Below, one piece after another: positions 1-64,000 of a DNA stretch of 64,000 nt. The notes under the pieces were generated by a model, which did no database searches, was not told where the DNA came from, and worked only from the letters and a program-made list of their open reading frames with translations. The first letter of the stretch is position 1. Every line of letters starts with the position of its first letter. The position numbers were made by a program, and so were the translations under genes. Source of the stretch: an uncultured Kordiimonas sp. (lineage in GTDB: Bacteria; Pseudomonadota; Alphaproteobacteria; Sphingomonadales; Kordiimonadaceae); the NCBI GenBank assembly GCA_947503625.1, contig CANNEK010000003.1, positions 124,001-188,000 on the forward strand. The letters are read 5' to 3'.

Positions 1-92
1 CTGAATTCAGAGAGCGGAGAGGCTGTAATAACCTCATACCGTTCCCCAAACGTGCTCTGGCTATCAGGAACTGGCGCATTTTCGCCGCTCAC
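1..92 (-). CDS. N-terminal part of an unrecognised protein, cut by the left edge
   Basis: An open frame runs off the left edge from a GTG at 92-90. An AAGGGG ribosome binding site lies 8 bases upstream, and an in-frame TAA sits just before it, so the GTG is the first usable start. The visible 30 residues begin MSGENAPVPDSQSTFGERYE and continue with VITASPLSEF. A possible promoter (TTGACT, 18-base gap, GAGAAT) lies about 50 bases upstream on the same strand. It follows purA by 188 bases in the same direction. I do not recognise the family from this fragment. It could still be a chance frame. Confidence 0.5.
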   Translation of the reverse strand, partial: MSGENAPVPDSQSTFGERYEVITASPLSEF

Positions 93-280
93 ACTGATTT
101 CCCCTTATATGTCCCGAACCCTGTTGATTCTCCAACAACAGCGTGCCTCAAGTCAACAACCATTGGGCACGAACACGTTGAAAATCAACAAAAATCGTCT
201 AAAATACAAACGACTTGTTAAGCATAATACAGGTCAATTCTTAACGTAAAGAAAACGATGGTCAGATTGAGTTTGGGCCT

Positions 281-1573
281 TTAGTCAAGAAAAGGATCAC
301 GAACCAAAATGGTATCATCGCGCTCAGGACTTGTTGAAAGCAATGCTACGGGAACACCGATCAACTCTTCAATCCGCCTGATGTACTTCACCGCTGTGGC
401 AGGCAAGTCGGCCCAGCTGCGCGCACCAAAAGTTGTATTAGACCAGCCTTCAAGCGTTTCATACACAGCTTCAACGCCTGCCTGATCTTCCATACCGTAC
501 GGCAGATAATCGACCACCTCACCTTTATGCTTGTAACCCACACAGACCTTGATCTCTTCAAGACCATCCAGAACGTCAAGCTTGGTCAAAGCAATACCAT
601 CAACACCGCCAACAGTCAGGCTTTGACGCACAAGAACCGCATCAAACCAGCCGCAGCGACGTGAACGACCTGTTACGGTGCCAAATTCATGGCCCTTCTC
701 TCCCAGATACTGGCCAACTTCGTTATCTTGCTCTGTCGGGAACGGGCCGCTACCCACACGCGTCGTGTAAGCTTTGGTAATACCAAGAACATAATCAAGA
801 GCACGCGGCCCCATGCCAGAGCCGCCAGCAGCCTGACCGGCAATCGTATTGGAGGATGTCACAAACGGATAGGTTCCGTGGTCGATATCCAGCAGGGTAC
901 CCTGCGCGCCTTCAAAAAGGACACGTTTGCCAGCCAGCTTGGCGTCATCAAGAGTACGCCAGACATTGCTGACGTATGGCAGGATTTTATCGGCCATTTC
1001 CATGAGCTGGTCTGCAATTTCTGTTGCATCAACCTGATCATGACCAAGGCCCTTGCGAAGCGCATTATGGTGAGTAAGCGCAACCGCAAGCCGCGCTTCA
1101 ACTATTTCACGTGACTGCAAGTCACAAACCCTGAGAGCACGACGACCAACCTTATCTTCATAGGCTGGCCCGATACCGCGGCGTGTCGTACCGATCTTCA
1201 CGCCCTTTGAAGCATCTTCACGCAGTGCATCAAGTTCACGGTGGTATGGCATAATCAGGGTCGCATTGGCAGCAATCTGCAGGCTTTCCGGGGTGATATC
1301 AACACCCTGCCCTCGCAGTGTTTCCATTTCAGTCAGCAGGGCCCAGGGGTCCACAACAACACCGTTACCGATCACACTGATTTTACCGCCGCGTACGATG
1401 CCGGAGGGCAACAGCGAAAGCTTGTAGACTTTACCGTCAATAACGAGGGTATGCCCAGCATTGTGACCGCCCTGAAAACGCACAACAACATCGGCGCGCT
1501 CAGAAAGCCAATCGACGATTTTGCCCTTGCCTTCATCGCCCCACTGAGAGCCAACAACAACAACGTTGCCCAT
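281..1573 (-). CDS. purA: Adenylosuccinate synthetase PurA
   Basis: Cytoplasmic enzyme of AMP synthesis: it joins IMP and aspartate using GTP to give adenylosuccinate. The 430 residues match the usual bacterial length (about 430). The P-loop-like QWGDEGKGK lies at residues 10-18, with the catalytic Asp13 and the GGHNAGHT block containing His41. The signature [14 protein letters not shown] follows in the middle, and the GTP-binding end carries TSPERDD. ATG start, with no earlier in-frame choice needed. It is the last recognised gene of the serC-serA-hisZ-purA run and lies 51 bases after hisZ, so it is probably co-transcribed. Nothing odd is seen in the protein. Confidence 0.98.
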
Positions 1574-1624
1574 TATAAATCCCCTTAACGGATACCTTGC
1601 CCGAATATCTTACATTGTATGCGG

Positions 1625-2812
1625 TTAAACCGCAGTAATCTGGCCGCTGAAATAAATATGACTACAGCCAAGTCGACGCGCTTCTTTGGAAGCATCGGCC
1701 TCTTCTGTCAAGCCTTGATTCAAGCCCTGAACGGTACGCCATCCTGCGGCTCGCTGCGTCTGCCCATCCTTGTCGCTTGTTCCGTATGGCAAAAACAGTT
1801 TCTCACAGCGTTCCGGTGCCGGAAGTGCATCCATCAAACTGTCCAGATAAACAGAAAAACCGGTGGCCTCTTCCGTGTGCCCGTCGGGGTGGACAACCAG
1901 ATATCGCCCCCCTCTCCCCAGCTCGCTTTGGCTGCCGATCGCAAAAAGCGCAAAACCAATTCCACTCTTGTATTCGAAACCGTGGCTTTCACATGGATCA
2001 ATGGTAACGGGAAGGTCAAGCTCGTGCTCGTTGATCATATCGACCAACCTGCCAAGCCGAGCAACCAACTGCCCCGCAGCACCACGAAGCTCAAGAGATT
2101 TAAGGGCCGTCAACGCAGTTTCGGCTGGTCCCGCAACCACGAGCAATGCCTCGAATTCAGCCCTCGGCATATCGGCCAGAGCGGCAAGCGCACCCTTGTC
2201 CTTCGAATTCAGTGCTTCAAAAACAACAGCCTGATCTTCAGGCGACAAACCATGCTTCTCGCAAAGAATGGAAAGAATTGGTGCAACAGTCAGATCCAGC
2301 GACAAGGACGGAATGCCCGCACCTGACAGGGCTTCGATTGCCACTCTGATCACTTCAAACTCAGCTTCCAAGCTGGTGTCGCCAACAAGCTCGATACCTG
2401 CCTGGACAAATTGACGTGCCGGTCGTACCTGACTGCCCTTGGTCCTAAGAACACTGCCCGTGTAACTCAGTCGAAGAGGTCGTTCCACCTCGGAAAGACG
2501 GGTCGCTGCAAGGCGCGAAATCTGCACGGTCATGTCGGCGCGAACCGCCATCATACTCTGTGTATCAGGATCCATGACCCTGAACATGGTGTTGGCGCGG
2601 GTTGCACCTGCACCAACAAGCAGGCTGTCTTCATATTCGACCACAGGCGGCGCCACACGGTCATACCCATAGGACAGGAAGGTATCCATCAATCCTCGCA
2701 CCAGGCCTGCTTCAAACTCGGCCTTGGGTGCCAACTGATCACGGAATCCTTCCGGCAACAATGCTTGGCGGGCATAATCGTTGCCCGCCGATGGAGATTT
2801 GGGACCGTTCAT
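1625..2812 (-). CDS. hisZ: ATP phosphoribosyltransferase regulatory subunit HisZ
   Basis: HisZ is a catalytically inactive relative of histidyl-tRNA synthetase. It forms a complex with the short form of HisG to start histidine synthesis and confers feedback control. The 395 residues show the class II synthetase-like core: LLPEGFRDQLAP near the N-terminus, then VRADMTVQISR and the motif-2-like stretch around RPARQFVQAGIELVG. It lacks the tRNA anticodon-binding C-terminal domain of true HisRS, which is about 420-430 residues. No hisG is in this window, so the partner must be encoded elsewhere, and it should be the short form (inference). It sits 21 bases after serA and ahead of purA, an order I know from other alphaproteobacteria. 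Confidence 0.93.
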   Translation of the reverse strand: MNGPKSPSAGNDYARQALLPEGFRDQLAPKAEFEAGLVRGLMDTFLSYGYDRVAPPVVEYEDSLLVGAGATRANTMFRVMDPDTQSMMAVRADMTVQISRLAATRLSEVERPLRLSYTGSVLRTKGSQVRPARQFVQAGIELVGDTSLEAEFEVIRVAIEALSGAGIPSLSLDLTVAPILSILCEKHGLSPEDQAVVFEALNSKDKGALAALADMPRAEFEALLVVAGPAETALTALKSLELRGAAGQLVARLGRLVDMINEHELDLPVTIDPCESHGFEYKSGIGFALFAIGSQSELGRGGRYLVVHPDGHTEEATGFSVYLDSLMDALPAPERCEKLFLPYGTSDKDGQTQRAAGWRTVQGLNQGLTEEADASKEARRLGCSHIYFSGQITAV

Positions 2813-2833
2813 CTGGCCCGCTCCTATGGTCTG

Positions 2834-4411
2834 TTAAAACGACAGTTTTTTCGCCTGTCGTACATGCGCGAGAGCGGCCAGTTGGTCAAGCACAATATCC
2901 TTCACAGGGCCGTCAACCGCCACCAGGGCAACCGCTTCTTCGCCGAGGATTTTCCGACCTAATGCAAAGGTTGCGACATTGACTCCGTTGTGACCCAGCA
3001 GCGAACCAAGGGCACCAATGAAGCCAGGTTTGTCATCATTGACCACATACAGCATATCCGGTGCGAGTTCAGCTTCCAGTAAAACACCGTTTACCTCAAC
3101 GATACGTGGCTTCTGGTTAGCGAACAGTGTCCCTGAAATAGACCGCGAGCCACGTTCGCTCTCGACCGTGAGCTTGATCAAAGTCTGATAGTCGCCTTCA
3201 CCATCATGCTTCACTTCGGTAATCTTGATATTACGCTTTTTGGCAATCACCGGCGCATTGACCATATTGACGCTGCTCATCAATGGCGACAACAGACCTT
3301 CAAGCACCACAGCTGTGAGCGGATTGGTGTTCAGGGTACCAACGTGGCCTTCATATTCGATGACCACCCGCTTCAGTCCGGTTTCTGTTATTTGGCCAGC
3401 GAAGCCGCCGATTTGTTTGGCGAGTTCCATATAAGGCTTCAGTTTCGGCGCTTCTTCCGCACTCAGGGATGGCATATTAAGGGCATTAGTGACGCCACCC
3501 GTCAGCAGAAAGTCTGACATTTGCTCCGCAACCTGCAAGGCGACATTCACCTGAGCCTCGCTGGTTGAGGCCCCAAGATGCGGCGTACAAATCACGTTGG
3601 GATGCCCGAACAAAGGGTTCTCTGTCGCAGGCTCAGACTCGAAAACATCGAGCGCAGCACCGGCAACCTTACCGCTATCAAGCGCAACCTTGAGAGCCGC
3701 TTCATCGATCAGACCGCCGCGGGCGCAATTGACAATACGCATGCCGTCTTTCATTTTTTCAAAGGCCTCCCTGCCCACGATACCACGCGTTTGATCGGTC
3801 AAAGGGGTGTGAAGGGAAATCACATCCGCCCGAGCGAACAGGTCTTCCAGTTCTACTTTCTGGATACCAATGTCAGCCGCCCGCTCGACCGCAAGGTATG
3901 GATCAAAGGCGATAACCTTCATCTTCAAGCCGAGCGCACGCTCTGCGACAATTGACCCGATATTTCCGCAACCAATAAGACCAAGCGTTTTACCTGTCAG
4001 TTCAACGCCCATGAATTTTGACTTTTCCCACTTTCCCGCCTGCGTGCTTTCGTTGGCGTGGGGTATTTGGCGCGCAAGCGCCATCATCATGGCAATCGCG
4101 TGTTCGGCTGTTGTGATAGAATTGCCGAACGGCGTATTCATCACCACAATGCCTGCGTCGGTCGCAGCGGGGATATCAACATTGTCGACACCGATACCTG
4201 CCCGGCCAATCACTTTCATGTTCTTTGCCGCCTTCAACACATTTGGCGTTGCTTTTGTGGAAGACCGGATGGCAAGCCCGTCATACTCACCGATGATGTC
4301 GATCAGTTCCTCTTTGCTGAGGCCGGGTTTAAAGTCCACATCGATGCCTCGCTCCTTGAACGTTTGCTCAGCAAGCGGACTCATTTTGTCTGAGATCAAT
4401 ACCTTTGGCAT
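2834..4411 (-). CDS. serA: D-3-phosphoglycerate dehydrogenase SerA (long form)
   Basis: First step of serine synthesis: oxidises 3-phosphoglycerate to 3-phosphohydroxypyruvate with NAD. The 525 residues are of the long type. They hold a substrate-binding N-lobe, an NAD-binding Rossmann fold with GLIGCGNIG at 144-152, the catalytic Arg in NCARGGLID, and the catalytic His in CTPHLGAST. An intervening allosteric-substrate-binding domain covers about 320-450, and a C-terminal ACT domain from about 455 should bind serine for feedback inhibition. ATG start. It lies 84 bases after serC and 21 before hisZ. The gap to serC contains a perfect hairpin at 4460-4481. Confidence 0.98.
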   Translation of the reverse strand: MPKVLISDKMSPLAEQTFKERGIDVDFKPGLSKEELIDIIGEYDGLAIRSSTKATPNVLKAAKNMKVIGRAGIGVDNVDIPAATDAGIVVMNTPFGNSITTAEHAIAMMMALARQIPHANESTQAGKWEKSKFMGVELTGKTLGLIGCGNIGSIVAERALGLKMKVIAFDPYLAVERAADIGIQKVELEDLFARADVISLHTPLTDQTRGIVGREAFEKMKDGMRIVNCARGGLIDEAALKVALDSGKVAGAALDVFESEPATENPLFGHPNVICTPHLGASTSEAQVNVALQVAEQMSDFLLTGGVTNALNMPSLSAEEAPKLKPYMELAKQIGGFAGQITETGLKRVVIEYEGHVGTLNTNPLTAVVLEGLLSPLMSSVNMVNAPVIAKKRNIKITEVKHDGEGDYQTLIKLTVESERGSRSISGTLFANQKPRIVEVNGVLLEAELAPDMLYVVNDDKPGFIGALGSLLGHNGVNVATFALGRKILGEEAVALVAVDGPVKDIVLDQLAALAHVRQAKKLSF

Positions 4412-4459
4412 GGTTCTACTTTCTCAATATTTCGGCGGATTGCCGACTTTTTCGGGGAT

Positions 4460-4481
4460 GATGCCGACATTTATCGGCATC
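4460..4481. repeat. Perfect 8-bp inverted repeat between serC and serA
   Basis: GATGCCGA, a six-base loop, then TCGGCATC. In the serC-to-serA transcript it would form a stable stem. No T-run follows on the minus strand, so it is not an ordinary intrinsic terminator. A role in mRNA stability or in setting the serC/serA ratio is only a guess. Confidence 0.5.
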
Positions 4482-4495
4482 GAAATTCTGTTTTC

Positions 4496-5653
4496 TCAGG
4501 AAAAAGACGCCTTGACGGACGCGTATGCCCAATCAAGCCACTCGGTGAGCAGCGTCAGATCATCAGCTTCAACCGTCGCTCCGGCCCAAATGCGAAGCCC
4601 GGGAGGTGCATCACGGTAAGCGCCAATATCATAGGCGATACCTTCGGCATCCAGCAGGCTCGCAAGTTTCTTCGGAACAGCTGCCTGGTCCTCTGTGTCA
4701 AGCGTCTCAAGCCACGGATCAACAACCTTCAGGCACACTGACGTATTGGAAATTGTTGCGGGTTCATTCGCAAGAAATGCTGCCCAATCCGATGTTTGAA
4801 CCCAGTCAGCTATGACTTTCAGGTTCGCTTCCGATTTGGCAACAAGTCCGTTGATGCCACCAAGGCTATCTGCCCACTCAAGAGCATCGATATAGTCTTC
4901 AACACACAGCATGGACGGCGTATTGATCGTCGCACCCTTGAAAATACCGCCAATGAGCTTGCCGCCTTTGGTCAGGCGGAAGATTTTCGGCAATGGCCAT
5001 TCCGGTGTGTAGTTTTCAAGCCGTTCGACAGCACGCGGGCTCAATATCAGCATGCCGTGCGCCGCTTCGCCGCCCAGAACCTTCTGCCAGCTGTAGGTAA
5101 CCACATCGAGCTTTTCGAACGGCAGATCCATCGCAAACGCTGCGGATGTCGCGTCGCATATGGTGAGACCTGCGCGGTCCTGTTTGATCCAGTCAGCATT
5201 CGCAAGTTTCACACCCGACGTTGTGCCATTCCAGGTGAAGACAACATCGCGGTCGGTATCAACCTTCGCAAGATCAGGCAAATCGCCGTACTCGGCTGTG
5301 TATATATTGCAGTCATCAAGCTTCAATTGCTTGGCGACATCAGTGACCCAGCCTGCGCCGAAGCTCTCCCAGGCCAGCATGTCAACACCGCGTGCACCAA
5401 GAAGTGACCAGAGGGCCATTTCCACCGCGCCTGTATCCGAGCCCGGGACAATACCAATAAGGTAATCCTCGGGTACACCGAGCACTTCGCGCGTTTTATC
5501 AATGGCATATTGAAGTTTTTGTTTACCGGGCTTTGACCGGTGTGAGCGCCCGAGAAGAGCGCCTTTAAGAGCATCCGGTGTCCAACCCGGACGTTTGGCG
5601 CACGGCCCAGAGCTAAACTCCGGACGCAACGGCGCCTTCAGTGGCTTCGTCAT
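4496..5653 (-). CDS. serC: Phosphoserine aminotransferase SerC
   Basis: PLP enzyme of serine synthesis that transaminates 3-phosphohydroxypyruvate with glutamate; the family also serves pyridoxine synthesis. The 385 residues match the alphaproteobacterial subgroup. The PLP lysine is probably Lys191 in [10 protein letters not shown]. The phosphate-cup region includes [12 protein letters not shown] near 67-79. The ATG at 5653 has GGAAGGA upstream. It leads the serC-serA-hisZ-purA transcript and is preceded by a structured leader that resembles the serC RNA motif, so serine or a related signal may control it at the RNA level (inference). Confidence 0.97.
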
Positions 5654-5670
5654 GTCTCTATCCTTCCAGA

Positions 5671-5759
5671 TAGTTGCGCCCCGTTGGGGAGGCGTGTCCC
5701 AAAATGTGTGCCGACCTCGCAGACGACTGCTTCCCGTTTGGGGGAAGTACCAAGGCCGG
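5671..5759 (-). promoter_or_regulatory. Candidate serC leader RNA motif
   Basis: The 5' untranslated region of serC can fold into at least two hairpins. One is CTTCCC / GGGAAG (5730-5747, six-base loop). A GC-rich one at 5676-5693 has CCCC and GGGG around a three-base loop. The segment CCGGCCTT just below the promoter can also pair with GAGGTCGG further on. The block with GACACGCCTCCCC...GGGGCGC looks to me like the serC motif described upstream of alphaproteobacterial serC-serA operons; that match is from memory. It lies 20-106 bases ahead of the serC ATG. A covariance-model search would decide it. Confidence 0.6.
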
Positions 5760-5787
5760 AAAATAGAGAAAGTCTGCAGACTGTCAA
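5760..5787 (-). promoter_or_regulatory. Likely sigma-70 promoter of the serC operon
   Basis: On the minus strand a perfect TTGACA (5787-5782) is followed 16 bases later by TATTTT (5765-5760). It lies about 110 bases ahead of serC and directly ahead of the structured leader. The -10 abuts the first pairing strand of the leader, so the exact start site matters for which stems can form. Confidence 0.6.
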
Positions 5788-5820
5788 CGAAATAAAAAAC
5801 TGATCGCTTACAGGTTGGTT

Positions 5821-6705
5821 TTACGTGTGTTTATCGCGGCGCATGAAGTACTGGCGCCCGATGATAACAATCAAAATCCCGCTCAGGATCAGGACCGATG
5901 CCATAACGAGTCGTATTCCAAGTTCCTCCGAAACAAACACAACACCGCCAAAAGCAGCAATCACCGGCACCAATAGCTGCAGGATACCCGCTTGAACCGG
6001 CGACAAACCGGGCAGAGCACGGTACCAAAGCGCATATCCAACACCAGATGCCAAACCACCGGAAAGCGCGGCATAAAAAACACCTTCCAAAGCAACATGT
6101 CCGTAAAGCAACGACACGGGCAGCAAGACAATTAGCAAAGGCCCGGTCCTGAGGAAGTTGGAATATGTATCCCTTAGAGGGCTGGAACTGGAACGTCCTA
6201 ATAACGTATAGGCTGCCCAAGCCGCCCCACCACACAACATCAGCAAGAAACCCTCAAGAGATGGCCTGCTGGCACCCGGCGCCATCAAATAGGCAAACCC
6301 GAGAGTGGCCAGAACCACCCCGGCCCATTCGGTGGTATGTAATTTTCCCCCGGCGTAAATAGTAGCGGCAATCATTGAAAGTTGGACTGTTCCAAACAGG
6401 ATCAGAGCGCCGGTGCTGGTATCCAGACTGGTATAAGCAAATGAAAAACTGACAGCATAGCCAAACAGCATGGCGCTCGCGCGCCAACTTCCGCCCAGTT
6501 CAAATCTGGAAACACCGTGGCGCGCAAAAACGAGAAAAGCCAAAACGGCGACGCCTGATACAAGGCGTACAAGGGTAAAGCTTGATGGGTCGATCAGACC
6601 GTTGCCAAGAGCCAATCGGCACAGAACAGAGTTTGCTGCAAAAGCCAACAACGCCAGCCCGGCGTAAACACTTGTTTGAATTATTTGACCGAAAGCTCTG
6701 TTCAC
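5821..6705 (-). CDS. EamA/DMT-family inner-membrane transporter
   Basis: A 294-residue protein made almost entirely of hydrophobic helices, in the ten-segment layout of two repeated EamA units of about five helices each. Family members move amino acids, nucleotide sugars or other metabolites; the substrate cannot be read from the sequence. It starts with GTG at 6705, with AAGGA a few bases upstream. It lies upstream of serC in the same direction but is separated from it by the serC promoter and leader. It is divergent from the EF-hand lipoprotein gene. Confidence 0.85.
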
Positions 6706-6868
6706 ATGCTATCCTTATCCGAAAGAAAACAAGCCCCATGCCCCAGTCAGGCAGCAATAAAGCAGTCTTCTTTTTCATTGATAGCGAGATAGCAGAAAAT
6801 GAGCCAGCAGACGAAGGTTTAACGACCTGAAACTCGTATCAATGGCACTGAACTTACAAGGATCCTCA

Positions 6869-7414
6869 ATGCCAATTAACAAGACAGCGATTGTAGCCCT
6901 GCTTTCATCTCTTTGCGTTGTAGCCTGCTCAGGGCCAGACGACCGAAGACCACCACGACCGGAATTAACACCCGAGCGCAAGGCGGAGTTACACGAGCGG
7001 TTTGTAGACCGGTGGGATTTTGACGGGGATGGCGCCGTTACCTGCGCAGATGTCACCTTTCAGCGTAACCAGCTTTTCACGTTGCTGGATACCAACACCG
7101 ACGACATGCTGGCGTCCGGGGAATACCGCTACGCCAAATTTGAAGACAAAAACTTCCTGTTTCATTTATTTACCGAAGTGGACACGGACGGTTCAGGCAC
7201 TATCAGTCGCAGCGAACTCAATGCTGTCACGCACAGTCAATTTATTAGTCTGGATAAAAACGGCGACTGCGTGGTGAATGAGCAGGAAGCAGAAGCTGCT
7301 GCGCGGGAACGAGCCAGGGAAAACCGCAGCGAACGACGTGATGGAAAAGGCGGCAGGGGCGGCCCTCCCAGAGGGGGACGACCAAACGGCATTACCGAAG
7401 CGCCAGCTTCCTAG
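6869..7414 (+). CDS. EF-hand calcium-binding lipoprotein
   Basis: Small exported protein of 181 residues. The start chosen is the ATG at 6869 (AAGGATCC upstream). It gives MPINKTAIVALLSSLCVVAC, a lipoprotein signal with Cys as the first mature residue; the ATG at 6842 would put nine extra polar residues in front. Four EF-hand loops follow, each 12 residues and ending in D or E: DFDGDGAVTCAD, DTNTDDMLASGE, DTDGSGTISRSE and DKNGDCVVNEQE. A tail rich in Arg, Gly and Pro ends the protein. The family probably binds calcium at the cell surface; no target is known to me. Its stop overlaps the stop of the convergent serine hydrolase in a shared CTAG. Confidence 0.85.
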   Translation: MPINKTAIVALLSSLCVVACSGPDDRRPPRPELTPERKAELHERFVDRWDFDGDGAVTCADVTFQRNQLFTLLDTNTDDMLASGEYRYAKFEDKNFLFHLFTEVDTDGSGTISRSELNAVTHSQFISLDKNGDCVVNEQEAEAAARERARENRSERRDGKGGRGGPPRGGRPNGITEAPAS

Positions 7415-8559
7415 CGTGCCGCCAACAGGGCCTGCCTGTCATATTCCTTGAATTGTGTATCCCAAAACTGGGCAGTCAGGTCATCAATCACCCGGCTTTC
7501 CGCATTCATCAGGATAACCAGACCAACTCCAAACTCTTTGGAGAAACTGACGATGCTGCGGAAACCGGCGACACCACCTGCGTGCATGACAATCTCATGG
7601 TCGCCAAAATCATAGATACGCCAGCCTAGGCCATAATGCGCATCTTCAAGGTAGGGTCTCCACTGCCGCTTGTAGAGCTCGCGTTTGGTTCGCACCCGCT
7701 TTTCGGTCACCATGTCTATAACCCCGGGGCTGATCACCTCGGGATACCAGCCCAGATAACCCTCTACCCACTTGACCATATCTTTAATGCTGGCGTTCAC
7801 GCCTGCAGCAGGGGCCAGCCTGTAGTAATTAGGTTTAACCTTGGTGCGATACCATCCCCGACGCGTATTCACATGTGGATCAGCGCGGTCCGCTTGCGCC
7901 AGATATCCATCGAGTCCCAATGATGCGTTTTCCATCCCCAACGGCGACAGGATGCGCTCCTGCATCAATGTCTCGAACTGATTATTGGTGGTGTTTTCGA
8001 CAATAGGCTCCACCAGACTGAACGCAATATTCTGATAACCATAACAGGTACCTGGCCCGCACACGGGCGACAGCCGTTTAAAACGCGGCAGTATCTTGGG
8101 CAGGTCCCACCCGTCCTCAATCATATTGTCATATGAATTGGGCGTTAAGCCTACTGTATGGCTCAGCAAATGCTCCAGTTCCAGCCGCTCGGCATGACCC
8201 TTTTTCTTCAGTTGGAAGAGCGGTACAAAAGATGAAACCTTGGTATCAAGACTAAGCTGCCCCTCTTCCACCAGCATGGCAACCAGACTTGCAGAAAAGG
8301 TTTTCGAGACAGACGCCAACCGAAAAACTGTGTTTTCGGTGACAGGCAGGTTTTTGCCTTTGGCGCGTGTGCCGAAGGTGCCGACCCTGAGCGGCTCACC
8401 CATTTCAATAATAGCATAGGCTGCGCCCGGAATTTTCTTGTCCGACACGCCAGCTTTGAAAATCCTGTCATAGGCATCGGTATCAACCGCACCAGTCGAT
8501 GACGAAAATATTGCAGCAACAGCAACAACAAAAGTCACGAGTGATAGTCTTTGCTTCAT
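7411..8559 (-). CDS. Exported serine hydrolase of the beta-lactamase/PBP4* family
   Basis: A 382-residue protein with an N-terminal signal sequence (hydrophobic residues about 6-24). It has the class C beta-lactamase fold: SVSK (SxxK nucleophile) in FRLASVSKTFSASL, YQN as the YxN-type motif, and HAGG near the C-terminus in place of KTG. Proteins of this group include esterases, D-amino-acid peptidases and PBP-like enzymes, so true beta-lactamase activity should not be assumed. Its ATG overlaps the stop of the alpha/beta hydrolase by 4 bases, making it the last gene of the glmM-thiD-hydrolase run. The 3' ends of this gene and the EF-hand gene overlap by 4 bases. Confidence 0.88.
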   Translation of the reverse strand: MKQRLSLVTFVVAVAAIFSSSTGAVDTDAYDRIFKAGVSDKKIPGAAYAIIEMGEPLRVGTFGTRAKGKNLPVTENTVFRLASVSKTFSASLVAMLVEEGQLSLDTKVSSFVPLFQLKKKGHAERLELEHLLSHTVGLTPNSYDNMIEDGWDLPKILPRFKRLSPVCGPGTCYGYQNIAFSLVEPIVENTTNNQFETLMQERILSPLGMENASLGLDGYLAQADRADPHVNTRRGWYRTKVKPNYYRLAPAAGVNASIKDMVKWVEGYLGWYPEVISPGVIDMVTEKRVRTKRELYKRQWRPYLEDAHYGLGWRIYDFGDHEIVMHAGGVAGFRSIVSFSKEFGVGLVILMNAESRVIDDLTAQFWDTQFKEYDRQALLAAR

Positions 8560-9350
8560 GAGTTTTCAGCTCCGGGCGCATTCGAATTTGTCACAAAACG
8601 CTGGATACTGCGAGCAACCATCTCGGGTTTCTCGGCATGTAGCCAGTGGCCGGTGCCACCAATCGTTTTCACTTGTGCTTTTGGAAAAAATCTCAAAATC
8701 GGTTCCCTGTGCGAAGCTTGAATATAGTCAGACTGTTCGCCGCGCAAAAACAGAACCGGGCCTTCATAAGTGCCGTTCTGTGTACCGTCCGCAATATCAC
8801 TGTAGCGTTCAACAATTGCATCTAGGTTTATGCGCCATTTCCATACTCCATCATCGCCGCGTCGCCAATTGGTCATCAAAAAGCTCAGCACATCATCTGT
8901 ATCGACGTACTGGCTCAGCAGCGCCAGTGCTTTCTGGCGTGATTGCGGTGCCGCGACAGCAACAGCCTGCATTCCTTCGAGAATCCTAGCGTGGTGAGCG
9001 CCGTAAGTCACGGGCGCAATATCGCCGACGACAAGGCACGTAACCCGTTCGGGCCGGGAAAGTGCCATTTGCATGGCAACTTTGCCTCCCATGGAATGAC
9101 CAAAAACAACCGCAGACACAATATCATTTTCGCTCATGGCGGCAAATACGTCCGCTGCCATATCCGCATATGTCATGGTGTCGGCATGAGGGCTGCGACC
9201 ATGATTTCGAAGATCAACCAGTAGAATACGATAGTTGGTCTCAAGAATTCGCGCCAATCCCCCAAGGTTATCACCGGAGCCAAAGAGGCCGTGCAACATA
9301 ACGAGCCATGGCCCGTTCCCACGCTCTCTTGTGTATAGATCAACCGTCAT
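8556..9350 (-). CDS. Alpha/beta-fold hydrolase (YbfF-like esterase)
   Basis: A 264-residue cytoplasmic hydrolase. The nucleophile elbow is GHSMGG, the oxyanion region HGLFGSGDNLG is near the N-terminus, and the catalytic His lies in GTGHWLHAEKP. These fit the YbfF/acyl-CoA esterase branch. The start chosen is the ATG at 9350, which overlaps the thiD stop as ATGA; an upstream ATG at 9506 would add 52 Cys/Arg-rich residues that are a shadow of thiD. It is translationally coupled to thiD before it and to the serine hydrolase after it. Substrate unknown. Confidence 0.9.
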   Translation of the reverse strand: MTVDLYTRERGNGPWLVMLHGLFGSGDNLGGLARILETNYRILLVDLRNHGRSPHADTMTYADMAADVFAAMSENDIVSAVVFGHSMGGKVAMQMALSRPERVTCLVVGDIAPVTYGAHHARILEGMQAVAVAAPQSRQKALALLSQYVDTDDVLSFLMTNWRRGDDGVWKWRINLDAIVERYSDIADGTQNGTYEGPVLFLRGEQSDYIQASHREPILRFFPKAQVKTIGGTGHWLHAEKPEMVARSIQRFVTNSNAPGAENS

Positions 9351-10174
9351 AATTTCACCGATGCGTGCCCTAGCGGCCCATGACCAGCGCCGAAACCCGG
9401 CGCATGCGCAATCGCTTCCTGGACAAACCGGTGAGCAACAGGAAATGCAGTTTCGATATCGTCTCCCCCGGCAAGCAAGGCTGCAAGCGCACTGGCGAAT
9501 GTGCACCCTGTGCCATGCGTGTGCCGCGTTGACAGTTTGGGCTGCGAGATTTCCAGCACATCATCCCCGGTGATGAGAAAGTCCGTCAGGACATCGGAAT
9601 CAAGATGCCCCCCCTTCATCAACACCGCCGATGCCCCCATATCCTTAATCGCCCGACCCGCGTCAAGCATGTCGGCTTTCGTGGAAACGGTTCGATTTGC
9701 CAGCACACCGGCTTCAGGCAGGTTGGGTGTCACCAGCGCTGCCATTGGAATTAGCTGCTCGCGGACAATCGATACAGCGGCGTCATCAACAAGCCGGTCT
9801 CCGGATGACGCCACCATGACTGGATCAACAACCAGAGAGCCCCGAAAACCTGAGGTGCGCAGGGTGCCAACAACCGTCTCCACGACATCGGCAGAATGGA
9901 GCATCCCGGTTTTAACAGCATCAGCCCCGATGTCTTCAAGCACTGCGTTGATTTGATCTGCGATAACCTTTGGCTCAATGCCAACCGCCTTCCTGACACC
10001 CAGTGTATTTTGCACCGTGATTGCTGTAATTGCGGTTGCAGCATATTGCCCCAACATCGTGATGGTTTTGATATCAGCCTGAATGCCGGCACCACCAGAC
10101 GGGTCAGACCCTGCAATTACCAGCACACGACCCATTGACGGCACGCGTCGGCCAGTTTCGTTTTTTTGCGCCAT
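9347..10174 (-). CDS. thiD: Hydroxymethylpyrimidine/phosphomethylpyrimidine kinase ThiD
   Basis: Phosphorylates HMP and then HMP-phosphate for the pyrimidine half of thiamine. It is a ribokinase-family fold: VLVIAGSDPSGGAGIQADIK at the start, and GTGCTFASALAA forming the anion hole near the C-terminus. The ATG at 10174 overlaps the glmM stop as TGATG and has GGAG about 13 bases upstream. A start at 10135 (MGRVLVIAG) would be closer to the usual length, and one at 10201 lies inside glmM. No other thiamine gene is present. Coupling to glmM and to a hydrolase is unusual compared with thi operons. Confidence 0.95.
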   Translation of the reverse strand: MAQKNETGRRVPSMGRVLVIAGSDPSGGAGIQADIKTITMLGQYAATAITAITVQNTLGVRKAVGIEPKVIADQINAVLEDIGADAVKTGMLHSADVVETVVGTLRTSGFRGSLVVDPVMVASSGDRLVDDAAVSIVREQLIPMAALVTPNLPEAGVLANRTVSTKADMLDAGRAIKDMGASAVLMKGGHLDSDVLTDFLITGDDVLEISQPKLSTRHTHGTGCTFASALAALLAGGDDIETAFPVAHRFVQEAIAHAPGFGAGHGPLGHASVKL

Positions 10175-11517
10175 CAGGCCGCGTTCTCCACCTCGTGGCA
10201 TATGATACCGACGTGCTTTTCAACCATGTCTGCATCGTCCCCTTCGGCCATAACACGTACCAGCGGCTCTGTGCCTGACTTGCGAATAACCAGTCTGCCA
10301 GTACCTGCCAGCTCTTTTTCGGCGGCATCAATCGCCTTTTGAACGGCCGTGTTCGCAAACGGGTCCTCAACCTGATACCGGACGCTTTTCAACAATTGAG
10401 GTACGCGCTCGAATTGTTTGCAAGCGGCCGAGGCCGGGATATCAGACTGTACAATCTCTGTGAGAACCTGCAGCGCCGAAACCAGACCATCACCAGTGGT
10501 GGAGAAATCGGACAAAACCATATGCCCGGACTGCTCGCCGCCGACATTCATGCCGAGTTCGCGCATGCGTTCAACCACATAGCGATCGCCCACCTGCGTG
10601 CGCTCCAGCGAGAGATTTTCACTATTTAGCAAGCGTTCGAGACCGAGATTGGACATGACCGTTGTCACCAGGCCCCCACCCTTGAGGATACCACGCTCCG
10701 CCCAGGTGCGGGTGATCAGCGCCATAATCTGGTCGCCGTCGACGATCTCGCCCTTTTCATCGCACAAAATCAGGCGGTCGGCGTCTCCGTCAAGTGCAAT
10801 GCCAATATCCGCGCCTTCAGCCAGCACACGCTCGCACATGGCTTCAGGATAAGTTGAACCGCAACTGTCATTGATATTGAAACCATTCGGGCTCACGCCC
10901 ATTGCGACGACATCTGCACCCAATTCCCAAAGCACGTCCGGCGCAACTTTGTAAGCCGCACCGTTTGCACAATCGACAACTACTTTTATTCCCTCCAGGG
11001 AAACGCCGGAAGGCACGGTGGCTTTTGCAAATTCAACATATCTGCCTCTCGCACTTTCCAGCCTGCTGGCTTTTCCAAGCGCTGTTGACTCGACAAGAAC
11101 ATCACTGCAGCCATCATCCAGAAGCTGCTCGATCTCCAGTTCGGTTTCGTCAGATAACTTGTAGCCGTCAGGACCAAAAAACTTGATACCATTGTCATAG
11201 TGCGGATTGTGACTGGCAGAAATCATGACGCCCAAATCGGCACGCAGAGACTTCACCAACATGGCAACCGCCGGGGTCGGCATCGGTCCGACCATAATTA
11301 CATCGATTCCCGCAGCGACAAAACCGGCAGCGAGTGCCGGTTCGTACATGTAACCCGAGCGGCGGGTATCCTTGCCGATCACGACACGGTGCACGTGATC
11401 ACCCCGCTTGAACACCTTGCCTGCAGCCAGCCCGACGCGCATGGCAACGTCAGGTGTCATGTGGTTTTGGTTGACCCGACCACGAATGCCGTCGGTGCCG
11501 AAATACTTACGGCTCAT
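10174..11517 (-). CDS. glmM: Phosphoglucosamine mutase GlmM
   Basis: Converts glucosamine-6-phosphate to glucosamine-1-phosphate, the entry to UDP-GlcNAc for wall and lipopolysaccharide synthesis. With the ATG at 11517 ([10 protein letters not shown]) the phosphoserine is Ser102 in ISASHNP, the same number as in E. coli. DGDADR binds magnesium, and [15 protein letters not shown] binds the phosphate at the C-terminus. An ATG at 11556 would add 13 unsupported residues. It lies 47 bases after folP and overlaps thiD by one base. The ftsH-folP-glmM order is common in proteobacteria. Confidence 0.97.
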
Positions 11518-11564
11518 ATTCCGATATTCCCCTAAAGTCTCAATCAATGAGCACAATAACTGGC

Positions 11565-12701
11565 TTAAACCAACCCGTCCATGACAGATGCATCAACAAG
11601 CGCCTGACCAAGCCTGAGCGCCTGTGCAGTTTCTTCAACGTCATGTGCGCGGATGATGTTTGCGCCTGATCCTGCGCCCTGGCTTGCTGCAACAAGAGAG
11701 CCGGCAAGCCGCTCGTCCGCCGCATCAACGCCGGTGGTTGCACCAATAAACCGCTTGCGGGAAGCCCCAAGCAAAACAGCACATCCCAAGGTACGGAATA
11801 ACAGCAAGCCGTTAATCAGCGACAGGTTATCCTGCACAACACGTTTGCCAAAGCCAATACCGGGGTCGACAATGATATTGCTTCTGTCAATTCCCGCCGC
11901 TTCACATGCTGATATACGATCAGCAAGATAGTCATATACATCCAGAAGCACATGATCGTATTCAGGGTTGTCCTGCATGGTTCTCGGGTCACCCTGCGCA
12001 TGCATGAGAACCACGGGCACGTTCTTTTTCGCCACCAATGCCATGCTGTCCGGGTCATGTGATAGCGCCGAAACGTCGTTAACGATGTGCGCGCCAGCCT
12101 CAAGTGCCTTTTCCATTACGAACGCGTTGCGCGTATCGACGGAAATCACAAGTCCGTCATTGGATAAAGACTTGATAACCGGAACTATGCGTTCTGCCTC
12201 CTCGCCTTCCCAGACCGGCGTTGCACCGGGGCGTGTCGACTCTCCTCCAATGTCAATAATGTCCGCGCCCGTTTCAGCCATGGCGCGGCCTCTTCTGACC
12301 GCCTTGTCAACGTCCAAAAACTGGCCGCCGTCGGAGAAACTATCAGGAGTTACATTCAAAACGCCCATCACCAGAGGTCTGGTGAAAGGTAATTGTATGT
12401 CATCCGATAGTTGCAGCACGGAAAGAGGCGTCGCAAAGCCCGCGATTTGTTGGTGGATAGCATCACGCATATCAGAGGGTAAATCGTCCAGCGAAGAAAG
12501 GATATGATCGGCGGAGAAATGGCCAAAAGCAACATCTGCTCCGTCCCGGCGGCCATAAACGCATGCACCCATATATCTCAGGCCTGTTCCGGCGTAATCG
12601 AAAGAAGGGCGCCCTTCCGCCATCGGCGCCGAAACGCAACCGACGGGTCGAAGATAAACTCGCGACCCGTCGGGAATATGTTTTAAATCATTGAAATACA
12701 A
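11565..12701 (-). CDS. folP: Dihydropteroate synthase FolP with N-terminal extension
   Basis: Joins para-aminobenzoate to the pterin diphosphate in folate synthesis; the target of sulfonamides. The TIM-barrel motifs are clear: [39 protein letters not shown] and GASRKRFIG. The 378 residues are about 100 longer than E. coli FolP. The extra part (about 1-110) precedes the first motif and has no function I can name, though long versions occur in alphaproteobacteria. The start is a TTG only 5 bases after the ftsH stop, so translation probably depends on ftsH. Confidence 0.95.
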
Positions 12702-12706
12702 CGATT

Positions 12707-14617
12707 TTAGCCCTCTGGCTGTGGCTCGCCTGAACCGATACCAGTGGTTGGCACAGCACTGGTTTTGCGTGGTGGTGTCTTGCTGGTATCATCCGGTTTC
12801 TGAGGTTTGATCCGAATGGGCTCACCGCGCAGCAAGGCATCAATTTCGTCACCTGACAGTGTCTCATATTCCAGCAAAGCGTTTGCTAGAGTATGCAGGT
12901 CATCAAGGTGATCGTTCAAAATCTGCATCGCGCGATCATTGGCACCGCCAACAAAGGCTTTGATTTCCTTGTCGATCATCTTGGACGTGTCGTCAGACAT
13001 ATTTTGCTGTTTGGCAACCGAATGTCCGAGGAAAACCTCTTCCTCGTTAGCAGCATACTGCAGCGGTCCAAGCGTGTCGGACATGCCCCACTGAGTGACC
13101 ATGCTTCGTGCCAGGCTGGTTGCGTATTGAATATCGCTCGCAGCACCCGACGTTACCGCATCGTGACCAAAGATAATTTCTTCAGCGACCCGACCGCCCA
13201 TCGCAACAGCGAGGTTGTCATGCATTTTCTGGCGGCTTTGCGAATACTGATCGCGCTCAGGTAATCTCATTACCATGCCAAGTGCCCGGCCCCGGGGAAT
13301 GATGGTTGCTTTATGGATCGGATCAGAAGTCGGGCAATGGAGCGCAACGAGTGCGTGCCCGCCTTCATGATAAGCCGTAAGCTTCTTTTCATCGTCAGTC
13401 ATAACCATTGAGCGCCGTTCGGTGCCCATCATAACCTTGTCTTTGGCGTCTTCAAATTCCTGCATCGAGACAATTTTCTTGCCGCGGCGCGCTGCCAACA
13501 AGGCTGCTTCGTTCACCAAATTCATCAGGTCTGCACCAGAGAAACCCGGTGTACCGCGGGCAACAGTGTTGATGTCTACATCAGGTGCGAGCGGCACCTT
13601 ACGAATGTGAACACCCAGAATTTTTTCCCGTCCGTCGATATCAGGGTTCGGCACAACAACCTGACGGTCAAAACGACCAGGCCGCAGCAGCGCAGGATCC
13701 AGCACATCAGGTCGGTTGGTTGCCGCAACAATGATAATACCTTCATTGGCTTCAAAACCATCCATCTCGACCAGCAGCTGGTTCAAGGTTTGCTCACGCT
13801 CGTCGTTGCCGCCACCAAGACCAGCGCCACGATGGCGCCCGACAGCGTCGATCTCGTCAATGAAGATAATGCAAGGTGCATTTTTCTTCGCCTGTTCGAA
13901 CATGTCGCGGACGCGGCTTGCACCGACACCAACAAACATCTCGACAAAATCCGAACCCGAAATTGTAAAGAAAGGTACATTGGCTTCGCCTGCGATAGCA
14001 CGAGCGAGAAGGGTTTTACCCGTTCCCGGGGGGCCCACAAGCAAAGCGCCTTTTGGGATCTTGCCACCAAGTTTCTGGAACTTCTGCGGGTCCTTCAGGA
14101 AATCAACGATTTCCTCCAGTTCTTCTTTCGCTTCTTCGATGCCGGCAACATCTTCAAAAGTTACCCTGCCTTGTTTTTCAGTCAGCAATTTCGCACGCGA
14201 TTTGCCAAAACCCATAGCGCCGCCGCCGCCGCCTTTGCCCTGCATCTGGCGCATGAAAAATATCCATATCCCGATGATCAGCAGAAATGGCAACCATGAC
14301 AACAATGCCGTTGTGAACAAGCCACTGTCAGGTTTTGTCACCTTGTAGTCGACATTATTTTCCTGCAGCAGGTCAACGAGATCTTCGTGGAAAATAGGCT
14401 TTACGACCTTTTTTATGTCGCCGTTCGTGTATGTGACCCGCATGTCCTGGCCGGTTTCTTCGACTTGCTGGACCTGATTTTGTTCTACTGCATTTAGGAA
14501 TTCAGAGTAGCTTACTTCCGGTTCTCGGCTCGCACCTTCCTGGAACACATTGAAAAGCGCGATGAGCATGAGGATGATAAACCCCCATACCAGCGTATTA
14601 CGCATAAAACCGTTCAC
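12707..14617 (-). CDS. ftsH: ATP-dependent zinc metalloprotease FtsH
   Basis: Membrane-anchored AAA+ protease that degrades misfolded membrane proteins and regulators. Its 636 residues show a first membrane helix at about 7-24, a periplasmic domain, and a second helix at about 105-122. The AAA module has Walker A GPPGTGKT (195-202), Walker B IIFIDEID and the second region of homology ending in RPGRFD. The zinc site is HEGGH (417-421). It starts with GTG at 14617; a later ATG four codons in is possible. It follows tilS by 102 bases and is followed directly by folP. Confidence 0.98.
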
Positions 14618-14719
14618 TATATTACCTTTCGCTGAGGCGGATTAACGCCCGCTCAATATCCTGATCTTAACAAGAGTCTTACTGTCACAGATAAGCTCAA
14701 TGCCTCGCGGTGCAAGGGT

Positions 14720-16024
14720 TTATTGCACAGCATGATACCTTTTTTTATCGCTTTTAGACGAAGAGAGCCAACGATGCGTTAAAAGAGGCACACTTTTTTC
14801 TTCAACACTGTAACCCAGATGCGGTACAGCAATCAATGTATCACCTTCGAAGAAGGCTGGCTGGCTGGCGCAAATCTCCTCCAGAAAAACCGACCCAGCA
14901 GACACGTCTGCCTTGATCTGTCTGTATGCGCTTTTCCCCAAGGGCCCGATCTTCAATCCATTAAACCGAACCTCATTCTGGTGCTGAACCGAATATCTGT
15001 TGTCCCAGACATCGGTCTCGACAACGCAGGCCCGCGGGCCCATTGCCGCGAATTCCCGGCAGGCAATGACACGCCGACCAGTGGTCACCAAAAACTGAAC
15101 ACCGCTCAGTGTGTAGCCGTTAAAGTCAGGCATTCTGAGTGCAGCCAACAATCTCTCCAGTTTTTCAAAACGCGGCACATACGCACCACCACCCGCAAAT
15201 CGCAAGATATTGCTCAAGCCTCTCAAAATGGTCTCTTCCGGCACGCCGTCCAGTACGTTCCGGTCAATCTCCGCATACCCCATTTCATGAAAGACAACTG
15301 CATTGTCCAGCCATTGCTGTTCGTAAAACTCCAGGGCATCGCGCGTACGGCGAAGCCGGGTGGCCGTGTCGGCAAGCCGGGCAGCTTTAAAACCGTCCAG
15401 AGGCGGGTTTTCAAGAAATCGCCGGACTTTAACCCGATCAAAACTATCGTTCTTGTTACTGGGGTCTTCGATCCACTTGATACTCGCCTGCGCCAGCGTT
15501 TCAATCAAAAGTGCCTTTTGAAGGTGCAGCAGGGGGCGAACCAACGTGACCTTTTGCCCCAATTCGCGCCTGGCAGCCATTCCTGCAAGGCCGTAAACAC
15601 CACTGCCGCGTGCAAGCCTCAACAAAACAGTTTCCGCCTGATCATCCTGGTGATGCGCAGTAAGGAGATAGGGTACCTGATTTGTTTCGCACCAGCGCAT
15701 CATCAGCTCATAGCGCGCATCGCGAGCCATCGCCTGTATGTTCGACGTAGGCGTGCATTCATGTTTCCAAACGAGAAGCTCGGTATTCAAACCCATCTGC
15801 CTCAGGCGTTCGAGTGTCTGCCCTGCCTCATCTGACGAATGTTCACGCAATTGATGATCAACAACAAGAGCTGTCACGTTCTTGAATGATGATGCAAGGT
15901 AGGACAGACACATGCTGTCTCCGCCGCCAGATACAGCGAGCGCCAGCGGCGCTTCTTCCGGCACCTCAAGTTCCAGAAGGGCGTCGCGCAGATATTCAGG
16001 TGTAAGTGAAGAAAACGTCGGCAA
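14720..16024 (-). CDS. tilS: tRNA(Ile)-lysidine synthetase TilS
   Basis: Uses ATP and lysine to convert C34 of the CAU-anticodon tRNA-Ile to lysidine, so that it reads AUA. The PP-loop SGGGDS lies at about 34-39 (ALAVSGGGDSMCLSYLA). The second signature TAHHQDDQAETVLLRLARGSG follows at about 130-150, and the remainder is the substrate-recognition region. 434 residues is normal. The start is TTG at 16024 with AAGGAAGG just upstream, 12 bases after the cpoB stop. It is part of the pal-cpoB-tilS-ftsH order typical of proteobacteria. Confidence 0.95.
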   Translation of the reverse strand: MPTFSSLTPEYLRDALLELEVPEEAPLALAVSGGGDSMCLSYLASSFKNVTALVVDHQLREHSSDEAGQTLERLRQMGLNTELLVWKHECTPTSNIQAMARDARYELMMRWCETNQVPYLLTAHHQDDQAETVLLRLARGSGVYGLAGMAARRELGQKVTLVRPLLHLQKALLIETLAQASIKWIEDPSNKNDSFDRVKVRRFLENPPLDGFKAARLADTATRLRRTRDALEFYEQQWLDNAVVFHEMGYAEIDRNVLDGVPEETILRGLSNILRFAGGGAYVPRFEKLERLLAALRMPDFNGYTLSGVQFLVTTGRRVIACREFAAMGPRACVVETDVWDNRYSVQHQNEVRFNGLKIGPLGKSAYRQIKADVSAGSVFLEEICASQPAFFEGDTLIAVPHLGYSVEEKSVPLLTHRWLSSSKSDKKRYHAVQ

Positions 16025-16036
16025 GAATGCCTTCCT

Positions 16037-16927
16037 TTAAAAAATATTGCAGCGCGCGCGATCAGACACCCGCCGGGCTTTTGTTTTAAGCCGTTCCGAC
16101 GCACCGTCTTCAATACGACGAAATTCTGCCAGCGCATTGCATGCGTCTTCAGCTGCACCCAAATTGATCAGCACATCAGATAAATCAACAAGTGAATCCG
16201 CCCGCCGACTGTGATTGGGGTGATCTTCGATCAGGTTCAGGAACAGCTGAGCCGCTTCTGCGTTTCTGCCTTGCTGCATGTGAATCCGGCCCAGCCAAAA
16301 CTTGGCGTTGGCAGCCTGAGGGTCATCCCCGTGAGCATCCAGAAACTGTTCCATGGCGATACGGCCCTCGTCCAGCGCATTACTGCGCACGAACGCAAAG
16401 GCATAATTGTACCGCTCTGTGACGGTTCCGTCCGGCAGTTCAATTGTTGGGGGCGTTTCGACCTGTGCGGCAGGCAACTCCACCGGCGATGCATCACTGT
16501 CTGTGGTGGAGGTTTGAACGCCACTCTGCGCCTGGCCATCCGTCGCTGGCGGCGCTGCTGCAGTAAGCTGTTGCTCTCGCTGGATCGCCATTTGTGTGCG
16601 CAGCTGATCGAGCGTTTCATTCATCTCATTTTGGCGATATTCATATTCTTCCAGCCGGCCATTTAACTGACGAATTTGCCGGTCCAGTGTTCCCAGGCGC
16701 GCCGAAAGATCGGCAAGCAACCGTCGGTCCGAAACATCAGCCGACGGCAACTGGGCTATTTCGGTCTCAACTGCCCCGCCACTCAGCCGACGCTGCAACA
16801 ACCTCAGCTGCCGTTCCAACGCCTCAATCCGCTCCGTCATAACTGCGGGGCTACTCTGCGCGTTCGCAGTCGTCAGCGAGTTCAGGGATAAAAGCATAAA
16901 GAAACAAACAGTTGCTATGGTGCGCAT
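16037..16927 (-). CDS. cpoB: Cell division coordinator CpoB (YbgF, Tol-Pal associated)
   Basis: Periplasmic protein that links peptidoglycan synthesis by PBP1B with Tol-Pal constriction in E. coli. It has a signal peptide (about 1-24, ending ANAQ) and a coiled-coil region of about 28-115 rich in Leu, Arg and Gln. A low-complexity linker follows, then TPR-like repeats from about 170 with YNYAFAFVRS, AKFWLGRIHMQQGRNAEAAQLF and RRADSLVDLSDVLINLG. The 296 residues fit the family. It lies downstream of pal, but a strong terminator sits between them, so it may need read-through or its own promoter. Confidence 0.93.
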   Translation of the reverse strand: MRTIATVCFFMLLSLNSLTTANAQSSPAVMTERIEALERQLRLLQRRLSGGAVETEIAQLPSADVSDRRLLADLSARLGTLDRQIRQLNGRLEEYEYRQNEMNETLDQLRTQMAIQREQQLTAAAPPATDGQAQSGVQTSTTDSDASPVELPAAQVETPPTIELPDGTVTERYNYAFAFVRSNALDEGRIAMEQFLDAHGDDPQAANAKFWLGRIHMQQGRNAEAAQLFLNLIEDHPNHSRRADSLVDLSDVLINLGAAEDACNALAEFRRIEDGASERLKTKARRVSDRARCNIF

Positions 16928-17008
16928 TACCGGGTTCTCCAGTCTGAAGGGTCTCAGGTTGTTTCAAATAGTCTAAAGCCGATGATAAAATAGCGGCTTA
17001 ATCTGGCA

Positions 17009-17050
17009 TAAAAAAGACGGCCCCGCACCGGTCTTCCGGAGGCAGGGCCG
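17009..17050 (-). terminator. Intrinsic terminator after pal
   Basis: On the minus strand, 25 bases after the pal stop, CGGCCCTGC pairs with GCGGGGCCG across a loop that itself contains CCGG/CCGG. TCTTTTTTA follows. This should end most pal transcripts before cpoB. Confidence 0.85.
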
Positions 17051-17074
17051 CATTTTCGGAAACGTTAGCTTCTC

Positions 17075-17653
17075 TTAGTTAACCGTCATAACCCCGCGAC
17101 GATTCTGGCTCCAGGCGCTATCGCCGTTGCCAACAACAGCAGGGCGCTCTTTACCGTAGCTGATTGTATTGATTCGGCTTGATGAAACACCGAGGGCCAT
17201 CAGGTAGCTTTTTACCGCGTTGGCGCGGCGCTCGCCGAGAGCAAGGTTATATTCACGTGTACCACGCTCGTCACAGTGGCCTTCAATCGTAACACGTGCA
17301 CGGCTGTGATAATCGAGCCATTCAGCCTGGCTTTGCAGTGTCGCCCGCGCTTCGTCAGTCAATTCCGAACTGTCGTAAGCGAAGAACACACGGTCACCCG
17401 CAAAAGCATCCAGCGCTGACTGGTTTGCATTCGCGCCGTATTTATCGCGATTTGCAACTGCTTCCAGCTCACTGGCTGAAAGTTCAGGTGTTGTTACCGC
17501 ATCAGGCTGCCCATTAGAACTTGATTGCTCTGCAACAGTATCCCCCGCGCCCGCGGTGGTTGTTCTTGGCTCAGGATCTTTCGAACACGCCGCCAGCAAA
17601 AGCGCCGCAGCCGATACAAATACAATTTTCTTACCCAGGTGCACGGATGTCAT
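17075..17653 (-). CDS. pal: Peptidoglycan-associated lipoprotein Pal
   Basis: Outer-membrane lipoprotein that binds peptidoglycan and works with TolB in outer-membrane constriction. The signal ends in LLLAACSKD, a lipobox with Cys. The OmpA-like domain covers about 85-190 and holds FFAYDSSELTDEAR and the peptidoglycan-binding stretch GHCDERGTREYNLALGERRA. 192 residues is normal. GGAGGAG lies just upstream of the ATG. A good promoter (17741-17769) and a terminator flank it as a single-gene unit. Upstream is pyrC, not tolB: the usual tolQRAB genes are absent here. Confidence 0.97.
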   Translation of the reverse strand: MTSVHLGKKIVFVSAAALLLAACSKDPEPRTTTAGAGDTVAEQSSSNGQPDAVTTPELSASELEAVANRDKYGANANQSALDAFAGDRVFFAYDSSELTDEARATLQSQAEWLDYHSRARVTIEGHCDERGTREYNLALGERRANAVKSYLMALGVSSSRINTISYGKERPAVVGNGDSAWSQNRRGVMTVN

Positions 17654-17740
17654 TATCGCTCCTCCAGTGAGTTGGGTTACCCCGCTAACAAAAATATTGC
17701 TCCCCCGCGAACTCCGCGCCGCAGATCACAAACTGACGCG

Positions 17741-17769
17741 ACTATAGAACGCGTTATCGCGATGATCAA
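17741..17769 (-). promoter_or_regulatory. Probable sigma-70 promoter of pal
   Basis: On the minus strand TTGATC (17769-17764) and TATAGT (17746-17741) are separated by 17 bases, about 90 bases ahead of the pal ATG. Confidence 0.6.
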
Positions 17770-17935
17770 GCAGGCAAAATGGGGCAAATGTTTGTTTTCA
17801 CGCCAATTTTATCAATAAAATGTCATATATGACTGAAATAGCCATCTTTGCTTTCAATTTTAACAAAGTTGTACCGGTTTTCCGGGGACAATTTGTAGTG
17901 ATACGAACGCGGTTCGCCTCGCACCGCCGCAAGCT

Positions 17936-19030
17936 CTAATCCATTTTCAAAGACGAAAATGTCCATGCCAGCGTGTCACCTGCATGATAAGGCGCAACAT
18001 GTGTACCGGCAGCCTCCAATGTAGGAGGCACCCGGGTTTCTCTCCGGGTCAGGACAACTTTGCCTTCGTTCAAAGGCAGCCCGTAAAAGCGCGGCCCGTG
18101 TTCCGAAGCAAAAGCTTCCAGTTTATCAAGGGCACCCTCTTCCTCAAATGTCTTGGCATAGCTTTCAAGAGCGAAAGGCGCATTAAATATGCCAGCACAT
18201 CCGCATGCAGATTCCTTTGCCCCAATTGTGTGAGGTGCCGAGTCTGTGCCCAGAAAAAACTTTGCGGAGCCGGAAGTGGCGGCCCGGCGCAGCGCAAGCC
18301 TGTGCTGCTCGCGTTTGGCCACAGGCAGGCAATAATAGTGTGGGCGCATGCCACCTTCGAACATGGCGTTTCGGTTAAACTCAAGGTGATGAGGTGTAAC
18401 GGTGGCGGCAATATTGGAGCCACCTTCTTCCACAAAGGCAACAGCGTCCGCTGTCGTGATGTGTTCGAACACAACTTTAAGGTCCGGGAAATCGGCAACA
18501 ACCTGCTTCAGGATTCGGTCAATGAATACTGCTTCACGATCGAAGATATCGATATCACTATCTGTTACCTCGCCGTGAATCAGCAGAGGCATACCAATAC
18601 GCTGCATCGCATCCAGAACCGAATAGATGTTCCTGATATCCGTGACACCGTGGCTGGAATTGGTTGTTGCATTTGCGGGATAGAGTTTGCACGCCGTAAA
18701 AACATCTTCCTTGAAACCTAGCTCCACTTCATCAGGCGCAATGTCATCTGTCAGATAACAGGTCATGAGCGGGGTGAAGTTCAGGTCCGGGTCCGTGGCA
18801 GCAAGAATGCGTTTGCGGTATGCGTCTGCCGCGGCAACGGTTGTGACAGGCGGTGCTAAATTCGGCATCACAATCGCACGGGCGAATTGTCTTGCGGTAT
18901 AGTTTACTACCGCTTTCAGCATGTCATCGTCACGCAGGTGAACGTGCCAGTCGTCAGGTTGACGGATCACGAGCTGGTCGGCAGCCTGGGTGTCTGATAT
19001 TCTGGATTTTTCGGTTTGATATGCTGTCAT
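17936..19030 (-). CDS. pyrC: Dihydroorotase PyrC
   Basis: Zinc enzyme of pyrimidine synthesis that cyclises carbamoyl-aspartate to dihydroorotate. The metal motif HVH is in [13 protein letters not shown] near the N-terminus, [11 protein letters not shown] holds the likely carbamylated lysine, and HGEVTD and TPHHLEFN supply further metal histidines. LGTDSAPH carries the catalytic Asp. The length (364) and motifs match the E. coli PyrC type. The ATG at 19030 is preferred: the alternative ATG at 19072 lies inside the promoter at 19068-19096, so it would be upstream of the transcript start. AGGG lies 8 bases before the chosen start. Divergent from ygfZ. Confidence 0.95.
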
Positions 19031-19067
19031 GAAATCGACCCTAAAACGACAAATACAAAGCTGCCTT

Positions 19068-19096
19068 TTCATACCCCCGCAGGCAGGTCAGTACAA
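19068..19096 (-). promoter_or_regulatory. Probable sigma-70 promoter of pyrC
   Basis: TTGTAC and TATGAA with a 17-base gap on the minus strand, placing the start of transcription about 30 bases before the ATG at 19030. Confidence 0.55.
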
Positions 19097-19216
19097 CCGC
19101 CTTGGCCCGACATTAAAACAGAATCGAACGTTTTTTACCATCAGCTCTTGCAAGACAGGCATAACTGGTTATCTGATCCAGTAGCAAGACTGAACCCTTA
19201 GCCGAGGCAAACCGCA

Positions 19217-20023
19217 TTGACACGCATATTGAAACTGGAAAACCGGGGTGTTATTCGCCTGAAAGGGCCTGATGCCCGCTCTCTGCTACAGGGCTTGATT
19301 ACGCACGATATAGAGCTGCTTAACGAAGAGAATGCTGTGTATGCGGCGCTTCTGACACCGCAGGGGAAGTTCCTGTTTGACATGATTATTGTCGCGGACA
19401 GTGATGACCTCCTGCTTGATGTAGAGGTCGACCGCAAAGCCGACCTTGTTCGTAGGCTCATGATGTACAAACTGCGCGCGGACACAGAAATCCTTGATGA
19501 GGACCTTTGTGTATGGGCGCTATTTGACGGCGCCACGGAAGCTGGCGTTGTTTATGATGACCCGAGGCACAAAAGCCTTCAAAAAAGGGTTATCGCGGCC
19601 GAAAACCCCGTGCCGGGTGCCGACGCTCTGACTTACAGCGAATACGAAGAACGCCGTATCCGCCATGGTGTCCCGGACGGCAGCCGCGACATAGCGGTCG
19701 AAAAACACTTCTGGCTGGAAACCGGCGCGGAGCGCCTTAACGGTGTGTCTTTCACCAAGGGATGCTTTGTTGGTCAGGAACTGACAGCGCGCATGAAGCA
19801 TCGCATGACCCTGAAAAAATCTATTGTTCCAATGAAAAGCGACGCTGCCGAATTGCCGGCAGGGACAGACGTCGTAACGGAAGCCGGAAAAAAGATAGCC
19901 GAAATCACAACCAGTTCGGGTGGTTACGGCCTCGCATATGTGCGACTGGAACATTTGGATCAACCGCTTCTGGCAAATGGGGAGCCGATCGTGCCTCTGG
20001 AACACAAAATCGCCGATGGATAA
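19217..20023 (+). CDS. ygfZ: YgfZ/GcvT-like folate-binding protein
   Basis: Folate-dependent factor for assembly or repair of iron-sulfur proteins. The family signature K-G-C-x-x-G-Q-E is present as FTKGCFVGQELTARMKHR at about 180, with the conserved Cys. The N-terminal region RGVIRLKGPDARSLLQGLITHDI matches GcvT-like proteins. 268 residues is short compared with E. coli (326) but usual for alphaproteobacteria. The start is TTG at 19217. It is followed 84 bases later by a tiny membrane protein gene on the same strand. Confidence 0.92.
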   Translation: MTRILKLENRGVIRLKGPDARSLLQGLITHDIELLNEENAVYAALLTPQGKFLFDMIIVADSDDLLLDVEVDRKADLVRRLMMYKLRADTEILDEDLCVWALFDGATEAGVVYDDPRHKSLQKRVIAAENPVPGADALTYSEYEERRIRHGVPDGSRDIAVEKHFWLETGAERLNGVSFTKGCFVGQELTARMKHRMTLKKSIVPMKSDAAELPAGTDVVTEAGKKIAEITTSSGGYGLAYVRLEHLDQPLLANGEPIVPLEHKIADG

Positions 20024-20110
20024 CAGACACGGTCAAAAGTCAAAAATACTTGGTCCCCTGCGCGTTCTATTGCATTCTACATCAGTAACAGAGCCAATTG
20101 GGGGCATATG

Positions 20111-20233
20111 ATGAGCAAATCCAAGCGACAAAGACAGGCCGAAGCCCGAAGTGATCATGACGTAAAAAACCTGCTTCTGCTGGTTGTGTCAATTGCGACT
20201 ATTCTGGTTGTTCTTTTTGTGATGGCCGACTAA
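20111..20233 (+). CDS. Small single-pass membrane protein, 40 residues
   Basis: A short frame in the gap after ygfZ with GGGGG six bases before the ATG at 20111 (another ATG is at 20108). The product begins with a charged segment (MSKSKRQRQAEARSDHDVKN). About 16 hydrophobic residues follow (LLLLVVSIATILVVLF), then VMAD at the end. This is an N-in/C-out type membrane anchor by the positive-inside rule. I do not recognise a family. Its layout, ribosome binding site and position make it more likely real than chance, but there is no homology evidence. Confidence 0.5.
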   Translation: MSKSKRQRQAEARSDHDVKNLLLLVVSIATILVVLFVMAD

Positions 20234-20281
20234 GGCGCTCTCAAGCGACAACGTTAAACACTGCACAGAATGCCTGCAGGG

Positions 20282-20776
20282 CTACTTGCGGTCTTTCGGG
20301 GCAATCACAACCAAAATTCTGTCAATAGAATCGCCCGAATGTGAAAATCCGAAAGCGCCGCGGTATACTTCAATAAATTCTTTGCCGCTTATCGGCAGGT
20401 TGGCTTCAGAAAACAGTGGTTTTCCACTTGCCTCGACCTGCTCGAATTCCTTCAAGCGAATACGCGTGGCTTCGTCGGGCATGCCATCCCCAAGGTACTT
20501 GCCATGGTAAGACTGCCCGAAAAGCTGTTCACAGGAGCTACCGCATACACGGTAGTAGTATTTTGCCGCTGCGTGTTTCTCCAGCAATAGCATCCAGGGC
20601 AGTATTTTCGGCACACTCATAGGCGAAAAAGCTGACCATGGAACCGGCTCACTCTGCTGGCTCATCTCAACCCACTTCAGATTAAACTGGTCAACGGGGT
20701 GTCCCGGGGCCACCTGGGAAGGCTGGATGTGCTTGAAATGCGGCATTATGGGCAGGCTCTTCGAAACCACCGGCAT
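20282..20776 (-). CDS. PAS-domain protein (PAS_5-like)
   Basis: A 164-residue soluble protein that looks like a lone PAS domain of the type common in alphaproteobacteria. It has a segment around residues 52-64 (MSVPKILPWMLLL), then the aromatic stretch KYYYRVCGSSCEQLFG, and ends with strands such as RILVVIAPKDRK. No output domain follows, so it is either a sensor acting through a partner or a protein of unknown role. It lies downstream of ppdK on the same strand, with a perfect 28-base palindrome just in front of it. Confidence 0.7.
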   Translation of the reverse strand: MPVVSKSLPIMPHFKHIQPSQVAPGHPVDQFNLKWVEMSQQSEPVPWSAFSPMSVPKILPWMLLLEKHAAAKYYYRVCGSSCEQLFGQSYHGKYLGDGMPDEATRIRLKEFEQVEASGKPLFSEANLPISGKEFIEVYRGAFGFSHSGDSIDRILVVIAPKDRK

Positions 20777-20788
20777 AGCTGCGCGGCG

Positions 20789-20816
20789 GTTTTGGTTGAT
20801 AGATTACAACCAAAAC
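20789..20816. repeat. Perfect 10-bp inverted repeat upstream of the PAS gene
   Basis: GTTTTGGTTG, eight bases, then CAACCAAAAC. It ends 13 bases before the PAS-gene ATG and its upstream edge touches a possible -10 (TATAGT on the minus strand). No T-run follows. An operator or a 5' hairpin is more likely than a ppdK terminator. Confidence 0.6.
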
Positions 20817-20856
20817 TATAGCCACCAAACTATTAATCAAGCATAAAGCAAGCAGA

Positions 20857-23520
20857 TCATGTGTCTCTCAGAGCTGCCTGTGCTGCCGCCAGCCGTGCGA
20901 TCGGAACCCGGAACGGCGAACAACTCACATAGTCAAGGCCCACCCTGTGACAGAACTCAACACTGGCCGGGTCGCCGCCATGCTCCCCGCAGATGCCAAG
21001 CTTGAGGTCCGGTTTCGTTTCCCTGCCCCTCTCTGCACCCAGTTGAACCAGTTCGCCAACACCGTCCTGGTCAATCGAAACAAACGGGTCCTGCGCAAAG
21101 ATATCGTCTTTGACATACTGCTCCAGGAACCGTGCAGCATCGTCTCGGCTGATACCGATGGCTGTCTGGGTCAAATCATTGGTACCAAAAGAGAAGAAGT
21201 CTGCTGCATTGGCGATATCGCCCGCACGAAGGGCCGCGCGCGGCAGCTCTATCATGGTGCCGACCATAAAGTCCACATGATGACCTTTTTCTTCGAACAC
21301 ATCGCTGGCAATGGCATCAACATGTTCCCGCAGGATCGCCAGTTCTTTTTCTGTTGCCACCAGCGGGATCATGATTTCGGGAACAACCGTATCGCCCGTT
21401 TCCTCTTCAACGGCAACCGCCGCTTCAAAAATCGCGCGGGCCTGCATCTCGTAGATTTCAGGGTAGGTAATACCCAGCCGGCAACCGCGGTGCCCCAACA
21501 TGGGGTTAAATTCATGCAACTCGGAAGCACGACGTTTCAATTTGGCAACATCAGTGCCAATTGCCTTGGCGACATCCTCGAACTCGTCTTCTTCGCGCGG
21601 CAGGAATTCATGCAGCGGCGGGTCAAGCAGACGGATCGTGACAGGCAGGCCGCGCATGATTTTGAAAATCTCGACAAAATCTGAGCGCTGCATTGGCAAC
21701 AATTTCTCAAGCGCGGCTTTACGGCCTTCAAGGTCCTCGGCCAAAATCATTTGCCGGACGGCAATAATGCGCTCGCCTTCGAAGAACATGTGCTCTGTGC
21801 GGCACAAACCAATACCTTCAGCGCCAAATTCCCGCGCAGTTGCCGTGTCGTTGGGCGTGTCGGAATTGGTGCGAACTTTCATGGTGCGGTAGCTATCCGC
21901 CCATTCCATCAGCGTTGCAAAGTCGCCCGCCAGTTCCGGCTGCAGGGTTTTCACAGCGCCGACCATCACTTCGCCGGTCGATCCGTCAATGGTAATCAGG
22001 TCGCCTTTGTTGATATCCCGGCCCATGCAACTCATGACGCCGGTTTTCCCGTCGATACGCAGTTGGCCCGCGCCGGAAACACAAGGCGTGCCCATGCCGC
22101 GCGCTACAACGGCTGCATGGCTTGTCATGCCACCGCGCGCCGTCAAAACGCCCTGAGCGGCGTGCATGCCGTGAATATCTTCTGGGCTTGTTTCGGTACG
22201 GCACAGGATGACATCTTTGCCGTCCCGCGCCCAGGCTTCAGCCTCGTCAGCGTCAAACACGGCAGCACCCGCCGCAGCGCCCGGCGATGCCGGCAGACCA
22301 CGGGTCAGAATATCCCGTGGTGCATCCGGGTCCAGTGTTGGGTGCAATAGCTGATCAAGGGCGCCTGGCTCCACGCGCATCACGGCAGTTTTTTCGTCAA
22401 TCAGGCCATCAGCGGCCATATCAACCGCGATCTTGAGGGCCGCTTTCGCCGTGCGTTTGCCAGACCGGGTTTGCAGCATCCATAGTTTGCCGCGCTGCAC
22501 GGTAAACTCAATGTCCTGCATGTCGCGGTAATGTTTCTCAAGCTTCTCGAACACCGCGGCAAGCTGGCCAAACACTTCCGGCATGCTCTCTTCCATCGAC
22601 GGCGCGGTTGCGCCAGCCACCTCGCGGGCGCGCCGGGTCAGATTTTGCGGGGTGCGGATACCCGCCACCACATCTTCACCTTGCGCATTAATCAGATACT
22701 CGCCGTAAATCTCGTTTTCGCCGGTTGACGGGTCGCGGGTGAAAGCAACGCCTGTCGCTGACGTTTCACCCATGTTACCAAACACCATCGCCTGCACGTT
22801 AACGGCAGTTCCCCAGCTTTCAGGGATATTGTTCAGTTTGCGGTATACTTTGGCGCGCGGGATATCCCAGCTCGAAAACACAGCGCCAATGGCGCCCCAA
22901 AGCTGCTCGCGCACGTCCTGCGGGAACGGTGTTCCAAGTTCTTCCTGCGCTTTGTCCTTAAAACGCCCGGCCAGAAGCTTCCAGTCTTCCGCCTTAAGCT
23001 CGGTATCCAGGTCAATGCCCAGCTCTTCCTTGTGGATTTCGATCAACTCTTCGAAATGATAGTGATCAACACCCAGCACCACATCCGAATACATCTGAAT
23101 AAAGCGGCGGTAGCTATCCCACGCAAAGCGCGGGTTTTCGCTGTTTGCGGCGAGGCCTTCAACCGTTTCATCATTCAGGCCAAGGTTCAGAACTGTGTCC
23201 ATCATGCCCGGCATGGACACGCGGGCACCGGAACGCACAGACACCAGCAGCGGGTTTGACTTGTCGCCAAACTTCGCGCCAACGCTTTTTTCAATGTCGG
23301 CAATTGCGGCATCAACAGCGGCTTCAAGCTCGGCAGGATATTTGCGGCCATTGTCATAATAATAGGTGCAGACTTCCGTGGTGATCGTCAGCCCCGGCGG
23401 TACCGGCAGGCCCAGAGAGGCCATTTCTGCAAGGTTCGCACCCTTGCCGCCCAGAAGGTTTTTCATATCGGTCCGGCCATCTGCCGCACCGTCACCGAAG
23501 GTGTACACCCATTTGGTCAT
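20857..23520 (-). CDS. ppdK: Pyruvate, phosphate dikinase
   Basis: Interconverts pyruvate, ATP and phosphate with phosphoenolpyruvate, AMP and diphosphate. It can serve gluconeogenesis or reversible glycolysis. The 887 residues hold an N-terminal ATP-grasp domain (LLGGKGANLAEMA at about 22; SVRSGARVSMPGMMDT near 94-109) and the phosphohistidine domain with His468 in GGMTSHAAVVARGMG. The C-terminal PEP barrel has FGTNDLTQ and the catalytic Cys in GICGEHGGDP. ATG start. Its 133-base leader region contains three perfect inverted repeats, so it may be regulated at the operator or RNA level. It follows glyS on the same strand. Confidence 0.97.
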   Translation of the reverse strand: MTKWVYTFGDGAADGRTDMKNLLGGKGANLAEMASLGLPVPPGLTITTEVCTYYYDNGRKYPAELEAAVDAAIADIEKSVGAKFGDKSNPLLVSVRSGARVSMPGMMDTVLNLGLNDETVEGLAANSENPRFAWDSYRRFIQMYSDVVLGVDHYHFEELIEIHKEELGIDLDTELKAEDWKLLAGRFKDKAQEELGTPFPQDVREQLWGAIGAVFSSWDIPRAKVYRKLNNIPESWGTAVNVQAMVFGNMGETSATGVAFTRDPSTGENEIYGEYLINAQGEDVVAGIRTPQNLTRRAREVAGATAPSMEESMPEVFGQLAAVFEKLEKHYRDMQDIEFTVQRGKLWMLQTRSGKRTAKAALKIAVDMAADGLIDEKTAVMRVEPGALDQLLHPTLDPDAPRDILTRGLPASPGAAAGAAVFDADEAEAWARDGKDVILCRTETSPEDIHGMHAAQGVLTARGGMTSHAAVVARGMGTPCVSGAGQLRIDGKTGVMSCMGRDINKGDLITIDGSTGEVMVGAVKTLQPELAGDFATLMEWADSYRTMKVRTNSDTPNDTATAREFGAEGIGLCRTEHMFFEGERIIAVRQMILAEDLEGRKAALEKLLPMQRSDFVEIFKIMRGLPVTIRLLDPPLHEFLPREEDEFEDVAKAIGTDVAKLKRRASELHEFNPMLGHRGCRLGITYPEIYEMQARAIFEAAVAVEEETGDTVVPEIMIPLVATEKELAILREHVDAIASDVFEEKGHHVDFMVGTMIELPRAALRAGDIANAADFFSFGTNDLTQTAIGISRDDAARFLEQYVKDDIFAQDPFVSIDQDGVGELVQLGAERGRETKPDLKLGICGEHGGDPASVEFCHRVGLDYVSCSPFRVPIARLAAAQAALRDT

Positions 23521-23545
23521 GGTCTATTCAGTCCTCGTTTGCCTG

Positions 23546-23651
23546 GCCAGATGCTATCTGGCTTGCGCATGGTTTCACTTTGCCCAAAGTGATCTGACCC
23601 GCCTGAAGTTAAGTCCTTTTATGTATGCGGCAAGCGCCGCACATTGCCTTA
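23546..23651. repeat. Three perfect inverted repeats between glyS and ppdK
   Basis: GCCAGA-N5-TCTGGC at 23546-23562; TCACTTTG-CC-CAAAGTGA at 23575-23592 (18 bases, almost continuous); TGCGGC-AAGC-GCCGCA at 23636-23651, just after the glyS stop. None has a T-run. The middle one has the shape of a dimeric repressor site, and all three lie ahead of the ppdK ATG. Confidence 0.6.
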
Positions 23652-23653
23652 CA

Positions 23654-25885
23654 TCAACCTTCTATCAACCCGAAGTCCGCAACAGTATTGACCGCCGTGC
23701 GGATTTCACTGAGGAGTGCGAGCTGGTTTGCCCGCACCTCTGGGTCATCGTCGTTTACCTTAACCTGATCGAAGAAAGCGTCAATTGGTGCGCGCAGGCT
23801 GGAAAGCGCGGCCATCGCGCCTTCGAAATCCTCCGAGATCAGCGCATTTTCAGCCGCCTCCTTGGCTTTCGCGAGCGCCCCCGAAAGTGTTTCGGCCTCA
23901 ATCGCCGCAAGCCTGCCTATATCAACCGGCTTGTCATAAGACGTGCCGTCTTTCTTTTCTTCAATTTTCAGAATGTTGGCCGCACGCTTGTAGCCTGCCA
24001 GCAGGTTCGCGCCGTCCTCTGTTTCAAGGAACGCTGACAAGGCAGATACCCGGTTCAGGATACGCACCAGATCGTCATCGCCTTTGGCGAACACCGCATC
24101 GATCAGGTCATGCCTGACGCCCTTGTCCCGCTGCTGAACTTTCAGGCGATCCCCGAAGAATGAGAGAAGACCCTTGACCAATTCGTTTCTGCCTTGGCTT
24201 CTCTTCTGGTAACGTTTAAATCCAGCATCTTTTGACACATCAAACTCAGCTACTTCTTCGAAATATGCATCCACAATTTTGATCTTGCCGTCCTGATCCG
24301 GCATGGATGCTTCTGCATCACCTCGCAGATGGTCATATATCGATAAATCCACATCTTGCAATGCGTCAATCATGTAGAGAAAGTCAGCCCGGCCAATGAC
24401 TTGTTTCAGAGAAAGTCTGATTTTGTTTTCAGTGATTAGCCTAATTACACCCAATGCAGCCCGGCGCAGGGCATAAGGGTCTTTCGAGCCGGTCGGTTTC
24501 TGGTCAATGCCGAAGAAACCAACCAGCGTATCCAGTTTTTCTGCGAGCGCCACAGCAACCGAAACCGGTGCAGACGGGCACGCATCATTCGGGCCAAGCG
24601 GCGCATAATGGTCCCGGATGGCATCTGCCACTGCATCGCTCTCGCCCTGAGCCTTGGCATAATAACGACCCATCACGCCCTGCACTTCCGGGAACTCATA
24701 AACCATGCTTGAAACCAAGTCGGCCTTGCAGAGTCCAGCCGCTCTAGCTGCTTCCTTTTCGCTAGCAGTTTCAGTGTTCTTAGCAAAAGCTTGCGCCAGC
24801 CTAGAAATTCTCTCCACACGCTCAGCCACTGTGCCCAGCTCTTTATGGAACACGATATCCTTCAGGGCTGGCAGATTGTCTTCCAGCTTGCCTTTCAGGT
24901 CTTGCTCGTAGAAGAACTGCGCATCCGAAAGGCGTGCGGCGATAACCCGCTCGTTGCCGCCTGTTACCGCACTGCCGTCATCTGATGGCTCGATGTTTGC
25001 GGTGAAGATAAACCTGTTGGCAAGCCGCCCGGTCGATGGGTCCCTCGTTACCAGGTATTTCTGATCCTTTTTCATGGTCAGGATCAGCACTTCTTCGGGA
25101 ACGTCAAGGAAATCCGCGCTAAACGACCCGATCATCGGCACCGGCCATTCCACAAGGCCTGCGACCTCGGCGATCAGCCCCGCGTCTTCGACCAGCTCAA
25201 GCCCGGCTGCAGACGCCAGCGTTTGCGCTGTATCGCGAATAAGCGTCTCGCGGCGGCCCGCGTCCAGAATGATCTTATGATCCAAAAGTTTCTGTTTGTA
25301 GTCGGTGAAGCCTGTGACCGAAAACTCCTCAGGCGCCATAAAGCGATGACCACGTGTGCTATCACCCGCCTTGATGCCATCAATTTCCATATCAACAACC
25401 GAGCCGTCAAACAGGCACAGGATCGAATGCAACGGGCGCACCCAGCGCAGTGTTCCGGTACCCCAGCGCTGGGATTTGGCCCACGGGAAGTTGCGCACGG
25501 TATCCGTCAATGCTTGCGCGATCACGTCCGCCGCAGCCTGCCCCCTCTTTTCTATAACAGCGTATAGAAAAGTGCCTTTTTTATCTTCGCGTTCCACCAA
25601 ATCTTCGCGTGCCACACCAGCACCCCGCAGAAAGCCTTCAATGGCTTTTTCAGGCGCATCCGCACGCGGACCCCGGCGCTCTTCTGAAACATCCGGCGTT
25701 GTGGTCGGCACGCCTGTCACATGCAATGCCAACCGTCGCGGCGTTGCATAGGCGTATGCGCCATCAAACGACAAGCCTGCGTCCTTCAGGGCAGTCGTTA
25801 TCATACGCTTCAGGTCGTCCGAGGCCCTGGCTTGCATGCGCGCCGGGATTTCCTCGGAAAACAATTCGATCAGAAGGTCAGCCAT
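23654..25885 (-). CDS. glyS: Glycyl-tRNA synthetase beta subunit
   Basis: The beta chain of the alpha2-beta2 glycyl-tRNA synthetase, which recognises and binds tRNA-Gly. It is 743 residues, within the usual range (about 690-750). It starts MADLLIELFSEEIPARMQ, a family-typical N-terminus (LLxExxxEELPA). An HD-like region and a C-terminal anticodon-binding region around LINRV/LILRVSALSAFLET follow. One base separates its ATG from the glyQ stop, so the two are co-translated. Confidence 0.97.
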   Translation of the reverse strand: MADLLIELFSEEIPARMQARASDDLKRMITTALKDAGLSFDGAYAYATPRRLALHVTGVPTTTPDVSEERRGPRADAPEKAIEGFLRGAGVAREDLVEREDKKGTFLYAVIEKRGQAAADVIAQALTDTVRNFPWAKSQRWGTGTLRWVRPLHSILCLFDGSVVDMEIDGIKAGDSTRGHRFMAPEEFSVTGFTDYKQKLLDHKIILDAGRRETLIRDTAQTLASAAGLELVEDAGLIAEVAGLVEWPVPMIGSFSADFLDVPEEVLILTMKKDQKYLVTRDPSTGRLANRFIFTANIEPSDDGSAVTGGNERVIAARLSDAQFFYEQDLKGKLEDNLPALKDIVFHKELGTVAERVERISRLAQAFAKNTETASEKEAARAAGLCKADLVSSMVYEFPEVQGVMGRYYAKAQGESDAVADAIRDHYAPLGPNDACPSAPVSVAVALAEKLDTLVGFFGIDQKPTGSKDPYALRRAALGVIRLITENKIRLSLKQVIGRADFLYMIDALQDVDLSIYDHLRGDAEASMPDQDGKIKIVDAYFEEVAEFDVSKDAGFKRYQKRSQGRNELVKGLLSFFGDRLKVQQRDKGVRHDLIDAVFAKGDDDLVRILNRVSALSAFLETEDGANLLAGYKRAANILKIEEKKDGTSYDKPVDIGRLAAIEAETLSGALAKAKEAAENALISEDFEGAMAALSSLRAPIDAFFDQVKVNDDDPEVRANQLALLSEIRTAVNTVADFGLIEG

Positions 25886-25886
25886 G

Positions 25887-26786
25887 TTACGCCTCCCATC
25901 CGTTTTTCTCGTAGATTGCCTTGCAGCACCCTTTGGCCAGATCCCGGACCCGGCCGATATAGGCTTGTCGTTCCGTTACCGAAATAACCCCGCGGGCGTC
26001 CAGCAGGTTGAAGGTGTGTGAGGACTTGATGCATTGTTCGTAGGCGGGCAATGGCAGCTTGGCTTCCAGAAGCTTGGCGCATTCATCCTGCGCCTTGCGG
26101 AAATCCTCGAACAGCTTTTCGGTGTCGGCATGCTCAAAATTGTAAGCAGACTGCTGCTTTTCGTTTTCGAGATACACATCACCGTAGCTGATACCAGCTC
26201 CGTTGAAGTCGAGATCATAGACGTTATCGACGCCCTGCACAAACATGGCTAGCCGTTCCAGACCATACGTCAGCTCACCCGAAACCGGCTTGCAATCAAA
26301 CCCGCCAACCTGCTGAAAATATGTGTATTGGCTGACTTCCATACCGTCACACCACACTTCCCAGCCAAGGCCCCAGGCCCCAAGAGTCGGGCTTTCCCAG
26401 TCGTCTTCCACGAAACGGATGTCATGCAGCGCTGCATCAATGCCAATAGCCTTCAGGCTGCCGAGATAAAGCTCCTGCATGTTGGCAGGACTTGGTTTCA
26501 GGATTACCTGAAACTGGTAATAATGCTGAAGCCTGTTCGGGTTTTCACCGTACCGGCCATCTGTGGGGCGGCGGCATGGCTGCACATAGGCGGCTTTCCA
26601 GTGATCCGGCCCAAGCGCGCGCAGCGTTGTCGCCGGGTGGAATGTTCCCGCCCCCATCTCAAGGTCATAAGGCTGCAAAATCGCGCAGCCCTGATCTGCC
26701 CAGTAGGACTGAAGCGTGAGGATCATTTTCTGGAATGGCATGGCCGCTGGTTTGGCAGCTTCTGGTGTCGCGCTGGACTGGGTCAT
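25887..26786 (-). CDS. glyQ: Glycyl-tRNA synthetase alpha subunit
   Basis: The catalytic alpha chain of the tetrameric GlyRS. It activates glycine and charges tRNA-Gly together with GlyS. The class II core is clear: [40 protein letters not shown] and [20 protein letters not shown] (motif 2) near the middle, and [18 protein letters not shown]. 299 residues is normal. It starts with ATG and is preceded by a good promoter at 26829-26857. Confidence 0.98.
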
Positions 26787-26828
26787 GGAAATCGTTTCAA
26801 CCGACTCAAAAGGGGCAAAATTTGAGGC

Positions 26829-26857
26829 AACCTAGCGGGATGCAAACTACCGGTCAA
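26829..26857 (-). promoter_or_regulatory. Probable promoter of glyQS
   Basis: Minus-strand TTGACC (26857-26852), 17 bases, TAGGTT (26834-26829), about 40 bases ahead of the glyQ ATG. The -35 is strong and the -10 weak. Confidence 0.5.
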
Positions 26858-26932
26858 GCAAGCTTTGCAGTGGGTTCGTGAAAGCCGGGTATCAGCCCGC
26901 AGCTTGTTGCATAAATACCGAAGAGGTGGAAG

Positions 26933-27673
26933 TCAGGCCGTCAGAATGATCGGTGCGCCTTTGGTCACAACGAAGGTGTGCTCGAACTGTGCACCGAAAC
27001 CGCCCTGCGCCAGACGCAAAGTCCAGCCGTCGCTGTCTTCGACATACTGATGGCTCCTGGTTGCGAGGAATGGCTCGATGGTCATGACCTGCCCTTCCTT
27101 CAATCGCGTGCGCTCTGAAGGATAATAGATGTTCGGCACGGACGGTTCTTCATGAATCCAGCCACCTACGCCGTGTCCGTTCAGGCCTTCGATGATGTTG
27201 AATCCGTGTTTTTTGGCTTCTTTTTCGACCGCGCGGCCAACAACATTTACTTTTTCACCCGCCCGAGCCGCAAACATTGCCTTCCGCTGCGCAGCTTCCG
27301 TGGCGCGCAAAAGCGTCCAAAGCTCGGAAGAGACTTCACCAACAGCAAAGCTGGCACCGGTATCGCCAAAAAAGCTGTCTTTTTCGGCTGACACATCGAT
27401 GTTCACGAGTTCCCCTTCCTTGAGAGGCACGTCTGACGGAATACCGTGAGCAATGGCATCGCCAACGGAAATGCAGGTGAACCCGGGGAAATCATAGGCA
27501 AGCTTCGGAGCAGACTGCGCCCCGCGCTCCCTGAGCATCTCGCCAGCCATTGTATCCAGTTCACGCGGCGTTACGCCGGGCGCAACCTTCGCCCCCATGG
27601 CGCGCAGCACATCACGGCAGATCGCCCCAATTTCCTTCAACTTCTCAAGCTGTTCTGGTCCGTCGACGGTCAT
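26933..27673 (-). CDS. map: Methionine aminopeptidase Map
   Basis: Removes the initiator methionine from new proteins; a dinuclear metal enzyme. The five metal ligands can be placed: Asp in VNIDVSAEKD, Asp in FFGDTGASF, His in GHGVGGWIHEEP, Glu in MTIEPF and Glu near the C-terminus in QFEHTFVVT. 246 residues, the short type I form without an N-terminal zinc finger. Its ATG overlaps the chorismate mutase stop by one base (TAATG), so the two are coupled. Confidence 0.96.
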   Translation of the reverse strand: MTVDGPEQLEKLKEIGAICRDVLRAMGAKVAPGVTPRELDTMAGEMLRERGAQSAPKLAYDFPGFTCISVGDAIAHGIPSDVPLKEGELVNIDVSAEKDSFFGDTGASFAVGEVSSELWTLLRATEAAQRKAMFAARAGEKVNVVGRAVEKEAKKHGFNIIEGLNGHGVGGWIHEEPSVPNIYYPSERTRLKEGQVMTIEPFLATRSHQYVEDSDGWTLRLAQGGFGAQFEHTFVVTKGAPIILTA

Positions 27674-27978
27674 TAAACCTCACCTTTTTCACGGATGCGT
27701 TCGTGGTGCTGGATCACCTCGCGGATGATGAAATTGAGGAATTTCTCGCTGAATTCCGGGTCAAGATTAGCGCTGTTCGCCAAGTCCCTCAGGCGCGCAA
27801 CCTGTTCCTGCTCGCGTCCCGGATCGGCGGGCGGCAGGTCATGTTCTTTTTTATAAAAACCAACCGCTTTGGTGATTTTGAACCGTTCGGCCAGCATAAA
27901 CACCAGCGACGCATCGATATTGTCGATGCTTTCGCGGTATGCTCTCAATTGGGCTTTATGTTGCTCGCTTAATTGCAA
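27673..27978 (-). CDS. Chorismate mutase (AroQ class, monofunctional)
   Basis: A 101-residue all-helical protein of the AroQ fold, which rearranges chorismate to prephenate for phenylalanine and tyrosine. The first helix contains LRAYRESIDNIDASLVFMLAERF with the active-site Arg. KAVGFYKKEHDLPPADPGREQEQ carries the conserved Lys and the Arg-Glu pair, and a last helix holds EKFLNFIIREVIQHHERI. The start is TTG at 27978 with AAGG before it. It is upstream of map and overlaps it by one base; the two functions are not otherwise linked. Confidence 0.9.
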   Translation of the reverse strand: MQLSEQHKAQLRAYRESIDNIDASLVFMLAERFKITKAVGFYKKEHDLPPADPGREQEQVARLRDLANSANLDPEFSEKFLNFIIREVIQHHERIREKGEV

Positions 27979-28001
27979 AAGCCTTACTCCGTTTTGACTG
28001 T

Positions 28002-28886
28002 TTAAAGCCCAAACCTGTTCCAGAAAAGCCGTTCCTCGACAGCGGACAACAGCCCATAAGGCAAGTCCGCCATGCCACCCCCTAGCCCGGCCATCTGGTC
28101 ACTTCGCTGCCCCAGCCCAAGCAGAGATCCAAGCCTTGGCTTTTTCTCGCCAAGCACCTGAAATGTGACTTTTTCACCAAACCTGTCGCGCATCACTTCG
28201 CGCAGATCACCCAGATCATCTATCAGGCCAAGTTTTACGGCCTCATGACCGGTAAAGACCTCGCCGGAGAATATCTTGCCACGCAAACCCTTCAGCCGCT
28301 TGCCGCGTCTGTCGCGCACCAGTTTCTTGAAATGCTCATGAATTTCAGACTGCATTTCTTTCAGACGCGCAACATCTTCTTCTTTTTCGTCCGAAAAACT
28401 GTCGAGCATCGCCTTGCTTTCGCCAGCAGTATAGAGCCGCCTTTCAACGCCAATTTTGGCGATCGCTTCCTTGAACCCGAACCCGGCGGAAATAACCCCG
28501 ATACTGCCAATGAGGGAACTTTCGTTGGCATAAACCTCATCTGCCGCCAGCGCCAGCATGTAACCGCCAGATGCAGCAACATCCTCGGCGAAAGCCAGAA
28601 CGGGGATATGTTTCTCGGTCGCAAGGTCACGGATACGCTTGGTAATCAGTGCCGATTGAACAGGAGAACCACCGGGAGAGTTAATCAGCAGCGCAACCGC
28701 AGAAACGCCCGGCATCGAAAACGCCTGTTCGATGCGGTCTTCAAAACCTGACAAATTGATAGACTGCTTGAAACGACCGCCTGCCGCGATCACCCCATAA
28801 AACGGGATAACCGCAACTCTGGGCGGCGGATCACCAAACAGGGATCGTCTCAGCTTGAACAAAAATTTACCAACAGGTCCAGCCAT
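28002..28886 (-). CDS. S49-family serine peptidase (SppA/SohB-like)
   Basis: A single-domain signal-peptide-peptidase-like protein of 294 residues. The nucleophile Ser lies in AASGGYMLALAADEVYA, preceded by INSPGGSP, which shapes the oxyanion site. The likely general base Lys is in TAGESKAMLDSF. E. coli SppA is a fused double-length form, while this matches the half-length type. No clear membrane helix is seen at the N-terminus (MAGPVGKFLFKLRRSLFG is basic and could lie on the membrane). It lies 23 bases ahead of the chorismate mutase gene in the same direction. Confidence 0.9.
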   Translation of the reverse strand: MAGPVGKFLFKLRRSLFGDPPPRVAVIPFYGVIAAGGRFKQSINLSGFEDRIEQAFSMPGVSAVALLINSPGGSPVQSALITKRIRDLATEKHIPVLAFAEDVAASGGYMLALAADEVYANESSLIGSIGVISAGFGFKEAIAKIGVERRLYTAGESKAMLDSFSDEKEEDVARLKEMQSEIHEHFKKLVRDRRGKRLKGLRGKIFSGEVFTGHEAVKLGLIDDLGDLREVMRDRFGEKVTFQVLGEKKPRLGSLLGLGQRSDQMAGLGGGMADLPYGLLSAVEERLFWNRFGL

Positions 28887-29004
28887 ATTAACTTTCCATA
28901 ACGTATGCCAGCGGCGCGAAAACAGAATGCCCGTGATTAACGGGTTTGATCGTGACGCGCAAAAGGTTTCATCAAGATTTCTTCAAAAAAAAACGCCTGA
29001 GCCC

Positions 29005-29784
29005 CTATTCCAGCGAAAGCGCCTCGCCGTCCCATAAAATTCGACGTGCTTCCTGAGTGTAGCGGTCCACGTCGCCGTGCAGGGCAAGCCCCGGCAACAA
29101 TTTCGCTGCACCATGCACGCCCTTGCGCCCCTGGATAATAACACGCTTTGCAGGTGCACCTGCGCGCGGCCACAAAGGCATAATCTTCAGGTCCCCCACC
29201 CTGCGATAAAGATGTGCAATTGCTTCATCCATACGGTCGGCACGGTAAACGATCGACACCGTTCCCCGGTTTTTAACCCGGTAGATACAGAATTTGATCC
29301 AGTCTTTGAGTGTTGCGCCTGAATCCATGTGCGCCAGGCCCTTGCCCCTGTCAGGTGGTCTTATTGCCTTGCCTTCTGCCAGATATGGCGGATTGACCAT
29401 CACATGGTCATAGGTGGCTTCTGGGCCGGAAAGGTCTGTAACACACTGATGAGAAACAGTGACGAAATCCGACAGGTCGTTGCAGGCTATATTCTGCTGG
29501 GCAAGGTCGATCATGGTGCGCTGCACATCGATGCCATGAACCTTCACACCGGGCAGCCTGCGAGCAAGACAAAGCGCTGCACCGGCAGAGCCAACACCAC
29601 CTTCTAGAACAGTCTCGCCAGCCTTGACCGGCACAGTAGCGGCCAGCATGACAGTATCCATGGATACCCGATAACCGTCTTTCGGCTGAATAAGACGGAT
29701 TGCACCGCCCAGAAAATCGTCGATGGTGGTCTCCGCCTGCGGGGTTGGCTGGTGGTTCGTTTCATTTTCGCCAGATAACTGCAA
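29005..29784 (-). CDS. trmN6: tRNA1(Val) (adenine(37)-N6)-methyltransferase-like protein
   Basis: A class I SAM-dependent methyltransferase of 259 residues. The SAM site is VLEGGVGSAGAALCLARR followed by HGIDVQ, and the catalytic NPPY is in VMVNPPYLAEG. NPPY marks N6-adenine methyltransferases, and the arrangement matches YfiC/TrmN6. The start is TTG at 29784 with GAGGA before it. A run of nine T on the minus strand lies just after the stop, but I see no clear hairpin there. Divergent from the polyprenyl synthase gene. Confidence 0.85.
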   Translation of the reverse strand: MQLSGENETNHQPTPQAETTIDDFLGGAIRLIQPKDGYRVSMDTVMLAATVPVKAGETVLEGGVGSAGAALCLARRLPGVKVHGIDVQRTMIDLAQQNIACNDLSDFVTVSHQCVTDLSGPEATYDHVMVNPPYLAEGKAIRPPDRGKGLAHMDSGATLKDWIKFCIYRVKNRGTVSIVYRADRMDEAIAHLYRRVGDLKIMPLWPRAGAPAKRVIIQGRKGVHGAAKLLPGLALHGDVDRYTQEARRILWDGEALSLE

Positions 29785-29991
29785 CGGGCATCCTCACCAT
29801 AAGTTTAGTTGCGTTCCTCAAGTTTAAGTTTGATTGTACGGCAATTCTGCTTGCGGTCAATTGACACAGCAGTAAGAAACCAGCGCTCTACTGCTTGTTT
29901 TTCATCAACACTGGCCCTAATGTCCGGCCCGAATGATACAAGATGTATAGCAGTATCAAAAAAGACTGCTGCCAAAGCGATTGAGGGGTTT

Positions 29992-31035
29992 ATGTCAGAG
30001 GCAAAACAATTGGGCAACGTTGTGTCAATTCGAGGACAAAGTGACAGTGCTGGCGGTGTGACAGCCATTGATCAGTTGCAGATGTTGACGTCCAAGGACA
30101 TGGCGTCGGTTAACGAAACGATCCTGTCCCGCATGCAAAGCCCTGTGGCCCTGATTCCGGAGCTCGCCGGGCACCTGATATCATCAGGCGGCAAGCGTCT
30201 GCGTCCGATGCTGACCCTGGCATCCGCAAAGCTTGTAGGCTACGACGGTGAGCGGCACATCGGGCTTGCAACAGCCGTCGAATTTATCCATACGGCCACG
30301 CTATTGCATGATGATGTGGTGGACGAGAGCACCCTCAGGCGCGGGAAAAAAACCGCCAACCTGATTTGGGGAAACCAGCCTTCTGTTCTGGTAGGTGACT
30401 TTCTTTTCAGTCGTGCATTCGAACTGATGGTTGGCAGTGACTCGTTACGGGTTCTGAAAATTCTCTCCAACGCATCTTCGGTTATTACCGAGGGCGAAGT
30501 GTTGCAGTTAACGACAGCAAACGACCTTTCGACCACTGAAGAAAAGTATCTGGAAGTCATCACCGCAAAAACGGCTGTGCTTTTCGCTGCGGCATGCGAA
30601 GTGGCTGGTGTCGTCGCGGAAAAAGACGAAGAGATCATTTCTGCCCTGGAGGCCTACGGCCGCTACCTGGGCATCGCTTTCCAGCTTGTTGATGATGCGC
30701 TTGATTATTCTGCCCGTCAGGCAACGCTCGGGAAAAATGTGGGTGACGACTTCCGGGAAGGCAAGATAACCCTGCCTGTTATCCTTGCGTATCGCCGCGG
30801 CACTGAAGAAGAACGCGAATTCTGGAAACGTACGATGCAGGCGGTCCGGCAAAATGATGATGATCTCGCCAAAGCGCTTGCAACACTGCAAAAATACGAA
30901 ACACTCAATGCAACGGTCGAGCGCGCACGCCACTACGGCGAGATGGCCAAAGACGCCCTTGCCATGTTCAATGACAACGACGCCAAAAAGGCGATGTTGG
31001 ATGTCGTAGATTTCTGCATTGATCGTGCCTACTAA
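29992..31035 (+). CDS. ispB: Polyprenyl diphosphate synthase (IspB type)
   Basis: Builds the long isoprenoid side chain of ubiquinone from IPP and an allylic starter. The two Asp-rich motifs are LLHDDVVDESTLRRG and FQLVDDALDYSA, and KLVGYDGERHIGLA and GGKRLRPML match the family. With the ATG at 29992 (GAGGGG before it) the protein has 347 residues, close to the usual 320-350. An upstream ATG at 29809 adds 61 residues without family support and should be ignored. Chain length (octa-, nona- or decaprenyl) cannot be told. Its 3' end overlaps the modA start. Confidence 0.95.
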   Translation: MSEAKQLGNVVSIRGQSDSAGGVTAIDQLQMLTSKDMASVNETILSRMQSPVALIPELAGHLISSGGKRLRPMLTLASAKLVGYDGERHIGLATAVEFIHTATLLHDDVVDESTLRRGKKTANLIWGNQPSVLVGDFLFSRAFELMVGSDSLRVLKILSNASSVITEGEVLQLTTANDLSTTEEKYLEVITAKTAVLFAAACEVAGVVAEKDEEIISALEAYGRYLGIAFQLVDDALDYSARQATLGKNVGDDFREGKITLPVILAYRRGTEEEREFWKRTMQAVRQNDDDLAKALATLQKYETLNATVERARHYGEMAKDALAMFNDNDAKKAMLDVVDFCIDRAY

Positions 31036-31834
31036 CAGGATCCGGCAGAAGCTTGCATCACTTCTGATAGTCCTTTGCGGCTTTGTCCTCGTATTACCTG
31101 CTTCCCTGGCAAATTCGCCTGGGAATGAACAACCACTTACTGTGTTCGCTGCTGCAAGTCTTGCGGATGTGCTGCCTGCGCTTGATAAGGCCTGGAGATC
31201 GGAAAACGAAGGCCCGGAAAGCCGGATATCCCTGGGCGCCAGCGCCGTGATGGCACGCCAGATTGAGGCCGGTGCAGGCGCATCGCTATTCATATCGGCA
31301 AACCCGCACTGGGTCGATCACCTACATCAGCAACAGCTAGCGAAATATACTCCAAAACCAGTCGCCAACAACAGGCTGGTGCTGGCTTTCCCCTGCTCTG
31401 GCAAAGCACCGGAAATCGCCACAATCCCTGATCTGGTCCGGTATCTGAAGACAAACCGTTTCGCAATGGCCGACCCTGCTATCTCACCTGCGGGAGAATA
31501 TACTCGTGGACTGCTTCAAAAACATCAGGCGTGGAGCCAAGTGAAATCGAACGCAGCTTTTGCGGGAAATGTGCGGCTAACACTCCTGCTTATCGAACGC
31601 GGCGGCATCCCCGGGTTTGTGTATGAGAGTGACGTCAGCAAAAGCCAATTGGCGTGCGAGGCGACAATGTTCGATTTTTCGAAAGAGATCACTGTTCGTT
31701 ATCATGCACTGATACCAACGTCTATCGACGTCGCCCGGGAACGACGAGCAATTTCATTTCTAGACTGGTTGACCTCACCCGAAGCGGCACAGATATGGCA
31801 ACAGTATGGATTTACCCCAACTGTACCAAATTGA
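31025..31834 (+). CDS. modA: Molybdate ABC transporter substrate-binding protein ModA
   Basis: Periplasmic molybdate (or tungstate) binding protein. A signal peptide covers about the first 28 residues (LASLLIVLCGFVLVLPASLA). The mature part begins LTVFAAASLADVLPAL, with AAASL a family hallmark, then GASAVMARQIEAGA, SANPHWVDHL and DPAISPAGEYT. The C-terminal region holds IERGGIPGFVYESDV. The chosen GTG at 31025 and a TTG at 31019 both overlap the end of ispB. The membrane and ATPase partners modB and modC are not in the window, so it is an orphan here. The gap after it holds the palindrome and sigma-54 site. Confidence 0.92.
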   Translation: MPTNRIRQKLASLLIVLCGFVLVLPASLANSPGNEQPLTVFAAASLADVLPALDKAWRSENEGPESRISLGASAVMARQIEAGAGASLFISANPHWVDHLHQQQLAKYTPKPVANNRLVLAFPCSGKAPEIATIPDLVRYLKTNRFAMADPAISPAGEYTRGLLQKHQAWSQVKSNAAFAGNVRLTLLLIERGGIPGFVYESDVSKSQLACEATMFDFSKEITVRYHALIPTSIDVARERRAISFLDWLTSPEAAQIWQQYGFTPTVPN

Positions 31835-31867
31835 AACAATCGAATATGCCTCAATGAAGGACAGGGC

Positions 31868-31884
31868 TGTTTCATTATGAAACA
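31868..31884. repeat. Perfect 17-base palindrome upstream of the sigma-54 site
   Basis: TGTTTCAT-T-ATGAAACA, two perfect 8-base arms. Its centre is about 86 bases upstream of the start predicted from the -24/-12 site. That is where enhancer-binding activators of sigma-54 promoters normally sit. It also lies 34 bases after the modA stop, but no T-run follows, so a terminator is less likely. Confidence 0.6.
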
Positions 31885-31935
31885 TGACTGACTGGAAGAT
31901 TATTTAAGCCATTGATAAAAAAACACTATTTTTTC

Positions 31936-31950
31936 TGGCATGCCAGTTGC
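31936..31950 (+). promoter_or_regulatory. Sigma-54 (RpoN) -24/-12 promoter
   Basis: TGGCATGCCAGTTGC matches the consensus TGGCAC-N5-TTGC with one mismatch. The GG and GC dinucleotides are exactly 10 bases apart, as sigma-54 requires. T-rich sequence lies just upstream. Transcription should start near 31962-31963. Confidence 0.65.
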
Positions 31951-31962
31951 GATACAAGGATT

Positions 31963-32101
31963 GCATTCGGTTCTCTGGCTGCCACCGATTTCCGAATGAC
32001 ACATAAAAATAATTGTTCCAGCTGCCATTGGACATTATTTGAAATTGAAGCTGGCGATGCCCCCTTTCCCAATCCACCGAGGCATCGCCGGTTTTTATTT
32101 T
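31963..32101 (+). ncRNA. Candidate sigma-54-dependent small RNA or terminated leader
   Basis: About 139 bases between the start predicted from the -24/-12 site and the T-run of a terminator. The RNA would begin directly with a hairpin: CATTCGG (31964-31970) pairs perfectly with CCGAATG (31992-31998). A second possible stem joins CCAGCT (32018-32023) to AGCTGG (32049-32054), and its 3' arm overlaps the left arm of the terminator, so the two compete. The terminator loop carries a C-rich stretch (CCCTTTCCC and CCACC) that could pair with ribosome binding sites. It could be a free small RNA or a leader that controls the metallo-hydrolase. I recognise no known RNA family. Confidence 0.55.
32051..32101 (+). 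terminator. Strong intrinsic terminator
   Basis: CTGGCGATGCC pairs with GGCATCGCCGG (11 pairs, one G-U) around a 19-base loop. It is followed at once by TTTTTATTTT. Confidence 0.85.
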
Positions 32102-32155
32102 GCTTTCCCCACTTTTGATACCATCTTAGAAACGCCTGTAAAAAAGGGGTATTCT

Positions 32156-33073
32156 ATGTCGACTGACACGCACGTGGAGTTCAAACAGGACTTCAGCGCC
32201 GAATACGGCCAAGCCAAAGCGCTATCACCGCTTGTCACCCGAGTGCTGTGCGAAAATCCCAGCCCCTATACCTACACCGGTACAGGAACATATCTGGTAG
32301 GCAACGGCGAGAACGTTGCCGTTATTGACCCCGGGCCCTTGATGCCGCAACACGGCCAAGCCATCCTTGCTGCGCTTGGTAAACGCCGCCTGTCTCACAT
32401 ACTGGTGACCCACACCCATCAGGATCATTCGCCGTTATCGGCATGGCTGAAAGAACGCACTGGCGCGCCCATACTGGCTTTTGGCCCGCATGGCACTGGT
32501 AGAAAAGGCGGGCTTGAAGGCGAAGATGTGGAGGCCGGGGCGGACAAAAACTTTACGCCTGACACTCTATTGCGTGACGGCGAAACCATCAAAGGGGACG
32601 GATGGTCACTGCGGGCTGTTCACACGCCGGGCCATACGGCCAACCACTTGTGTTACTTGTTGGAAGAAGAAAATACCCTGTTTGTTGGCGATCACATCAT
32701 GGGCTGGGCAACGACGGTCATCTCCCCGCCGGACGGGGACATGCGGGATTATCTTGCCAGTTTGAAAAAAGTTCTGGACCTCGCTCCGGAAAAACTTGCA
32801 CCAACACACGGGCCCTGGGTTGAAAATCCGGCCCGTTTTGTTCGCGGTATCATAACCCACCGGCGCATGCGCGAAGGCCAGATCATTCGGCGCCTTGAAA
32901 AGGGACCGATGGCAATCGATATAATGGTTGGGCAGATGTACAAGGATGTGGACAAACGTTTGCACCCGGCAGCAGCAAGATCGGTTCTCGCACACCTGAT
33001 TGCGCTAGTGGACGAAGGTCGGGTTAAAGCAGATACGACACCAACGCTTGGGGCCATCTATCGCCTGCCATAG
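32156..33073 (+). CDS. MBL-fold metallo-hydrolase (LACTB2-like)
   Basis: A 305-residue metallo-beta-lactamase-fold protein. The metal motif is THTHQDHSP (HxHxDH), followed by HTPGHTANHLCYLL and a late FVGDHIMGW. The C-terminal 70 residues (RRMREGQIIRRLEKGP onwards) look like the winged-helix tail of LACTB2-type proteins, which in known cases act on RNA or thioesters. The ATG at 32156 is preferred because AAAAAGGGG lies upstream; an earlier ATG at 32039 would place translation through the terminator. A possible -35 TTGATA lies just after the terminator, so it may have its own promoter. Confidence 0.88.
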   Translation: MSTDTHVEFKQDFSAEYGQAKALSPLVTRVLCENPSPYTYTGTGTYLVGNGENVAVIDPGPLMPQHGQAILAALGKRRLSHILVTHTHQDHSPLSAWLKERTGAPILAFGPHGTGRKGGLEGEDVEAGADKNFTPDTLLRDGETIKGDGWSLRAVHTPGHTANHLCYLLEEENTLFVGDHIMGWATTVISPPDGDMRDYLASLKKVLDLAPEKLAPTHGPWVENPARFVRGIITHRRMREGQIIRRLEKGPMAIDIMVGQMYKDVDKRLHPAAARSVLAHLIALVDEGRVKADTTPTLGAIYRLP

Positions 33074-33190
33074 ATTTGATCATGTGACGCCAACAAATCC
33101 TTGATTGCACAGTAGCGTGACAAACTGTATCTAGGCCCCACTTGAGACTACCGAACCGATGTCTTACCGAGTTTTGTTCCGGAGAGTTTT

Positions 33191-34183
33191 ATGAATCTGA
33201 TGGCTTCAACAATTGACCCAACTCTTGATGTGGTGGAAGAAATCAAGCGTTTACGCGAAGAGAAAAACGCGGTCATCCTCGCACACTATTATCAAGCCGG
33301 CGAAATTCAGGACATCGCAGATTTCGTAGGCGACAGCCTGGACCTGTCGCGCAAAGCCGCCGAAACAGATGCCGATGTAATCGTATTTTGCGGTGTGCGC
33401 TTTATGGCTGAGGTCGCAAAAATCCTCAGCCCGGAAAAAACGGTTGTTCTCCCGGATCTGGCTGCAGGCTGCAGCCTTGAAGACAGCTGCCCGCCCGACG
33501 AATTCAGGAAATTTGTCGAAGCAAACCCCGACCATATGGTTCTGTCTTACATCAACTGTTCTGCAGCCGTTAAAGCGCTGACTGACATTATCGTCACCAG
33601 TTCAAACGCCGAACATATCGTCAGCCAGATACCCGAAGACCAGAAAATCATCTTTGCACCGGATCGCCATCTGGGTGGCTTCCTGTCCCGAAAGCTGAAC
33701 CGAGACATGCTTCTGTGGCAAGGCACCTGCATTGTGCACGAAATGTTCAGCGAAAAAGAGCTGATTAAACTGAAGGCAAAGCATCCTAACGCACCGGTTG
33801 CTGCACACCCCGAGTGCCCGGACAATATTGTTCAGCATGCAGATCACACTGGCTCCACAAGCTCCATTCTGAAATTTGCGCTGGAACACCCGGCCGATAC
33901 TATCATTATTGCCACCGAACCCGGCATTATTCACCAGATGGAAAAAGCTGCGCCGCACAAAACCTTCATCGGAGCACCCGGTGCAGATGGCAATTGCAGC
34001 TGCAACACATGCCCCTACATGGCGCTGAATACGATGGAAAAGCTGTATCTTTGCCTGCGTGACCTCGGGCCCGAGATTGATCTGGATGAAGAAACCCGGG
34101 TTGCCGCTGAAAAACCGCTGCGCAAAATGCTTGAGATGAGCCCGCAAGCAGGCCCGGCAAAAGACCTGTCTGAAATCAAATAG
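33191..34183 (+). CDS. nadA: Quinolinate synthase NadA
   Basis: Condenses iminoaspartate with dihydroxyacetone phosphate to quinolinate in NAD synthesis, using a [4Fe-4S] cluster. The 330 residues contain HYYQAGEIQDIADFVGDSL early on. Cluster cysteines are plausible at Cys94 (LAAGCS), Cys209 (AHPECP) and in the CSCNTC stretch (269-274). A clear GGAGAG ribosome binding site precedes the ATG. It is followed by nadC after 15 bases. No nadB lies in the cluster, so the aspartate-oxidising enzyme is elsewhere. Confidence 0.97.
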   Translation: MNLMASTIDPTLDVVEEIKRLREEKNAVILAHYYQAGEIQDIADFVGDSLDLSRKAAETDADVIVFCGVRFMAEVAKILSPEKTVVLPDLAAGCSLEDSCPPDEFRKFVEANPDHMVLSYINCSAAVKALTDIIVTSSNAEHIVSQIPEDQKIIFAPDRHLGGFLSRKLNRDMLLWQGTCIVHEMFSEKELIKLKAKHPNAPVAAHPECPDNIVQHADHTGSTSSILKFALEHPADTIIIATEPGIIHQMEKAAPHKTFIGAPGADGNCSCNTCPYMALNTMEKLYLCLRDLGPEIDLDEETRVAAEKPLRKMLEMSPQAGPAKDLSEIK

Positions 34184-34198
34184 ATCGGGGCAAGCACT

Positions 34199-35041
34199 TT
34201 GGCTACCTTCCCGCTTGATGAAAAAGAGATTGATGCTTTTATCGATACGGCATTCGCGGAAGATATAGGCAGCGGCGATGTCACGGCTGAATCCGTTATT
34301 CCGGAACCCGCACGGCTTACAGCCAGCATGAATGCCCGCCATGACATGGTGCTGGCGGGATTGCCGCTGATGAAACCGATTTTTCAAAGACTGGACACAT
34401 CGGCACACATCGAATTGCTGGCGAAAGATGGTGCATGTCTGGCGAAAGGTTCGTCAATTGCCAGAATAGAGGGTTCTGCACGCGCGCTACTGTCTGCCGA
34501 GCGAACAGCTCTAAACATCCTGCAACATCTCTCGGGCATCGCAACACTGACCAACAAGTATGCTGACGCCATAAAGGGCACCGGAACAACATTGCTTGAT
34601 ACCCGCAAGACCATTCCTGGCCTCAGGAAGCTGGCAAAATATGCGGCAGCGTGCGGCGGCGCACAAAACCACCGAATGGGCCTGTTTGATGCTGTAATGA
34701 TCAAGGACAATCATCTGGCTGTCGCGGGCTCGGTTACCACAGCCGTTACCGCTGCAAAAGCGGCGGGGCAAACCCGAATTCAGGTTGAATGCGATACGCT
34801 TGAACAAGTAACAGAGGCTTTAGCTGCCGGTGCAACAAGCCTGTTGCTGGACAATATGACGCCAGATGTATTGCGCAAGGCGGTAACGCAAGTCGGTGGA
34901 AAAATTCCGCTTGAAGCATCAGGCGGCGTAACGCTGGAAACGATACGTGCCATCGCGGAAACAGGTGTCGATTTTATTTCTGTTGGTCGCCTGACCCAGT
35001 CGGCGCCCGCCGTTGACATTGGCCTTGACTACGGCAGCTGA
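34199..35041 (+). CDS. nadC: Nicotinate-nucleotide diphosphorylase (carboxylating) NadC
   Basis: Transfers the phosphoribosyl group from PRPP to quinolinate to give nicotinate mononucleotide. Conserved blocks include AFAEDIGSGDVTAES near the N-terminus, ERTALNILQHLSGIAT, TTLLDTRKTIPGLRKLAKYA, and IKDNHLAVAG. Near the end is LEASGGVTLETIRAIAETGVD. 280 residues is normal. The start is TTG at 34199 with CGGGG before it. It is the second gene of the nadA-nadC pair and convergent with the M48 peptidase, 7 bases apart. Confidence 0.97.
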   Translation: MATFPLDEKEIDAFIDTAFAEDIGSGDVTAESVIPEPARLTASMNARHDMVLAGLPLMKPIFQRLDTSAHIELLAKDGACLAKGSSIARIEGSARALLSAERTALNILQHLSGIATLTNKYADAIKGTGTTLLDTRKTIPGLRKLAKYAAACGGAQNHRMGLFDAVMIKDNHLAVAGSVTTAVTAAKAAGQTRIQVECDTLEQVTEALAAGATSLLLDNMTPDVLRKAVTQVGGKIPLEASGGVTLETIRAIAETGVDFISVGRLTQSAPAVDIGLDYGS

Positions 35042-35048
35042 TCAGCTT

Positions 35049-35819
35049 TTACCGGCGATAATAGCTCAAATATTCGTCCATGCGCGCCGACAGGCGATCA
35101 ATACGCTTGTCATCTGACGGATGCGTTGACAGGAACGTTGGCTGGCTACCGCCGCCTTCCTTGAGTTGCGCCATCTTCTGCCACAGCGTGATTGAATTGC
35201 GCGGATCGTACCCGGCTTTTGCCATATAGATCGTGCCAATATGGTCCGCTTCCAGTTCCATTTTGCGGCTATGTGGCAGCGAGACAAACCCTTGCGCCGC
35301 CAGCGCACCCAAGCCAACAGCCATCTGCGCCATCTGCTGGTCTTCGGTTTGACTGGAAACCAGAACACCCAAACCGACAATCGCCATGTTTTGAGCCTGC
35401 GCCCGGCTCATTTGCTCTGCCCCGTGCCTGAGCACAGCATGCGCCACTTCATGTCCGATAACCGCAGCGAGCTGCTGATCATTAAGGTTATCAAGCATCT
35501 TGCGATAAATCGCGACCTTGCCTCCAGGCAGGGCCCACGCGTTGAGCACAGGCTCATCAATGACGATGAATTCCCATGGCAGATCAGGTTTGTCTGATAT
35601 TTTCGCGATGCGCTCCCCGATGCGCTGCACGCGTGTCGCCATGACGCCCGTTGTAACAACAGGCGCAGTTTCCTTAACCTGATTAAGCGCCTCAAGGCCA
35701 AGGGCGACATCCTGACTCGGGGGAATCATGATAAATTGCGACCGTCCGGTTACCGAGTTTTCAGCCATGCAAGCGCTCAAAAACAGCACCGACGCGGCGA
35801 TTAGAGCTTTCCTGATCAT
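35049..35819 (-). CDS. M48-family zinc metalloprotease, lipoprotein
   Basis: A periplasmic peptidase of 256 residues anchored by lipid. The N-terminus MIRKALIAASVLFLSAC is a lipoprotein signal. The zinc site is HEVAH in AAVIGHEVAHAVLRHG, with a third ligand Glu in MELEADHIGTIYMAKAGYDP. It resembles LoiP/YcaL-type M48 enzymes, which work in outer-membrane quality control; the exact role is not known. It lies downstream of rpmF, separated from it by a strong terminator. Confidence 0.92.
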   Translation of the reverse strand: MIRKALIAASVLFLSACMAENSVTGRSQFIMIPPSQDVALGLEALNQVKETAPVVTTGVMATRVQRIGERIAKISDKPDLPWEFIVIDEPVLNAWALPGGKVAIYRKMLDNLNDQQLAAVIGHEVAHAVLRHGAEQMSRAQAQNMAIVGLGVLVSSQTEDQQMAQMAVGLGALAAQGFVSLPHSRKMELEADHIGTIYMAKAGYDPRNSITLWQKMAQLKEGGGSQPTFLSTHPSDDKRIDRLSARMDEYLSYYRR

Positions 35820-35873
35820 TTATCTCAACTCCGCTGAACCATGTTTGTCTGAGGATAACGGGAAACTATGCAA

Positions 35874-35902
35874 TAAAAAAGGCGCTTCCAAAGGAAACGC
35901 CT
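35874..35902 (-). terminator. Intrinsic terminator after rpmF
   Basis: On the minus strand AGGCGTTTCC, loop TTT, GGAAGCGCCT (10 pairs, one G-U), then TTTTTT. It lies 27 bases after the rpmF stop. Confidence 0.9.
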
Positions 35903-35928
35903 CTAAATTCTTCAAACCCGCCAAGCGA

Positions 35929-36114
35929 TTAATAGTCGCCTTTTGGCTCCAGAACCTGCTTGCCACGGTACATGCCGGTTTTCAGGTCGATGTGGTGACG
36001 AAGTTTGTATTCACCAGTGTGGGTATCTTCCTGATAGTTAACGGCTTTGAGAGCGTCATGCGCACGACGCATACCACGGCGAGACGGGGATATCTTTCTC
36101 TTTGGAACTGCCAT
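35929..36114 (-). CDS. rpmF: 50S ribosomal protein L32
   Basis: A 61-residue protein with the L32 N-terminus [20 protein letters not shown], then [15 protein letters not shown]. This is the version without the CxxC zinc pair, usual in alphaproteobacteria. It is a component of the large ribosomal subunit near the peptidyl-transferase region. A promoter is seen at 36211-36239 and a terminator follows, so it is a single-gene unit. In other alphaproteobacteria rpmF often precedes plsX, which is absent here. Confidence 0.96.
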
Positions 36115-36210
36115 TTTTTTACCTTCTCACTCGCCGGAGCTTCTTAAAGTCAGCCACCGGGCATAATAAACGGGCCCACCAAACGGTGAACACCTCAAAT
36201 CAAGGCGCGC

Positions 36211-36239
36211 ACCATAAGGGCAGGACTTTCAAAAATCAA
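36211..36239 (-). promoter_or_regulatory. Probable promoter of rpmF
   Basis: Minus-strand TTGATT (36239-36234) and TATGGT (36216-36211) with a 17-base gap, about 95 bases ahead of the rpmF ATG. The rest of the 274-base gap to the M14 gene shows no gene or RNA that I recognise. Confidence 0.55.
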
Positions 36240-36388
36240 GCGAAACTCGCAGGTATTTTTTTGTCCCGACAGCGCCGTTTGTCTGGCCGGAGAAATATGC
36301 TGTTCATCTGGGCTTTTCAAGCAGCGAATTAAACTTTATTGACTGTTGTTCAGCTTTTTTGCGACCGAATGATCTTGGGGAGGGTTCT

Positions 36389-39088
36389 ATGTTCATTTTC
36401 CGTATCTTCACTGCCGCCGCCGCTGCGGCTTTTTTGCTTCTGGGTTCCGCTGTGTCGGCGCAGCAGGGCAACCCTGAAAACGAGTATTTCTGGCCGGGGG
36501 CAAATTACGACCCTGCGATCCCCACGGTAAAAGACGTGCTGGGGTACAGCTCTGGCGAACGGATCACAACGCACAGCGACATGCTGCGCTACATGAACGC
36601 TTTGATGGAAGCCTCTCCCGCCAAAATGCGCATGATGCAGTATGGCCAGTCATGGGAAGGTCGGGACCTTGTTTACTTTGCGATCTCCAGCGAGGACAAC
36701 ATTGCAAGCCTGGAGACCTTCAAGGCTGGAATGCAGGCGCTGAGCGACCCACGCGTGACATCTGATGCAGAGGCAACCCGCCTGATCAATGACATGCCAG
36801 CGTCAACATGGCTGGCCTACAGCATTCACGGCAACGAGATATCTTCAACTGATGCCGCGATGATGACAGCCTACCATTTGCTGGCTGCCCGCGGCGATGA
36901 CAGGGTGCCGGATATTCTTTCCAACAGTGTTGTTTTCCTCAACCCGCTGCAGAACCCTGATGGCAGAGATCGCTTCATCCATCGTTTCCGTACAGCCAAG
37001 GGGCTGGTTGCAGACAGCGATCCGGCATCAGCCGAGCACAACGAGCCATGGCCTTCAGGGCGGACCAACCACTATCTCTTTGATATGAACCGCGATTACA
37101 TCGTATTGACCCAGCCGGAAACACAAGGGCATGTAAAAGCATTGCAGGAATGGTATCCGCTGGTGTTTGTCGACCTGCACGAGATGGGCGGCAATTCGAC
37201 TTACTATTTCGCCCCCGAAGCGATCCCCTTCAATCCGCATCTGGCCAAAAATCAGCGTGATTCGCTGTTCCTTTTTGGCAAAACCAACGCCAAATGGTTC
37301 GACAAGTTCGGATTCGATTATTTCACCCGCGATGTTTATGACGCCTTTTATCCCGGATACGGCGCAAGCTGGCCCGCGTATTATGGCGCGATCTCCATGA
37401 CATACGAGCAAGCCTCATCGCGCGGTCTTGTCTATCGCCGTTATGATGGCACCGAACTGCCCTTCGCGCAGACAGTGCGCCAGCATTTCATCACGTCGAT
37501 GGGCACAGCTGAAACCACGGCGACCAATCGTCAGGCTTTGCTGCAGAACTTTTTTGACTATCAAAAAACCGCGATTGCAGAAGGCCGGGCTGACCGCGAA
37601 AACCGCAGCTACATTTTCCCGGCAACACGGGACAAGGCGGCCAACCGCAAGCTAGCAAGCCTGCTTGCCGAGCAAGGCATTGAAGTTGGTCAGGCGACCG
37701 CAGATTTCCGTGCATGCGGCACTGAATATGGTGCCGGGGCTTTTGTTGTGGATGCAGCGCAGCCTCGCAAGCGTATGATCCGCACACTTCTCGACCCGCA
37801 AGTTGACATGGAGGCTGACTTCGTTGCTGAACAAGAGCGTCGCCGCGCCAAAAACATCGACCATGATATTTATGACGTGACCGCATGGTCCCTGCCCGTC
37901 ATGTTCAACGTAGACATGAACATCTGTGGCCGTGCTGTTGACGTTGCGTCAAATCCTGTTGAACAGGATCGTATCGGAAGCGGCAGCATCAACACATCAG
38001 CTGCCAGTGTCGCTTATCTGGTGCCTTGGGGGGATATGGCTGCCGGGCGTTTCCTTTCAAGCGCGCTTCAAAACGATCTGGACGTCAAAATTATTGACGA
38101 AGACTTCACTCTGGGTGGTCGCTCCTATTCCGCAGGCACTCTGATCCTTGATGTTTCCCGCAATCCGGAAAACGTTGGCGACACAGTTGCAAGCCTGTCA
38201 CGCGCAACCGGTGCGGAGGTTGTTGGGATCGACGACAGTTGGGTTGATGCAGGCATGGATCTTGGCAGCCGGGCGGTAAACCGCCTGCCGGCACCTAAAG
38301 TTGCGATGCTTTGGGACGAGCCAACCAGCCAGTATGCGGCAGGCAACACTCGCTTCGTTATCGAGCAACAGATTGGATATCCGGTAACGGTTGTGCGCAC
38401 GCCCGACTTTGGCCGCTTGCGCCTTGACCGCTATCAGGTGCTGATCATGCCTTCTTCATTCGGCAGCTATGCCCGAACCTTGGGCGACAGCGGAGCCAAA
38501 AAACTGGATGCGTGGGTGCGCGATGGTGGGGTTCTGATCGGTACAGGCACTGCCTTGCGCTACCTTGCAGACGACAAAGTTAACTTGTTGTCGATCCGCC
38601 GCGAAAACCAGGTAAAGGAAAATGTCTCTGACGATGAAGCCAAAGGCAACACAGTCGACGGCACACTTTTCACGTCGCTTGAGGACATGAAGAATGCCAT
38701 CGAGCCCGCCAACGAACGTCCGGACAGCGTGCCCGGCGCGTTTGCTTCGGCAAGCGTCGACAAAGACCACTGGCTGGCATCGGGTGTGAGCGAAGACCTG
38801 AATGTTCTAATCCGCGGTAGCGACATTTATACGCCCTCAAAACTGAACACCGGCACGAATGTCGCGTGGTTCAAGGGGGCCGATGAATTGGTGGCAAGTG
38901 GCCTTTTGTGGGAAGAAAACCGCAAGCAACTGGCATTCAAACCATTTGTTGTGGTGGAAGACCGGGGCAACGGTATGGTGATTGGCTTTACTCAGGACCC
39001 AACCGTACGCGCGTACCTTGACGGCCTGAACCTTATCTTCACAAACGCCATTTTCCACGGCGCGGCCCAGGCCCGGCCACTGCGGTAA
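36389..39088 (+). CDS. Secreted M14-family metallocarboxypeptidase with C-terminal GATase-like domain
   Basis: A large exported zinc peptidase of 899 residues. A signal peptide covers about 1-26 (FTAAAAAAFLLLGSAVSAQ). The M14 domain spans about 50-370. The zinc pair HxxE is in SIHGNEISSTDAAMM, NPDGRDRFIHRF binds the substrate carboxylate, and the third ligand His is in VDLHEMGGNSTYYF. A Glu in MTYEQASSRGL is the probable catalytic residue. The later half contains a class I glutamine amidotransferase-like fold (QVLIMPSSFGSYA, DGGVLIGTGTALRYL) without a clear catalytic Cys. The start at 36389 has GGGGAGGG upstream; an earlier TTG frame is less likely. It leads a plus-strand run with the next two genes. 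Confidence 0.9.
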   Translation: MFIFRIFTAAAAAAFLLLGSAVSAQQGNPENEYFWPGANYDPAIPTVKDVLGYSSGERITTHSDMLRYMNALMEASPAKMRMMQYGQSWEGRDLVYFAISSEDNIASLETFKAGMQALSDPRVTSDAEATRLINDMPASTWLAYSIHGNEISSTDAAMMTAYHLLAARGDDRVPDILSNSVVFLNPLQNPDGRDRFIHRFRTAKGLVADSDPASAEHNEPWPSGRTNHYLFDMNRDYIVLTQPETQGHVKALQEWYPLVFVDLHEMGGNSTYYFAPEAIPFNPHLAKNQRDSLFLFGKTNAKWFDKFGFDYFTRDVYDAFYPGYGASWPAYYGAISMTYEQASSRGLVYRRYDGTELPFAQTVRQHFITSMGTAETTATNRQALLQNFFDYQKTAIAEGRADRENRSYIFPATRDKAANRKLASLLAEQGIEVGQATADFRACGTEYGAGAFVVDAAQPRKRMIRTLLDPQVDMEADFVAEQERRRAKNIDHDIYDVTAWSLPVMFNVDMNICGRAVDVASNPVEQDRIGSGSINTSAASVAYLVPWGDMAAGRFLSSALQNDLDVKIIDEDFTLGGRSYSAGTLILDVSRNPENVGDTVASLSRATGAEVVGIDDSWVDAGMDLGSRAVNRLPAPKVAMLWDEPTSQYAAGNTRFVIEQQIGYPVTVVRTPDFGRLRLDRYQVLIMPSSFGSYARTLGDSGAKKLDAWVRDGGVLIGTGTALRYLADDKVNLLSIRRENQVKENVSDDEAKGNTVDGTLFTSLEDMKNAIEPANERPDSVPGAFASASVDKDHWLASGVSEDLNVLIRGSDIYTPSKLNTGTNVAWFKGADELVASGLLWEENRKQLAFKPFVVVEDRGNGMVIGFTQDPTVRAYLDGLNLIFTNAIFHGAAQARPLR

Positions 39089-39099
39089 GGAGACCAGCC

Positions 39100-39786
39100 A
39101 TGAAACGATTTACAATTGCTCTGGGGCTGCTCGGCATATCTGCAGCAGCCTCGGCGGACGACTATTGGGTTTCACAATATCGTGCCGCGCCCGGAAAATT
39201 TCCGGCACTGATTGAGCTGGTGAAATCTACCAACTGGTCGGCCTTTGAAGAAGGCGCGCCGTTGATGATGCGCCACAGTCAGGGAAACCACTGGGACCTG
39301 ATGCTGCTGGGCAAGCACAAAGATTGCGGTGATACCGGATGCCAACAAGCCGCAAAAGCTTTCGAACACGCCGTCAACCAGCTGGTTGATAGCGAGCTGA
39401 GTTTTCAGGCCACTTCAGAGACCGACTGGTCAGACCTGAGAGCCAAAGACGAGACCTCAGGCTTTTATCACATCGAAATGTTCAATGCGGGTGCAGGTCA
39501 CCACAAAGCGTTGATGCGTCAGCGCGTTATAGAAAATGATTACATCGAGCGTATTGGCCAAAGCCCAAACGAGATTTTCGAAGTCACGTTTGGCTCGGAC
39601 TTCGACATCTTCACAATCGGCTTTTATGAAAGCCTGCAAACCTACGCGGTACCCGCCGATGTGACCCCTGAAGAAGCGGAAGCTGCTGCCAAAGCCGCCG
39701 GTTTTAAAAACCGGGCGGACGTCAGCTTCCTGCTGCGCGAACTGATTGTTGGACATCATGATACACTGGCGGTCAAAGCCCGATGA
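39100..39786 (+). CDS. Secreted protein of unknown function, probable tandem alpha-beta barrel
   Basis: A 228-residue exported protein with signal peptide MKRFTIALGLLGISAAASA. I do not recognise a named family. Two similar halves are visible. The first starts YWVSQYRAAPGKFPALIELV and reaches WDLMLLGKHKD; the second starts FYHIEMFNAGAGHHKALMRQ and reaches FDIFTIGFYES. This pattern of strand-helix-strand suggests two dimeric alpha-beta barrel (Dabb-like) units. One cysteine pair (DCGDTGC) may form a disulfide in the periplasm. It is 11 bases after the M14 peptidase and overlaps ghrA by 4 bases, so it is probably in one operon with them. Confidence 0.7.
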   Translation: MKRFTIALGLLGISAAASADDYWVSQYRAAPGKFPALIELVKSTNWSAFEEGAPLMMRHSQGNHWDLMLLGKHKDCGDTGCQQAAKAFEHAVNQLVDSELSFQATSETDWSDLRAKDETSGFYHIEMFNAGAGHHKALMRQRVIENDYIERIGQSPNEIFEVTFGSDFDIFTIGFYESLQTYAVPADVTPEEAEAAAKAAGFKNRADVSFLLRELIVGHHDTLAVKAR

Positions 39787-40721
39787 CACGCATTCTGTTT
39801 TATCTGGACGAGCCGGGAAAGGAAATCTGGCGCCCGGCATTCGAAGCCGCCATACCCGGCGTTGAGTTTCGGGAGTATCCGGATTGGGGTACCCCGGACG
39901 ACGGCCCGGCGTATGTTTTTGCCTGGGAGCCGGAACCTGGCCTGATTGCAAAGTATCCGAACGTAAAAACTATCTTTTCCCTGGGTGCCGGTGTCGACCA
40001 TCTAACCAGTGACCCCGACTTGCCTGCTGATGTGCCCATCGTCCGCATGAGTGACATGGGCCTGAAGGAAGGCATGGCAGAATATGTGCTTATGACGGTG
40101 TTGATGTATCATCGTTATATGCCGCGCATGCTGGCGTCACAGCGCAAACACGAGTGGCGACGCCTGTTCCCGCCCGCAGCATCTGATGTGCGCGTGGGCA
40201 TTCTGGGATACGGCGCACTCGGGCACTATTGTGCGCAGGCCCTGAAACCTCTGGGGTACCAGTTGGCATCCTGGTCGCGCACGGCGAAACCGGAAGAAGA
40301 CGGCATCAGGCATTACAGTGGTGAAGAGGCATTCGAAGACTTCCTCGCACGCACGGATATTCTTGTTGGGCTGCTGCCATCCACACCGGAAACAACCGGA
40401 CTTCTGAACAGCCGCACAATGGCACTGATGCCCCGACACGCAGCCATCATCAACGCTGGCCGTGGATCGCTGATCAATCTCGGTGACCTTGTATCCGCCC
40501 TAGACAGTGGCCATCTCTCAGGAGCCACGCTAGACGTTTTTGTTGAGGAACCACTAGATGAAAATAACCCGTTATGGTCACACGAAAAGGTTTTCATCAC
40601 ACCCCACATTGCGTCGATCACACGGCCAACGACAGCAGCGGAATATGTGGCAGAAAACATCAAGCGCATTGAATCCGGCCTGCAACCACAGAATGTTCTG
40701 GACCGAAAGCGTGGCTATTGA
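39783..40721 (+). CDS. ghrA: Glyoxylate/hydroxypyruvate reductase A
   Basis: An NAD(P)-dependent D-2-hydroxyacid dehydrogenase of 312 residues. The cofactor motif is GILGYGALG in the middle. The catalytic set is Arg in NAGRGSLIN, Glu in DVFVEEPLDENNPLW and His in ITPHIASIT. The GhrA subgroup features FSLGAGVDHL and MAEYVLM are present. It should reduce glyoxylate and hydroxypyruvate, though the true substrate may differ. Its ATG overlaps the previous stop as ATGA. Pairing with a secreted protein gene is unusual. Confidence 0.9.
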   Translation: MTRILFYLDEPGKEIWRPAFEAAIPGVEFREYPDWGTPDDGPAYVFAWEPEPGLIAKYPNVKTIFSLGAGVDHLTSDPDLPADVPIVRMSDMGLKEGMAEYVLMTVLMYHRYMPRMLASQRKHEWRRLFPPAASDVRVGILGYGALGHYCAQALKPLGYQLASWSRTAKPEEDGIRHYSGEEAFEDFLARTDILVGLLPSTPETTGLLNSRTMALMPRHAAIINAGRGSLINLGDLVSALDSGHLSGATLDVFVEEPLDENNPLWSHEKVFITPHIASITRPTTAAEYVAENIKRIESGLQPQNVLDRKRGY

Positions 40722-40848
40722 TGACTTCGCATTTGCGTGATCGGAGCTTTTTTTCTGCCAGCACACTGGTTTTTGGCGGTTCGTGCACCTATATAAACGA
40801 AAATGTGCAAGCGCAACTGCACCTGTGTTTTAAGGACTTGATGGCTGC

Positions 40849-41826
40849 ATGGCTTATTTAGAAGTTGTAACCGGTATAGTATTATTAGTAGTTGCCGGAG
40901 ACTTTTTGGTGCGCGGCGCAGTATCCCTTGCCCACAAAGCAGGCATTTCCACGCTTGTTATTGGCCTGACAATTGTTGCGTTTGGAACGTCGGCACCAGA
41001 ACTTGTGGTTGGCGTTGATGCGGTCCTTAAAGGCTCGCCCACACTGGCGCTCGGCAACATTGTCGGGTCGAACATCGCAAACTCCCTTCTAGTTATCGGA
41101 CTGCCTGCCATCATTGCCCCGATGACGTGTGACGCCCCGCGTTTGGGACGCAATCTTATGATGATGCTGGGAGCAACGCTCATCTTCATCTGGTTCGCCC
41201 AAGGGGGTGCTTTTACCTTCTGGGACGGCTTTGTACTTCTTATATTGCTCTTCATGTTTTTGGCCTATTCCGGAATGCGGGCAAAGAAATGCCCGATGGA
41301 ACTTGAAGGCCTTGATGAAATACACGAGATCGAGCAGCACCCCATCCCTTACAGGAAGTCCTGGGCCATGGTGATTGGTGGCCTTGCCGGTTTGGCTATT
41401 GGTGCAGACTTGCTGGTTGTGGGGTCAATCGAACTGGCACGATCCTTTGGCGTTTCCGAAGCTCTAATCGGCCTGACACTGATCGCGCTTGGTACAAGCC
41501 TGCCTGAACTGGTAACAGCCATGGTTGCAGCGATACGCGGCCACTGTGATGTGGCGGTCGGAAATGTTATCGGTTCCAACATATTTAATATTCTGGGCAT
41601 TATGGGTGTTTCCTCGATGGTTGGAACCATTCCGGTACCGGACAGTTTCCTGAATGTAGACCTTTGGGTCATGCTTGCCGCTGCCTTGTTAATCGTGCCG
41701 TTCACCCGTCTTCGGTCGCAGCTTGGTAAATTTTCCGGCTTTGCCTTGGTCGCACTGTATATCGGTTATATGGTGCACTTGGCCCATAGCGCGGAAAGCG
41801 CGGCTGTAATGGGTATGCCAGTTTAA
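40849..41826 (+). CDS. Calcium/sodium antiporter of the CaCA family (YrbG-like)
   Basis: An inner-membrane cation exchanger of 325 residues with about ten helices. The two alpha-repeats are plain: GTSAPELVVGVDAVLKGSPT followed by LALGNIVGSNIANS, and GTSLPELVTAMVAAIRGHCD followed by VAVGNVIGSNIFNI. The Glu and Asn residues in these repeats bind the cation. The loop between the halves carries acidic residues (LDEIHEIEQH). A TATAAA -10-like site and three TGCAC-type half-sites lie just upstream. Ion specificity is inferred from the family. Confidence 0.92.
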   Translation: MAYLEVVTGIVLLVVAGDFLVRGAVSLAHKAGISTLVIGLTIVAFGTSAPELVVGVDAVLKGSPTLALGNIVGSNIANSLLVIGLPAIIAPMTCDAPRLGRNLMMMLGATLIFIWFAQGGAFTFWDGFVLLILLFMFLAYSGMRAKKCPMELEGLDEIHEIEQHPIPYRKSWAMVIGGLAGLAIGADLLVVGSIELARSFGVSEALIGLTLIALGTSLPELVTAMVAAIRGHCDVAVGNVIGSNIFNILGIMGVSSMVGTIPVPDSFLNVDLWVMLAAALLIVPFTRLRSQLGKFSGFALVALYIGYMVHLAHSAESAAVMGMPV

Positions 41827-41850
41827 CCTGACCTTTATGGGACACACAAC

Positions 41851-42618
41851 TTGACTGCACGACATCCTTATTCTGCTGCACTGGTTACAGGTGGTGCTGT
41901 ACGTATCGGTCGCGCCATTTCCCTGAGTCTTGCCCGGGCTGGGCTTGCCGTGGCCGTTCATCACCGCAATTCCTCCGAAGAGGCGGCCCGGCTTGTTGAT
42001 GAAATTCGACAGTCAGGCGGTAATGCCTGCGCTATTACCGGCGACCTCGGCATTCCGGAAGATGTAACTGCACTGGTTGGCACCGCATCCGAAAAGCTTG
42101 GAAAACCACTTGACGTGCTTGTGAATAATGCGTCTGTCTTCGAAAATGACACACTTGCAGATATGACACCTGACAGCTGGAGCCTGCACCAGGCCGTCAA
42201 TCTGGAAGCACCCGTCTTTTTAAGTCAGGCGTTGATGAAACAGCTTTCGCAAAACCAGAAAGGTTGCATCGTCAACATCATTGACCAGCGTGTTTTAAAA
42301 CTGAACCCGCAGTATTTCTCCTACACCGCATCCAAGGCCGGACTGTGGACAGTGACGCGCACCATGGCCCAAAGTCTGGCGCCGACAGTTCGTGTCAATG
42401 CGATCAGCCCCGGTCCCACTCTTGCCAACCAGTTCCAGTCTGGCCGTGATTTTGAAAAAGAAGCGTCACGCGTGATGCTGAGACAAGGGCCGGACGTATC
42501 CGAAATAACCGGTGCTGTGCAATTTCTGCTTGAGACTCCTTCGGTAACCGGGCAAATGATTACGCTGGACGGGGGCCAGCACCTGGCTTGGCGAACAGAA
42601 GACATCATTGAGGACTAG
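41851..42618 (+). CDS. SDR-family pteridine/dihydrofolate reductase-like protein (FolM-like)
   Basis: A 255-residue short-chain dehydrogenase. The cofactor motif is VTGGAVRIGRAISLSLA. The Arg directly before IG is typical of FolM and pteridine reductase rather than ordinary TGxxxGIG enzymes and favours NADPH. NNAS and the active-site YTASK (Tyr-x3-Lys) are present. It lies next to folB, so a role in dihydromonapterin or dihydrofolate reduction is likely (inference). The start is TTG at 41851. The folB ATG follows 4 bases after its stop. Confidence 0.85.
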   Translation: MTARHPYSAALVTGGAVRIGRAISLSLARAGLAVAVHHRNSSEEAARLVDEIRQSGGNACAITGDLGIPEDVTALVGTASEKLGKPLDVLVNNASVFENDTLADMTPDSWSLHQAVNLEAPVFLSQALMKQLSQNQKGCIVNIIDQRVLKLNPQYFSYTASKAGLWTVTRTMAQSLAPTVRVNAISPGPTLANQFQSGRDFEKEASRVMLRQGPDVSEITGAVQFLLETPSVTGQMITLDGGQHLAWRTEDIIED

Positions 42619-42622
42619 GCCA

Positions 42623-43042
42623 ATGACACATGAGGACTCTACCGCCCAGGACAATCTGGTGCATCTGCCCTACGCTGATGCCGCCCGCGCCGTGCGCCAT
42701 GTGTTTGTTCGCGACTATGTTACCGACGCTGAAATTGGCGTTTGGTCTCACGAAAAAGGCAAAACTCAAAAGGTGCGGATCAGCGTTGACCTTTCTGTAT
42801 CGGAAGAAACGGCGCATCATGAAGACCAGCTCGAAAACGTCGTGTGCTACAATGAAATTGTTTTGGGCATTCAGAAAATAATCGAGACCGGACACATTCA
42901 ACTTGTAGAAACACTGGCGGAAAAAATAGCGGCGATGTCGCTGGTAAATTCACAAGTTTTGAAAGCCAGAGTCAAAGTTGAAAAACTGGAAGCAGTAGCC
43001 GAGGCAGCGAGTGTCGGTGTCGAGATAGAGCGACACCGATAA
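42623..43042 (+). CDS. folB: Dihydroneopterin aldolase FolB
   Basis: Cleaves 7,8-dihydroneopterin to 6-hydroxymethyl-dihydropterin and glycolaldehyde in folate synthesis. The 139 residues match the tunnelling-fold family: DYVTDAEIGVWSHEKGKTQKV near the start, VCYNEIV in the middle, and the pterin-binding Glu in IQLVETLAEKIA. Near the C-terminus VKVEKLEAV holds the catalytic Lys. The ATG at 42623 is preferred over a TTG at 42608 inside the SDR gene. Together with FolP in the first part of the window, two steps of the pathway are covered. Confidence 0.93.
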   Translation: MTHEDSTAQDNLVHLPYADAARAVRHVFVRDYVTDAEIGVWSHEKGKTQKVRISVDLSVSEETAHHEDQLENVVCYNEIVLGIQKIIETGHIQLVETLAEKIAAMSLVNSQVLKARVKVEKLEAVAEAASVGVEIERHR

Positions 43043-43425
43043 TTCAATATTCTCGTGAGAATTTAACCGCTTAACAGCTCGGTCACAAATTTGAAAAGCG
43101 GAACACTACCGGAAGAGTTGTACACACCGAATCGCGCACTGCCATAAGCTCGTTTTCGAGACAAGAAGGCAATTCGAATTTATTTATTATGAGAAGCTTG
43201 ACCCCAAGTTTTTTGTTTTTTTTCAAATACTTAATATTTTTGCCTAAAATATAGGCAATCCGCAAAAAGTCTAGCGTTACAGCGATGTTGCAGTTTTATG
43301 GCGGTATTTGCACACAAAGTTATCCACAGGTACGGTGGACAATTTTCCGGTCAAAAATCAACACTCAACTGAGCCATTGATTCCTTTGAAGGATTCAGCC
43401 AAAAATAACCTTATAGATCAAAAAG
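43043..43425. other. AT-rich 383-base gap before uvrC with palindromes and a DnaA box
   Basis: No convincing gene is present. It contains ATTCTC-GT-GAGAAT at 43049-43062, long T runs near 43209-43222, a perfect TTGCCTA-N5-TAGGCAA at 43240-43258, and a consensus DnaA box at 43320-43328 with TCCAC...GTGGA around it. It should also hold the uvrC promoter. A GAAC-N7-GAAG pair at 43101-43115 is one base off the alphaproteobacterial SOS box. Confidence 0.6.
43320..43328 (+). promoter_or_regulatory. Consensus DnaA box
   Basis: TTATCCACA, an exact match to the strong DnaA box, about 98 bases before the uvrC start and within AT-rich DNA. Only one exact copy is seen, so this is not an origin on this evidence. 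DnaA could act as a transcription factor here. Confidence 0.5.
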
Positions 43426-45288
43426 GTGCTCGATTTGCCCGCTTCTAATTTATCGGATGGAATTGCTGTTATACGTGCGCAATTGAAAACGGCGCCGACG
43501 GCGCCGGGTGTGTATCGCATGCTCGATAAAAACGGCGATGCCCTTTATGTCGGCAAAGCCAAAAATATCCAGAAACGGGTAACAAGTTACACGCAGGTCG
43601 CGCGGTTGAATAACCGTTTGCAACGCATGGTCGCCGCGACGGAAACGATGGTATTTGTCACGACCCGCACCGAGGCCGAAGCGCTTCTACTGGAAGCCTC
43701 CCTGATAAAGCGTTTCAAACCGCCGTTTAATGTTTTGCTCAAAGATGACAAGTCATTCCCGTATATTTTACTGCGAACCGATCATGAGTGGCCCCAGATC
43801 ACCAAACACAGGGGTGCCCGAAAACACAAAGGGCAGTATTACGGCCCCTTCGCCAGCGCGGGAGCTGTGAACCGAACACTGAATACGCTTCAAAAAGTAT
43901 TCCAGTTGCGGTCCTGCACGGACACCACACTAGAGTCGCGCACTCGGGTCTGTCTTTTGTATCAGATCAAGCGGTGTTCCGGCCCCTGCGTGAACAAGGT
44001 GTCCGCCGACGAATATAGTGACATGGTTGGCGAAACCCGTGCATTTCTGGAAGGCAAGAACACGGACATTCAAAAGAAGTTCGCCGAAGCAATGCAGGAT
44101 GCCAGCGACACAATGGAATATGAGACGGCGGCCGTTTACCGGGACCGCCTGAATGCTCTCACTCAAATCCAGACCCATCAGACCATGGTGAACGCCATGG
44201 TCGACGAAGCCGACGTTATCGCTGCGGCTAAAGTTGGCGGTCAGGTCGGCATACAATTGTTTTTCTTCCGGGCCGGTCAAAACTGGGGGCACCGGGCCTA
44301 CTTCCCGAAACATGACAAAACCGATAGCGTCGAGTCGGTTCTTTCAGCATTTGTAGCTCAGTTCTATGACAACAAACCTGCCCCCAAGAGCATTCTGTTG
44401 TCGCACAGGCTTGAAGACCAGGGCCTGCTGTCTGATGCACTCTCCAGCAGAATGGATCGCAAGGTCGCTCTTTCCGTACCGGCACGCGGCAAGAAGTTTG
44501 AAACGGTTAAAGAAGCGATCCGAAACGCCAAGGAGGCTGTTGAGCGCAAACTCGCAGAAACTGCCAGTCAAACCCGCCTGCTGGAAGGTCTTGCAGAAAA
44601 ATTTGACCTGGAAACCGCGCCAACCCGGATTGAAGTGTATGATAACAGCCATATTCAGGGCAGCAATGCCGTAGGCGGCATGGTGGTGGCCGGGCCCGAT
44701 GGCTTCAGTAAAAACCATTACCGGAAATTCAACATCAAAGACACCGAGCTTACACCAGGAGATGATTTCGGCATGATGCGCGAAGTGATGCGCAGGCGTT
44801 TTTCCCGGTTGATCAGGGAAGATGAAGATCGCTCACGCGGTATGTGGCCAGACCTATTGCTGATCGATGGAGGGCTTGGGCAACTGTCTGCCGTAACCGA
44901 AACGCTGACAGAGGTCGGGGTCAGCGATGTTGCAATTGTTGCTATCTCGAAGGGCCCTGACCGCAATGCTGGCCGCGAGCAGTTTCACATGCCAGGTCAG
45001 CGCGCGTTCACCATGCCGCTCAACGACCCTGTACTGTATTACCTGCAGCGCCTCAGGGATGAAGCCCACAGGTTTGCTATTGGGTCACATAGAGCGCGCA
45101 GAAAAGCGGATATAAAAAAGTCACCGCTTGACGGTGTTCCGGGTATCGGGCCAAAACGCAAGAAGGCATTGCTGCACCATTTTGGTTCGGCAAAGGCGGT
45201 TGTAGGGGCGGATATCAGAGACATCGAATGCGTGGAAGGCATCTCACGCGCGATTGCGCAACAGATATACGATCATTTCCACGAATAG
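43426..45288 (+). CDS. uvrC: Excinuclease ABC subunit C
   Basis: The nuclease of nucleotide-excision repair, which cuts on both sides of a lesion with UvrB. The 620 residues hold the N-terminal GIY-YIG domain (PGVYRMLDKNGDALYVGKAK) for the 3' cut and a Cys-containing region (LYQIKRCSGPC). A UvrB-binding UVR motif lies at about 210-245. The RNase H-like domain holds IEVYDNSHIQGS and LLIDGGLGQL for the 5' cut. Helix-hairpin-helix motifs end it (VPGIGPKRKKALLHHFGSAKAV). The start is GTG at 43426; no strong ribosome binding site is seen, so a slightly different start is possible. Confidence 0.97.
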   Translation: MLDLPASNLSDGIAVIRAQLKTAPTAPGVYRMLDKNGDALYVGKAKNIQKRVTSYTQVARLNNRLQRMVAATETMVFVTTRTEAEALLLEASLIKRFKPPFNVLLKDDKSFPYILLRTDHEWPQITKHRGARKHKGQYYGPFASAGAVNRTLNTLQKVFQLRSCTDTTLESRTRVCLLYQIKRCSGPCVNKVSADEYSDMVGETRAFLEGKNTDIQKKFAEAMQDASDTMEYETAAVYRDRLNALTQIQTHQTMVNAMVDEADVIAAAKVGGQVGIQLFFFRAGQNWGHRAYFPKHDKTDSVESVLSAFVAQFYDNKPAPKSILLSHRLEDQGLLSDALSSRMDRKVALSVPARGKKFETVKEAIRNAKEAVERKLAETASQTRLLEGLAEKFDLETAPTRIEVYDNSHIQGSNAVGGMVVAGPDGFSKNHYRKFNIKDTELTPGDDFGMMREVMRRRFSRLIREDEDRSRGMWPDLLLIDGGLGQLSAVTETLTEVGVSDVAIVAISKGPDRNAGREQFHMPGQRAFTMPLNDPVLYYLQRLRDEAHRFAIGSHRARRKADIKKSPLDGVPGIGPKRKKALLHHFGSAKAVVGADIRDIECVEGISRAIAQQIYDHFHE

Positions 45289-45321
45289 GCGGTTCAGCTT
45301 GAATGCCTCTTAGCTGCAGCG

Positions 45322-45349
45322 TTGACCTGCGCCCGGAAAGAAGTATGGT
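45322..45349 (+). promoter_or_regulatory. Probable promoter of pgsA-moaD-moaE
   Basis: TTGACC (45322-45327), 16 bases, TATGGT (45344-45349). Transcription would start near 45356, downstream of the GTG at 45350, which supports the ATG at 45380 as the true pgsA start. Confidence 0.6.
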
Positions 45350-45379
45350 GTGCCTGAAACCAGCGGGCGGTCTTATACC

Positions 45380-45931
45380 ATGTGGAATTTGCCAAACATT
45401 CTGACGCTTTCACGGATTTTCGTGATCCCGGTGCTTGTCGCGTCCTTTTATATGGAACAGCCGCTGGGCAGTCACATTGCTTTCGTTACCTTCACACTTG
45501 CTGGTATCACTGACTTTTTTGACGGGTATCTGGCACGCGCGACAGGCAGCGTTTCGAAAATTGGCCAGTTCCTCGACCCAATTGCCGACAAATTGATGGT
45601 AGGGGCCATTCTGATCATGGTGGTGCATATTGGCTGGGTATCCGAATACCATGTGATTGCGGCTGTCATCATCATGTGTAGGGAAATTCTGGTGTCTGGC
45701 CTGAGGGAATTTCTGGCTGGCATACAGGTAAGCGTGCCGGTGAGTGTTTTGGCAAAATGGAAAACGACCCTGCAGATGGTCGCCTTGGGCGCGCTCGTTT
45801 GGGCTGAAGGTGCCAAAACTTTCGGACTACCTGCTCATGAAATTGGTTTGGCTCTCCTTTGGGTAGCTGCGGTTCTCACTCTGTACACCGGCTACGACTA
45901 TTTGAGGGCCGGTTTGAAGCATATGGTTTAG
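45380..45931 (+). CDS. pgsA: CDP-diacylglycerol-glycerol-3-phosphate 3-phosphatidyltransferase
   Basis: Makes phosphatidylglycerol phosphate, the first step to phosphatidylglycerol and cardiolipin, in the inner membrane. The CDP-alcohol phosphotransferase motif is complete: TDFFDGYLARATGSVSKIG then FLDPIADKLM (D-x2-D-G-x2-A-R-x8-G-x3-D-x3-D). Several membrane helices are visible in 183 residues. The N-terminus MWNLPNILTLSRI is usual for the family. It is followed by moaD after only 3 bases. The grouping uvrC-pgsA-moaDE is shared with other alphaproteobacteria. Confidence 0.96.
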   Translation: MWNLPNILTLSRIFVIPVLVASFYMEQPLGSHIAFVTFTLAGITDFFDGYLARATGSVSKIGQFLDPIADKLMVGAILIMVVHIGWVSEYHVIAAVIIMCREILVSGLREFLAGIQVSVPVSVLAKWKTTLQMVALGALVWAEGAKTFGLPAHEIGLALLWVAAVLTLYTGYDYLRAGLKHMV

Positions 45932-45934
45932 GCG

Positions 45935-46186
45935 ATGGAACTTAAGTATTTTTCCTGGATTCGTGAAGGCATCGGCGCAGCAGAAGAAACGCTGAAGAAA
46001 CCGGATGAGGTGACCTCCGTGACCGACCTGTTGAACCACCTTTGTAGCCTTGGGGAACCATACAGGACCGTCCTGAAAGAACGGGTTTTTGTGCGTGTTG
46101 CGGTTAATCAAACGCATGTCCCACACGACCATGACATCTCCGACGATGATGAAATTGCAATTTTCCCGCCTGTAACAGGTGGTTAG
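45935..46186 (+). CDS. moaD: Molybdopterin synthase sulfur-carrier subunit MoaD
   Basis: The ubiquitin-like sulfur carrier of molybdopterin synthase. 83 residues ending in FPPVTGG, the C-terminal Gly-Gly that carries the thiocarboxylate. KYFSWIREGIG and VAVNQTHVPHDHDISDDDEIA fit the beta-grasp fold. It is followed by moaE after 8 bases. The other cofactor genes (moaA, moaB, moaC) are not in the window. Confidence 0.95.
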   Translation: MELKYFSWIREGIGAAEETLKKPDEVTSVTDLLNHLCSLGEPYRTVLKERVFVRVAVNQTHVPHDHDISDDDEIAIFPPVTGG

Positions 46187-46194
46187 GCGAACCG

Positions 46195-46644
46195 ATGGCC
46201 AGCATTTCAGTCCAGTCTGAAGACTTTGACATCGGTGCCGAAATTGACGCGCTGAAACAGGGGAACACATCTATCGGAGCTATCGTCACATTCACGGGCA
46301 CGGTCCGGGATGTCGGCAGCACCCTCAAAACAATGACGCTTGAGCATTATCCCGGCATGACGGAAACCGAACTTAACCGTATTGCTGAAGAAGCCGAGAC
46401 TAGATGGCCTTTGCTCGGGTGCCGGGTCATCCACCGCTATGGTACACTGGAACCGGGCGATAATATCGTATTGGTGATTACAACATCTTCCCACAGGGAA
46501 GCTGCGTTTGAAGCCGCGGATTATCTGATGGACTTCCTGAAATCAAATGCGCCGTTCTGGAAGAAAGAACAATCCGCGACAGACACATCGTGGGTTGATG
46601 CCAAGGACAAGGATAGCGTTGCGCTGGATCGCTGGAGAGAATAG
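46195..46644 (+). CDS. moaE: Molybdopterin synthase catalytic subunit MoaE
   Basis: Inserts the two sulfurs from MoaD into precursor Z to make molybdopterin. The 149 residues show IVTFTGTVRD, LEHYPGMTETEL and CRVIHRYGTLEPGDNIVLV near the middle, and HREAAFEAADYLMDFLK. The active-site Lys is in PFWKKEQ near the end. It is the last gene of the plus-strand run and ends at a bidirectional terminator shared with ftsZ. Confidence 0.96.
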   Translation: MASISVQSEDFDIGAEIDALKQGNTSIGAIVTFTGTVRDVGSTLKTMTLEHYPGMTETELNRIAEEAETRWPLLGCRVIHRYGTLEPGDNIVLVITTSSHREAAFEAADYLMDFLKSNAPFWKKEQSATDTSWVDAKDKDSVALDRWRE

Positions 46645-46662
46645 CGGCAGCATCAGCTCATT

Positions 46663-46691
46663 AAAAAAGCCGGGTAAAACCCGGCTTTTTT
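46663..46691. terminator. Bidirectional terminator between moaE and ftsZ
   Basis: AAAAAAGCCGGGT, loop AAA, ACCCGGCTTTTTT: a perfect 13-pair stem with A and T runs at both ends, able to stop transcripts from both sides. Confidence 0.95.
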
Positions 46692-46710
46692 GATTCTATG
46701 CAATGTGATC

Positions 46711-48384
46711 CTAATTTTGCTGACGTCGCAGGAAGCTTGGAATCTCCAACTGTTCAGACGAAGGCTTGGGTGCTGGTCTATCATCCGCACTTACCCCTCC
46801 CAAAGAACCAACTGAGTCAGCCGCTGGTTCTTCACGCTGGCCGGAATCGTTGCTTGCCGGTGGCGGTGTGACAGCCTCAACCTCTTCAGTTTCCTGACTG
46901 CGAAGTCCTGATGTCATCAACTGAAACAGGCTTTTCTTCTGAGGCGCTTCTTCAGCGACAGGCTCGACAGGGCGCTGTCGCACAGCCGGCTTCTCTTGCG
47001 TGTAAGCATCTTCCGCCGCCATCACAACGTCGCCGCTCATTAGCGGATCACGTTCCTTGGGCGTCAGCGGTGCGTCCGCAACAAACAAGTCACTTCCCTG
47101 AGCTTCCAAAGCTCGTTTCTCAAGGTCATCGCTTTCTGCGGGCTCCGGCTTGATCTCCTCATCAATCGAAGCGACCGCTTCTTCTGTGTCTTCGAAGCTT
47201 GGCAATGACAGGTCTTCTGTTCCATCTGAATCCTCAGATGCGGCTTCTCCACTTTCCATCTCGGTCTGGATAGCGGCCAGCGCTTCTTCGAAAGGGGCTT
47301 CGTCCTCGATAGCATGATCCTCAAAGCCGGGTTCTTCCTCCATACCGGCCTCGTCCATCTCTGGCTGGATAGCGACAGCTTCCCTGACAGGCTCCGGGAT
47401 AGGCAGGCCCGTGCCGCCAGTACCTTCAATACCGGTCGCCACAACTGAAACCCGAAGTTTACCTTCAAGGTCCTGGTTGAATGCCGAACCAAAAACGATC
47501 AGCGCGTCTGCATCAACTTGCTCGCGCACCATGTTTACGGCCTCGTCCACTTCAAACAGGGTCATGTCCATACCACCGGTAACATTGATGATAACGCCCT
47601 TGGCCCCTTTAAGGGACGCTTCTTCGAGAAGCGGGTTCGAAATAGCCGCTGCAGCAGCGTCAGCGGCACGCGCTTCGCCGTCCGCCTCGCCCGTTCCCAT
47701 CATCGCCTTGCCCATTTCGGACATAACGGTGCGAACATCTGCAAAATCAAGGTTGATCAGACCCGGCATGACCATGAGGTCAGTAATTCCCCGGACGCCA
47801 GAGTGCAAAACCTCATCCGCCATGTTAAAGGCATCGGCAAAAGTTGTGCGCTCATTGGCAACGCGGAACAGGTTCTGGTTTGGGATGATGATCAGCGTAT
47901 CAACATGAGCCGCCAAATCCTTGATGCCAGCTTCGGCGATCTTCATCCGGCGGCCACCTTCAAACTGGAACGGCTTGGTAACCACACCGACAGTAAGAAT
48001 GCCCTTCTCTCTTGCACGGCGCGCAATCACCGGGGCAGCGCCTGTACCTGTGCCGCCGCCCATACCGGCCGTTACGAAGGCCATGTGGCAACCGGCCAAC
48101 ATCTCGTCGATACGCTCCAGCGCCTCTTCAGCCGCGGCTTCACCAATTTTTGGCTGTGCACCCGCGCCAAGGCCCTGCGTAATCTCGACCCCGAGCTGAA
48201 TTCTGTTGTCAGCGCGCGCATTCGTAAGCGCTTGCGCATCAGTGTTTGCAACGATGAAATCAACGCCCTGTAATTGCGCAGCGATCATGTTGTTGACCGC
48301 GTTGCAGCCAGCGCCGCCGACACCGATGACGGCGATGCGAGGTGTTAATTCGGTTAGTTCAGTATTCCCGAAATCGATAGACAT
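46711..48384 (-). CDS. ftsZ: Cell division protein FtsZ
   Basis: The tubulin-like GTPase that forms the division ring. The GTP-binding signature is [15 protein letters not shown] (tubulin loop), preceded by [13 protein letters not shown] at the N-terminus, and the T7 catalytic loop is [11 protein letters not shown]. The core ends near residue 320. About 225 acidic, low-complexity residues follow, ending in the membrane-tether-binding peptide [12 protein letters not shown]. 557 residues in all, of the long alphaproteobacterial type. The ATG at 48384 has GGAGGAAC upstream; the ATG at 48405 overlaps that site. It is the last gene of the dcw cluster and ends at a bidirectional terminator. Confidence 0.98.
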
Positions 48385-48459
48385 TGCCCAGTTCCTCCGT
48401 TTCAAATCATTTTATCGTACATCCCGCGCCAGCACCAGCGTTGATAACGATATTGCCCG

Positions 48460-49722
48460 TTAGAAATTGTCCCTTAACCAGCGCGTCATGCGACTGAATG
48501 TTCCTTGTTCCGTCTCATCTTCATCACCATCACTTGAGGACGGTTTTATGTCTTTCATTGTTGGATGTGCATTATAAAGCAACAGCCCGACAAGGCTTGA
48601 AAAGCCTGGTGACTGAGCCGCTTGCGGCAGACCACCCATCAATTGCGGTTTTCCGATGCGAACGCGTCGTCCCAAAACCTTGCTGGCAAGATCGCGAACG
48701 CCCTCGCAGTTCGCCACGCCACCTGTCAAAACCACACGCTTGCCTGCAACACCCGAAAAGCCGGATGCGTCAAGCCGTTTGGCAATTGTCGCGAACAGCA
48801 GTTCAAGTTCCTTCTGCATCACAGATGTCAGGCTGCTGCGCGGCATCCGGGAAAAACTGTCCCTGCCTGCTTCACCAACCTGCTGGACTTCTATCTCCAG
48901 TCGTTCATCCGCCGGATCAACGATAGCCGCACCATTGAAAGTTTTAAGCCGCTCAGCCTGATCAAAAGGAGTGAGCAACGAGCGGGCAATTTGTTCGGTA
49001 ACTTGCGCGCCGCCCAAGGGAATTGATTCAGCATGAACAAGCGAGCCTTGTGCAAAAACCGACAGGCCCGTTGTTCCTGCCCCAAGGTCAATACAGGCCG
49101 CCCCCATTTTCATTTCGTCTTCTACAAGTGCGGCCAGCCCGGAGGCAAAAGGACCATGAACAATATCAAGTACGTTCAGGTGCGCCCGGCGGACACAAGC
49201 CTGCAAATTCTGCAGCGGCCCGGCGTCAGCCGTTAGCACCAGAAGGGCCACAGTCAGCTTCTTACCGTACATCCCAACAGGCATTTTCACACCAAAATTG
49301 CCATCAACTGCAAAAGCCGCAGGGATAGCGTGAAGAATTTCGCCGCTTTCGCTAACAATCTGTTCCGCTGCTTCATCAAGAGCTCGGTCCAGATCGTCTG
49401 CACTAACCGCATGGCCAGGGACATCAACGCTTACTTCGATCACCTGACTTTTCGGGTCACTGCCGGAAAAGGCCAGAATAACGTCGCTTACGGTTTGGCC
49501 GGCCATCTTCTCCGCCTGATCAACAGCCGCCCTGATCGCGCGCTCCGTTGCGTCCATATCAACAACAACACCAGCAGCTACACCGCCATTGCAGGCACGG
49601 TTTCCCACGCCCAGAACCTTGATTTGACTATCAAGGCCAATATGGGCGATCAGGCACGCGACCTTGCTTGACCCGATATCAAGGGCCGCAACCGTTCGTT
49701 CCTGTTTACCGTTTATCGCCAT
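48460..49722 (-). CDS. ftsA: Cell division protein FtsA
   Basis: Actin-like protein that anchors FtsZ to the membrane. The N-terminus TVAALDIGSSKVACLIA carries the phosphate-1 motif, ACIDLGAGTTGLSVF the phosphate-2 motif, and VVLTGGVANCEGVRDLA the adenosine motif. The short C-terminal amphipathic helix (FSRMTRWLRDNF) is the membrane anchor. 420 residues is normal. It lies 46 bases after ftsQ and 75 before the ftsZ ATG. Confidence 0.97.
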   Translation of the reverse strand: MAINGKQERTVAALDIGSSKVACLIAHIGLDSQIKVLGVGNRACNGGVAAGVVVDMDATERAIRAAVDQAEKMAGQTVSDVILAFSGSDPKSQVIEVSVDVPGHAVSADDLDRALDEAAEQIVSESGEILHAIPAAFAVDGNFGVKMPVGMYGKKLTVALLVLTADAGPLQNLQACVRRAHLNVLDIVHGPFASGLAALVEDEMKMGAACIDLGAGTTGLSVFAQGSLVHAESIPLGGAQVTEQIARSLLTPFDQAERLKTFNGAAIVDPADERLEIEVQQVGEAGRDSFSRMPRSSLTSVMQKELELLFATIAKRLDASGFSGVAGKRVVLTGGVANCEGVRDLASKVLGRRVRIGKPQLMGGLPQAAQSPGFSSLVGLLLYNAHPTMKDIKPSSSDGDEDETEQGTFSRMTRWLRDNF

Positions 49723-49768
49723 AAATATTGTTCCAACTCAGGGCACACCCTATCTAGGTATCCGGCCC

Positions 49769-50548
49769 TTACAAAGCCCACTCTTCACCGGTCATCGTAC
49801 GACGCCCTACCGGCGTCACCCGCACAACCAGCCGGTCCGGGTATCGCATATCAATGACGCTGACTTCCCGAGCCAGCAGCTTGTGCTTCTCGTTTAGCTC
49901 TATGAATTTGCTCCATGCAGCAGCCATTCCATAGGTTTGCGCCTGTTCCGCAGGCAGTTTGACGCGGATACCGTTTTCAAAAATCAGATCCCAGCGCCGC
50001 CCACCAACCCGCACGGCAGATTTGATCTGCGCACCGATTGCCGCTGATTTGGCTTTTTCCCTCTCAAGCTGGCGAAGTATGTTGGCATTGACGTCGCCAA
50101 CAACAAGCATCAGATGACTGAATTTTCCAAGGCCACGATCGGTGATCGAAACGCCATCCGGATCAATCAGACTGATTTGTCCGTCGCGCTGTGAAAGCGC
50201 GTAAGGAACGCGTTCCGTAACCCTGATCGAGAGGCCTTCAGGTAAAATACGGCTGACTTCCGCCTGCTTTACCCACGGCAGGCTTTCTACGCGCTGCTGG
50301 ATAACTTCAAGGTCGATGGACAAAAGCGGCATGCCGTTATCGACATCAAGAACCGAAAAAATCTCTGTTTCCGATGTACGGATAAGTCCTGAAATCTGCA
50401 TGTCAGAGAGGACGAGACCAGCATTCCGACTTGTTTCCATCAGCCAGGTATTCGCTTGTTTTTTAACGGAAAAACCAACAGCTGCAAGGCTTGAGGCCAA
50501 CAGGGCAAATGCGATAAGCGAGAAATTTTGACGGATGACAGCGTTCAT
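49769..50548 (-). CDS. ftsQ: Cell division protein FtsQ
   Basis: A bitopic membrane protein of the divisome that connects early and late proteins. A short cytoplasmic start (MNAVIRQNF) is followed by one membrane helix (about 10-27). A POTRA domain comes next (LSDMQISGLIRTSETEIFSV and LPWVKQAEVSRILPEGLSIR), then the FtsQ/DivIB beta-domain. The ATG at 50548, 2 bases after the murB stop, is preferred over 50593, which lies inside murB. In most dcw clusters ddl stands between murB and ftsQ; it is missing here. Confidence 0.94.
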   Translation of the reverse strand: MNAVIRQNFSLIAFALLASSLAAVGFSVKKQANTWLMETSRNAGLVLSDMQISGLIRTSETEIFSVLDVDNGMPLLSIDLEVIQQRVESLPWVKQAEVSRILPEGLSIRVTERVPYALSQRDGQISLIDPDGVSITDRGLGKFSHLMLVVGDVNANILRQLEREKAKSAAIGAQIKSAVRVGGRRWDLIFENGIRVKLPAEQAQTYGMAAAWSKFIELNEKHKLLAREVSVIDMRYPDRLVVRVTPVGRRTMTGEEWAL

Positions 50549-50550
50549 GT

Positions 50551-51474
50551 TTATTGCCCCCCTGCATTTCTGCCGATGCGGCGAATTTCCCACTCCAGCT
50601 CAACTCCACTGTTAGCCTTTACGCGCTCGCGCACCTGCTCTCCAAGCGTTTCCAGCTCTGCCGCACTTGCGCCACCATGATTGATAAGGAAATTACAGTG
50701 TTTTTCCGAAACCTGCGCATCACCAATGCTCATGCCACGGCAGCCTGCATCATCAATCAGCTTCCAGGCATGTGCACCTTCGGGGTTTTTGAATGTGCTG
50801 CCACCGGTGCGCGTGCCAAGTGGCTGGCTTTCTGAGCGCGACGCCGATATCTCACGCATTTTTTCCTCAATGGCATCTGTTTCACCCAGCTTGGCGTGGA
50901 ATGATGCTTTCAGGATGATCATATCATCCTTCAACTTTGCGTGACGGTAGGAGAAGCCAAAATCTTCAGGCTGCAATTCTTCAATATGACCAAAACGATC
51001 AACTGCGTGGGCATGTTTAAGAACGTCCTTTACTTCACGCCCGTAGGCCCCGGCGTTCATGCGCACAGCGCCGCCAATAGTCCCTGGCACACCGACCAGA
51101 AACTCAAGGCCGGTAAGACCGCTTTTGGCTGCTGCTTTGGCAACATGAACATCCATTGCACCGGCACCGGCATTCACGACGTTGCCGCGCATACAGATAT
51201 CGCTAAAGCCCCTGCCCAATCTGATCACCAGACCTTCAATGCCACCGTCCCGAACCAACAGGTTCGAGCCAACACCGATTACGGTTATCGGCACACTGCC
51301 GGGAAGGCAGCGCAGTACTTTCACCAGATCGTCCTCATCTGCAGGTTCAAAAAGAATGTCAGCGTTGCCGCCGGTCCTGAACCAGCTAAGACGCGCCATC
51401 GGGGCACCTTCAACGAGCCTGCCTTTCACATGCGGCAACGTGGCAAGCAACGATTTGCGCTCTTCAGAGTTCAT
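50551..51474 (-). CDS. murB: UDP-N-acetylenolpyruvoylglucosamine reductase MurB
   Basis: FAD enzyme that reduces UDP-GlcNAc-enolpyruvate to UDP-MurNAc. The FAD-binding blocks are [26 protein letters not shown] and [20 protein letters not shown]. The proton-donor Ser is in [11 protein letters not shown], and the C-terminus lacks the extra type I domain, which marks it as type II. 307 residues. Its start overlaps the murC stop as ATGA, and it runs to within 2 bases of ftsQ. Confidence 0.97.
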
Positions 51475-52904
51475 TCTTCATCCCTTTTGTTCGTCTGAGC
51501 ATCTGTTTCAACGAGCTGAGCAGGCAAGGCATTTGCCCAGGCGCTGATCGTTCCCGCGCCAAGACACACGACAACGTCGCCTGGCACTGCATAGCGTGCC
51601 ACAACGTCAGCAAGGTCGTCCGGCCCTGTGAAGGTGTCCACCTGGCGGTGGCCATGTGTTCTCAGGCCATCGGTCAGGGCTCGCTGGTCCGCACCCTCGA
51701 TGGGTTGTTCTCCCGCTTCATACACCGGCGAAACAAGCACCACATCGGCATCGTTAAAACAGGTACAAAAGTCATCGAACAGGCTTGCAAGGCGCGAATA
51801 TCGATGAGGTTGAACGACAGCAATAACCTTGTTTTCGAATGAGTCACGGGCCGCTTTCAGTACGGCGGCGATTTCCACAGGATGGTGACCATAGTCGTCG
51901 ATCACCGTGATGCCATTCACCTCACCTGTTTTGGTGAAACGGCGTTTCACGCCATCAAAATGGGCAAATGCCGTCGCAAGAACAGGCGGATCGATATGCA
52001 TTTCAAGGCCGACGGCTATCGCCGCAAGGGCATTCTGCACATTGTGATTGCCCGGCATCGGCAGTGTTACGCCGTTGATACTGAATTCTTCGCCAGAGCG
52101 CCGATTTGTCACCTCAACATCGAAAGAAGTAACACCCCGGTTGTTTACCACATTAACTGCACGCACATCTGCCTGTGCGGAAAGCCCATAGGTGGTAAAC
52201 TTGCGGTCGCTGATGGTTTTGATCAGGCCCTGCACTTCCGGATGGTCGATGCACAATACTGCACCACCATAAAAAGGAACGCGGTCCAAAAACTGTTTGA
52301 ATGCTTCTTTTTCGGCTTCAAAAGTGCCGTAGAAGTCCAGATGTTCGGGATCCATGTTGGTGACAACAGCAATGGTTGCAGGCAACTTGACGAAAGTGCC
52401 ATCAGACTCATCCGCTTCCACAACCATCCAGTCGCTCTCACCGAGGCGCGCGTTTGTGCCGTAGCTGTTGATGATGCCGCCATTGATCACTGTAGGGTCA
52501 ATTCCGCCTGCCTCAAGCACGGCAGCTACCATTGAGGTCGTTGTGGTTTTTCCATGGGTCCCTGCCACGGAAACACACCATTTCAGGCGCATCAGTTCCG
52601 CCAGCATCTCTGCGCGGCGCACCACCGGCAGCGACCTGCGTTTTGCTTCCATCACTTCAGGGTTGTCAGCTTTAATGGCAGACGAGACAACAATAACCTG
52701 AGCACCCGTAACATTATCTGCCGTTTGACCAATCATCACGGTAATACCAAGAGATCGCAGGCGTTTCACATTTGCGTTGTCACTCAGGTCAGAGCCCTGA
52801 ACCGCATATCCAAGGTTATGCATAACTTCAGCGATACCCGACATGCCTATACCGCCAATGCCGACAAAATGTACGGTTCCTATATCGAAAGGGACGTTTT
52901 TCAT
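51471..52904 (-). CDS. murC: UDP-N-acetylmuramate-L-alanine ligase MurC
   Basis: Adds the first residue, L-Ala, to UDP-MurNAc with ATP. The Mur ligase P-loop is [13 protein letters not shown] near 113. The N-terminal UDP-binding [15 protein letters not shown], the middle-domain [13 protein letters not shown] and the C-terminal [10 protein letters not shown] are all conserved. 477 residues is normal. It overlaps murG by 4 bases before it and murB by 4 bases after it, so translation is coupled through this part of the cluster. Confidence 0.98.
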
Positions 52905-54010
52905 GCCGCCTCTCCCATTTCTGCGCCTGCCTTCTGTATTTCAGCAGCAAGCGCATCCGCCGCTTCCAGTCTGGCAAGAGACCGCATGTGATCCGACGCG
53001 TCCCTGAGGGTACTCATGTCGTCCAGCAGTCTATCCAGCAACACAACAAGTCGTTCAGGGGTGAAATCTTTTTCTTCAATAACCCAGCCGCCACCAGTTT
53101 CATGAACCAGCTGCGCGTTTGCCAACTGATGGTTATCTGCCGCAATCGCGAGCGGCACCAAAATCGCAGGGCGACCCATCGCTGTCAGCTCCGCCAGCGT
53201 TGACGCCCCGGCGCGCGAGATAACCAGCTGCGTTTTTAAAAGCAGACCAGCAACATCTTCAAAATAGGGCTGAACCTCGGCACGGATACCTGCGTCCGCA
53301 TAGGCCTTAGATACTCGATCAACGTCTTCGGGGCGCGCCTGGTGTGTCACATCAATTCGTTCTCTATATTCTGAAACAAGTGCCGCCAGCGCGGCTGGCA
53401 CGACATCTGAAAGCACGCGCGCGCCCTGACTGCCACCAACGATGAAAACCCGGATGTCGCCACCGCCCATCGGCACCGAGTAGGCGATGTTTGCAAGTCT
53501 GGCAATTGATGTACGCACAGGGTTTCCGGTAACAACGGTTTTTACACCAGACGGAACAGCTGCCGTTTGTTCCACGCTTAAAGCCGCACACTTGCTTCGC
53601 TTTGCCATCCAGCGGTTCACACGGCCAAGAACGGCATTCTGCTCGTGCAGTATGTAGGGGATGCGCATCGATCTCGCAGCAAGCACAGCCGGCAAGGATG
53701 GATACCCGCCAAAGCCAACAACAGCGGAGGGACGTTTATCCCGGAACAGCTTTCTCACCTTGAGCGTACTGGTGAAAACGCTGTACAGCGACTTGATCTT
53801 GTTCAGGATGCCGCCGCCCATGTGGCTACTGGTATCCAGAACTTCACGATTCATGGTTTTAAACACATTGCTGATCGCCTCGCCGCGCTTGTCTGTGACC
53901 AACAACACGTCATGCCCGGCAGCCTGTAGTTTGTCGGCAACGGCTTCGGCTGGCATCATGTGACCGCCTGTGCCTCCGCTCGCCAGAACGATATGGGATG
54001 CGGCACTCAT
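52901..54010 (-). CDS. murG: N-acetylglucosaminyltransferase MurG
   Basis: Converts lipid I to lipid II by adding GlcNAc at the inner face of the membrane. It is a GT-B fold: the N-terminal glycine loop [36 protein letters not shown], and [14 protein letters not shown] opening the C-terminal domain. [20 protein letters not shown] follows with the donor-binding Glu. 369 residues. Its ATG overlaps the ftsW stop by 4 bases. Confidence 0.97.
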
Positions 54011-55158
54011 TCGGCTGCCTTCCAGCCCAGGGGGTCGAGCTCTGGCTGAATGAAGCGGTTTCTGCGTGTTAACGCCAGAACGAAGCCCATACCAATCGCC
54101 AAGGCCAGCATGGATGAACCGCCATAAGATACGAAGGGCAAGGTCATGCCTTTTGAAGGCAGAATAGCGAGATTGACGCCAATGTTGATCAGGGTCTGCA
54201 AACCGAACTGAATGATCAGACCTGCGGCAGCGAGAAGACGAAACGGGTTTTCTTCCTCAACGAGGTTGGACAGGCCGCGCATCACAACACCTGCAAAAAG
54301 CATCAAAAGCATGACACACGCAATGGCACCGAACTCCTCACCGATAACGGCAAAGATATAGTCCGCATGTGCGTCTGGCAGATTGAGCTTTACAACCCCT
54401 TCGCCCGGTCCTTTACCCAGCATACCACCTGCCTCAAAAGCCTGCATGGCTTTGTCAGTTTGAAAGGTGTCGCCGCTTGCAGGGTTTATGAACCGGTCAA
54501 TGCGGCTTGCAACGTGCGGCAGGAAGGCATAGCCAAGCCCCACCCCCATAATGGCTACGACCGCCGCTAGTGACAACCACATCAGCGGCAGGCCTGCCAA
54601 TGCCATCTGTGAAATCCAGACAGCACTGATAAGAACCGTTTGACCAAAGTCCGGCTGCAAAATCAACAGGCCAACAACCAGAAGATATAGCGCAGTGGAC
54701 ACTCGTTTTGCAGGCACATCTTCCTGTTTGAAATGCGCCGACAATATCCAGGCAGTTGTTACAATAAAGAAAGGTTTTAGAAACTCGCTGGGTTGCAATG
54801 TGAAAATTCCAAGCGGCAACCAGCGGGTCGCCCCCTTGATTTCCGGGCCGAACAGTAACGTCGCCACGACAAGCAGCAACGTGACCGGGAAGCCGATGAT
54901 TGCAATACGCCGTATGGCGGCGGATGACAACATAGACACACCAACAACCACACCCAGTCCAAGCGTCAGAAACACGGTTTGCTTCTTAACAAAGTGAAAA
55001 GAGCCAAGCCCAATACGCTCGGCAACAGCGGGACTGGCTGTCAAAGTCAGCCAGATACCAACCATTGTCAGCGCCAAAATAAGAACCAGCATCCAGCGGT
55101 CTACTGTCCACCACCAACGTGATAGCAAAGAATTGTCGTTGCGGGAAAAAGCAATCAT
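54007..55158 (-). CDS. ftsW: Cell division SEDS glycosyltransferase FtsW
   Basis: A polytopic membrane enzyme that polymerises septal peptidoglycan from lipid II together with FtsI. The 383 residues hold about ten helices. The SEDS features are LQPSEFLKPFFI, ILQPDFGQTVLI with the essential Asp, and YIFAVIGEEFGAIACV. The segment PFVSYGGSSMLALAIGMGFV lies in the last helices. Overlaps murD and murG by 4 bases each. Confidence 0.97.
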   Translation of the reverse strand: MIAFSRNDNSLLSRWWWTVDRWMLVLILALTMVGIWLTLTASPAVAERIGLGSFHFVKKQTVFLTLGLGVVVGVSMLSSAAIRRIAIIGFPVTLLLVVATLLFGPEIKGATRWLPLGIFTLQPSEFLKPFFIVTTAWILSAHFKQEDVPAKRVSTALYLLVVGLLILQPDFGQTVLISAVWISQMALAGLPLMWLSLAAVVAIMGVGLGYAFLPHVASRIDRFINPASGDTFQTDKAMQAFEAGGMLGKGPGEGVVKLNLPDAHADYIFAVIGEEFGAIACVMLLMLFAGVVMRGLSNLVEEENPFRLLAAAGLIIQFGLQTLINIGVNLAILPSKGMTLPFVSYGGSSMLALAIGMGFVLALTRRNRFIQPELDPLGWKAAE

Positions 55159-56513
55159 GCGCTCTCTCCTGCGGCAGCTATCACGGCGTCTTTAAATGCC
55201 TCACCGCGCTTCTCAAAATCGGTAAACTGGTCAAATGCAGTACATGCTGGCGAGAGCAATACCGTCTCGCCGAGCCGCACGTCCCCAAGAGCATCCTCAA
55301 GCGCCTCAAGCATGGTCCCATGCAAAGCGAAAGGAAGGGACTCTGGCAAAACATCGGCAATCAAACGCGCATCTTCGCCCATCAGGTAGGCTTTTTCGAC
55401 ACCTGCTGTGGCCTTGGACAATTCACTGAAGTTCTTGTCTTTGGCCCTGCCGCCAGCAATCCAGCGAACCCGATCAAAGGTTTTAAGCGCTCTGAGCGCA
55501 GCATCAATGTTTGTTGCCTTGCTGTCATTGACGACCGTGATACCTTTTTTATAGGGCACGATTTCCTGGCGGTGCTCCAAACCGGGGAACGTCAACAAAC
55601 CGCTCAGAATTTCACTTGAGGAAAGACCGACCGATTTACATGCCGCATAAGCCGCGGCGGCGTTTTGCCAGTTGTGAGTGCCCTGCAGGCTGGCCACACC
55701 CAATATAGACCCAACTTCAACCAGATTTTGTCCGTCATGGTCAAACAAAACGCCATCACGCACGTATATGCCGTCGTCATGACCAGCCCTGACGGATACC
55801 GGAAGCAAATTGCTTTGCCGTGCGGCGATTGAACGGCTGTGTTCATCGTCAACACCGACAACAGCAATGCAATTACCAGTTTGCAGGTCAAACAGTCTGG
55901 ATTTTGCGGCGACGTACCCCGCCATATTCCCATGCCTGTCAAGATGATCAGGCGAAATATTGAGCAACACACTCACATCGCAGTTTAGCGAATGGCAAAG
56001 ATCAAGTTGAAACGACGACAGTTCAAACACGTAAAGACCGCCCGCAGGCAGCGGCTCAAGGGACAAAACACCATTGCCGATATTGCCGCCTATCGCGACT
56101 GGTTTGCCTGCGCATGCCAGAACATGCCCGATCAAAGCCGTAGTGGTGGATTTACCGTTCGTGCCTGTAATACCAATAACTTTGTGAGAAGGAAGCGTTT
56201 GGCGTGCTGCCTGAAATACATCCATATCACAGATAACCGGCACAGAAGCGGCGTTGGCTTTGACAACAAGGGGGTGTGGTTCAGGGTGCGTCAGGGGAAC
56301 GCCGGGCGCCAGCACGAACGCGTCCAGCCCGGCAAAATCAAGGCTATAGAGGTCAACAGCATAGCCCCGCACCTTTTCCCGCGCGCTGCTGTTGTCATCC
56401 CAGGCGCAAACGTGAGCACCTGAAGCAACCAGCGAATGCACGGCGGCAAGTCCCGACCGTGCGAGGCCAAAAACGCCAACTTTCTTGCCTTGATATGCAG
56501 GTACCGTGATCAC
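55155..56513 (-). CDS. murD: UDP-N-acetylmuramoyl-L-alanine-D-glutamate ligase MurD
   Basis: Adds D-Glu to UDP-MurNAc-L-Ala. The P-loop is GITGTNGKSTTTALIGH near 115, the N-terminal part is GVFGLARSGLAAVHSL, and LNISPDHLDRHGNM and NDSKATNIDAALRAL are conserved. 452 residues is normal. The start is GTG at 56513, 8 bases after mraY. Its stop overlaps the ftsW ATG. Confidence 0.97.
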   Translation of the reverse strand: MITVPAYQGKKVGVFGLARSGLAAVHSLVASGAHVCAWDDNSSAREKVRGYAVDLYSLDFAGLDAFVLAPGVPLTHPEPHPLVVKANAASVPVICDMDVFQAARQTLPSHKVIGITGTNGKSTTTALIGHVLACAGKPVAIGGNIGNGVLSLEPLPAGGLYVFELSSFQLDLCHSLNCDVSVLLNISPDHLDRHGNMAGYVAAKSRLFDLQTGNCIAVVGVDDEHSRSIAARQSNLLPVSVRAGHDDGIYVRDGVLFDHDGQNLVEVGSILGVASLQGTHNWQNAAAAYAACKSVGLSSSEILSGLLTFPGLEHRQEIVPYKKGITVVNDSKATNIDAALRALKTFDRVRWIAGGRAKDKNFSELSKATAGVEKAYLMGEDARLIADVLPESLPFALHGTMLEALEDALGDVRLGETVLLSPACTAFDQFTDFEKRGEAFKDAVIAAAGESA

Positions 56514-56521
56514 TTTACACT

Positions 56522-57586
56522 TTACCTCAGTTTCAGGGTTGCAAGGCCAACAAGCGCCAGCATCACGGCGATGATCCAGAATCGGATCACGATCGTGGGC
56601 TCCGCCCAGCCTTTTTGTTCGTAGTGATGATGCAAGGGTGCCATCCGGAAAACGCGCTTGCCGGTCAGCTTGAACGACAGCACCTGCACTATGACCGAGA
56701 TGGTCTCGAGCCAGAAAAGACCTCCGATAATTCCAAGCACAATCTCGTGTTTGGTGATAACGGCGATGGTGCCAAGCGCGCCGCCCAAAGCCAGCGAACC
56801 AGTGTCACCCATGAACACCATGGCTGGCGGTGCGTTGAACCACAGAAACCCGAGGCCTGCGCCGATTATCGCGCCGCACAAAACAGCAAGCTCCCCTGAG
56901 CCGGCGACATAAGCAATGCCCAGATAATCGCTGTAAACCGTATTGCCGACCAGATACGCGATAAGCCCGAAGGCGCTGGCGGCAATCATTACCGGCACGA
57001 TCGCGAGGCCATCCAGGCCATCGGTAAGGTTAACCGCGTTTCCTGCCCAAACGATGACCAGACAAGCAAAGGGCAGATAGAAAATACCTAGATTTATCAG
57101 AAGTTTCTTGAAGAACGGTAGCGCCAGCGTCGGCTCCACAAGAGATGCCAGCCACCATGCAACGGAAAGACCAATGGCCAGTTCAATAATGAATTTGAGC
57201 CGGCCGGGCACGCCGTCAGACGACGCCTTGGTTACCTTCAGGTAATCATCAACAAACCCAATCGTGCCAAAACTCAGCGTGACAATCAAAACCGCCCAAA
57301 CATAGGGGTTGCCAAGGTCCGCCCAAAGAAGAGTGGAAACACAAAGCCCGAGCAGGATCATAAAACCGCCCATAGTTGGCGTACCGGCTTTGGCAACGAT
57401 ATGACTTTGCGGCCCGTCATCACGGATAGGCTGTCCTTTTTTCTGCTTTGATTTCAACCATTTAATGATTGAAGGGCCAGTGATAAAACAGATCAGCATT
57501 GATGTGAATACCGCGCCACCAGTCCGAAAAGTAAGATAGTTGAACAGGTTAAAAATACCGCCCTGCTCTGCCAATAATGGAAACAT
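56522..57586 (-). CDS. mraY: Phospho-N-acetylmuramoyl-pentapeptide transferase MraY
   Basis: Membrane enzyme that moves phospho-MurNAc-pentapeptide to undecaprenyl phosphate, giving lipid I. The 354 residues hold about ten helices. The catalytic Asp cluster is in VDDYLKV and [11 protein letters not shown], and [15 protein letters not shown] and [11 protein letters not shown] are family hallmarks. It lies only 4 bases after murE. In most proteobacterial clusters murF stands between these two genes. Confidence 0.98.
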
Positions 57587-57590
57587 ATCC

Positions 57591-59069
57591 TTACTCCTCC
57601 GCCGTCATGGCTTGGTTGGCAGTGCCAGCGCCCAAAAGGGTCTGAACTGCCTCAATATCTGAATAGTTGATTGTCTGATCGCCGATAATCTGGCCGGTTT
57701 CATGGCCTTTCCCTGCAACAATCACCATATCGCCGGGCTTCGCTGCCTCCAGCGCTGCGGCAATAGCCGCTGACCGATCCGCAATTTCATTCGCACCCGG
57801 AGATGCTGCAAGAATGTCTTCCCGAATGGCCGCCGGGTCTTCTGATCTGGGGTTGTCATCGGTTATATAAACTGTGTCCGCATACCGGGCAGCGATTGCA
57901 CCCATTTGAGGACGCTTGCCCGTATCGCGGTCACCTCCGCAACCAAACACAACATGAAGCCTTGCCGGGTTGTGGGCACGTGCAGCACACAACACGGTTT
58001 TAAGCCCGTCCGGTGTGTGGGCATAATCAACAAAAACACCGGCATCGTTATGAGAACCCATTAATTCCATACGCCCGGGAACACCTCGCAAATTGGCAAG
58101 TGTGGCAAAAACATCCGTTGCGGCAAAACCGCTTGAAAGCACCAGTCCTGCAGCCGTAAGGACGTTCATTGCCTGAAAGTCCCCGACAAGAGGAAGCTGT
58201 GTCGTGAAGGTCGCGCCTTCGAATTTTACGTCAAGGTTTTGACCCGTTGCCGACGGTTCAACGCTCGCCAGTTGAAGTCGGGCACCTGATTGTCGCCCAA
58301 AAGTGAAACGATCCAGCGACCGCCCCCAGGCGATGTCGTCGATGATTGCACCCCAGCTATCGTCAATATTGATAACTGCCGATCCAGACGGCGGCAAAAG
58401 CTCGCCAAACAAGCGGGCCTTGGCATAAAAATAGGCCTGCTCGGTTTTATGATAATCCAGATGATCCCGCGTGAGATTTGTGAACGCCGCCGCAGACAAA
58501 CTCATGCCGTCCAGCCTGTATTGGTGCAACCCGTGGCTTGATGCCTCTACAGCCACATGATCCACACCGGCCTGCTTGAGCATACTCAGATTTTGGTGCA
58601 GCACCATAGGGTCTGGCGACGTAAGGCCCCCATCTGTAGCAAGAACGTTCGAGCGAACACCGAGCGTACCGATACTCGCGGCTTCAGTGCCAAGCTGTTG
58701 CCATATCTGGCGGGTGAAATCAGCGACAGATGTCTTGCCGTTAGTGCCGGTAACAGCAACCTCAAACGCCGGTTGTTCACCGTAAAACCGGGAAGCAAGT
58801 TGCGCATAACGCTGGCGCGGGTTTGCAACCTCGATCACGGGAACGCCGGCTTCTGGCACAAACTGTGCGCTTCCTTCTGATGTCAGAATAGCGCTGGCAC
58901 CCTGCCTGATCGCATCAGCAATGAAAGCGCGGCCATCGACCTTCGTGCCAGGCAATGCCACGAACATGTCGCCAGCACCGACGGTGCGGCTGTCAACGGT
59001 CAAACGCCGTATCACTGCATCTTCGACCACGCCTTTACCACCCAACAATTGCAACAGGGTTGTTGCCAC
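57591..59069 (-). CDS. murE: UDP-MurNAc-L-Ala-D-Glu-2,6-diaminopimelate ligase MurE
   Basis: Adds the third residue of the peptide stem. The P-loop is [13 protein letters not shown] at 108-120. The meso-DAP-selecting motif is DNPR, seen in [18 protein letters not shown], so the wall should be of the meso-diaminopimelate type. 492 residues is the normal MurE length, so it is not a MurE-MurF fusion. The start is GTG at 59069, 12 bases after ftsI. MurF, which would act next, is absent from the cluster. Confidence 0.97.
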
Positions 59070-59081
59070 GTCTTGACCTCA

Positions 59082-60791
59082 TCAGTCGTCTTCAATCATC
59101 AGAGCCACATTCTGGTACAGCTCTTCGTCTTCAGCTTTCGGCAACACGCCCAGCAAAGGCGCGGTGCGCAAGATCACATTTTTCACTACGGGCGCTGCGA
59201 CCCAGCCACCGGAAGCAAAGCCATATGTCTCCTTGGTGCCTTTCGGCTCATCCAACAGGGCAAATACGGCATATTGTGGGTCATCCATTGGATAGACGCC
59301 CATGAACGAGGAAATCAGCGCTTTGCGGTCATACCCCCCGCTTATAGCCTTCTCAGCCGTGCCCGTTTTACCGCCAACACGATAACCGCGCGCGTCGGAG
59401 CGCCCGCCGGTACCCTTGGTAACCGCAAGCCGCAAAAGCTGCCGTATCTGTCGGCTGGTCGCGGGCGAGATCACCTGTCTGCCACTGTCCCAGTTCTCGC
59501 TGCTTTTCAATAGCGTTGGTGCGTTATAGACACCGCCATTCACCATGGATGAAATGCCGGTAGCCAACTGGACAGGGCTTACGGCAATGCCATGACCATA
59601 CGAGATCGTCATGGTTGAGACCTTGCGCCATGTCGCTGGATACATCGGCGCGCCAACCTCGGTCAGCTCCAGAGGCGCCGACGATAAAAGCCCGATAGAC
59701 TGCAAAAATTCCTGTTGCCGTTCACCGCCAATATCGAGAGCCATCTGTGCTGTGCCAATGTTGGACGAGAAGGCAAAAATCTCGGGAACGGTCAGGTAGC
59801 GCTTCTTTGGATGGTCATCACGGATCAAAAAGCGTGAAATCCTGAGCGGCTTGGTTGCGTCATAGCCATCTTGAAAGGTAACTATCCGGTCATCCAGCGC
59901 GTTCGCAAACGTAAAGGTCTTGAACGTAGACCCCAACTCATAGACGCCCTTGCTGGCACGGTTGAACCGTTCTGTATCGCTGACACCCCGGACATTATTG
60001 GGGTCAAAGTCAGGCATGGAAACCATCGCGAGCACTTCACCGGTGTTGACGTCCATCACAAGGCCTGCAGCGCCAATTGCCTGATGCGCTCTCATTGCGG
60101 TTTCCAGCTCGTCAGCCAGTGCGTATTGAACACGGATATCCAGCGATAATTCGACAGGCTCACCGGTCCGGCCTTTTTCAGAAAGCCGGTCGTTGAAATA
60201 ATGCTCAACACCCGCAAGACCCTTGCCGTCAACATCGACGTATCCCAGCGCATGCGCAGCCAGTCGCCCATGAGGATACAGCCTGTCTTCCTCGTTTCTG
60301 AAACCAAGCGCCGGGACGCCGAGTGCATTCACCTGCCACTTTTGACGCGGCGAAAGCTTGCGTTTGATCCAGACAAAATTCCGCTTTGACGACAGCTTCT
60401 GTTCAAGCTCTGCGCTTGAAAGCCCCGGCAAAATGGCCGCAAGCTGCTGGGCCACAAGCGCTGGATTTTTTATTTCCTGCGGGCTGGCATACAACGATGA
60501 TGTCTGCAGGTTAACGGCCAGCACTTCACCATTTCTGTCCAGAATATCAGACCGCGCGAAAACCACCGGCGGTACGGCGATTTCTCTCACAGACGCTTTT
60601 TGTGTTTGAGGAGACGACATACCAAGCTCAATGGTGCGCGCGCCCATCAGAATAAAGGCGCCGAGGAAAAGCAGGAAGCCAATCATCAGTCGGCCCCGGG
60701 CAACCATAAGCGGCGATGGGTCTGCACCGACCGGACCTGGACACACGGCTTTTGTGCCAAGGCGAATGGACTGCGCCTGCGCCATACTCAT
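59082..60791 (-). CDS. ftsI: Septal peptidoglycan transpeptidase FtsI (PBP3)
   Basis: The class B penicillin-binding protein of the septum that cross-links peptidoglycan made by FtsW. One N-terminal membrane helix (about 35-52) is followed by the pedestal domain. In the transpeptidase domain the nucleophile is Ser288 in YELGSTFKTF (SxxK), then SSN in FAFSSNIGTA (SxN), and KTGTAEK (KTG). 569 residues is normal. Its ATG overlaps the ftsL stop by 4 bases. Confidence 0.97.
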   Translation of the reverse strand: MSMAQAQSIRLGTKAVCPGPVGADPSPLMVARGRLMIGFLLFLGAFILMGARTIELGMSSPQTQKASVREIAVPPVVFARSDILDRNGEVLAVNLQTSSLYASPQEIKNPALVAQQLAAILPGLSSAELEQKLSSKRNFVWIKRKLSPRQKWQVNALGVPALGFRNEEDRLYPHGRLAAHALGYVDVDGKGLAGVEHYFNDRLSEKGRTGEPVELSLDIRVQYALADELETAMRAHQAIGAAGLVMDVNTGEVLAMVSMPDFDPNNVRGVSDTERFNRASKGVYELGSTFKTFTFANALDDRIVTFQDGYDATKPLRISRFLIRDDHPKKRYLTVPEIFAFSSNIGTAQMALDIGGERQQEFLQSIGLLSSAPLELTEVGAPMYPATWRKVSTMTISYGHGIAVSPVQLATGISSMVNGGVYNAPTLLKSSENWDSGRQVISPATSRQIRQLLRLAVTKGTGGRSDARGYRVGGKTGTAEKAISGGYDRKALISSFMGVYPMDDPQYAVFALLDEPKGTKETYGFASGGWVAAPVVKNVILRTAPLLGVLPKAEDEELYQNVALMIEDD

Positions 60792-61183
60792 AACACTTTG
60801 CCTTCCCGCTTTTGCCCCTCGCGGCGAGAGGACTGTTTAGCCTGTTTCTTGTTCTGCGAGGTTGGCAACAACACACTGGCGCTTCCATCAACCTCTTCAT
60901 CGCTGCGACGCAGCGGAATGTCCTCGACGCTGCCGACAATCTGTTTTGGCTTTGGCGGCATTAGTGCCAAAAACTCAATGGACTGCTCCTGAAGCGCTTC
61001 AGGCGACGTCAGGTAAGCCCATTCCGATTTCAAAATCCGCAGGCTCTCACGGTCATGGTGGATTTGGTCTGCCAGATCTTCAACCCGCTCCGCCTGCTCC
61101 TGCACCGACAGCTTCAACTGCATCACAGCCGCGCCTGCAAGAAGGGCGGAAACGGCAGCCATCGCGGTGAAAGCCTTATGCAT
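60788..61183 (-). CDS. ftsL: Cell division protein FtsL
   Basis: A small bitopic divisome protein that works with FtsQ and FtsB. With the ATG at 61183 it has 131 residues: a membrane helix (about 5-25, AMAAVSALLAGAAVM), then a coiled-coil segment (EQAERVEDLADQIHHDRESL), then a basic tail. Sequence conservation in this family is low. The call rests on size, topology and its place between rsmH and ftsI. The GTG-type frame from 61225 would overlap rsmH further and is not needed. It overlaps rsmH by 8 bases and ftsI by 4. Confidence 0.9.
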   Translation of the reverse strand: MHKAFTAMAAVSALLAGAAVMQLKLSVQEQAERVEDLADQIHHDRESLRILKSEWAYLTSPEALQEQSIEFLALMPPKPKQIVGSVEDIPLRRSDEEVDGSASVLLPTSQNKKQAKQSSRREGQKREGKVL

Positions 61184-62177
61184 GACCGGTCTCCTGCCAG
61201 CACGGCGCGTCAGTGCGAACCGCAACGCGGAGTTTCGCCGACCGCGCCCTTGGATTGCGGTCTTCCTCGCTCTTTGAAGGCTTGATCACACCGCGTGTTT
61301 CCAGACGGAACGAAGGTGGGGTCGCAGCTTCAAGGGACATAGGCATATGGCGGGATGCGGCCGGCACGTGACCGGACCGCTCCGCCATAAAATTCTTTAC
61401 CACCCGGTCTTCCAGCGAGTGGAAGCTTACAACGACAAGCCGGCCTTCCGGGCGGAGAAGCTGCTCGGCCGCTTCAAGGCCTCGTCGAAGTTCACCCAGT
61501 TCGTCATTCACATGAATACGAAGGGCCTGAAAAGTGCGTGTCGCAGGGTGGACAGGTTTACGACCCTTTTTCATTGGTGGGCGACCAACAACAGCCTCAA
61601 CCAGTTTGGCGAGGTCCAGCGTGCGCTCAAATGGCGCCTCGGTTCTGCGTTTTACAATCGCGCTCGCTATACGGCGCGATTTACGTTCCTCGCCGTAGTC
61701 GTAAATAATGTTTGCAATGTCTTCTTCGTCGTAAGCATTGACAACGTCTGCCGCGCTTTCTCCATCCGCGCTCATCCGCATATCCAACGGGCCGTCTTCC
61801 TGAAAGGAAAAACCGCGCTCGGCTTCATCAAGCTGAAACGATGAAACACCAATATCCAGCATGACCCCGTCGACAGCGTCCATGTCTGCATTGCCAAGCA
61901 GCGTAACCATGTCGCCAAAGCAGCCTTCGAGAATGCGAAAACGGTCTCCATAGCACCGGGCAAGTTCGGCAGAGCGGTCAATGGCCTCGGGGTCCCTGTC
62001 AATAGCCACTACCAGACAATCAGCCGCATCCAGTACCGCACGGGTGTATCCGCCTGCGCCAAATGTACCGTCAACATAGGTCTCGTTATCCCGCGGCTTC
62101 AGGGCGGAAACGACTTCATCCATAAGGACGGGAATATGTTGGTTGCGGTTTGCTGTCTCAGCTATGGAAGCGGTCAT
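61176..62177 (-). CDS. rsmH: 16S rRNA (cytosine(1402)-N4)-methyltransferase RsmH (MraW)
   Basis: Methylates C1402 of 16S rRNA at N4, tuning decoding. The SAM-binding site is VDGTFGAGGYTRAVLDAA near the N-terminus. FSFQEDGPLDMRMS and the conserved HPATRTFQALRIHVNDEL lie in the middle, and LVVVSFHSLEDRVVKNFM follows. 333 residues is normal. Its ATG overlaps the mraZ stop as ATGA. It is the second gene of the dcw cluster. Confidence 0.97.
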   Translation of the reverse strand: MTASIAETANRNQHIPVLMDEVVSALKPRDNETYVDGTFGAGGYTRAVLDAADCLVVAIDRDPEAIDRSAELARCYGDRFRILEGCFGDMVTLLGNADMDAVDGVMLDIGVSSFQLDEAERGFSFQEDGPLDMRMSADGESAADVVNAYDEEDIANIIYDYGEERKSRRIASAIVKRRTEAPFERTLDLAKLVEAVVGRPPMKKGRKPVHPATRTFQALRIHVNDELGELRRGLEAAEQLLRPEGRLVVVSFHSLEDRVVKNFMAERSGHVPAASRHMPMSLEAATPPSFRLETRGVIKPSKSEEDRNPRARSAKLRVAVRTDAPCWQETGHA

Positions 62178-62665
62178 GACCGCCCCCCGGCTTCATCTCG
62201 CGGACCGCGGCGAGACCCAAAGGGTGGCAACGATTTGACCTTGTCACTCGCAAGAGCGCGCTGCTCTTCGCGGTGGGCTGCAAACTTGTCAGGCGCCCAT
62301 ATCTGAAATTTCCGGCCAAGGCCGATAAAGGTGGCATGGTCTGTGACCCCTATAAAGGCCTTCATCGCCGCAGGCAGCATGATTCTGCCTTCAGAATCAA
62401 ATGCGATTTGAGCGGAGTCGCCCAGAATGGCAGTCGCGACCGAAAGCGGATCAATATCGAACGCGCCATAGTCTTCATAGAGAACGTCGGAAAGGTGTTC
62501 GAGGAAGGATACATCGGCGCCCTCAAGACAAGGGAGCTCAAGATGTTGATAGACCGCTATACCTTGAAAATGGCTGGGAGCAATGGCTGTACGAAAAGAC
62601 GCAGGGACAGAAACCCGCCCTTTCTTATCAACCTTGTTTTCAAATGTGGACAGAAATAGCGCCAT
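62174..62665 (-). CDS. mraZ: Transcriptional regulator MraZ
   Basis: First gene of the dcw cluster; a DNA-binding protein that in other bacteria represses its own promoter. Two SpoVT-AbrB-like halves are visible: FLSTFENKVDKKGRVSVPAS early, and the second with FDSEGRIMLPAAMKAFIGVT. With the ATG at 62665 it has 163 residues, near the family norm of about 150; an upstream GTG at 62719 adds 18 residues of no family match. GGGGAC lies just before the start. Direct repeats 90-136 bases upstream are likely binding sites. Confidence 0.95.
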   Translation of the reverse strand: MALFLSTFENKVDKKGRVSVPASFRTAIAPSHFQGIAVYQHLELPCLEGADVSFLEHLSDVLYEDYGAFDIDPLSVATAILGDSAQIAFDSEGRIMLPAAMKAFIGVTDHATFIGLGRKFQIWAPDKFAAHREEQRALASDKVKSLPPFGSRRGPRDEAGGRS

Positions 62666-62754
62666 TGTCCCACAAGTCCCCGTTTTCCTCCCCCCCGGGG
62701 CGGGTGCAAAGAACTCCACGCGCCACGAGCATCCGGATCGTCATCCGAACACTC

Positions 62755-62801
62755 ATGGGATATCATGGGATAGAGCTTATGGTCAATGGGATATCATGGG
62801 A
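62755..62801. repeat. Direct repeats upstream of mraZ, candidate MraZ boxes
   Basis: ATGGGATATCATGGGA occurs twice, at 62755-62770 and 62786-62801, an exact 16-base copy 31 bases apart. Each copy holds two TGGG units 10 bases apart, as in the TGGG-type boxes bound by MraZ elsewhere. Here the TGGG reads on the strand opposite to mraZ. The distance to the mraZ ATG suits a promoter region. Confidence 0.6.
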
Positions 62802-62960
62802 ACAACATGTGTTTTTTTGAACATGCCGACACCCCCATAAATCTATTTATCCTATATATTTCATTATCTTAAAGGTATATGTTTACTATATGTTCTCCCT
62901 CAAAACACCCTCCGATCATGCTGCAATGGTTTGCCTGCACCACCAAAACACGGTGATTAA

Positions 62961-62990
62961 AAACGATTTTGGGGCGGAAACCGCCCCAAA
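62961..62990 (-). terminator. Intrinsic terminator of the right-edge metalloprotease gene
   Basis: On the minus strand TTTGGGGCGG, loop TTT, CCGCCCCAAA: a perfect 10-pair stem, followed by ATCGTTTTT. It separates the protease gene from the dcw control region. Confidence 0.8.
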
Positions 62991-63040
62991 TTCCAGATCA
63001 GACCATAAAATCCCATGCCGATGTCATTATCCGCACGATT

Positions 63041-64000
63041 TTAGCAATGCCAGCAACTTTCTGCTGTACTGGCGCCAATCGGGCTGCCGGGGGGCACATT
63101 TGGTCCAGTCGGTTTTTTCACCGCAGGCGTACGCGCCCTGGCGAAAGCATCGTCGATGCGTTTAACCAGCAAGGTCGTGTAGGTTGCAAGCCCGCCGCGA
63201 GCACGATCAGATGCCTGACGTATACCCGACAGCGCAGTCCGAACCGCTGCCCGAACAGCAATTCCGGTATCAGGTGACTGAAGGTACGCGATCAAATGTT
63301 CGGTTAACCGCTCGAGAACAACCGCTCTAACCGCCAGCTCTGCGCCGGTTTCGCGCCGGGCCGACCTCATCACAAATTGTCGGGTACGGTCCAGAACACC
63401 AGCAAGGCCTTCATGACCCGGGATAGTTCGACCCTGCTCTGCCAGCCTCTGAAGACGGCGCGGATGCAACAATGCATCAAACACAAGATCAGCGGCAACG
63501 GCCACGGCTTCGTCGCTGCTGAAGGCGGGTGCCGCAATACCGGCGAACGCTTCGCGGCGAAATTGGGGGTCTCCCCCGCCAGCGCCGCGCGGACTCAGAA
63601 GCGAAACAAGGTTCGCGTCAATCATAAGAGCTTCAGGGGACAGCGTTTGCAGCAAGCCGTTCAGGGCACGCAGTTGTTCCGGCCACGACATGGCTGCGGG
63701 CGCAAACCGGCCATCGCCTTCGGCACGATAGACAAAGTCATAACCGCCAACAAACTTGGCCGCTGCCTGCAACTGATAGCGATGGTACAGGTACAAAGGC
63801 ACAAACTTGGTTTGAAGGTCTGCATAGCTTTCGTCAGGCCGCAGGTTGCCAACACCGAAACTATTGAGGGCGGCAGCTCGCACCTGCATCACCTCAGCAA
63901 GCTCCTCAACTGCGTCTTCGCCGTTATCCCAAAGTGAACCGCGAATATGACCCGCACCAACTGAACGGCTGTCAGCATCAGACACATAAAGTAAACCAGC
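63041..64000 (-). CDS. C-terminal part of a large zinc-dependent metalloprotease (DUF4953/DUF5117 type)
   Basis: The frame stays open to the right edge (AGLLYVSDADSR reads through), so the gene starts outside the window; the GTG at 63985 is only an internal codon. The visible 319 residues contain LWDNGEDAVEELAEVMQVRA, YADLQTKFVPLYLYHRYQ and AAAKFVGGYDFVYRAEGDG. I know these from the C-terminal region of DUF4953 metalloproteases, which are about 800 residues and exported. The HExxH zinc site would lie in the missing part. The end (PTGPNVPPGSPIGASTAESC) is a low-complexity tail. Followed by an intrinsic terminator. Confidence 0.8.
   Translation of the reverse strand, partial: AGLLYVSDADSRSVGAGHIRGSLWDNGEDAVEELAEVMQVRAAALNSFGVGNLRPDESYADLQTKFVPLYLYHRYQLQAAAKFVGGYDFVYRAEGDGRFAPAAMSWPEQLRALNGLLQTLSPEALMIDANLVSLLSPRGAGGGDPQFRREAFAGIAAPAFSSDEAVAVAADLVFDALLHPRRLQRLAEQGRTIPGHEGLAGVLDRTRQFVMRSARRETGAELAVRAVVLERLTEHLIAYLQSPDTGIAVRAAVRTALSGIRQASDRARGGLATYTTLLVKRIDDAFARARTPAVKKPTGPNVPPGSPIGASTAESCWHC

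Follow-up and report, generated by a model that had tools for sequence, protein, structure and literature searches.

The segment 31822-32101 of the window (the whole stretch of Kordiimonas DNA analysed, 64,000 nucleotides) is probably a gene of the genus Kordiimonas for a stand-alone small RNA, which we call sRNA1, with one NtrC-type regulator driving both sRNA1 and a second RNA, sRNA2. Such a gene in this marine bacterium and its relatives is apparently hitherto undescribed, and a single signalling protein seems to run two such RNAs, sRNA1 among them. Comparison of genome sequences supports the RNA and its structure, the layout of the promoter, the common activator sites and the joint occurrence with the regulator. 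The sequence-only reading had proposed a self-contained sigma-54 small-RNA gene here, a proposal supported by the conserved promoter, the enhancers, the covarying hairpins and the lack of a consistent reading frame.

The unit lies between a modA-like solute-binding protein gene (31019-31834, + strand; an ORF with Pfam SBP_bac_11) and a gene for a hydrolase of the metallo-beta-lactamase fold (32156-33073, + strand, with its ATG at 32156). The predicted -24/-12 sigma-54 promoter, TGGCATGCCAGTTGC, occupies 31936-31950 on the + strand, identified by its motif and its conservation and with the GG-N10-GC spacing claimed for it earlier. It precedes the predicted small RNA of about 140 nt (31962-32101, + strand), which rests on covariance model R1 (own-genome match with an E of 4.7e-28) and on pair counts. 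All three hairpins are on the + strand. Hairpin 1 (31964-31998), with CTCTGGCTGCCACC in its loop at 31973-31986, begins just after the predicted start at about 31962, where a 5' hairpin had been noticed. The core of hairpin 2 (32014-32034; loop with AGCTGCCA at 32020-32027) is the weakest helix, with 80% of its cells paired. Hairpin 3 and its U-tract form the predicted terminator (32051-32101): a 19-base C-rich loop (32062-32080) is carried by a stem of 11 pairs (32051-32061 with 32081-32091) and, by sequence reading, followed by a U-tract at 32092-32101. The 11-pair terminator with a T-run ending at 32101 is thus in the sequence as previously described.

Conservation of the -24/-12 site and of the hairpins in close relatives had been set beforehand as one of the points on which the proposal would stand or fall, and both are conserved. 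A blastn search of 40 genomes with the intergenic region matched nine including its own, namely seven of the 18 other genomes of the genus plus a short match in another family. The eight aligned sRNA1 sequences have in common the -24/-12 box, the three hairpins and extended loop segments that do not vary. Covariance model R1, built from eight loci on the transcript only with the promoter excluded, was searched against 296 genomes of the order at an E of 0.001 and matched 19/19 Kordiimonas and 0/277 others. This zero is too strict, since sRNA1 also occurs in Pseudokordiimonas caeni (L109, 32.5 bits) and in another genus (genome G021, locus L148), both missed by the genome-wide R1 search. A scan of genome contigs gave 39 stretches, of which 11 were backed by R1 (ten full, one cut off). 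Weak R1 matches on the reverse strand of some loci arise because hairpin 3 is nearly palindromic; these rows were excluded from the final pair count. A weak Streptomyces match to R1 (21.5 bits) was treated as chance, as was a blastn match (L036) resembling the region 5' of the -24 box, which adjoins a putative tRNA (sequence reading) and has no box. The Pseudokordiimonas sRNA1 (L109:2600-2870, - strand, and L148) has an extra GCUGCCAC hairpin, and its terminator loop contains repeated UGCCUG.

The predicted fold is more stable than that of shuffled sequences: -44.7 kcal/mol for 31960-32101 (z of -4.14; one of 200 shuffles as good) and -44.5 kcal/mol for 31962-32101 (z of -4.12; none of 200). 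Across 18 sense sequences the three hairpins show two-sided compensatory changes at 27/29 pairs, with 92.1% of cells in standard pairs, in an alignment that was fitted to the structure and model and so flatters the result (L055, below the cut-off, was excluded). None of 500 shuffles paired as highly, and with the partner shifted by 1-3 columns 29-48% remained paired. Loops 1 and 2 both contain GCUGCC. A generic scan of the window found no terminator because it takes loops of at most 8 bases, the loop here being of 19. The U-run is good in the window and in 11 further loci but weak in 8/20 sRNA1 loci (fewer than five of eight bases T after the modelled stem), in which the RNA may end elsewhere.

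The promoter pattern TGGCAYN5TTGC occurs twice in the 64-kb window against 0.70 expected, and two occurrences were reached in 13 of 100 shuffles. It is therefore not significant within the window, in line with the earlier view that the motif alone is weak, and the question is decided by comparison. All 20 sRNA1 loci examined have the -24 box, and 18 of them have the -12 GC; this conservation across aligned loci is what raises the putative promoter motif above chance. When the promoter-blind R1 was applied to 11 held-out genomes, TGGCA lay 9-12 bases before the model start in 11/11, and the -12 GC was found in 9/11; two held-out loci, L045 and L048, have TTGA at -12. The generic scan found no sigma-70 promoter, and rpoN is present in the own genome. 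Twelve own-genome TGGCAYGN4TTGC sites were scanned as candidates for further such RNAs, and these 12 loci gave no new RNA with these activator sites. Other sigma-54-like boxes were seen along the way. One is in the window, TGGCACTGATGTTGC, at 21545-21559 (- strand). Two divergent boxes (L012/L013; G000:C2:327236, - strand, and 327434, + strand), one identical to that of the window, lie some 6.5 kb away from L064, a LuxO-like gene, one of the genes there being sugar-transferase-like by sequence reading. A further box (L021, G000:C4:286536) stands ahead of a gene that reads as flagellin-like.

Upstream of the box lie palindromic activator-like sites of the form TGTYYCA-N3-TGRRACA. In the window, site 1 (TGTACCAAATTGAAACA, 31822-31838, 22.3 bits) and site 3 (TGTTTCATTATGAAACA, 31868-31884, 22.2 bits) have the exact pattern, the former overlapping the 3' end of the modA-like gene; between them is the weak site 2 (TGCCTCAATGAAGGACA, 31847-31863, 11.6 bits), with a site at the same offset in most sRNA1 loci. 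There are two to four activator-like sites per locus, with at least two in 25/25 loci (20 sRNA1, five sRNA2), and their usual spacing at sRNA1 is 25 and 21 bases. In the 4.07 Mb of the own genome the exact pattern turns up just three times, twice ahead of sRNA1 and once ahead of sRNA2, while a reversed control gave none. Of its 22 places over six genomes, eight are at sRNA promoters, one precedes the regulator gene of G023, one (L155) adjoins a box-like sequence in what is probably coding DNA and 12 are without a box. In four other genera no sigma-54 box is near 12 of 19 exact places, which counts against our explanation. In G023, which belongs to another genus, the exact sites without a nearby box are L146, L149, L152, L154, L157 and L158. 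Between the activator-like sites and the promoter is an IHF-like site, TATCAATGGCTTA (31905-31917, - strand), which agrees with the IHF consensus at nine of nine positions. Such a site (at least eight of nine positions) precedes the box in 14/20 sRNA1 and 22/27 sRNA2 loci, compared with 16% and 18% of mononucleotide shuffles, and its position is constant (minus strand, 30-32 bases ahead of the box) in 13 sRNA1 and 17 sRNA2 loci.

The activator site, used as a query against the own genome, revealed the second sigma-54 unit, sRNA2, at C1:427258-427378. Its sequence is unrelated to that of sRNA1, and both of its hairpins have UUUGCCUGAG-like loops. Covariance model R2, built from nine loci, matches 34/296 genomes: 19/19 Kordiimonas, seven of ten other genomes of the family and eight outside it; sRNA2 reaches beyond Kordiimonas to other members of the family and to two more families. 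The 28 sense sRNA2 loci, which include two outside the family (L184 and L187), have a sigma-54 box in 27 cases and at least two activator sites in all 28, and two-sided changes are seen at 27/32 pairs (26 distinct sequences). Of the six matches in family f5, two (L188 and L189) were examined, and they lack the box and the sites. A DUF2336 gene (L024:1581-2555, - strand) lies upstream of sRNA2, with a homolog at 23/28 sRNA2 loci, in some only at the edge of the locus. The sRNA2 motif UUUGCCUGA is also found in the linker or loop 2 of some sRNA1 copies (L008, L005, L009 and L046).

We propose that the NtrC-type regulator encoded at locus L062, presumably switched by phosphorylation, would bind two or three of the TGTYYCA-N3-TGRRACA sites at sRNA1. 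IHF would bend the DNA, and the AAA+ domain of the regulator would open sigma-54 polymerase at the -24/-12 site, giving the RNA of about 140 nt with its three hairpins. The same regulator would drive the sequence-unrelated sRNA2 elsewhere in the genome. Both RNAs would act in trans, their exposed loops (GCUGCC, UUUGCCUGAG and the C-rich terminator loop) pairing with mRNAs, probably close to their ribosome-binding sites; in hairpin 3 the C-rich loop, of the CCCUUUCCC or CCCCACCUC type, could pair with Shine-Dalgarno sequences. A target search with CTCAGGCAAA, complements of the sRNA2 loop, gave 24, 11 and 21 matches in three genomes, against 0, 4 and 1 for the reversed control. No 5'-leader target of this loop was common to all three genomes searched, which counts against our explanation. 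The one site that they do have in common falls some 490 codons into a reading frame of 983-999 codons in two of them and mid-frame in a shorter stretch of the third; a site in a hemF-like leader (named by sequence reading) was found in the own genome only. Two of the target sites resemble the glycine riboswitch motif.

The repeated loops might instead titrate an RNA-binding protein, in the CsrB or GlmY manner, which we consider unlikely, though it fares best among the alternatives. It would account for one loop motif being kept in two hairpins of each RNA while the stems change, for the three GCUGCCAC-type loops of Pseudokordiimonas and for the absence of a common mRNA leader target of the sRNA2 loop in the three genomes. 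Csr RNAs, however, carry GGA loops, and neither RNA has one; moreover, the motif is present in only two to three copies, and the C-rich terminator loop suits pairing. Beyond the choice between titration and the mRNA pairing that we prefer, we put forward tentatively, as somewhat less than an even chance, a dedicated two-component output made of RNA only in an alphaproteobacterial order: the exact sites of the regulator genome-wide would all stand before two unrelated sigma-54 small RNAs whose repeated loops contain UGCC (GCUGCC and UUUGCCUGAG) and which act jointly on a common target or on an unknown RNA-binding protein.

The choice of regulator rests on the sites at its own gene and on its distribution. 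Nine strong sigma-54 activators are encoded in the own genome. FlbD, NtrC, NtrX and PspF score above the NCBIfam cut-offs; among the other five, two are LuxO-like below the cut-off (L064 and L065) and three, including L062, fit no NCBIfam model at cut-off. The L062 gene (G000:C1:1309046-1310515, outside the window) encodes REC, AAA+ and HTH_8 domains, and it is the only one of the nine with two activator sites just before the gene. In the family, 25/25 L062 orthologs have a site of at least 11 bits within 250 bp upstream, compared with 1/26 orthologs of the LuxO-like L065 (a control of 30 loci, three cut-off matches and one paralog being left out). Ten other genomes of the family have both the regulator and sRNA2 in seven cases, and both were missed in three, a split with a chance of 1 in 120 by our own calculation, two of the three being fragmented drafts. 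The regulator was found in 18/19 Kordiimonas; the exception, G002, is 76% complete and has both RNAs, which counts against the assignment. TacA is a tentative name for this regulator. The accessible parts of PMC7010744 give no TacA binding site for comparison.

That one of the two LuxO-like regulators is the activator instead appears improbable. Their best NCBIfam score is indeed for LuxO, below the cut-off (548 and 608 of 800 bits), some 5 kb separate L065 from rpoN, and the Vibrio LuxO and SypG sites (TTGCAWWWTGCAA and TTCTCANNNTGMDWN), as given in the portion of the source at hand, resemble the Kordiimonas site (PMC10162802). The same portion describes other LuxO-group regulators of Vibrio that bind similar sites, which also counts against the assignment to L062 (PMC10162802). 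L065, however, is present in 29/29 family genomes, including three without the RNAs, and L064-like matches are patchy across these 29; neither of their own loci has a site of at least 9 bits, and the single L065 ortholog with an upstream site is an exception. The activator of both RNAs is thus likely to be the NtrC-type response regulator L062, as judged from genomic co-occurrence and site placement.

The hydrolase gene comes next after sRNA1, on the same strand, in 20/21 loci, with a modA homolog upstream in 18/21. This constancy is what a cis-acting 5' leader or attenuator of the hydrolase gene would predict, and the weak U-run in 8/20 loci would suit read-through into it. Such a role nevertheless seems quite improbable: at L048 another gene, a cation-diffusion-type transporter by sequence reading, separates sRNA1 from the hydrolase, and the window copy has an 11-pair stem with a good U-tract. 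In addition, sRNA2, with the same promoter layout, precedes a convergent gene in five of the ten loci examined and cannot be a leader there. The neighbourhood therefore favours a stand-alone sRNA1 over a leader. It is hardly conceivable that the unit encodes a small protein, since the open frames of 35-41 codons overlapping the window copy vary in frame, start and end across the 11 loci examined and the stem changes are compensatory.

At gathering thresholds, the Rfam search of the window matched only the serC leader, with no match to Qrr or GlmY/GlmZ; nor was there one for L002 up to an E of 1, and a search of L024, L109, L147 and L002 gave one sub-threshold match (E of 0.15). The serC leader is a known family (RF00517; 5653-5704, - strand, 61.3 bits). 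These searches agree with the earlier reading, which recognised no known RNA family in sRNA1. In the literature retrieved, as far as its accessible text goes, no paper deals with Kordiimonas small RNAs, except for one incidental mention (PMC9426491). If our explanation is true, Kordiimonas offers an independent case of the design seen in Qrr, GlmY and Pxr, in which a switch-like sigma-54 promoter under signal control is dedicated to small RNAs; in Kordiimonas one regulator would command two families of them. Annotation would gain two new RNA families, the regulon could be tested through its defined site, and one could ask which signal Kordiimonas reads through RNA.

By analogy, sRNA1 may work like Qrr with LuxO, GlmY with QseF or Pxr, while Rfam does not support membership in Qrr or GlmY. 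For alphaproteobacteria, the available part of a Sinorhizobium meliloti study gives sigma-54 motifs at 112 start sites and predicts promoters also for small RNAs overall, but unlike our case names no sigma-54 small RNA of the sRNA1 kind (PMC3616915). In the excerpts consulted, the Qrr system of Vibrionaceae, with LuxO or SypG, similarly combines a sigma-54 promoter, pairs of sites upstream for NtrC-type response regulators with a CA-N3-TG core, and a short RNA with a terminator (PMC10162802). The comparison with Qrr made from the sequence is hence apt as a mode of control, without making sRNA1 a Qrr: the Kordiimonas RNAs have no Rfam Qrr match, are two and unrelated, carry other loop motifs and, judged by co-occurrence, would have a regulator other than the LuxO-like one. 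GlmY of Enterobacteriaceae, with QseF/GlrR, likewise has three upstream sites of the TGT-N-ACA form, assistance by IHF, a sigma-54 promoter and a small RNA, its sites in the sections seen being TGT-N12-ACA and those of Kordiimonas TGT-N11-ACA (PMC6075780). sRNA1 has no Rfam match to it, and in Kordiimonas the regulator gene does not adjoin the RNA. Pxr of Myxobacteria, compared in sequence via Rfam only, differs in adjoining its regulator gene nla19, yet according to the extract available it is an RNA of about 100 nt with three stem-loops, a predicted sigma-54 promoter and loops that matter for function, as proposed here for sRNA1 (PMC5568312).
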